Positions 1 to 22,706 of a stretch of 22,706 bases of DNA are shown here, piece after piece. The stretch is from a virus, in IMG/VR virus record IMGVR_UViG_3300021406_000047, positions 1 through 22,706 of that record; one strand, written 5' to 3'. Every line of letters begins with the position of its first letter. Positions within the stretch are counted from its first letter, which is position 1. A program made the position numbers and the translations under genes. The notes under the pieces are model-generated. The model saw only the letters and a program-made list of their open reading frames with translations. It was not told the DNA's origin and did no database searches.

Positions 1-160
1 TTGGCACCGCTCATGTCGGCATCGCGCATGTTGGCACCGCGCATGTTGGCATCGCGCATGTTGGCATCGCTCATGTCGGCACCGCGCATGTTGGCACCGC
101 GCATGTTGGCACCGCTCATGTTGGCACCGCTCATGTCGGCATAACTCATGTTGGCACCGC
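1..160. repeat. Tandem 15-bp direct repeats encoding pentapeptides
   Basis: Ten full 15-bp units (consensus TTGGCACCGCGCATG on the + strand) and a partial eleventh run without spacers from the window start. Units differ at only a few positions (T/C at 2, C/T at 7, G/T at 11), apart from one more diverged unit near 136-150. Every unit keeps the reading frame of the pentapeptide protein. Near identity at the DNA level, including synonymous positions, suggests recent expansion by slippage or unequal recombination. Confidence 0.93.
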
Positions 161-269
161 TTTTAATTGCTTCCTCAACCGCCTCTTTGAAGGTTGGCTT
201 TTCGGACTCATAGATCACTGCACCACTTAACCAGTTTAGTATTTTGATTGTTGCTTGTACTTTTTTCAT
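1..269 (-). CDS. Pentapeptide-repeat protein, C-terminus cut by window edge
   Basis: The leftward frame opens with ATG at 269, 8 nt after a good AAGGAG Shine-Dalgarno, and stays open to position 1, so the C-terminus lies outside the window. About 38 residues come first (MKKVQATIKILNWLSGAVIY, then a KEAVEEAIKSG segment). They are followed by consecutive pentapeptides of the form A(N/D)M(S/R)(G/D/Y). Such repeats fold as a right-handed quadrilateral beta helix. Family members include gyrase-protecting DNA mimics, but most phage examples have no known role. The repeats use Met at the central position where Leu is usual. It is the last visible gene of a three-gene leftward cluster. The family call is secure; the function is unknown. 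Confidence 0.9.
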   Translation of the reverse strand, partial: MKKVQATIKILNWLSGAVIYESEKPTFKEAVEEAIKSGANMSYADMSGANMSGANMRGANMRGADMSDANMRDANMRGANMRDADMSGA

Positions 270-279
270 GTCTTACTCC

Positions 280-552
280 TTAGTTTAAATCCTTCCTATT
301 AGCGAATATATCAGTATTTGTCCTGACATGCAAGTTATCTACTTCCGAGCCGTAAAGCTTTTTATAGTGCGCAACGTAGCTGGCAGGCGTTGATTTGTTC
401 TTCCAGTTAAGATATACCCCTTTGACTGTAGAGCAGAACCTAAGCTGCTCAGGCGACGGCTCAAGCTCATTATTGAGGACAAGCCAAATCTGCTCCGCTT
501 TCTCTGCTGATATAACTTTTCCTAGTCCATTGTTTAGGATGATGAAAGCCAT
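280..552 (-). CDS. Hypothetical protein, 90 aa
   Basis: A leftward ORF starting at ATG 552, 3 nt after the stop of the preceding 71-aa gene, so it is probably translationally coupled. Its stop (280-282) lies 10 nt before the start of the pentapeptide gene. The product is a soluble-looking mixed alpha/beta protein with no membrane segment. The N-terminal half has a KAEQIWLVLNNELEPSPEQ stretch and the C-terminal half is basic (WKNKS...HYKKLYG). I do not recognise a family. The gene is supported by its position in a tight three-gene leftward operon. Confidence 0.7.
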   Translation of the reverse strand: MAFIILNNGLGKVISAEKAEQIWLVLNNELEPSPEQLRFCSTVKGVYLNWKNKSTPASYVAHYKKLYGSEVDNLHVRTNTDIFANRKDLN

Positions 553-555
553 AGT

Positions 556-771
556 CTACTCTTCAACCTCTGCTTCATTATCAAGCATACTTGAGATAAT
601 CCCAGCTGCATCAGCCCTAGTTAGCTTATTCACGTCTGGTGGTGGTAACTTCCTACGCTTGTATAGTGTAAGTATAAGTGATCGCTGTTTCCACGATGCG
701 CGCTCATTGGCTCTCCTTGGAACATAGATCGGTTTTAGTGGTTTATGATTGAACTCTGGAACTAAAGGCAT
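556..771 (-). CDS. Hypothetical basic protein, 71 aa
   Basis: The first gene of the leftward three-gene cluster. The ATG at 771 is preceded by a purine-rich ribosome-binding region (AGGAAGGAAGG). The protein begins with a proline- and lysine-rich segment, followed by a strongly basic stretch (VPRRANERASWKQRS...YKRRK) and an acidic C-terminal helix ending NEAEVEE. The basic middle could bind nucleic acid, but no motif proves it. No family recognised. Confidence 0.68.
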   Translation of the reverse strand: MPLVPEFNHKPLKPIYVPRRANERASWKQRSLILTLYKRRKLPPPDVNKLTRADAAGIISSMLDNEAEVEE

Positions 772-898
772 AGGGCCTTCCTTCCTACTACTTAGGGTTG
801 ATGAGATTATCTACAAGCCGGTATCCTACAGTAACAATTAGTGGACTAATTCCCCGTTTACAGTGCGCTTCTGCTTCCAATTACTGTGGCTGGTGCCG

Positions 899-974
899 TA
901 TATATAAGCTTTGTAAGAATCGGGTGAATTACTCATTTAGACAGGGCACCCGCTAACCTGAAAGCTTATATATA
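899..974. repeat. 14-bp perfect inverted repeat
   Basis: TATATATAAGCTTT at 899-912 is exactly complementary to AAAGCTTATATATA at 961-974, with 48 nt between. A second pair, GGTGCC (892-897) and GGCACC (945-950), interleaves with it, so the two stems cannot both form as a simple hairpin. Possible roles are a protein-binding site, an alternating RNA structure, or part of a small RNA ending at the 1032-1052 terminator. Confidence 0.8.
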
Positions 975-983
975 TTGTTTCGC

Positions 984-1012
984 TTGTAAATGTATGTGCC
1001 AGTGTCTATAAT
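984..1012 (+). promoter_or_regulatory. Sigma70-type promoter (TTGTAA, 17 nt, TATAAT)
   Basis: A -35 box TTGTAA at 984-989 and a perfect -10 box TATAAT at 1007-1012 are separated by 17 nt. The predicted start is near 1019. The transcript would meet the 1032-1052 terminator hairpin within about 15 nt, so the promoter is either attenuated or read through under some condition. Confidence 0.65.
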
Positions 1013-1031
1013 TAAGAGCGAGTAAGACCAG

Positions 1032-1052
1032 CACCCCGCAAGGGGTGTTTTT
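1032..1052 (+). terminator. Intrinsic terminator or attenuator
   Basis: A perfect 6-bp stem CACCCC/GGGGTG with a GCAA tetraloop (1032-1047) is followed directly by five T residues. It lies just downstream of the 984-1012 promoter and upstream of the RHH operon. It could end a small RNA or control read-through into the operon. Confidence 0.8.
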
Positions 1053-1148
1053 CTATACTGTCACTGACGACATATTTGTTCTTGAGTAAGACCAAATAGT
1101 CTCTCTAAGTTAAGCACTAGCCGTGTTAGAAAGCAATGTATATCATCT

Positions 1149-1157
1149 TTCATGACA
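1149..1157. promoter_or_regulatory. Putative RHH operator half-site 1 (TTCATGACA)
   Basis: The sequence TCATGACA lies just upstream of the -10 element of the RHH gene and matches the palindromic site inside the 2259-2287 promoter. A partner TCATGATA lies on the other side of the -10 box (1174-1181). The arrangement suggests autoregulation. No binding data are available. Confidence 0.4.
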
Positions 1158-1159
1158 GG

Positions 1160-1168
1160 TGGTACAAT
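1160..1168 (+). promoter_or_regulatory. Extended -10 promoter TGgTACAAT, probable leaderless start
   Basis: TG at 1160-1161, one base, then TACAAT at 1163-1168 forms an extended -10 box. No good -35 box is seen. The ATG of the RHH gene begins 8 nt after the box, close to where transcription should start, and there is no convincing ribosome-binding site, so the mRNA is probably leaderless or nearly so. The same arrangement occurs before the HNH gene at 14937. Confidence 0.55.
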
Positions 1169-1172
1169 AGAA

Positions 1173-1181
1173 GTCATGATA
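1173..1181. promoter_or_regulatory. Putative RHH operator half-site 2 (GTCATGATA)
   Basis: The site overlaps the start codon of the RHH gene and flanks the -10 box together with TTCATGACA at 1149-1157. Bound protein here would cover both promoter and start codon. Confidence 0.4.
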
Positions 1182-1316
1182 GAACCCAAACCCCGAATCA
1201 AACTAGAAGTACGACTAAAAGCAGAGGAAAAAGCTCACTTGTGGGCTGTAGCTAAGAAGCGCGGTGTTAAGGTGTCGCAGTTAGTTAGAGACCTTATTGC
1301 GGGTGTGGATAAGTAA
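1176..1316 (+). CDS. Ribbon-helix-helix (Arc/MetJ-type) transcriptional regulator, 46 aa
   Basis: A 46-residue ORF (MIEPKPRIKLEVRLKAEEKA at the N-terminus). RIKLEVRL (about residues 7-14) has the alternating pattern of the DNA-contacting beta strand. Helix A covers roughly 16-30, then a KRGVKV turn, and helix B 33-44 has the SQLVRDLI pattern. These proteins work as dimers whose paired strands insert into the major groove. The stop is 2 nt before the YopX-like gene, so they share an operon. Near-palindromic TCATGAYA motifs around its own promoter and inside the 2259-2287 promoter are candidate operators. An antitoxin role is less likely because no toxin-sized partner follows. Confidence 0.8.
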   Translation: MIEPKPRIKLEVRLKAEEKAHLWAVAKKRGVKVSQLVRDLIAGVDK

Positions 1317-1318
1317 TA

Positions 1319-1702
1319 ATGCGTGAACTGAAATTCAGAGCGTGGGCGCTGCGCCGTGATAACACGATGGGCTGGATATATTCTGAAGACGAGTCTAACC
1401 TTAGTCAGTACTTTGATTGGACTGAGGATTTTGAGCAAGAGCACTATACCAGCCGAAAAGATAAAAAAGGCAAAAAAATATACGAAGGCGATCTAGTACG
1501 TTGGGATGACGCTACTTGGCAGATAGTATTTGATGGAGCGCAAGGTTGGATGTTGCAAGCTATCCACTCCGATAACTACGATCCCAATGATATGCCTAAC
1601 TTGTATATGCAATCAGTAATAGATAATCCTATTTTTACTAGAGTTGAAATCATCGGCAACACCCATGAGCATGGTTATCTCTTGGAGAAAGCCAATTCCT
1701 AA
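1319..1702 (+). CDS. YopX-like phage protein, 127 aa
   Basis: It begins MRELKFRAWALRRDNTMGWI and contains KDKKGKKIYEGDLVRW (around residues 50-65), both hallmarks of the YopX family, and ends with a typical EIIGNTHEH segment. YopX proteins are common in phages and prophages; their molecular function is not established. Length fits the family (about 120-140 aa). It follows the RHH gene by 2 nt, and its last 38 nt overlap the most likely start of the HNH gene in another frame. Confidence 0.9.
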   Translation: MRELKFRAWALRRDNTMGWIYSEDESNLSQYFDWTEDFEQEHYTSRKDKKGKKIYEGDLVRWDDATWQIVFDGAQGWMLQAIHSDNYDPNDMPNLYMQSVIDNPIFTRVEIIGNTHEHGYLLEKANS

Positions 1703-2249
1703 AGGAGTCAAAGGTTTCCAGATTGGACATGAGACTAGCTTAGAGACACGCTGCAAAATCGCCGACGCACTCCGTAATCAGGTCAGTTTTAATTGCGATA
1801 ACTGTGGAGCCACAAGCAGTGATAAGCCTAGCTCCTACACCCGTAAGAAGCACCATTTCTGTTCCACGGCATGCTACTCACAGTTCAGAGCTACGAAGAT
1901 GGAACCGCACGAGCAAAATAGCTGGCGCGGTGGCGTGACACGATATGAGGCGCACAAGCGTTGGGTAGCTAAGAATCCTAAACGCATGGCACATCTCAAG
2001 GCCAGACGCTATGCACGCGAGCGCGGAGCGGAAGGGAACCACACTTTAGAAGAATGGGAAGAACTCAAGGCACGTCTAAACAACTTATGTGCAAACTGTG
2101 GCGAAGCCAAACCCCTGACTAAAGATCACATCATGCCATTGTCGGAAGGCGGAAGCGACTACATATCGAACATCCAGCCACTATGCCGAAACTGCAATAG
2201 TCGTAAGTGGAAATTCATCCATGATAATCCGGAATTACTAAAACCATAA
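1665..2249 (+). CDS. HNH endonuclease with N-terminal zinc finger
   Basis: The C-terminal part has CANCG, then DHIMPLSEGG, then NIQPLCRNCNSRK, the complete Cys4 HNH nuclease pattern with the DH pair for metal and water activation. An extra CDNCG...HFCSTAC zinc finger lies near residues 44-70. A short segment with FQIGHETSLETRCKIADALR before it resembles NUMOD3-type DNA-binding modules of homing endonucleases. The start is uncertain: ATG 1665 or 1671 lies inside the end of the YopX gene, and an AAAGGAG motif at 1701-1707 lies downstream of both. Likely a selfish or packaging-linked nuclease; free-standing HNH genes in phages take either role. Confidence 0.87.
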   Translation: MSMVISWRKPIPKGVKGFQIGHETSLETRCKIADALRNQVSFNCDNCGATSSDKPSSYTRKKHHFCSTACYSQFRATKMEPHEQNSWRGGVTRYEAHKRWVAKNPKRMAHLKARRYARERGAEGNHTLEEWEELKARLNNLCANCGEAKPLTKDHIMPLSEGGSDYISNIQPLCRNCNSRKWKFIHDNPELLKP

Positions 2250-2258
2250 ATAAAAGTC

Positions 2259-2287
2259 TTGACACTGTCATGACAATAGCCTAAACT
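2259..2287 (+). promoter_or_regulatory. Strong sigma70-type promoter with embedded operator
   Basis: Consensus -35 TTGACA (2259-2264), a 17-nt spacer and -10 TAAACT (2282-2287) predict a start near 2294. The perfect palindrome TGTCATGACA (2266-2275) sits in the spacer, the classical place for repression by steric exclusion. It matches the TCATGAYA sites around the RHH promoter. It would drive the structured RNA and probably the early operon beyond. Confidence 0.78.
2266..2275. promoter_or_regulatory. Palindromic operator candidate TGTCATGACA
   Basis: A perfect 10-bp palindrome between the -35 and -10 boxes of the promoter at 2259-2287. It shares TCATGACA with 1150-1157 and TCATGA with 1174-1179. 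The nearby RHH protein is the obvious candidate ligand, by inference. Confidence 0.5.
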
Positions 2288-2293
2288 AAGACC

Positions 2294-2898
2294 AGAATCG
2301 TTTATGGGCAATAGCTCGGACAACGGCTCGAAACTTAACAATTCGGCACTTCAGAAAACTAACGTAGAGCGCAGCAGCCCCGTCATCGCGGTGCCCACCC
2401 CCTCGGTGGCGGGATTCATGCGCTCTATACAAGTGGGTTGTACTTAGGTCTAGCTGCAATTATGACTAGGCGGCAATAATCCTTGCAAGTGAGCATACCT
2501 AGCGCTAGGCCTATGCTCAGCCCACTTACGATTGAGTGACTAAATCTAATAACAAGTTGACTCGAGGTAGATAGGATATAGGAAGCGACGCTTAGTTAGC
2601 TACGTACTTATGAAGACTATTCAGTGAAGGCAATAAACTGTTGCTGATGCACCCTTTCTTGTTATTAGAACCTTAGCTGCCAGTAGATCACAGAGAATAT
2701 ACTGCGATGATTGTATTCTGTGGAATCTCATGCAATGAGAGTTTGCTTGTACAGGTAAACAAAGTCGCATCTCACCATAATGAGTCTGCTTACTGGCAGC
2801 TAAGGTCACTCAATCATTAACTCAACTAGCGGTTCCCGCCAACGGGCGAGCCAATCTGCAGTACTAGGCTGGTTGGCGGAGATTGCTAGTTGAGTTAA
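2294..2898 (+). ncRNA. Large structured RNA candidate (about 600 nt)
   Basis: This stretch has no convincing ORF but many perfect, mutually compatible helices: 2365-2373/2419-2427 (9 bp, enclosing CCCG/CGGG and CCACC/GGTGG stems); 2431-2437/2521-2527 (7 bp); 2490-2497/2512-2519 (8 bp, capped by CCTA/TAGG); 2530-2540/2805-2815 (11 bp), which closes a multibranch domain holding 2546-2556/2658-2668 (11 bp) and 2671-2685/2791-2805 (15 bp); inner hairpins 2689-2694/2717-2722 and 2726-2731/2735-2740; and a final 2817-2830/2885-2898 (14 bp) stem with further pairing inside. It follows a strong promoter directly. Size, phage context and multi-domain folding recall the ornate RNAs ROOL and GOLLD, but I cannot assign it to either. 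The last stem abuts the ribosome-binding site of the next gene, so it may also be a very long 5' leader. No terminator is seen at its 3' end. Confidence 0.75.
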
Positions 2899-2908
2899 AG
2901 GAGACAGA

Positions 2909-3019
2909 ATGACAGATGATTTTATAGACCAAGAAGACTACGACCGCCAGGAAGCGGCCTACGATAACTACATAGACAACCAGATTGAACGCCAGCTCGA
3001 AGAACAAGCCGGGCTTTAA
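2909..3019 (+). CDS. Acidic micro-protein, 36 aa
   Basis: ATG 2909 is preceded by AAAGGAG with ideal spacing. The peptide MTDDFIDQEDYDRQEAAYDN and its continuation are rich in Asp, Glu, Tyr and Gln and probably form a single helix. It is the first coding unit after the structured RNA, and the 14-bp stem ending at 2898 runs into its ribosome-binding site. No family assigned. Confidence 0.7.
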   Translation: MTDDFIDQEDYDRQEAAYDNYIDNQIERQLEEQAGL

Positions 3020-3049
3020 TCACTACAAAAACCAAAAAAGGAAAAACAA

Positions 3050-3178
3050 ATGCGAGTAGTACAAATACGTGAGAAACAGCCACCGGCTGAACCCTCACTT
3101 TTCAGAGAGACAATATCATTTTTCGCAGCCGCCGGATTGCTTGTAGCTTGCTACATAGTGTTCGCGGTTGCTTTCTAA
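3050..3178 (+). CDS. Single-pass membrane micro-protein, 42 aa
   Basis: The start at 3050 follows an AAAAGGAAAAACAA leader. The first 20 residues are charged and proline-containing; residues about 22-42 form one hydrophobic segment (TISFFAAAGLLVACYIVFAV), so the topology is probably N-in with the C-terminus at the membrane. It lies 14 nt before the RecT gene. Function unknown. Confidence 0.65.
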   Translation: MRVVQIREKQPPAEPSLFRETISFFAAAGLLVACYIVFAVAF

Positions 3179-3192
3179 ATACAGGAGAGACT

Positions 3193-3918
3193 ATGGAAGA
3201 CACAGCAAAGGAATTTCCCGAAGAAGCAAGAGAGTACGCTGAAGCAAAGAGCCTAGAAGTGCAACAGCCAGTCGCAAAGCCTTTTACAATTCGCGACACG
3301 GACGCTACTAGCTTTCTTGACCCGAATTTGTACATACAGCTCAAGGCATTAGCACGAGATTTTATCAAATCACGCGCTATACCCGCTGTATGGGAAACTT
3401 CCGAGCAGGTGCTTGTAGGACTGCAAACGGGTGCTGAAATGGGTATGAAGCCTATGGAAGCAATGAACTCGCTTTATCCCGTGAATGGTGCAATAAACGT
3501 GTGGGGTAAGGCTACGACCCGACGGCTTAAAGAGCATGGTTGGAAAATCGAATACTCTAACGAGAGTCAGGAATCCTGCACCGCTACTGTCAGTAAAGGC
3601 AACGAATCATACACTGAAACGTATACCTTTAAGGAAGCTCAGGAATCAGGTTACACAACGCAGTTCAATAAATTCACCAAAGTCACTGAATTAAAAGTCG
3701 GCTGGAAGCCTGGAATGAACCGTAAAAAGAAATTACGCTACGGTGTCCTTTCTCTGATAATTTCAACCGAGATACCAGAAGTATTAGGGTCAGCTATGGG
3801 AATTGTGGAAGTATCAGATGACTACGATCTGGGAACAAACAAAGACCCTGCCGTACTCGACGCAGGTGACAAAGTAAAACAAATCGCGGGAGCTTACAAA
3901 AATGCTAGCCAAGATTAG
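3193..3918 (+). CDS. recT: RecT-family single-strand annealing protein, 241 aa
   Basis: The start at ATG 3193 is chosen over upstream ATGs because AGGAGAG lies 5 nt before it. LVGLQTGAEMGMKPMEAMNS (about residues 75-94) and VNGAINVWGKA (97-107) match the conserved core of RecT annealases, which coat single strands made by the partner exonuclease and anneal them to homologous DNA. A basic NRKKKLRYG segment near residue 178 probably contacts DNA. Its 3' end overlaps the exonuclease gene by 17 nt, the usual annealase-nuclease pairing. Used for phage recombination and possibly concatemer formation. Confidence 0.9.
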   Translation: MEDTAKEFPEEAREYAEAKSLEVQQPVAKPFTIRDTDATSFLDPNLYIQLKALARDFIKSRAIPAVWETSEQVLVGLQTGAEMGMKPMEAMNSLYPVNGAINVWGKATTRRLKEHGWKIEYSNESQESCTATVSKGNESYTETYTFKEAQESGYTTQFNKFTKVTELKVGWKPGMNRKKKLRYGVLSLIISTEIPEVLGSAMGIVEVSDDYDLGTNKDPAVLDAGDKVKQIAGAYKNASQD

Positions 3919-4537
3919 TGAACACGAACAAGGTACGCCCGAGTGGAAAAAAGACCGTATAGGCTACGCCACCGCAAGTAACGTCGCGCTTATCATGGCG
4001 AAAGGGGCAGGCGCTACGCGCACAAACTACATGGTCAAGATGATGTGCGAAATGCTATCAGGCGAGCCGGCAGTAGGCTTCAAGTCAAAGTATATGCAGG
4101 CTGGCAACGACAATGAGCCGATTGCACGCGAGATTTACCAGGAAATTACGGGTAGAGAGGTTGTGCAGCGAGGCTTTGCCTACATCGAAGCCGAGAAGCT
4201 TGGCGCGTCTGTGGATGGTGACGTTGAAGCAGACGGCTTGCTAGAGATTAAAAACGTCATCCCTGCTGAGCAAGTGCGGCTACTCACCACTGGCAAGATC
4301 AAGGACGCCTACATAAAACAAATGCAAACGCAAATGTACGTCCGTGAGAAAGCGTGGTGTGACTTCACTAGCGTCAGCTTAGGCGATGAAGAAAATGGCG
4401 AGCTGCCCGACAAATATAAAGTTAAGATCATTCGAGTAATGCGCGATGACTCCATGATACAAACTATCAGGCACGAGGTGGCCTTTTTCCACCACGATTT
4501 ACAAGAAATGATTAAGAAGTTAGAGGGAGTAAAGTAG
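3902..4537 (+). CDS. YqaJ/lambda-Exo-like 5'-3' exonuclease, 211 aa
   Basis: The protein opens with the family signature QGTPEWKKDRIGYATASN (about 10-27), followed by AGNDNEPIAREIYQEITG. The catalytic region GASVDGDVEADGLLEIKNV supplies D105 and the ExK pair E115/K117 that bind metal in PD-(D/E)XK nucleases, and IKQMQTQMYV matches the conserved Gln motif. The enzyme resects double-strand ends to give 3' tails for the RecT protein encoded just upstream. The start codon lies inside recT, and the stop overlaps the next GTG start by 1 nt. Confidence 0.92.
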   Translation: MLAKISEHEQGTPEWKKDRIGYATASNVALIMAKGAGATRTNYMVKMMCEMLSGEPAVGFKSKYMQAGNDNEPIAREIYQEITGREVVQRGFAYIEAEKLGASVDGDVEADGLLEIKNVIPAEQVRLLTTGKIKDAYIKQMQTQMYVREKAWCDFTSVSLGDEENGELPDKYKVKIIRVMRDDSMIQTIRHEVAFFHHDLQEMIKKLEGVK

Positions 4538-5559
4538 TGTCAGACAATCAACTACAGGTAATTTTAGCAGAGCAGAATGTCCCTAAAGAGAATGCACAGT
4601 TATTGCTTACGGCTTTCGGTGCGCCATTTGAAGAGGCTGGAAAAATCCTAGCCGAATACCAGACCATTGTTGTTACTGAAGAAGACCAATTTGATTTAAT
4701 GGCTGAGGCTCGTAACAAGCGCCTATCACTCAAAAACATTCGTGTTGACGTAGAGAAAAAGCGCAAAGAACTGAAAGAGGACAGTCTGCGTACTGGTCGG
4801 GCTATCGACAGCGTCGCTAAGTTTGTTAAAGAGATCATTGAGCCAGCTGAGAAATATCTGGAAACGCAAGAGAAGTTTGCAGAGATACGCCAAGCTGAGC
4901 GTGCTGCAAAGGTAAAAGCCGAGCGCATTGAAAAGCTTATGCAGTACACTAGCGACCTTTCGCTGTACAACATGGATGCAATCACCGACGAGCAGTTTAA
5001 TACCTTACTGGAATCTCTTGAGTATCAACACGAGATCGAGCTTGCTGAGCAAAAGCGTATCGAAGACGAGTATATTGCAAAAGAGAAAGCCGAAGCTGAA
5101 GAGCAAGAGCGTGTCCGTGCTGAAAATGCCAAACTCAAAAAGGAAGCTGAAGAGCGCGAGAAAAAAGCCGCGCAAGAGAAAGCCGCAGCCGATAAATTAC
5201 TTGCAGAAGAACGTGCGAAGGCAGAGGCCGCACAAAAAGCCAAAGACGAAGAGCTACGTGTCGAACGTGAGAAAGCTGCTCAGATCGAGCGCGAGCGCGC
5301 CGCAGAACGTGAGGCCGCAGAACGTGAGCGAGCACAGCGTGAAGCTGAAGAAGCCAGAGCAAAAGCCGCTGAAGAGGAAAAACAGCGCCAAGCATTGCTA
5401 GCACCGGACAAAGAGAAACTACTCGCTCTAGCTGTCCTTATTGACCAGATCGAGCTACCGGCACTCTCTAGCAAATCAGCACAAGAGGTACTAAATCGGA
5501 CCGAGGAATTTCTAGGCAAAGTCTCAACTTACATTCGAGGCAATGTAAAAGGTCTGTAA
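4537..5559 (+). CDS. Long coiled-coil protein in the recombination operon, 340 aa
   Basis: GTG start at 4537 with AGAGGGAG just upstream; it overlaps the exonuclease stop by 1 nt and the next gene by 1 nt. Residues 1-165 are a helical domain (including LSLKNIRVDVEKKRKEL). Residues about 165-290 are an almost unbroken charged helix of Glu, Lys, Arg and Ala, a long single helix or coiled coil. The last 50 residues form a small hydrophobic domain (LALAVLIDQIELPAL). Similar coiled-coil proteins sit beside RecT/exonuclease pairs in many phages and are often mislabelled TolA-like or DUF1351. A structural or scaffolding role in the recombination complex is a guess. The low-complexity helix creates several shadow ORFs on both strands. 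Confidence 0.8.
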   Translation: MSDNQLQVILAEQNVPKENAQLLLTAFGAPFEEAGKILAEYQTIVVTEEDQFDLMAEARNKRLSLKNIRVDVEKKRKELKEDSLRTGRAIDSVAKFVKEIIEPAEKYLETQEKFAEIRQAERAAKVKAERIEKLMQYTSDLSLYNMDAITDEQFNTLLESLEYQHEIELAEQKRIEDEYIAKEKAEAEEQERVRAENAKLKKEAEEREKKAAQEKAAADKLLAEERAKAEAAQKAKDEELRVEREKAAQIERERAAEREAAERERAQREAEEARAKAAEEEKQRQALLAPDKEKLLALAVLIDQIELPALSSKSAQEVLNRTEEFLGKVSTYIRGNVKGL

Positions 5560-5972
5560 TGAAGTTCAATACTGCCATTCAATCCGAGGCAGAGGCATCA
5601 GCAAACTATCTGATTGACCTGATCGACAAGAAGCAAATCGTTGAAGTAAAAAAGGTAAGCCCGAAACGGTCACTGAACCAGAACGCATACGTTCACTTGC
5701 TTATTGCCGCTTTTGGCCAGCACTTTGGGTACACTTCTGAGGAATCCAAACAGCTCTACAAGATGATTAGCCCAGACGTGTATAAATACACCAAGAACGG
5801 CCGCACGTTCTGGCGCAGTTCGGCAGACTTAACCAAGGAGGAAATGGCAAAGACAATAGATGCGTTCATGAAGAAATCGGCTGAAGCGGGATATCCGTTG
5901 CCGCTTGCGACTAACCAAGAGTGGATAAGGCAAATCGAGAATTTAATCGAGCAAAGTAAATACTACTTATAA
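5559..5972 (+). CDS. NinB/Orf-like recombination protein, 137 aa
   Basis: Starts with ATG in a TAATG overlap with the coiled-coil gene. The RSLNQNAYVHLLI motif (about 37-49) corresponds to the conserved RT/SxxQN core of NinB (lambda Orf) proteins. The C-terminal LTKEEMAKTIDAFMKKSAEAG segment matches the family's typical end. NinB proteins bind single-stranded DNA and SSB and help load annealases, which fits the position after recT and the exonuclease. The family call rests on motif resemblance by eye. Confidence 0.72.
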   Translation: MKFNTAIQSEAEASANYLIDLIDKKQIVEVKKVSPKRSLNQNAYVHLLIAAFGQHFGYTSEESKQLYKMISPDVYKYTKNGRTFWRSSADLTKEEMAKTIDAFMKKSAEAGYPLPLATNQEWIRQIENLIEQSKYYL

Positions 5973-5981
5973 GGGGTAAGA

Positions 5982-6503
5982 ATGTTAAAACTAGGACTAC
6001 ACAAGAAAAGACAGATCGTTGACCTTAAGCCCGATGACGCCACAATGCAGGGAATATTCGACGCAATCGACCGATACAATACGGCGCTTAGCAGTAATGC
6101 CATACTCCGGCTTGTACAGATTGACAGTTCTGAGCTGGACGAATGTTTACAGTTACTCGTCAACAAGAAATGGATTGAGGTTGCCTACGAGAAAACAGGA
6201 CTGGACGGCATTACACGCCCCTACTACCGCGTTTCCGAGAGCTACAACCTGCTCGATGCCAAGAGCAAAATAAGCAAATTCATCACTGATGTAATACGCA
6301 AAGCTAAGCCGGTTGTCGATAACGGCAAACATTATAGTGTGCGCGTCCCGAGACGCCGAGAGTTTAATATGGTGTTCGACACTCGCCAGCACGCCCGAGA
6401 CTACCGTAACTTACTAAAAGAAAGCCGCATGCACCTGAGCTCAGATGTATGGGAAGAGGTTTTTGAAGAGGGTCTACAAGTAAAAGAGAAGAGGATATCG
6501 TGA
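5982..6503 (+). CDS. Hypothetical protein with possible winged-helix N-terminus, 173 aa
   Basis: ATG 5982 follows AAGGGGTAAGA. Residues about 18-75 (ATMQGIFDAIDRYNTALSSN, then a helix SSELDECLQLLVNKKWIEV and a PYYRVSE wing) look like a winged-helix domain. The C-terminal half is strongly basic (SVRVPRRREF, ARDYRNLLKESR), compatible with nucleic-acid binding. Its TGA stop overlaps the GTG start of the KH-domain gene by 4 nt. It could be a replication or regulatory protein; no family is recognised with confidence. Confidence 0.7.
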   Translation: MLKLGLHKKRQIVDLKPDDATMQGIFDAIDRYNTALSSNAILRLVQIDSSELDECLQLLVNKKWIEVAYEKTGLDGITRPYYRVSESYNLLDAKSKISKFITDVIRKAKPVVDNGKHYSVRVPRRREFNMVFDTRQHARDYRNLLKESRMHLSSDVWEEVFEEGLQVKEKRIS

Positions 6504-6751
6504 AGGAGGCGCAGGATTTAGTAGAGTATATCGTCACGTGTATAACCGGCAATACCGAGAATATGACACTTCCCACGTCTTTGGATGAAAACGGCGTACT
6601 GCTGAAACTAACCATTAAAGAGGCTCAGGCCGGCCGTGTGATCGGCAAAGGCGGTGAGACGGTACAGGCGATCAGGGGCTTACTACGGGCGCTTGGCACC
6701 AAGAATAATGCCAAATACAGCTTGCTTGTTGAGATTGACGAGAATGACTAA
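6500..6751 (+). CDS. khpA: KhpA-like KH-domain RNA-binding protein, 83 aa
   Basis: GTG start at 6500 in a GTGA overlap, with AGAGGAT upstream. It resembles bacterial KhpA along its whole length: an N-terminal DLVEYIVTCITGNTENM helix, a strand LLKLTIK, the KH signature GRVIGKGGETVQAIRGLLRAL (about 45-65; the GxxG loop is GKGG) and a final YSLLVEID strand. KhpA, often with KhpB, binds many RNAs in Gram-positive bacteria. A phage-borne copy is unusual and may act on phage or host RNA. The upstream 600-nt RNA candidate is one possible partner, by inference only. Overlaps the HNH gene by 8 nt. Confidence 0.87.
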   Translation: MKEAQDLVEYIVTCITGNTENMTLPTSLDENGVLLKLTIKEAQAGRVIGKGGETVQAIRGLLRALGTKNNAKYSLLVEIDEND

Positions 6752-7052
6752 ACGAAAAACTGGTAGGCATACAATCATTAACCCTACTCAGATGAAAAAC
6801 CTAAAAGCGAAATGGAAAAGTCATAATAAGCCTGACGCTGATAATAATTATGTGTGCTGGATATGCAAGCAGCCAGTAAGCGATGACAAAATGACGCTTG
6901 ACCACGTTATGCCGGTACATGACTGGCCTGAATACGCATTCGAGCTAAGTAATTTACGACCAGCACACGCATGGTGTAATGGCGAGAGAGAGTTTGATAC
7001 TCTCAAAATGTTACGTGGTAGAAAAATCTTAAAAAATATAAGGATTAAATAA
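6744..7052 (+). CDS. Small HNH endonuclease, 102 aa
   Basis: The start is set at ATG 6744, overlapping the KH gene stop, because the upstream part of the frame runs inside the KH gene. CWICKQPV supplies the first zinc knuckle, LDHVMPVHDW the catalytic DH and its hydrophobic frame, and NLRPAHAWCNGER the second knuckle and Asn of the HNH fold. The N-terminus is basic. Small HNH proteins in phages may be nicking nucleases of mobile or packaging type. Confidence 0.87.
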   Translation: MTKRKTGRHTIINPTQMKNLKAKWKSHNKPDADNNYVCWICKQPVSDDKMTLDHVMPVHDWPEYAFELSNLRPAHAWCNGEREFDTLKMLRGRKILKNIRIK

Positions 7053-7056
7053 TCAA

Positions 7057-7218
7057 ATGGGTAAATATTTCTGGTTAGGTTTAACAATCACGCTAATTAT
7101 AATTATTGTGAATTACATACTCGTAGTAACGATTAGTGAATGGTTTGTACTTTTATTGATTCCTGAAGCACCTCTTACCATAAGGCTAGGTCGTTGGTGC
7201 GCTGAAAAGGACAATTAA
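7057..7218 (+). CDS. Small membrane protein, 53 aa
   Basis: ATG 7057 lies 4 nt after the HNH stop, and its TAA directly abuts the next ATG. Residues about 5-38 are strongly hydrophobic (FWLGLTITLIIIIVNYILVV, then FVLLLIPEAP), forming one long or two short membrane segments, with a polar basic tail. An AAGGATT motif about 8 nt upstream may serve as ribosome-binding site. Function unknown. Confidence 0.62.
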   Translation: MGKYFWLGLTITLIIIIVNYILVVTISEWFVLLLIPEAPLTIRLGRWCAEKDN

Positions 7219-7401
7219 ATGAAAACTTACTACGACGGTTACAACATTGAGTGGCTGGAAAATGGTACATTTACTATAGGAAAGAAAAACTTTAAGACGT
7301 TGCGGGATGCAATGGACTATGTGGATAAAAGACGTGCGCGGGTTAATAATGATTTGGATAGTGGTAATTCTGACGCTCATCGGAGCGATCTGGTACTTTA
7401 A
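7219..7401 (+). CDS. Hypothetical protein, 60 aa
   Basis: Begins immediately after the previous stop, with AAAAGGA just upstream. The sequence MKTYYDGYNIEWLENGTFTI followed by KTLRDAMDYVDKR suggests a small beta-hairpin plus helix fold typical of short phage accessory proteins. Its end overlaps the start of the 43-aa ORF by 53 nt in another frame. Confidence 0.62.
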   Translation: MKTYYDGYNIEWLENGTFTIGKKNFKTLRDAMDYVDKRRARVNNDLDSGNSDAHRSDLVL

Positions 7402-7480
7402 CCACGTCATAAATGGAGATGTTAATGACTGGAAAATTAGAACAGCTCACACGTGCACTAGCTGCGTTGTGGAGTATTAA
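7349..7480 (+). CDS. Small membrane protein, 43 aa
   Basis: The ORF MIWIVVILTLIGAIWYFNHV opens with one clear membrane segment, then a short polar tail with two Cys (TCTSC). It overlaps the preceding gene by 53 nt, which is long for this operon, and no good ribosome-binding site is obvious. The strongly hydrophobic N-terminus in an operon full of small membrane proteins supports it. Confidence 0.5.
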   Translation: MIWIVVILTLIGAIWYFNHVINGDVNDWKIRTAHTCTSCVVEY

Positions 7481-7496
7481 GGAAAACTATGAGTGA
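7425..7496 (+). CDS. Possible 23-aa micro-ORF
   Basis: ATG 7425 (or 7419) follows ATGGAGATG and encodes an amphipathic helix (KLEQLTRALAALWSIKENYE). It lies inside the 43-aa membrane ORF in another frame and ends in an overlap with the next start. Only one of the overlapping readings may be real. Confidence 0.3.
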   Translation: MTGKLEQLTRALAALWSIKENYE

Positions 7497-7650
7497 GAAG
7501 AAATACGTCAGTCCTGGCTACGAGCAACAATTAACTGACTTAGCTGAAACACTCCGAGCTGATAATCGAGAGAGACTCGTTTTAGAGACTGCAATAACCG
7601 CCGGTGAGGTAGCTCTGTTCGATGAGATACCGGAAGAATGGCGGCAGTAG
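7489..7650 (+). CDS. Hypothetical acidic protein, 53 aa
   Basis: ATG 7489 is preceded by TTAAGGAAAACT, a good ribosome-binding site. The protein (MSEKKYVSPGYEQQLTDLAE...) is a mostly helical acidic polypeptide ending DEIPEEWRQ. No membrane segment and no recognised family. Confidence 0.6.
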   Translation: MSEKKYVSPGYEQQLTDLAETLRADNRERLVLETAITAGEVALFDEIPEEWRQ

Positions 7651-7660
7651 GCTTATTATA

Positions 7661-7695
7661 CAAACAAACAGCCCTTTCAAGAAGCTGCTTGTTTG
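7661..7695. other. Intergenic hairpin
   Basis: CAAACAAACAGC (7661-7672) pairs with GCTGCTTGTTTG (7684-7695) over 12 positions with one A-C mismatch and an 11-nt loop. No T-run follows, so it is not a typical intrinsic terminator. It may stabilise or process the long early mRNA. Confidence 0.5.
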
Positions 7696-7737
7696 CCGTA
7701 GTTGTCACACGAAATTAATCGTTAAGGAGATAATAAC

Positions 7738-7779
7738 ATGATGAACGATTGGCTGCTAAAGGAGAATTATACAGGATGA
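7738..7779 (+). CDS. Putative 13-aa leader peptide
   Basis: A very strong AAGGAGATAATAAC signal precedes ATGATG at 7738, but the frame (MMNDWLLKENYTG) stops after 13 codons, overlapping the next ATG by 4 nt. It may be a translational-coupling leader for the 41-aa membrane protein, whose own AAAGGAG lies inside it. Confidence 0.4.
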   Translation: MMNDWLLKENYTG

Positions 7780-7901
7780 CCATAGCTTTTATAATCCTAA
7801 TAGTGAGCCTTGCGCTCCTGACGTTACCACTAGCCTTTGCCGCTGCGTTGGCTGCGTACCTGGTCGTTAGAGATTTACTGGATGAGGTAAAAGACAGATG
7901 A
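7776..7901 (+). CDS. Small membrane protein, 41 aa
   Basis: ATG 7776 is preceded by AAAGGAG (within the leader ORF, about 11 nt upstream). MTIAFIILIVSLALLTLPLA and AFAAALAAYLVV form one long hydrophobic stretch, enough for one or two membrane passes, ending in a charged RDLLDEVKDR tail. Overlaps the next gene by 4 nt (ATGA). Function unknown. Confidence 0.6.
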   Translation: MTIAFIILIVSLALLTLPLAFAAALAAYLVVRDLLDEVKDR

Positions 7902-8176
7902 AATCTCAACCCCAACGCGCCGATGAGCCTGACCTTGTGAAAGAAGCTATGGACGCTGAACAGTTGACTCGTGACATCTACAAAGCTATGCAGGTTCCGT
8001 ACTTGTCAGAGCGCCACGATGCCATCAAGGAACTAATCATGGCCATCAGAGTGTCTGTTCAACATGCCGACCTCATGTGGTGCTTAGGCAAGCTCAGAGG
8101 ATTAGGGTATCCAGCAACCAGACTTGAGGAACAGTACGGAGTTAGTGAGCGCACCAGAGCCGCCACGAAGGACTGA
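7898..8176 (+). CDS. Hypothetical helical protein, 92 aa
   Basis: Begins in an ATGA overlap with the membrane protein. All-helical pattern (EAMDAEQLTRDIYKAM, DAIKELIMAIRVSVQHADLM). The C-terminal RLEEQYGVSERTRAAT could be a helix-turn-helix recognition region, but this is only resemblance. It is the penultimate gene of the rightward block. Confidence 0.62.
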   Translation: MKSQPQRADEPDLVKEAMDAEQLTRDIYKAMQVPYLSERHDAIKELIMAIRVSVQHADLMWCLGKLRGLGYPATRLEEQYGVSERTRAATKD

Positions 8177-8179
8177 TCT

Positions 8180-8269
8180 ATGAATTATCCTTGTGGGTTC
8201 GCTGCGGTCAATAAAGGAAAGCATTGCCTGATTAAAGGGAAATGTGTTGTTTGCGGGATATTCAGCTAA
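8180..8269 (+). CDS. Cys-rich micro-protein, 29 aa
   Basis: MNYPCGFAAVNKGKHCLIKG continues with KCVVCG. Four Cys (positions 5, 16, 22, 25) with a CxxC pair suggest a zinc knuckle. The start lies 3 nt after the stop of the preceding gene and the stop overlaps the convergent lysin gene by 4 nt. Weak ribosome-binding site, so moderate confidence. Confidence 0.5.
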   Translation: MNYPCGFAAVNKGKHCLIKGKCVVCGIFS

Positions 8270-9297
8270 GATTTAGACTTGTTAGCCACTGTAACAACTC
8301 CGATAGCACCGAGAATACCGATTGCTAACTGATACCAATGCTGATAATTCTGCGGAACGAGATACGAGTTAGTAGCTACCCATGATAACGCCACAGTCAG
8401 AAATGCCACGACGCCCTTTTGATAATGCGCGAGCTTCTCTAGGAATGTCTCAGGAGGAGTGGCTACTACGGTAGGTTTAGTTGTCGGTAGCTTCGATGTC
8501 GGCAATGATGGCGTCGAGCTGGGCGGTTGCAATACTGAGGGCGTCGTCACTACTGGCGTCGCCGGTAAAGGGTCATTAACTACCACCGGAGTTTGTACGG
8601 GTATAACAACGGGTGCTGGTGTGGCTGTGACTACAGGAGGAGTTAGCGCTGGAGGTGTTGGAGGTGGCGCCGCTTGTCTATCACCCATAGCGAATTTGTG
8701 CCAGGCGGTAGCGTCCATATAAGCTATGTCACGGTCTAATGTGCCCGCACTGGAGCTGTACTGCCATATGGTCGCAAAAGGCCACGAGCCAGTCGCATAT
8801 GGCATGTCAGAGCCATCAGCGGCTGGCATACCGGGATTAGGTACATTAAACTCTGCGTCATAACCCGCTACCCATAATGCGTAGTCAGCAGATACCGATG
8901 ACCAGTCAGCAGCCTTTGCAGTACTTGCAGACATGTAGATCATGGGTCGTACTTGGGTAAGTGAATAGACAGTATCGAGCCACAGCTTAGCGAAAGCAAC
9001 GTCGGTGTGAGTTTCATTATCCAACGCCAATAATGCCTCACCGAGATAGCCCTGGATATTATTAACAAAGAACGTCGCCTCTTTAACGGCGTCCAGCATA
9101 ATAGCGTAGCCGTATACACCTAAAAGCTTTCCCTGACTCTTAGCGCGCTGGTATTTGTTGTCGCAGTCGGGATCTACATACCCAGGACCGCTAGCATCGT
9201 CGAATCCTTCTGTAGCCTTTAGAATGACGTAGTCTTTCGCCTGATCTACTGTATCAGTCGATTGATAATGCGAGAGGTCAGCCCCGTAAAGCGCCAT
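8266..9297 (-). CDS. GH25 muramidase endolysin with C-terminal holin-like membrane hairpin, 343 aa
   Basis: The N-terminal domain (1-205) is glycoside hydrolase family 25, an N-acetylmuramidase. It has YGADLSHYQ at the start (D7), the catalytic pair in ALDNET (D93, E95), and a terminal WQYSSS...LDRDIAY strand with conserved Asp. A Pro/Thr/Val-rich linker covers about 209-283. Residues 295-314 and 321-337 are two hydrophobic segments separated by VPQNYQHW, a pattern seen in stand-alone holin-like proteins of phages infecting Gram-positive hosts. The product thus joins a cell-wall lytic domain to a membrane hairpin. There is no signal peptide. ATG 9297 overlaps the preceding stop by 1 nt. Confidence 0.92.
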   Translation of the reverse strand: MALYGADLSHYQSTDTVDQAKDYVILKATEGFDDASGPGYVDPDCDNKYQRAKSQGKLLGVYGYAIMLDAVKEATFFVNNIQGYLGEALLALDNETHTDVAFAKLWLDTVYSLTQVRPMIYMSASTAKAADWSSVSADYALWVAGYDAEFNVPNPGMPAADGSDMPYATGSWPFATIWQYSSSAGTLDRDIAYMDATAWHKFAMGDRQAAPPPTPPALTPPVVTATPAPVVIPVQTPVVVNDPLPATPVVTTPSVLQPPSSTPSLPTSKLPTTKPTVVATPPETFLEKLAHYQKGVVAFLTVALSWVATNSYLVPQNYQHWYQLAIGILGAIGVVTVANKSKS

Positions 9298-9479
9298 TAT
9301 GCGTTTGGGGCGGTCTCTACGTCTGGTGTCGCTACTGGCGCGGTGTAGCCAGCGTCAAGAAATACCTGCTCAACAGCCTTGAATAGCAGTTCTGCTAGTG
9401 TTGGCTCTGCGGTCTTAACACCTTCAAGTACAGACTCTACCTTAGTTTTTAGTTCCTCTAGATCGTTTGTTAGTGACAT
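9297..9479 (-). CDS. Hypothetical acidic helical protein, 60 aa
   Basis: Starts at ATG 9479, with AAAGGAGTAAGTA immediately upstream. Sequence MSLTNDLEELKTKVESVLEG then TLAELLFKAVEQVFLDAG: two amphipathic helices and an unstructured Ala/Pro/Thr tail. It is translationally coupled to the lysin gene (TAATG), so a lysis or lysin-partner role is possible. Not recognised. Confidence 0.7.
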   Translation of the reverse strand: MSLTNDLEELKTKVESVLEGVKTAEPTLAELLFKAVEQVFLDAGYTAPVATPDVETAPNA

Positions 9480-9515
9480 TACTTACTCCTTTAATGCTTA
9501 CTAACTTATAGTATA

Positions 9516-9680
9516 CTAGCTTTTCTTCCAAGGAAAGTTACCGGGAAAATTACCAACTCCTGTTAAAAGTCCTAACAGTATGAATACGATAGCTGTTACG
9601 AGAACGCTCTTAACAGCATCCACTGTAAATACCTGCATAAGCAGCCAATCTAGTAAAAACGCGAGTCCTATGTATAGCAT
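9516..9680 (-). CDS. Small two-helix membrane protein, holin candidate, 54 aa
   Basis: ATG 9680 overlaps the previous stop as TAATG. Residues 1-20 (MLYIGLAFLLDWLLMQVFTV) and about 24-42 (KSVLVTAIVFILLGLLTGVG) are hydrophobic, and the C-terminus PWKKS is basic. Size, topology and position two genes upstream of the lysin fit a small holin, but several other membrane proteins in the cassette are equally possible. Confidence 0.65.
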   Translation of the reverse strand: MLYIGLAFLLDWLLMQVFTVDAVKSVLVTAIVFILLGLLTGVGNFPGNFPWKKS

Positions 9681-10090
9681 TATTTCTTCCCTTTCAAATA
9701 GTTTAATATCTCAGTCTGTAATTGAAGCTCTTTCATTTGCTCATCCTGAACTGTAGCCAAGTATGTAAGTGTCTGATGGTCGACGTCTGCCTTAGCTTCA
9801 CTTTGCTTCTGTTGAATATTGGCTTGCGTAGAAAGAATAGGCAAAGCGATTAGCTGAATGACCGTCTGCGAGATGTATGCTATCCATATCAATACTGAGT
9901 TAGCTTTAATGACTGATGGCAATTCAGCAATGTCAAGGATGACACAAAAGTAGAAAAAGCCCATTGAACCAAGTGTATTACCGAGAATATTTGCGAGTTT
10001 GTTATTAAACCGCTTGTCTTTCTTCAAGAGTTCTCTCGGGTGAATAACCTTTGAGTGCTTTGGTTCGAAAATAGTTACCATTTCCATCAT
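9680..10090 (-). CDS. DUF1003-like two-TM protein, 136 aa
   Basis: A basic N-terminus (KKDKRFNNKLANILGNTLGS) leads into membrane segments at about 40-56 and 65-87, followed by a long polar helix (90-136) with Gln and Glu. The two-segment arrangement with a conserved polar loop resembles DUF1003 membrane proteins. Start is ATG 10090, or an internal ATG three codons later; neither has a strong ribosome-binding site. Likely part of the lysis or membrane module. Confidence 0.72.
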   Translation of the reverse strand: MMEMVTIFEPKHSKVIHPRELLKKDKRFNNKLANILGNTLGSMGFFYFCVILDIAELPSVIKANSVLIWIAYISQTVIQLIALPILSTQANIQQKQSEAKADVDHQTLTYLATVQDEQMKELQLQTEILNYLKGKK

Positions 10091-10098
10091 TGTATCAT

Positions 10099-10440
10099 CT
10101 ATTTAATGGCATGAGTTGCCCAGAGAACAATAATACCTATGATGAACTGGATTGCCAGGATTATACCTAATCCGACATATACCAGTTTGGATATCGCATT
10201 TACCTTATCGTCCAGAGACTTATACTGAACATCATACTCAGTACGAGGAATGAATGTAGCAGTCTGGTCTGATAAACTTTGGCGGAACTCGTTGACACTA
10301 TCAAAGCGCTTCTCACTGGCTATCTCGGCTTTACCAACTGCTTCCTTCGCCGCCTGTAATGCGGCCTGTATTGCCTTATCTGAGTCAGTAAAGCGCTGCT
10401 CCATCAGTTCTCTAAGGGTATTAACCGTCCACTCTGACAT
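10099..10440 (-). CDS. Coiled-coil protein with C-terminal membrane anchor, 113 aa
   Basis: Residues 1-85 form a long amphipathic helix (KAIQAALQAAKEAVGKAEIA, ASEKRFDSVNEFRQSLSDQ, PRTEYDVQYKSLDDKV), and 87-109 is a membrane segment. This pattern, including the AxxKRFxSVNEFR core, recurs next to lysins in many phage genomes (often DUF7201). The function is not settled; a holin-regulating or spanin-like role has been suggested only by position. Confidence 0.78.
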   Translation of the reverse strand: MSEWTVNTLRELMEQRFTDSDKAIQAALQAAKEAVGKAEIASEKRFDSVNEFRQSLSDQTATFIPRTEYDVQYKSLDDKVNAISKLVYVGLGIILAIQFIIGIIVLWATHAIK

Positions 10441-10444
10441 ATCA

Positions 10445-10690
10445 TTAGTGAACCTGATCTACGATAGGTTGACAAACATTTAGATTGTGCAATGTAAGTT
10501 CACTCCGGTTATTCTGTAAGAAAAAGGCACCGATACAGACCATTTGTTTTTCTATCTGTTTTGTACTCTGTTGATTCAGTTGTTCCAAATGGTATATAGA
10601 AACTATGAAAAATATATTACCAGCTATGGCAAAGACAAGTAGGAAATAAAGTAATGCTTCAGGTATTGATTGAAAGGCTCTGAGCTTCAT
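10445..10690 (-). CDS. Small membrane-anchored protein, 81 aa
   Basis: ATG 10690 overlaps the preceding stop by 4 nt (ATGA). A membrane segment covers about residues 12-33 (ALLYFLLVFAIAGNIFFIVS), followed by a polar extracellular or cytoplasmic domain with two Cys. Part of the leftward lysis cassette. No family recognised. Confidence 0.68.
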   Translation of the reverse strand: MKLRAFQSIPEALLYFLLVFAIAGNIFFIVSIYHLEQLNQQSTKQIEKQMVCIGAFFLQNNRSELTLHNLNVCQPIVDQVH

Positions 10691-10947
10691 AAAATAGTCT
10701 TCCCGGTGATCTTTTCCATTACAACGGTAGTGATCGAACTAACTACAAGGCTTACTCCCGTAATTATAAACCCTATCTTCGTCGAATCTACTGCCTGGGC
10801 TTTGCCTTGATCGCTGACTGTCCTTGATAAAGCATTTAGCTCGTCTCTAATTTCCTTGAGATCGCTTTTAGTCTCCAGCCGAAGACTCGTGAGACGACTG
10901 TCTACTAAATCATATATATCATTGTTGGTTGGGCGTGGCATAGTCAT
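10687..10947 (-). CDS. Coiled-coil protein with C-terminal membrane segment, 86 aa
   Basis: A helix SRLTSLRLETKSDLKEIRDE (about 17-36) is followed by a short linker and a membrane segment at 57-77. The N-terminal soluble coil plus C-terminal anchor is like the 113-aa gene two positions downstream, but the sequences are distinct. Overlaps the next gene by 4 nt. Confidence 0.72.
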   Translation of the reverse strand: MTMPRPTNNDIYDLVDSRLTSLRLETKSDLKEIRDELNALSRTVSDQGKAQAVDSTKIGFIITGVSLVVSSITTVVMEKITGKTIL

Positions 10948-10962
10948 ACCCTTCAGAGTTTA

Positions 10963-11217
10963 TTATTTAGCGGCTTTTGCGCGTTCTTTCCAAAAAATAC
11001 TTCCGGAAATTTTCTTTGCACTCTTAGCTGACTTGCCTTCGTCTTCAATCTTGTCTTCCATACCCTTAAAGCTCTCACCACCTTTTTTGTGGAACTTGTG
11101 GCCGTGTTCAGCCTCTTTAACGATATTAGACCTTTTCTTAGCGCTGAGGCCGTCTTTCTCGTCTTTTTCGCCCTTAGATGCTAAAACTGACGATAAACTA
11201 TGCAGATTTTTTGCCAT
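10963..11217 (-). CDS. Hypothetical Lys-rich protein, 84 aa
   Basis: ATG 11217 follows a GGAGG ribosome-binding site. The protein is very rich in Lys, Ser, Glu and Gly (KGEKDEKDGLSAKKRSN, HGHKFHKKGG) and probably disordered and basic. It is the first gene of the leftward lysis cassette, downstream of an extended -10 promoter and hairpin that is also present before the capsid gene. High basic content is compatible with nucleic-acid or membrane binding; no function is assigned. Confidence 0.7.
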   Translation of the reverse strand: MAKNLHSLSSVLASKGEKDEKDGLSAKKRSNIVKEAEHGHKFHKKGGESFKGMEDKIEDEGKSAKSAKKISGSIFWKERAKAAK

Positions 11218-11230
11218 ATTGCCTCCAAAT

Positions 11231-11279
11231 TAAACAAATAGCCGACTCAGTCGGTCGGCTCTCATGTATAATCATATCA
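11231..11279 (-). promoter_or_regulatory. Leftward extended -10 promoter plus AGCCGAC hairpin
   Basis: Read leftward, TGaTATGAT (-10 hexamer at 11276-11271) is followed after exactly 10 nt by AGCCGAC (11260-11254), a 7-nt loop and GTCGGCT (11246-11240), then ATTTGTTT. The same order and spacing occur before the capsid gene. The hairpin would lie at the very 5' end of the lysis-cassette mRNA, where it could protect the message, and its T-rich tail could stop antisense transcription coming from the right. Confidence 0.55.
11267..11272 (+). promoter_or_regulatory. Putative groES -10 box TATAAT
   Basis: A perfect TATAAT lies 29 nt before the GroES-like start codon, predicting an mRNA start near 11279. 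No good -35 box is seen. It overlaps the leftward -10 hexamer (11271-11276), so the two divergent promoters should exclude one another. Confidence 0.5.
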
Positions 11280-11301
11280 TCAGTCAAAGCGAAAGGAAAC
11301 A

Positions 11302-11598
11302 ATGAGTAAACATATTCCTCTTGGCGAAAATGTCCTTATTAAGGCTAGAGATTCACGCCAAAGCAAGTATTTTAACGCCCCAAAGTCAGAGTTTGACCAG
11401 ACGCAAACAGTCGGCACACTGATTAGCTTGGGAGCAGATGTACCCGATAACTATAAAAATATAATTGGTAAGATTGTCTTTTTCCCGTCATTCCACGAGG
11501 TGAGAGCCACCGCAGACCCGGACGCACCAGAGGTATTTGTTAATTATAAACTTATCGCAGGATATGAAGAGGAGAGCAATGACTCAATTAGCGACTAA
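11302..11598 (+). CDS. groES: GroES-like co-chaperonin, 98 aa
   Basis: ATG 11302 has AAAGGAAAC upstream. The layout follows GroES: an N-terminal IPLGENVLIKARD strand (cf. IRPLHDRVIVK), a 15-residue flexible stretch where the GroEL-binding mobile loop sits (about 22-36), VGTLISLG, then GKIVFFPSF (cf. GDIVIFN) and a C-terminal YKLIAGYEE strand. Length (98) matches GroES (about 97). It should cap the GroEL-like ring encoded three genes downstream. The mobile loop sequence is unlike that of host GroES, as expected if it is tuned to the phage GroEL. Confidence 0.8.
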   Translation: MSKHIPLGENVLIKARDSRQSKYFNAPKSEFDQTQTVGTLISLGADVPDNYKNIIGKIVFFPSFHEVRATADPDAPEVFVNYKLIAGYEEESNDSISD

Positions 11599-11857
11599 AA
11601 ACCGTTATGACCCAAACAGATTAGGTACATATGTGTTTGTCGGTGACGCAGATAAACTAAAAACTTTAGACGATTTGTACTGGTCTTATGTTGTTGAGTT
11701 TTGTGCGGCTGAAGACCCTTACAGACCAGACAGTCCCTATGGGGATGTTGAATGGTGTAAACGACAAATGCCATATGCAAGTTTTAGTGGGGTAGGTCAA
11801 TTTAAGATGATGGCAAGAGCCGATCAACGAGCTAAGGAAAGGATTGCACAGTTATGA
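11579..11857 (+). CDS. Hypothetical protein in chaperonin operon, 92 aa
   Basis: The start is set at ATG 11579 because GAAGAGGAGAG precedes it; it overlaps the end of the GroES gene by 20 nt. Acidic and aromatic (TYVFVGDADKLKTLDDLYWS, FCAAEDPYRPDSPYGDVEW) with a helical basic C-terminus. No family recognised. Insertion of a gene between groES and groEL is unusual and may indicate a linked role or simply a cargo gene. Confidence 0.7.
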   Translation: MTQLATKNRYDPNRLGTYVFVGDADKLKTLDDLYWSYVVEFCAAEDPYRPDSPYGDVEWCKRQMPYASFSGVGQFKMMARADQRAKERIAQL

Positions 11858-12012
11858 GTAACGCATTTGATGAATACAAGCAAAAAACTTTGAATTTATT
11901 GCAGATGATGGCTGATGAGAATTATGAAAACTTAGACGGTGAAAGTTATGTTATCAATAAAAAGCTTCGTCTAAAACTAATGAGCATAATGGATAAGGTA
12001 AAAACTTTATGA
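11854..12012 (+). CDS. Hypothetical helical micro-protein, 52 aa
   Basis: Overlaps the upstream stop and the downstream groEL start with ATGA junctions on both sides, strong support for a real gene. The sequence (MSNAFDEYKQKTLNLLQMMA...) is a two-helix protein with a basic C-terminal helix (NKKLRLKLMSIMDKVK). Unknown function. Confidence 0.65.
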   Translation: MSNAFDEYKQKTLNLLQMMADENYENLDGESYVINKKLRLKLMSIMDKVKTL

Positions 12013-13667
12013 ACAATAAATTTGCACGAAAAGTTGTTTACGGTAAAGAATACGAAGAGGCCAAGCTCAGAGGCTCGAACCTATCTAAATTAGTAGCTAA
12101 ATCCGCTTATGGCGTCGGTGCCGGCAATGTGATGATCGAGCGTAATTTTGGCGCTCCTCTTACATCCAGGGATGGTGTGAGTAATCTCGAACAATTGCAT
12201 GTGGCTGAACCTGTTGAGAACATGGTTATACAATCAATTGTACAATCATCTCAAAGGACTAATCAGCATGCTGGAGATGGGACAACTGCAACAGCCATAT
12301 TAGCCTCTGACCTGTATGAACAGGGGGTTAAAGATATTCACGAAACAGGCAGAAGCCCAATACAGGTAGCTAACAAGATACTTGAAACATCCCGTGAGGT
12401 CTATAAGTTCATCGACAGTAAGAAAGTCAAGGCCACTAAAAAAGACCTTAAGAATATTGCACGTATCTCCTCTCACGACACGGCACTCGGTGATATGGTT
12501 TCATTTATCTTTGAGAAGTTTGACGGCGATGGAGGTGTTGTGGTTGGCACCCATGATGGTGACGATACGACTATGTCAATGGAGGAGGGCTTTTACTTCA
12601 AGAAAGGCTTTGCTGACCCGAAACTAATATCTCATCCAGGCCTAAGGGAGTCATATCTTACAAATGTCCCCGTACTCGTTATTAGTAAGGTTTTGAAAAC
12701 ATCCAATGACATGATAGCCATTTTTGAGAAGATAGGCGAATATGCAGCCAACCATGGTCGTATTCCTTTAGACTTCTTGATGATTGCCGATATTGAGGGG
12801 GTTGCTTTAGAGGGCTTAAAAGAAAACCCTCGCAATCTTCTTATTCCTACCGTAGTAACACCTTTAGATCATGGTGCACGTAAAGATGCTTTCTTTCAAG
12901 ATGTAGCCACCTATACGGGTGGAAAAGTCATCAGTAATAATGATTTTGATGATTCATACTTTGGGAATGCAGACGAAGTTATCGCATCTGGACTGACGAC
13001 TAATATTATTTATGGCACCCTCGATCTTAAAAAGTTAGAAGAACTGCATGATAAAGGAAAGATATCTGATGCAGACTTCGAGGCTAAAAAGAAAAGACTC
13101 GAGGGAATAACATTTTTGTTAAATAAACTTGATGAACAGATTGAAAAGACTACTGACTCTTACGATCTAGAGTTCCTAAATGAGCGTAAAAACCGCTTAC
13201 AAGGTAAGATAGCCACCATATCAGTTGGCGGTGAAACGGAACAGATTAGAATAGAAAAGAAGTTAAGGGTTGATGATGCTTCAAACGCGGTACGTTCTGC
13301 GAAGTTATATGGAATTGTTCCTGGAGAAGGCGAACCGCTCCTGTGGGCGGCAAGCGTGGTAAACAATGCTGACCGATACGGTAATCTATTCCTCTACCTA
13401 CTGGAAAACTGCGGTATTGATGACCCCGACAGCTACGCCTATAAGCTAGTCGATGAATGTAAGTTTGGCGAGGGGTACGATATATCGGGCGATTCCCTAC
13501 CCGAGGGTGCAGATAGAAAGACGGTTATAAACCTGCGTGAGCACGGTATTGTTGACCCTGTACAGGTAGTGCTAGAGACCGTCCGAAATGCGGCGGCTGT
13601 GGCTGCGCTACTCGTAACCAGTACGACCGGCATGTACTACGAAAACCGCGACATCAAACAGGACTAA
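12009..13667 (+). CDS. groEL: GroEL-like (group I) chaperonin, 552 aa
   Basis: Forms an ATP-driven ring that folds proteins. Aligns along its length with GroEL: NFGAPLTSRDGVSNL (D55), HAGDGTTATAIL (D90, the ATP site), the apical domain with LMIADIEGVALEGL and ARKDAFFQDVATYTGGKVIS, then YDLEFLNERKNRLQGKIATISVGG, RVDDASNAVRSA (D423, equivalent to catalytic D398) and DPVQVVLETVRNAAAVAALL. Differences: the GPKGRNV loop reads GVGAGNV, VAGGGVAL reads VPGEGEPLL, about 25 extra residues sit near 336-365, and the GGM-rich tail is missing. Such divergence is usual in phage chaperonins. It follows the 52-aa gene through an ATGA overlap. Likely client: virion proteins. Confidence 0.95.
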   Translation: MNNKFARKVVYGKEYEEAKLRGSNLSKLVAKSAYGVGAGNVMIERNFGAPLTSRDGVSNLEQLHVAEPVENMVIQSIVQSSQRTNQHAGDGTTATAILASDLYEQGVKDIHETGRSPIQVANKILETSREVYKFIDSKKVKATKKDLKNIARISSHDTALGDMVSFIFEKFDGDGGVVVGTHDGDDTTMSMEEGFYFKKGFADPKLISHPGLRESYLTNVPVLVISKVLKTSNDMIAIFEKIGEYAANHGRIPLDFLMIADIEGVALEGLKENPRNLLIPTVVTPLDHGARKDAFFQDVATYTGGKVISNNDFDDSYFGNADEVIASGLTTNIIYGTLDLKKLEELHDKGKISDADFEAKKKRLEGITFLLNKLDEQIEKTTDSYDLEFLNERKNRLQGKIATISVGGETEQIRIEKKLRVDDASNAVRSAKLYGIVPGEGEPLLWAASVVNNADRYGNLFLYLLENCGIDDPDSYAYKLVDECKFGEGYDISGDSLPEGADRKTVINLREHGIVDPVQVVLETVRNAAAVAALLVTSTTGMYYENRDIKQD

Positions 13668-13669
13668 TA

Positions 13670-13939
13670 ATGTGGCTGTTAGACTTCAGGAAACCGCCTA
13701 CGCTCGTTCAAATCGAAGATATTAACTCTCTAAAAGCCGAGTTAGACGAATTACGGGCTATCATTGCTGACCTGCGTGATGACATGAAGCACCTACAAGA
13801 CCTAAACGCCGAGACACAGAAGACCAATGTCTTGCTGTACCCTGAGAACTTTGATAAAGATAAAGGCACCGGAACAACTGTTTTTGTTAAGAACGGAGAG
13901 GAAAAACCCTATGATACGATTGACTGGCGGAGTCGATAA
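13670..13939 (+). CDS. Hypothetical coiled-coil protein, 89 aa
   Basis: Starts 2 nt after the groEL stop with AGGACTAATA upstream. Residues about 17-52 form a coiled coil (INSLKAELDELRAIIADLRD), then an unstructured C-terminal part. Its end overlaps the next gene by 29 nt. Perhaps a trimeric or dimeric accessory protein; no family. Confidence 0.7.
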   Translation: MWLLDFRKPPTLVQIEDINSLKAELDELRAIIADLRDDMKHLQDLNAETQKTNVLLYPENFDKDKGTGTTVFVKNGEEKPYDTIDWRSR

Positions 13940-14165
13940 AAACGGTAAGTTTGTAGTCGGCAAGATACCGAAGTCCGTTCGACATCCTGGCTATAAGCAA
14001 GAGAATAACGACATGCAGCGTATCACCCATTCTGCAGAGTTAGTGCAGCCGTTTAACCCTGATGGCACTCGGAATACGGCGTACAGCACCATCTACCACC
14101 AGGCGGCCATTAACCAGGGTGTCATTGACGAAGACCCATTACCAGATTTTCAGAGGTTTGAATAA
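13911..14165 (+). CDS. Hypothetical protein, 84 aa
   Basis: The start is chosen at ATG 13911 (GGAGAGGAAAAACCCT upstream). Sequence MIRLTGGVDKNGKFVVGKIP then SVRHPGYKQENN is rich in Gly, Asn and Pro with no membrane segment. It is the last gene of the chaperonin operon; its end overlaps the convergent 71-aa gene by 16 nt. Not recognised. Confidence 0.7.
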   Translation: MIRLTGGVDKNGKFVVGKIPKSVRHPGYKQENNDMQRITHSAELVQPFNPDGTRNTAYSTIYHQAAINQGVIDEDPLPDFQRFE

Positions 14166-14365
14166 AAGTTGAGATTCTCAGTCAGCGTAATAACCTCTTC
14201 TAAAAGAGTGTCCTTTTTAGATAGTAAAAGTTTGTACTCTCTAGAAAGTATATCGTACTGCATATTCAATTCTTTCAGACTGTTAGCGCCCATATCCAGG
14301 AGTCTTTCCTGTTGTGCAAGAGCCTCCGCAAGTTCAGAGGCTCTGTTTTTATCCTGGGCGTTCAT
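14150..14365 (-). CDS. Coiled-coil protein, 71 aa
   Basis: ATG 14365 lies 3 nt after the stop of the 159-aa gene. It is almost entirely helical (ELAEALAQQERLLDMGANSL, KELNMQYDILSREYKLLLSK), heptad-like with Leu at spaced positions. The end overlaps the rightward gene by 16 nt. Unknown function. Confidence 0.7.
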   Translation of the reverse strand: MNAQDKNRASELAEALAQQERLLDMGANSLKELNMQYDILSREYKLLLSKKDTLLEEVITLTENLNFYSNL

Positions 14366-14368
14366 AGT

Positions 14369-14848
14369 TTAGTCTTTGTGCATTGACTTGGGGAAACCGA
14401 GATAGACTTGGCCTAAGAGTTCTTTTATCCGAGCATTTCGCTCCATGAGAACCTGGGGATTAGGGCCGGTATCACTATTCTTAGCAGGTCGTTTGCGGTC
14501 GTCGAGCTGCAACTGGATATTTATAATAAAAGGAATTGCCACGTAAGCGAACTCGCCTGAAATAGTGGCGTTTTCATCCGGCCCGATTCTCAGTGTTTCA
14601 CGCTTACCAGGGATAACAGACATACCGTCTTCTGACAATTCCGACCGGCCGTACACGCGCTTTGTAATCTTATTAGAGACAACTTTTTCGTTCTTGCTTG
14701 GCAGGTAAGGAATATCGAGTGAGAGATTCGTAATGTTTTTGACGCCGACCATATCATAGGGGTCAAACATTTCACGGAGCATTTCGCCCAGAGTCTTCTG
14801 CCCATTGGATACAGCGGTACTCTGGTCTTCCTTAATAATCTCAGCCAT
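14369..14848 (-). CDS. Hypothetical structural-region protein, 159 aa
   Basis: The start is moved to ATG 14848 because GAGGAGAACTA precedes it; the frame is open further upstream but without a ribosome-binding site. The protein has a helical N-terminus (GQKTLGEMLREMFDPYDMVG) followed by beta-rich segments (NLSLDIPYLPSKNEKVVSNK, AYVAIPFIINIQLQLDD) and ends in a helix ERNARIKELLGQVYLG. Its position beside virion genes suggests a head- or tail-associated protein, but I have no homolog. Confidence 0.72.
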   Translation of the reverse strand: MAEIIKEDQSTAVSNGQKTLGEMLREMFDPYDMVGVKNITNLSLDIPYLPSKNEKVVSNKITKRVYGRSELSEDGMSVIPGKRETLRIGPDENATISGEFAYVAIPFIINIQLQLDDRKRPAKNSDTGPNPQVLMERNARIKELLGQVYLGFPKSMHKD

Positions 14849-14918
14849 TAGTTCTCCTCTTTGTTCATTAGTACAACCATCGTCAATTATTATCCTAAAT
14901 GTAGCATATGACAAAGGA

Positions 14919-14927
14919 TGCTACAAT
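14919..14927 (+). promoter_or_regulatory. Extended -10 promoter TGcTACAAT
   Basis: TG at 14919-14920, one base, then TACAAT at 14922-14927. The HNH start codon follows 9 nt later, so the mRNA is leaderless or nearly so. The motif and the short distance match the RHH promoter at 1160-1168. Confidence 0.5.
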
Positions 14928-14936
14928 GTGTGTTAT

Positions 14937-15329
14937 ATGTTACACACAGATTATTGCTCTAGATGTCATAGAAAAAATGTTCCCTTAATTAAGCATGCTC
15001 GTAATAAAACCACGCAGTATTACTACTGTAGAGACTGTAATGCAGCAAGGATGCGCAACTACTATAACAGTTACAATGGTAAGAATAATATCGTCAATGC
15101 TAGTAAGAGGATGGCAACTAAATATCCCATCAAACAAAAAGCTAGAGGTATGGTGAATTATGCAGTCAAGTCGGGTAGGCTCAACAAGCCCGCTCAGTGT
15201 GAGGTCTGCCTTAGCGAGGGACGAATTGAAGGACATCACATGGACTACAACAGACCACTGGATGTTGTTTGGCTATGTACTTCTTGCCATGCTGACTATC
15301 ATTCAGTAAAAAAGAAGATGCGAGATTAA
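14937..15329 (+). CDS. HNH-type endonuclease with zinc ribbon, 130 aa
   Basis: ATG 14937 (or GTG 14928) has no standard ribosome-binding site but lies next to an extended -10 box. An N-terminal YCSRCH...YYCRDCN zinc ribbon (about 6-37) is followed by a basic central region (RMRNYYNS, KQKARGMVNYAVKSG). CEVC...EGHHMDYNRPLDVVWLCTSCHADYH carries the HH metal pair and second Cys knuckle of HNH nucleases common in phages. Inserted rightward between leftward structural genes with its own promoter, it looks like an independent moron or homing endonuclease. Confidence 0.87.
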   Translation: MLHTDYCSRCHRKNVPLIKHARNKTTQYYYCRDCNAARMRNYYNSYNGKNNIVNASKRMATKYPIKQKARGMVNYAVKSGRLNKPAQCEVCLSEGRIEGHHMDYNRPLDVVWLCTSCHADYHSVKKKMRD

Positions 15330-15337
15330 CTACCACA

Positions 15338-15366
15338 CAAAAAATACCCTCTATTACGAGGGTATT
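15338..15366 (-). terminator. Leftward intrinsic terminator after head genes
   Basis: A 9-bp perfect stem (15343-15351 with 15358-15366, AATACCCTC/GAGGGTATT) with a 6-nt loop. Read leftward it is followed by a T-run (15338-15342). It lies 19 nt beyond the stop of the head accessory gene, and also just past the convergent HNH gene, where its rightward T-tail is weak. Confidence 0.85.
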
Positions 15367-15384
15367 GATTGCCGAGGAGTATTT

Positions 15385-16005
15385 CTACTCTACGTTGAGG
15401 ATAGTACCAGTGACGGCGCTGTAGCCTGAGACCTGGCAGTAGCCGTAGGTGACTGCTGGGGAAGTCAATGCTGGAAGCGCACAAACCGTGTATCCACAAC
15501 TGATGTTGCCCGATGCTGTAGACGTTGATACGACGTCAGGTGATGTGTAAAGACTAATGGTATCCGTACCAGGGATTAACGCCACACTCATTGGTAGAAC
15601 ATCACTGAATGTAACCGTAAAGTTATCACTCGATGCTGCACAACCTGTGTTGTCAGCGATGCGTACGCTGTAGACCTGAGACCCCGAAGAGACAGAGATT
15701 TTAGCATAGCCACCGGCGTAGGCACTAGCCGTGACAGCCCCACTTGAGACGACCGTAAGTGTCTGGGATGGGAACTGTAGGTTGTTAGCAAGCTGACCGT
15801 TGGCTACTGTCGTGAGCGCGAGGCCGGTAACTGAACTAATAACTGAGTACACCTGCGTACCGGCTGCGATGGCAGAACTGTTCGTGAACTTCACGTACTT
15901 ATATCGGCGTCCACCCTTAGCCTTGAACGTGCTACCTAGGGCTTGGAATTTCCCCGTTGTGAGGGTTCCGACTACCGACCCTAGAGCTTCTACTTCTTCA
16001 TTCAT
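15385..16005 (-). CDS. Candidate head accessory/decoration protein, 206 aa
   Basis: ATG 16005 follows AAAAGGAATATACG. The gene lies 21 nt after the capsid gene and shares its transcript, ending at the 15338-15366 terminator. The product is almost wholly beta-type, rich in Ser, Thr, Val and Gly, with repeated short strands (YVKFTNSSAIAAGTQVYSVI, TLTVVSSGAVTASAYAGGYA). Four Cys cluster in the C-terminal half (GCAA, SCGYTVC, YCQV), plus the usual phage context for a capsid decoration or head-completion protein. Family is not recognised by sequence. Confidence 0.75.
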   Translation of the reverse strand: MNEEVEALGSVVGTLTTGKFQALGSTFKAKGGRRYKYVKFTNSSAIAAGTQVYSVISSVTGLALTTVANGQLANNLQFPSQTLTVVSSGAVTASAYAGGYAKISVSSGSQVYSVRIADNTGCAASSDNFTVTFSDVLPMSVALIPGTDTISLYTSPDVVSTSTASGNISCGYTVCALPALTSPAVTYGYCQVSGYSAVTGTILNVE

Positions 16006-16026
16006 AATCGTATATTCCTTTTCCTA

Positions 16027-17154
16027 TTAACTAGCGTTTGTAATTCCGTTAACCTGAGCTTGGCGTCGGGGTTGGTTGGAAGTCATCTGACCGAAGAAGG
16101 TGATGACTGCGGTTTCAGACAACTGGTTTGGTACGCGCATGAAGTCGCGCATTTGCCAGATCGACTCAAGCGCCTTTGGAGCGCCACGGCTACCGGCTGA
16201 GTTGATGTTAGCTTCCGGAGCACCGCCGGTTACACCACGAGTTACCTTCATGTTGCTCGCGATGAACTTCTGGTTGTGCATAGGCACTTTGTAGAGGTTG
16301 AGGTAGTTGCTGTTGAGCAAGTACAGGGTGCCGATTGAAGCGCTGTCATCCTTGTAGAAGGATGCTGCGCGGTACGCCATGCCAGTGAAGCCACCGGCTG
16401 CGCTCATACCGGCAGACAAACGGATTTCGCTTGGAGCGTCGCTTCGGGTAGCGTCCTGTGCGATGTCAGAACTCGTAGTAACGTAGCGGCCTTGGTTCGT
16501 TGGCTGGAAGAGGCTTTCAAGCAACGTCCATACCGGAGAGGTAGTAACCGCGAAGTCAGTCGTTTCTGAAGCGATACCACCGGCTGAAGCAGCGTCAATT
16601 GCCGTGCTAACGGTGTTGAGTGCGATTGTGCCACCTGCAGCAGTGTAGACCTGTGCGTTGACCCATGGGTTGCTAGCGCGCGTTACGCCACCGTAAGAAG
16701 AGGTGTTGCCGCCTGCATCGACGACGTTCTCAAGACCGTAAATGTTGTTACCACCGCCGGCGCTGTAGACACCAGCTGCGAAACGAAGTCGGAGCGACTC
16801 TTGGGCTGCGTCCATTTTCTGCTCTACGAGGCGAACAGCTGCGCGCATGTTGTTTTCGTTGATGCTTCGCTCTGCGTCTGAGATAGCAACCGTCTGCATA
16901 ACAAGCGATGGGCCGAATGATAGGGTTTCCATCGTGTTTGTGACTGCGAATGACAGCGTGTCCATCGAGTTAATGAATCCACCAGTCGGAGAGGTCGAAG
17001 TCATTACTGGGTCAATCTGAATCGGACCACCGCCCCAGCGCTGCGCCTTAGTGCTTAAGTATTTAACAAGCGTTGTCGAGTAAGTAATGTTATCTACTAC
17101 ACGGGGAGCAATCTTGTTGTAGGTGACTAAACCTAGGTCTGATGTAAAATCCAT
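16027..17154 (-). CDS. Major capsid protein, 375 aa
   Basis: ATG 17154 has AAGGAAGG at ideal spacing. Recognised by its place (portal, scaffold, small gene, capsid) and by capsid-like features: an N-terminal VTYNKIAPRVVDNITYST segment, SMDTLSFAVTNTMETLSFGP, a helix NNMRAAVRLVEQKMDAAQES typical of the HK97-fold spine or P-domain, and repeated Ala/Gly/Thr-rich strands. It is translated from its own 5' leader, which begins with a promoter and hairpin. No N-terminal delta domain is obvious, consistent with a separate scaffold. Confidence 0.88.
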   Translation of the reverse strand: MDFTSDLGLVTYNKIAPRVVDNITYSTTLVKYLSTKAQRWGGGPIQIDPVMTSTSPTGGFINSMDTLSFAVTNTMETLSFGPSLVMQTVAISDAERSINENNMRAAVRLVEQKMDAAQESLRLRFAAGVYSAGGGNNIYGLENVVDAGGNTSSYGGVTRASNPWVNAQVYTAAGGTIALNTVSTAIDAASAGGIASETTDFAVTTSPVWTLLESLFQPTNQGRYVTTSSDIAQDATRSDAPSEIRLSAGMSAAGGFTGMAYRAASFYKDDSASIGTLYLLNSNYLNLYKVPMHNQKFIASNMKVTRGVTGGAPEANINSAGSRGAPKALESIWQMRDFMRVPNQLSETAVITFFGQMTSNQPRRQAQVNGITNAS

Positions 17155-17173
17155 AGTTACCTTCCTTATATAT

Positions 17174-17240
17174 AAAAAAGCCGACCAGTGCCGGTCGGCT
17201 TATTACCTAGAGTATATCACCTATCACTTTTTGCTTGCAA
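17174..17240 (-). promoter_or_regulatory. Capsid promoter with 5' hairpin/terminator module
   Basis: Read leftward: -35 TTGCAA (17240-17235), an 18-nt spacer, then extended -10 TGaTATACT (hexamer at 17216-17211). After exactly 10 nt comes AGCCGACC (17200-17193), a 6-nt loop and GGTCGGCT (17186-17179), followed by a T-run. The hairpin can terminate upstream transcription from the portal/scaffold genes. Being at the 5' end of the capsid mRNA, it may also stabilise it. The same module precedes the lysis cassette at 11240-11279. Confidence 0.65.
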
Positions 17241-17460
17241 CAGGTTCTTTCTTGGCTTTCTTTTTCTCTAGGAGGTTGGGGTCAAAGTATTTACGGGTCG
17301 AACTGAGTTTAGCTTCTACTAAGAGGCGCTCGACAAATGCCAGTGCGAGATCGTACTCATCAGGAATCGGGCGCCCAAATAGTGCCTTAGACATTTTCCT
17401 ACCCTCTTCCTCAGTCAGTAATTCCTTTTTAACAAATAGTGCGATGATAAAGTTAATCAT
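17224..17460 (-). CDS. Hypothetical protein between scaffold and capsid, 78 aa
   Basis: ATG 17460 follows AAGGTAGCTTT. N-terminal hydrophobic stretch (MINFIIALFVKKEL), then acidic/basic helices (LTEEEGRKMSKALFGRP, DYLALAF-type segment) and a Lys-rich tail (EKKKAKKEPVASKK). Its C-terminal coding region overlaps the capsid promoter. Possibly a minor head protein; not recognised. Confidence 0.68.
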   Translation of the reverse strand: MINFIIALFVKKELLTEEEGRKMSKALFGRPIPDEYDLALAFVERLLVEAKLSSTRKYFDPNLLEKKKAKKEPVASKK

Positions 17461-17469
17461 AAAGCTACC

Positions 17470-18096
17470 TTATTTTAATAGTTTTCTAACGTCAAAATCG
17501 GGGTCGTTCAAAAGCTGGTCAAACTCTTCGCGCGAAAGATTATCGTACTGGTTTGCTGTGGAGTTCTTACCTGCGCGCTGAGTCGAGCGTGAAGTACGGG
17601 TAGCGTAGTTAGAACGCTCTCTGTCTTCTTTAGAGAGTGAGCCGTCAAGGTCTTTGAACCTATCTTGGTTTTCTTTGCGGAAACGGTTAAGGGCGGTATC
17701 AAAACCAATAGCCCGAGATGGGGTGCGGTCTTTATTGACCTCTTGCTGATAGACCAAAATATCATCAGCCAATTGATTAACCTTACTATTTTTGTCGATA
17801 TTGCCGTCTTTATCGAGTTCAAGCTTCGGAAACTCGCCGTTTTCTATAGACTCAGTCAGTCCCTCAAGTTGGGACTGTCGAGCTTCGTTCTCAGTATTTA
17901 CACGCTCAATATCAGCCAAAGCATCGTCGTACTCTTTCCTCAGATTTTCGCCCTCGGCTGCTATCCGTGATAGTGCAGTACTGGCTTTGGTAACTTCTAA
18001 TTGGTCGGCAAACTTAAAGTCTTTCGGGATATCGTCAGCCGTGTATGCTCTGACTTCTTTGCCTTCCGCATCTTTCAGGACTAGCGGCTCAACACG
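17470..18096 (-). CDS. Scaffolding protein, C-terminal part (frame-shifted)
   Basis: The leftward frame is open from just after a TGA at 18099-18097. It encodes a continuous charged helical protein (RVEPLVLKDAEGKEVRAYTA, then FKFADQLEVTKASTALSRIA, a long ENLRKEYDDALADIERVNTE coil, and an end SREEFDQLLNDPDFDVRKLL). No ATG or GTG start with a ribosome-binding site exists near its beginning; the first candidate is TTG 17919, deep inside the coil. It therefore reads as the continuation of the acidic ORF upstream in the +1 frame. The basic C-terminal helices fit a capsid-binding scaffold tail. Confidence 0.75.
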   Translation of the reverse strand, partial: RVEPLVLKDAEGKEVRAYTADDIPKDFKFADQLEVTKASTALSRIAAEGENLRKEYDDALADIERVNTENEARQSQLEGLTESIENGEFPKLELDKDGNIDKNSKVNQLADDILVYQQEVNKDRTPSRAIGFDTALNRFRKENQDRFKDLDGSLSKEDRERSNYATRTSRSTQRAGKNSTANQYDNLSREEFDQLLNDPDFDVRKLLK

Positions 18097-18454
18097 TCAA
18101 TCCGTATTTCTGGAATCCGTCATCAAACTTACTGAGATCGAGCGACTTAGCGAACTCAGTCTGAGGCGTGTAATCAATCTCGGGAACTTCCTCCATGAAC
18201 TCTTTAAGCGAATCCTCGTTGATCTTGGCATCGTCTTCGCCTTTGTCGTCCTTGTCCTTTGTATCGTCGGTTGTGTCATCACCCTTATCATCGGTGTTTG
18301 AGTTATCCTGCGAATCATCGCCATCTGAGTTGTCGTCTGAGTCATCCTCAAGCGGTTTGCCAAATTCGTCTAAAGGCATATCGTTTTGGTGATTACTATC
18401 GTACTTTCCTACCAACTCCTGCACTTCGGGGTCGTCTAGAATGTCTTCATACAT
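18089..18454 (-). CDS. Scaffolding protein, N-terminal acidic part
   Basis: ATG 18454 follows AAAAAGGAGTATTTAAC, a very good ribosome-binding site. The 121-aa frame starts MYEDILDDPEVQELVGKYDS, has an extreme Asp-rich stretch (about 38-80), then a helix SLKEFMEEVPEIDYTPQTEF and ends after TGA at 18091-18089. The next coding frame continues seamlessly if one base is skipped within the 8-nt window 18096-18089, giving a product of about 327 aa. The position between portal and capsid and the acidic-coil composition are typical of scaffolding proteins. Either a sequence/assembly error, a real split gene or programmed +1 frameshifting. Confidence 0.72.
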   Translation of the reverse strand: MYEDILDDPEVQELVGKYDSNHQNDMPLDEFGKPLEDDSDDNSDGDDSQDNSNTDDKGDDTTDDTKDKDDKGEDDAKINEDSLKEFMEEVPEIDYTPQTEFAKSLDLSKFDDGFQKYGLTC

Positions 18455-18486
18455 GTTAAATACTCCTTTTTAACATGATAACAGAT

Positions 18487-20880
18487 TTACTGCTGTACTT
18501 GAGGTATCTGTTGTGGCATTTGCGACATTTGAGGCATTTGAGGAGCTTGCGCTTGAGGCTGTTGGGGTTGCTGAGGAGCGCCGGGCTGTTGCATCTGTTG
18601 CTGTGCTCTAGCGGCTTCGTCTTGTAGGTTCTGAGGCGACAAGCCCATCTGCGCTAGTTCCTGTATCGAGTAGAAGTGGTTGGGGTCTATCGTCTGGCCG
18701 TTGGGTGTGACTACTTGACCTTGAGCATTCGTGTACGTGGTTGCTGTCGGTGGTGGAGCTGCGGGATTAGCGGGTTTCTGCGGGGCGGTGCCATCTGGGT
18801 TTAAGCCTGCTTGCTGGGCTGCTTGTGCTGCGCCGGGGATTGTTGGGTCGGATGCACCGCCTTGTGCGCCTGCACCCTCTGCCTGAGCGACAGCACCTAT
18901 TTGAGCAGGCGTAAACTTGAGGTCTGGCTCTAGCGCCATAACACCTTGTTTTGCGGCATTATCGACGATCTTACGCTTCAGGTTCTCAATAATGACTTGA
19001 GCGATGTAATCATTAAATCGCTTCTGAACCTTTTTACTCTTTTCCTTGAACTCTGGGGAAATTGTGAGATTTCGCATGGCCTTAATAAAGCCATCTGAGC
19101 TTTCGGTAACTTCAACCTCGGATTCGTCTTCAAACAGTTCCAGGGTTTGCTGCGCGGTAAACTCATATTCTTCACTGCTCTCTTTACGAGCCAGTGAGCG
19201 CGGGTCTTGCGTGAACTGTATGTAGTCATCGTATAGCTGTTCGGGGTCGGGAAGATCATTAATCTTATAGTAGGAAAGCAGCGCAATCGCCTTATTATCG
19301 AGTAGTTTGTCGGCTATTTCTTGTAACTGAGCCTTGTTTACTGGTGACGTTGAGCCAGCTTCGACGTGAATTTCCACCTTCGTGTCGATCATGCCACGGG
19401 ATATGTATATCTTCTGATACCCGCTATTGGATTTACTCGTGAACGCATGGCGCTTCGTGTACCAGATACTCATCATGTGGGCGAGTAATCGGTAGTAATC
19501 AGTGTAGAACTTGTCGATCGAGCGCGTCATCAAGTCCAAGCGACCCTGCGCCTGGTCTTTCTTGATCTCAGATTGCCCGAGCGTTGGAACCGTATCGCCA
19601 TTGTCGCCCGTACCCGTAATCACATCGGGCGCCCCGATCATAGCCAGCGTCTGGGTACGTAAGTCCTGCTTCTGGGCTAAGAGTTCCGGTGATACGACTG
19701 CGGCAGGCACCACGCCGAATTGTTGCTCGGCATTGCTTCCTTGGGGGACATTGGTAAGGGTAATAACACTTTTGGTAGCTAACTTGTCTGATGACACAGC
19801 GTCATCTTCACTCAGAACTGCGCCGTTGACTACAATAGTAGGATTGCTGCGGAGCGAGCTTTCTAGTGAGTGACGGCCGGCCAGGTTCAAGAAATCCTGC
19901 ATAATCCGGCCCTGCTCGACAGGGGTTGTCTTGTCTATGAGTAGCCTACCGTCTGAGCTGACATTGCAGAAGATAAACGGCTTCGGCGGTGTCTTTATAA
20001 TGTTCAGTTCGTCATCGACATAACTGAAGTTCGGGTTTTTGCTTTTCTCTAGGATAAGATCATCACAGTAGTATATGACGCCCTCTTGAGGGTCAAACTT
20101 ACTATCGTAATAGGTAAACCACGACTCGCCAAGGATTAAGAGAACGTCTAGATCAGGCTTACCGTCTTCTCGTCCGATTGATGCGATCTGCATAATCTTT
20201 TCTTTTTTGCTCGGCCACCTGTGTATCATTGCGGCGGCCGACATAGGTTCCTTATAGTCAACAAATCCTGGATTACCACCATAAGCCGTATGATTATCCA
20301 TTGTTAGGTTTTCGGGGTTGAGCAGTTTTGGAACGATATCACCGTTCTCTCCTGCGTCTGGATCAAACTCTAGCTTTACGCCACCGATATACGACAGACC
20401 GGCATCATTAACTACCTTGGCAGCAATATCCCTGAACTCGTGTTTATCATTATGAGACCGCAAAACTTTCTCAAAGAAAACCCCGAAGCGCTTAGCAGTA
20501 TCACTGTCGGAGGATGGGTAGACATTCGGCTGGGCGATGCGGTTCGTGAGGTAGGCCATTACCGCTGACCACCCTATCCATATCTGGTTTTCGGAGTAGG
20601 GTATTTGTCCAGGCTTTAACTTATTCTGTATCTGGTAACCGTCGAAGTACAGTTTGTTAAGCCGCCTTTTTTCAGATAGGTTATAGCCATCATCAGTTGA
20701 GTCGTCCCAGTCGGTGCGGGCGTTGTCTATACGGGTTTTTAGATTCTGTAATAGCGTCTCATCATTAATCGTAATGTCCAGATTGCCAAGGGCCTCAATA
20801 ACGCTACTCTGGCCAGTCAAATCGGTCTGTGAAACTGTGCCAGAGTTTCTGCTAAACATTCCCGTAAAGTCGTTATTCAT
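18487..20880 (-). CDS. Portal protein, 797 aa
   Basis: ATG 20880 follows AAGGAGATATT. Features match P22-like portal proteins: an early helix region (QNLKTRIDNARTDWDDSTDD), a central core with WIGWSAVMAYLTNRIAQPN, a GLSYIGGVKLEFDPDAGENG strand, and HSLESSLRSNPTIVVNGAV followed by the region leading into the tunnel helices (LMTRSIDKFYTDYYRLLAHM). The C-terminal 60 or so residues are low complexity (Gln, Pro, Met, Ala). The size is near the P22 portal (725 aa) plus this tail. It forms the dodecameric ring at the capsid vertex through which DNA enters. Confidence 0.88.
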   Translation of the reverse strand: MNNDFTGMFSRNSGTVSQTDLTGQSSVIEALGNLDITINDETLLQNLKTRIDNARTDWDDSTDDGYNLSEKRRLNKLYFDGYQIQNKLKPGQIPYSENQIWIGWSAVMAYLTNRIAQPNVYPSSDSDTAKRFGVFFEKVLRSHNDKHEFRDIAAKVVNDAGLSYIGGVKLEFDPDAGENGDIVPKLLNPENLTMDNHTAYGGNPGFVDYKEPMSAAAMIHRWPSKKEKIMQIASIGREDGKPDLDVLLILGESWFTYYDSKFDPQEGVIYYCDDLILEKSKNPNFSYVDDELNIIKTPPKPFIFCNVSSDGRLLIDKTTPVEQGRIMQDFLNLAGRHSLESSLRSNPTIVVNGAVLSEDDAVSSDKLATKSVITLTNVPQGSNAEQQFGVVPAAVVSPELLAQKQDLRTQTLAMIGAPDVITGTGDNGDTVPTLGQSEIKKDQAQGRLDLMTRSIDKFYTDYYRLLAHMMSIWYTKRHAFTSKSNSGYQKIYISRGMIDTKVEIHVEAGSTSPVNKAQLQEIADKLLDNKAIALLSYYKINDLPDPEQLYDDYIQFTQDPRSLARKESSEEYEFTAQQTLELFEDESEVEVTESSDGFIKAMRNLTISPEFKEKSKKVQKRFNDYIAQVIIENLKRKIVDNAAKQGVMALEPDLKFTPAQIGAVAQAEGAGAQGGASDPTIPGAAQAAQQAGLNPDGTAPQKPANPAAPPPTATTYTNAQGQVVTPNGQTIDPNHFYSIQELAQMGLSPQNLQDEAARAQQQMQQPGAPQQPQQPQAQAPQMPQMSQMPQQIPQVQQ

Positions 20881-20903
20881 AATATCTCCTTAAGTATATA
20901 CCG

Positions 20904-21803
20904 TTAGTAGCCGCTTAGTTTCATTGCTTCGCTGGGCGATATACCAGCAGCTACATTCGTCTTGTAATTGGCTTGGGCTTGTTGCTGTGCTTGCACCTGT
21001 AACGCGTCTTGCTGTTTGTTAAAGGCGTTTTCTTGTTCCTGGTAAGTGGTTTGAGAGTTATCATAGCTGACTTCGCTTTGCAGCATCACACTCTTTGAAG
21101 CGTCTAACGCTACTGCGCTGACATATGACGCTGCACTGGTAAACGATGCGAGAGCTTCTGAAGCGTTGACTGAATAATTGACTGAGGCATTGTATTCGCT
21201 CTGAGCCGCTTCCTGGTAGCTACTGGCTTCTGACAGGTATTGAGCAGCGGAAGCGGTATACGATTGTTCCGCCTCTTGCTCCTGACTGAATAAATACTGG
21301 GATTCACTACTGGCGTACGTGGCGGCGGTCGTCGCCTCACTCTCCTGCGTCTTTATGGATTGCCCGAGTTGGGTTTCGATAGCATTCGCCTGAGTGGTTA
21401 TGCGTTGGGCTTTCGCTTCGACTCCAGCAGCCGAAAGACCGTAAGTGCCTTGTAATTGGCTCAGAGCAGCTGCTGTCTTTCCTACTTCTTGATTTTGAGC
21501 CTGCTGGGTCTGAGCTAATGTTTGAGCGTTAAAGCCAAAAGTACTATTTTGCGACGTAAGATTCTGCTGGTACAGAACGCCTGACGCCCCAGTAGTAGCC
21601 ATAACATTGGCTTCATTACTGGCATTTTGGGTTTGGGTGGCCGCGTTCTGGTTAGCAGCGTTCGCTTGCTGCGTCAGTTGATTGCCAGCGACCGTAGCAG
21701 CCTGAGAAGCGGCCATTTGCTGGTTATAGACAGTTTTACCCTCATTCTCTAGGGTATTTTCCTCAGTGTTTGCCTGAGAGAATATTGTGCTTAGTGAATC
21801 CAT
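20904..21803 (-). CDS. Ala/Gln-rich helical virion protein, 299 aa
   Basis: The ATG at 21803 lies just after the stop of the upstream gene (21806); no strong ribosome-binding site, so probably coupled. The protein is rich in Ala, Gln, Ser, Asn and Tyr and almost entirely helical (NQQMAASQAATVAGNQLTQQ, LAQTQQAQNQEVGKTAAALS). A central block repeats a Tyr-Ser-Ala motif (YASSESQYLFS, YTASAAQYLSEASSYQEAA). This composition and the position directly upstream of the portal recall ejection or internal virion proteins of podoviruses, but there is no motif to prove it. Confidence 0.7.
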   Translation of the reverse strand: MDSLSTIFSQANTEENTLENEGKTVYNQQMAASQAATVAGNQLTQQANAANQNAATQTQNASNEANVMATTGASGVLYQQNLTSQNSTFGFNAQTLAQTQQAQNQEVGKTAAALSQLQGTYGLSAAGVEAKAQRITTQANAIETQLGQSIKTQESEATTAATYASSESQYLFSQEQEAEQSYTASAAQYLSEASSYQEAAQSEYNASVNYSVNASEALASFTSAASYVSAVALDASKSVMLQSEVSYDNSQTTYQEQENAFNKQQDALQVQAQQQAQANYKTNVAAGISPSEAMKLSGY

Positions 21804-21805
21804 GA

Positions 21806-22706
21806 TTAACCGGCGCTAGATGATTGTTGATTCTGAAGTTGGTTGACTTGAGACTGTTGGCTAGCAACTTCAGAATTGATCGATTTATTATGTAGCGATT
21901 GTGCAACCATCCCAAACAGACTACTCGTACCCCAACCTGCTCCGCTCTCCAAGCCCTTTTTCTCATTGTTTATATCAGCTTGCAACGCCTCAACCTGTGC
22001 AGCTTGTTGTTTCTGATTACTTTGAACCATTTTTTCAGCATTGAGTTGCAACTGCAACATGCCAGGTTGGCCATTAGTGCCGTTATTGTAGTTATTCTCT
22101 ATAACTTGTCCTGCTGCCTGAGCACTTAGCAGTTTAGTTTGAGCGGCAGCTTGTTGCGCCTGATACGGTGCTAGAGCAGCTTGAGCAGCCTGATTAGCGG
22201 ATGTCATAATATTGGCGACGTTAGAACCTACTAATCCGCCTTCCTGCACTGCCTTAGTAGCTAAAGTGTTTAACGTGGTGGCGTAGTTAGCCATTGTGTT
22301 ATTACTTTGCTGAGCCGAACTATTATATGCGTTGATTGCATTAGTGTTCTGGCCAAGCTGATACGTCATGTCTTGGCCCGTAAGTGTAGCGGCAGTATTA
22401 GCTTGCCCTAACGCGTTGGACTGTATTGCTGTATTGCCAGCGATCTCATTATTGAATTGGTTTTGAACATCCGCTTGTCTATTCGCCGCACCTGTAGCAT
22501 TGAAGCCGTAAGCAGCGCCCTGATTCATTTGGTTGTTGGCCCCAGCAAGCTGTCCAGTTTCCTGGGCTATGTTCTGATTAGCCTGATTAAGCGTGGTCTT
22601 ATCAAAGCCCATCGTGTTGAGCTGATCTTGTGTGGCTTGGTTAAAGTTGGCTTCGTTCTGAGCTTGGTTTGAATAGGTGTCACCGAGAGCAGATAACTTA
22701 GCGGCT
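21806..22706 (-). CDS. Ala/Gln/Asn-rich virion-type protein, N-terminus beyond window
   Basis: The frame is open from the window edge through 22706, with the same composition upstream of the internal ATG 22612 (AKLSALGDTYSNQAQNEANF), so the start is outside the window. The visible part has repeated Asn/Gln/Ala motifs (NNQMNQGAAYGFNATGAANR, NYATTLNTLATKAVQEGGLVG) and a coiled end (VEALQADINNEKKGLESGAG). It is paired with the similar downstream protein, so both may form a virion or ejection complex. Function inferred from context only. Confidence 0.72.
   Translation of the reverse strand, partial: AAKLSALGDTYSNQAQNEANFNQATQDQLNTMGFDKTTLNQANQNIAQETGQLAGANNQMNQGAAYGFNATGAANRQADVQNQFNNEIAGNTAIQSNALGQANTAATLTGQDMTYQLGQNTNAINAYNSSAQQSNNTMANYATTLNTLATKAVQEGGLVGSNVANIMTSANQAAQAALAPYQAQQAAAQTKLLSAQAAGQVIENNYNNGTNGQPGMLQLQLNAEKMVQSNQKQQAAQVEALQADINNEKKGLESGAGWGTSSLFGMVAQSLHNKSINSEVASQQSQVNQLQNQQSSSAG

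Follow-up and report, generated by a model that had tools for sequence, protein, structure and literature searches.

The region considered here, positions 2294-2898, belongs to the plus strand of the viral record IMGVR_UViG_3300021406_000047 (22.7 kb), the whole of which, 22,706 nucleotides in length, was analysed and is referred to as the window. It is preceded on the same strand by genes for a ribbon-helix-helix-like protein, YopX and an HNH endonuclease, the last two being intact ORFs, and is followed by an early operon comprising a 36-aa ORF and genes for a RecT-like annealing protein and a YqaJ-type exonuclease. Between these two groups of genes, folding calculations predict an RNA of about 605 nt organized in four domains (Table 1).

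Table 1. Features of the locus, with positions in the window.
Feature	Position	Strand	Evidence
Ribbon-helix-helix-like small protein (NikA/RelB-like)	1176..1316	+	PF21983, E 2.5e-4 (sub-threshold); NF046040, E 0.0018
Free-standing HNH endonuclease, 179 aa, just upstream of promoter	1710..2249	+	PF01844, E 4.3e-12
Sigma-70-type promoter-like site, TTGACA-17-TAAACT	2259..2287	+	Consensus scan, 10/12; predicted start ~2294
Palindrome TGTCATGACA between promoter hexamers	2266..2275	.	Motif scan
RNA 5' segment, weakly structured	2294..2363	+	MFE, centroid, helix list
47-codon ORF (MGNSSDNGSKLNN...) over domain I	2304..2447	+	Codon score 0.119, ambiguous (overlap of true and false frames)
Domain I, hairpin	2364..2428	+	Helices 2364-2373/2419-2428 and 2379-2388/2404-2413; probability 0.99
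Domain II, arm	2431..2527	+	Helices 2431-2440/2518-2527 and 2445-2454/2504-2513 (10 bp)
Domain III, multibranch	2530..2815	+	Closing helix 2530-2540/2805-2815; probabilities 0.90-0.99
Domain IV, 3' hairpin, 18 + 8 bp	2817..2898	+	Probability 0.98-0.995
Shine-Dalgarno AGGAG directly 3' of last hairpin	2899..2903	+	Sequence; unpaired probabilities 0.42-0.99
36-aa ORF, first gene of early operon	2909..3019	+	Codon score 0.689, strong
RecT-like single-strand annealing protein	3193..3918	+	PHROG 4171, E 2.4e-10
YqaJ-type exonuclease	3902..4537	+	PF09588, E 4.6e-18

A sister record in IMG/VR (IMGVR_UViG_3300050821_003202; 40,352 bases) matches the entire window at 99.99% and positions 1-4000 at 100%, so that the RNA region is identical in the two; its sequence is known from two near-identical assemblies, with perhaps one population behind both. 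The only match to the portal-like protein among 50,697 phage records is a TM7 phage from the dolphin mouth; this TM7 phage also shares 36% identity with the terminase of the present phage, which is 41% identical to a contig in a metagenome-assembled genome of ~0.9 Mb. The listed genomes of the phylum to which this assembly belongs are mostly 0.5-1.2 Mb, as is likewise the case for Patescibacteria. The portal and terminase matches, along with the small genomes of the matched phylum, make a Saccharibacteria-like bacterium the probable host. Several other features of the window were recorded. Tandem pentapeptide-type repeats with a 15-nt unit, 'ttggcaccgc(t/g)catg', occupy positions 1-160 and continue further at the end of the sister record. 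A phage-encoded GroEL-like chaperonin with an internal SHOCT-like segment is found at 12009-13667, and a 98-aa ORF upstream of it (11302-11598) invites a GroES-like reading, but matches no Pfam family. Relative to the sister record, a short indel at 18097-18103, probably an assembly error, splits an ORF of ~328 aa in two.

Base pairing within the region far exceeds chance expectation. The region contains four inverted repeats that are perfect over 11 bp or more (11-16 bp), against a mean of 0.023 in 300 dinucleotide-preserving shuffles, in agreement with a preliminary description of this DNA in which such long helices were held to be beyond chance. Every perfect helix listed in that description occurs at the coordinates it gave, and the repeat search lengthens the two inner helices that form the arms of domain III, from 11 to 12 bp (2545-2556/2658-2669) and from 15 to 16 bp (2670-2685/2791-2806). 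The associated claim that these helices nest without conflict holds for seven of the eight, which form with mean probabilities of 0.90-0.99, but not for 2490-2497/2512-2519; in the partition function this helix is a minor alternative with a probability of ~0, since it is displaced by 2445-2454/2504-2513, an arrangement better for domain II by ~9.5 kcal/mol. Domain II also holds a 12-nt palindrome, CCTAGCGCTAGG, at 2498-2509. The plus-strand ensemble is well defined, with a per-base confidence averaging 0.89, and G-U pairs account for 23 of its 205 pairs.

Stability of the fold depends on the strand. Folded as a whole, the plus strand of 2294-2898 reaches -238.9 kcal/mol (z = -9.36 with 300 shuffles, -9.2 with 20) and its complement -203.6 kcal/mol (z about -4.6 to -5.4). 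The resulting gap of -35.3 kcal/mol (z = -4.5) was attained by 0 of 300 shuffles, the most extreme of which gave -23.1. A functional structured RNA should have a fold that is stabler than chance and biased to one strand, and both properties are found here. Moreover, when the sister record and a relative with an 89% identical capsid were surveyed in 250-nt segments, no segment on either strand had a better z than the RNA region. As a DNA palindrome should have much the same stability on either strand, the simplest reading of the gap is that selection acts on the plus-strand RNA rather than on DNA palindromes. The asymmetry arises mostly from the 5' half of the region, the perfect 3' helices being nearly strand-neutral.

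These long perfect inverted repeats are also what might be expected of a DNA element with no RNA function, such as a replication origin, a target of recombination or protein binding, or what is left of a mobile element, and a TM7 phage offers a precedent of a kind in its early control region. There (MG269973, intergenic, 13947-14253), inverted repeats with TATTCTATATAGAATA are very strong and strand-symmetric (z -9.2 and -9.6), and look like an operator or other DNA-level palindromes. The region studied here differs from such an element in its strand gap, unmatched among the shuffles, and in its several nested domains in place of one palindrome. It also lacks iterons, with just two chance-like 13-nt direct repeats, which weakens the replication-origin reading in particular. 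We therefore consider a DNA element unlikely.

Coding potential was judged by codon scores trained on the large genes of the window itself, a scale on which true genes have their 5th percentile at 0.097 and false frames their 99th at 0.196. The preliminary description found no supportable ORF in the region. This is upheld for the minus strand, where the ORFs have negative scores, as non-coding frames do, but is less clear for the plus-strand ORF at 2304-2447, whose score (0.119) falls between the two limits. No recognisable Shine-Dalgarno sequence precedes this ORF, and it has no tblastn match among phages and no protein family match. Its stop codon falls within domain II, and its score lies just within the range of true genes, which together would suit an attenuator in which translation of a leader peptide, by the position of the ribosome, re-folds domains I and II. 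Such a device would have no terminator to attenuate, would depend on an ORF with neither a ribosome-binding site nor a homolog, and would leave domains III and IV unexplained; indeed, the ORF cannot account for the folding of 2450-2898. We regard this explanation as quite improbable. Strand-specific stability and the weak coding signal together lend good support to the original proposal of a multi-domain structured RNA of roughly 600 nt, and it is likely that such an RNA exists at 2294-2898.

Comparison with established RNA families, as called for in the preliminary description, yielded none to which this RNA could be assigned. Searches of Rfam (4227 families) returned no match at gathering score, and at E up to 10 only chance-level matches to five unrelated models (animal microRNA and similar); riboswitches and all other Rfam families were discarded on this basis. 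Group I and II introns were likewise rejected, there being no catalytic-core match at E up to 10 and no split gene seen. The HEARO or omega RNA of IscB-IsrB systems is similar in being a structured RNA that adjoins an HNH endonuclease gene; here, however, the RNA lies 3' of that gene, has a promoter-like site of its own and has no Rfam match, and no full IscB or IsrB protein adjoins it. Of the IscB model NF040563, the 179-aa HNH protein matches just the HNH portion, scoring 35 bits where the cut-off is 175, and a RuvC-like domain was not found in the protein.

Closer attention is due to ROOL and GOLLD, phage RNAs of unknown function that often occur near tRNA islands and form RNA cages (PMC12286853); the ROOL cage is a homo-octamer, and that of GOLLD comprises 14 chains (PMC12286853). 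ROOL resembles the present RNA in being phage-encoded, about 600 nt long (659 nt for ROOL env-120; PMC12286853) and elaborately folded into many helices with no protein gene, and GOLLD in being a large phage RNA with no known role. Membership in either family, to which the preliminary description had drawn a comparison, finds no support in direct runs of RF03087 (ROOL) and RF02032 (GOLLD) on the phage records, neither of which gave a match at E up to 10; the control genomes were likewise without a ROOL match, so that far relatives of ROOL may escape such a run. No tRNA or tmRNA was detected in the window, nor any tRNA at 20001-40000 of the sister record (ARAGORN), although a nearby tRNA island is a common trait of ROOL and not a strict requirement. 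GOLLD has many members longer than 800 nt (PMC12286853), whereas this RNA has 605, and, unlike ROOL, it is placed as the leader of an early recombination operon, is followed by no terminator and has no relatives that we could find. While size and phage setting are compatible with a divergent ROOL or GOLLD beyond the reach of the Rfam models, we consider this highly improbable; the RNA may still be functionally similar to them.

Relatives were sought at several levels. The preliminary description suggested looking for homologs upstream of recT in related phages; among ~80 related viral records of IMG/VR (relatives by RecT, exonuclease, capsid or terminase) only the sister record carries the RNA. 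In the phage closest by capsid (89%), late genes are shared, most of the early region differs and the RNA is absent; its sole strong fold lies inside a pentapeptide-like repeat gene. Searches of phages and plasmids by blastn recovered no homolog. When IMG/VR was scanned with two short patterns, matched exactly, and a pair of read-through translations, and the chance matches were re-examined by blastn, nhmmer and covariance models, the sister record alone was recovered. The same was true of covariance models of two sub-domains applied to 49 viral records, with the sister record as positive control; one of these models (R1), run on 295 genomes without a positive control, gave no match. No relative was found in 380 genomes of the likely host phylum, in a search that had no positive control, or in 393 of the likely host order (the two samples overlap), other than one match of 32 nt at 88% identity in the latter. 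This was rejected as chance: the matched stretch is part of a permease-like ORF that has an ABC ATPase as its neighbour, and its fold is no more stable than those of shuffles. Nor did the literature yield anything on large RNAs in phages of Saccharibacteria-type bacteria. A separate structured segment was encountered in a TM7-like phage (IMGVR_UViG_3300049571_000196, 3380-3880; z = -6.6, far stronger on the plus strand), which contains a perfect 17-bp hairpin and is flanked by a 70-aa ORF and by an HNH gene that precedes the terminase; Rfam, tRNA and blastn searches gave no match for this segment, and it does not resemble the RNA of the window.

Transcription of the RNA would begin at the promoter-like site in Table 1. 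The strong promoter of the preliminary description is borne out as a consensus match of 10/12, but such sites are not in excess locally, with 8 in 900-6000 against 6.4 expected. The palindrome TGTCATGACA lying between the promoter hexamers has a near copy, TTTCATGACA, with one mismatch, at 1148-1157, a short way ahead of the ribbon-helix-helix gene. The sister record, of 40 kb, contains 3 sites with at most one mismatch, against an estimated ~1.2 expected. From these sequences it is possible that the two sites form a shared operator of the RNA promoter and the ribbon-helix-helix gene, and that the ribbon-helix-helix-like protein is a regulator; that it controls the RNA promoter is a guess.

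On the downstream side, two points were overlooked in the earlier reading, namely the absence of a terminator and the position of the RNA as an operon leader. No intrinsic terminator-like site occurs on the plus strand from the RNA to 5681, and no plus-strand promoter-like site after 2298 in the scanned stretch, to 6000. Lack of a terminator, combined with a ribosome-binding site abutting the last hairpin, places the RNA, as read from the sequence, at least physically as the 5' leader of the early operon. This arrangement is the main argument for a serious rival to the explanation that we prefer, in which the RNA remains attached to the recT-exonuclease mRNA and regulates it in cis, one possibility being assistance to RNA polymerase in passing terminators, others an effect on mRNA stability or on translation of the 36-aa ORF. 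Cis-acting phage leaders provide a precedent. The put RNAs of phage HK022 and the EAR RNAs of Bacillus, which help RNA polymerase past terminators, are also structured RNAs between an early promoter and its operon. They are, however, about 65-130 nt long, and an RNA of 605 nt in four domains far surpasses the known leaders for antitermination or attenuation in size and complexity. In addition, AGGAG at 2899-2903 is largely open in the predicted fold, so that no switch that hides this site is apparent. Control in cis is a possibility to which we give substantial, but minority, weight.

The explanation that we tentatively prefer, at somewhat less than even odds, is an orphan structured RNA that is co-transcribed with the early operon, freed at its 3' hairpin and active in trans. 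The early recombination transcript would start from the promoter at 2259-2287 and open with this RNA. The long hairpin of domain IV, a candidate processing or stabilising element by its modelled structure, would serve as a site of double-strand cleavage and stabilisation. Cleavage would release the 5' part as a folded RNA in its own right and leave, as the 3' part, the recT-exonuclease mRNA capped by a hairpin. In what is the weakest step, the freed RNA might act in trans, in a structural or protein-binding capacity, as is supposed for other large phage RNAs. Consistent with this proposal are the strand-specific stability and well-defined ensemble of the fold, its rank as the top folding region of the genome, its 23 G-U pairs, the lack of a convincing gene, the promoter-like site at the start of the RNA and the 18 + 8 bp hairpin before AGGAG; furthermore, four elaborate domains would seem to exceed the needs of known cis-regulators. 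Against it, a free RNA would require putative processing in view of the missing terminator, no homolog was found, the perfect helices on the 3' side differ little between strands, a possibly coding ORF overlies domain I, and the sequence comes from two near-identical assemblies. The choice between action in trans after processing and a cis leader is nearly even; the size of the RNA, its domain count and the length of its 3' hairpin incline us to the former.

Large structured RNAs known from phages are few, and for ROOL and GOLLD the function has yet to be settled. An RNA of 600 nt tied to an early recombination operon, in a phage whose host group has reduced genomes, could represent a new class. 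In its fullest form, which we find doubtful but conceivable, this would be the first of a class of large ornate RNAs distinct from ROOL, GOLLD and OLE, expressed early in infection by a phage of Saccharibacteria-type bacteria and acting either by itself or as an RNA particle; copies of the RNA could associate by pairing at the palindrome CCUAGCGCUAGG (2498-2509). If it is a new class, its clear genetic context (early operon, RecT, exonuclease and a possible small repressor), unlike that of ROOL and GOLLD, would make its role testable. The finding also suggests that such large RNAs can be orphans, missed by searches based on families.
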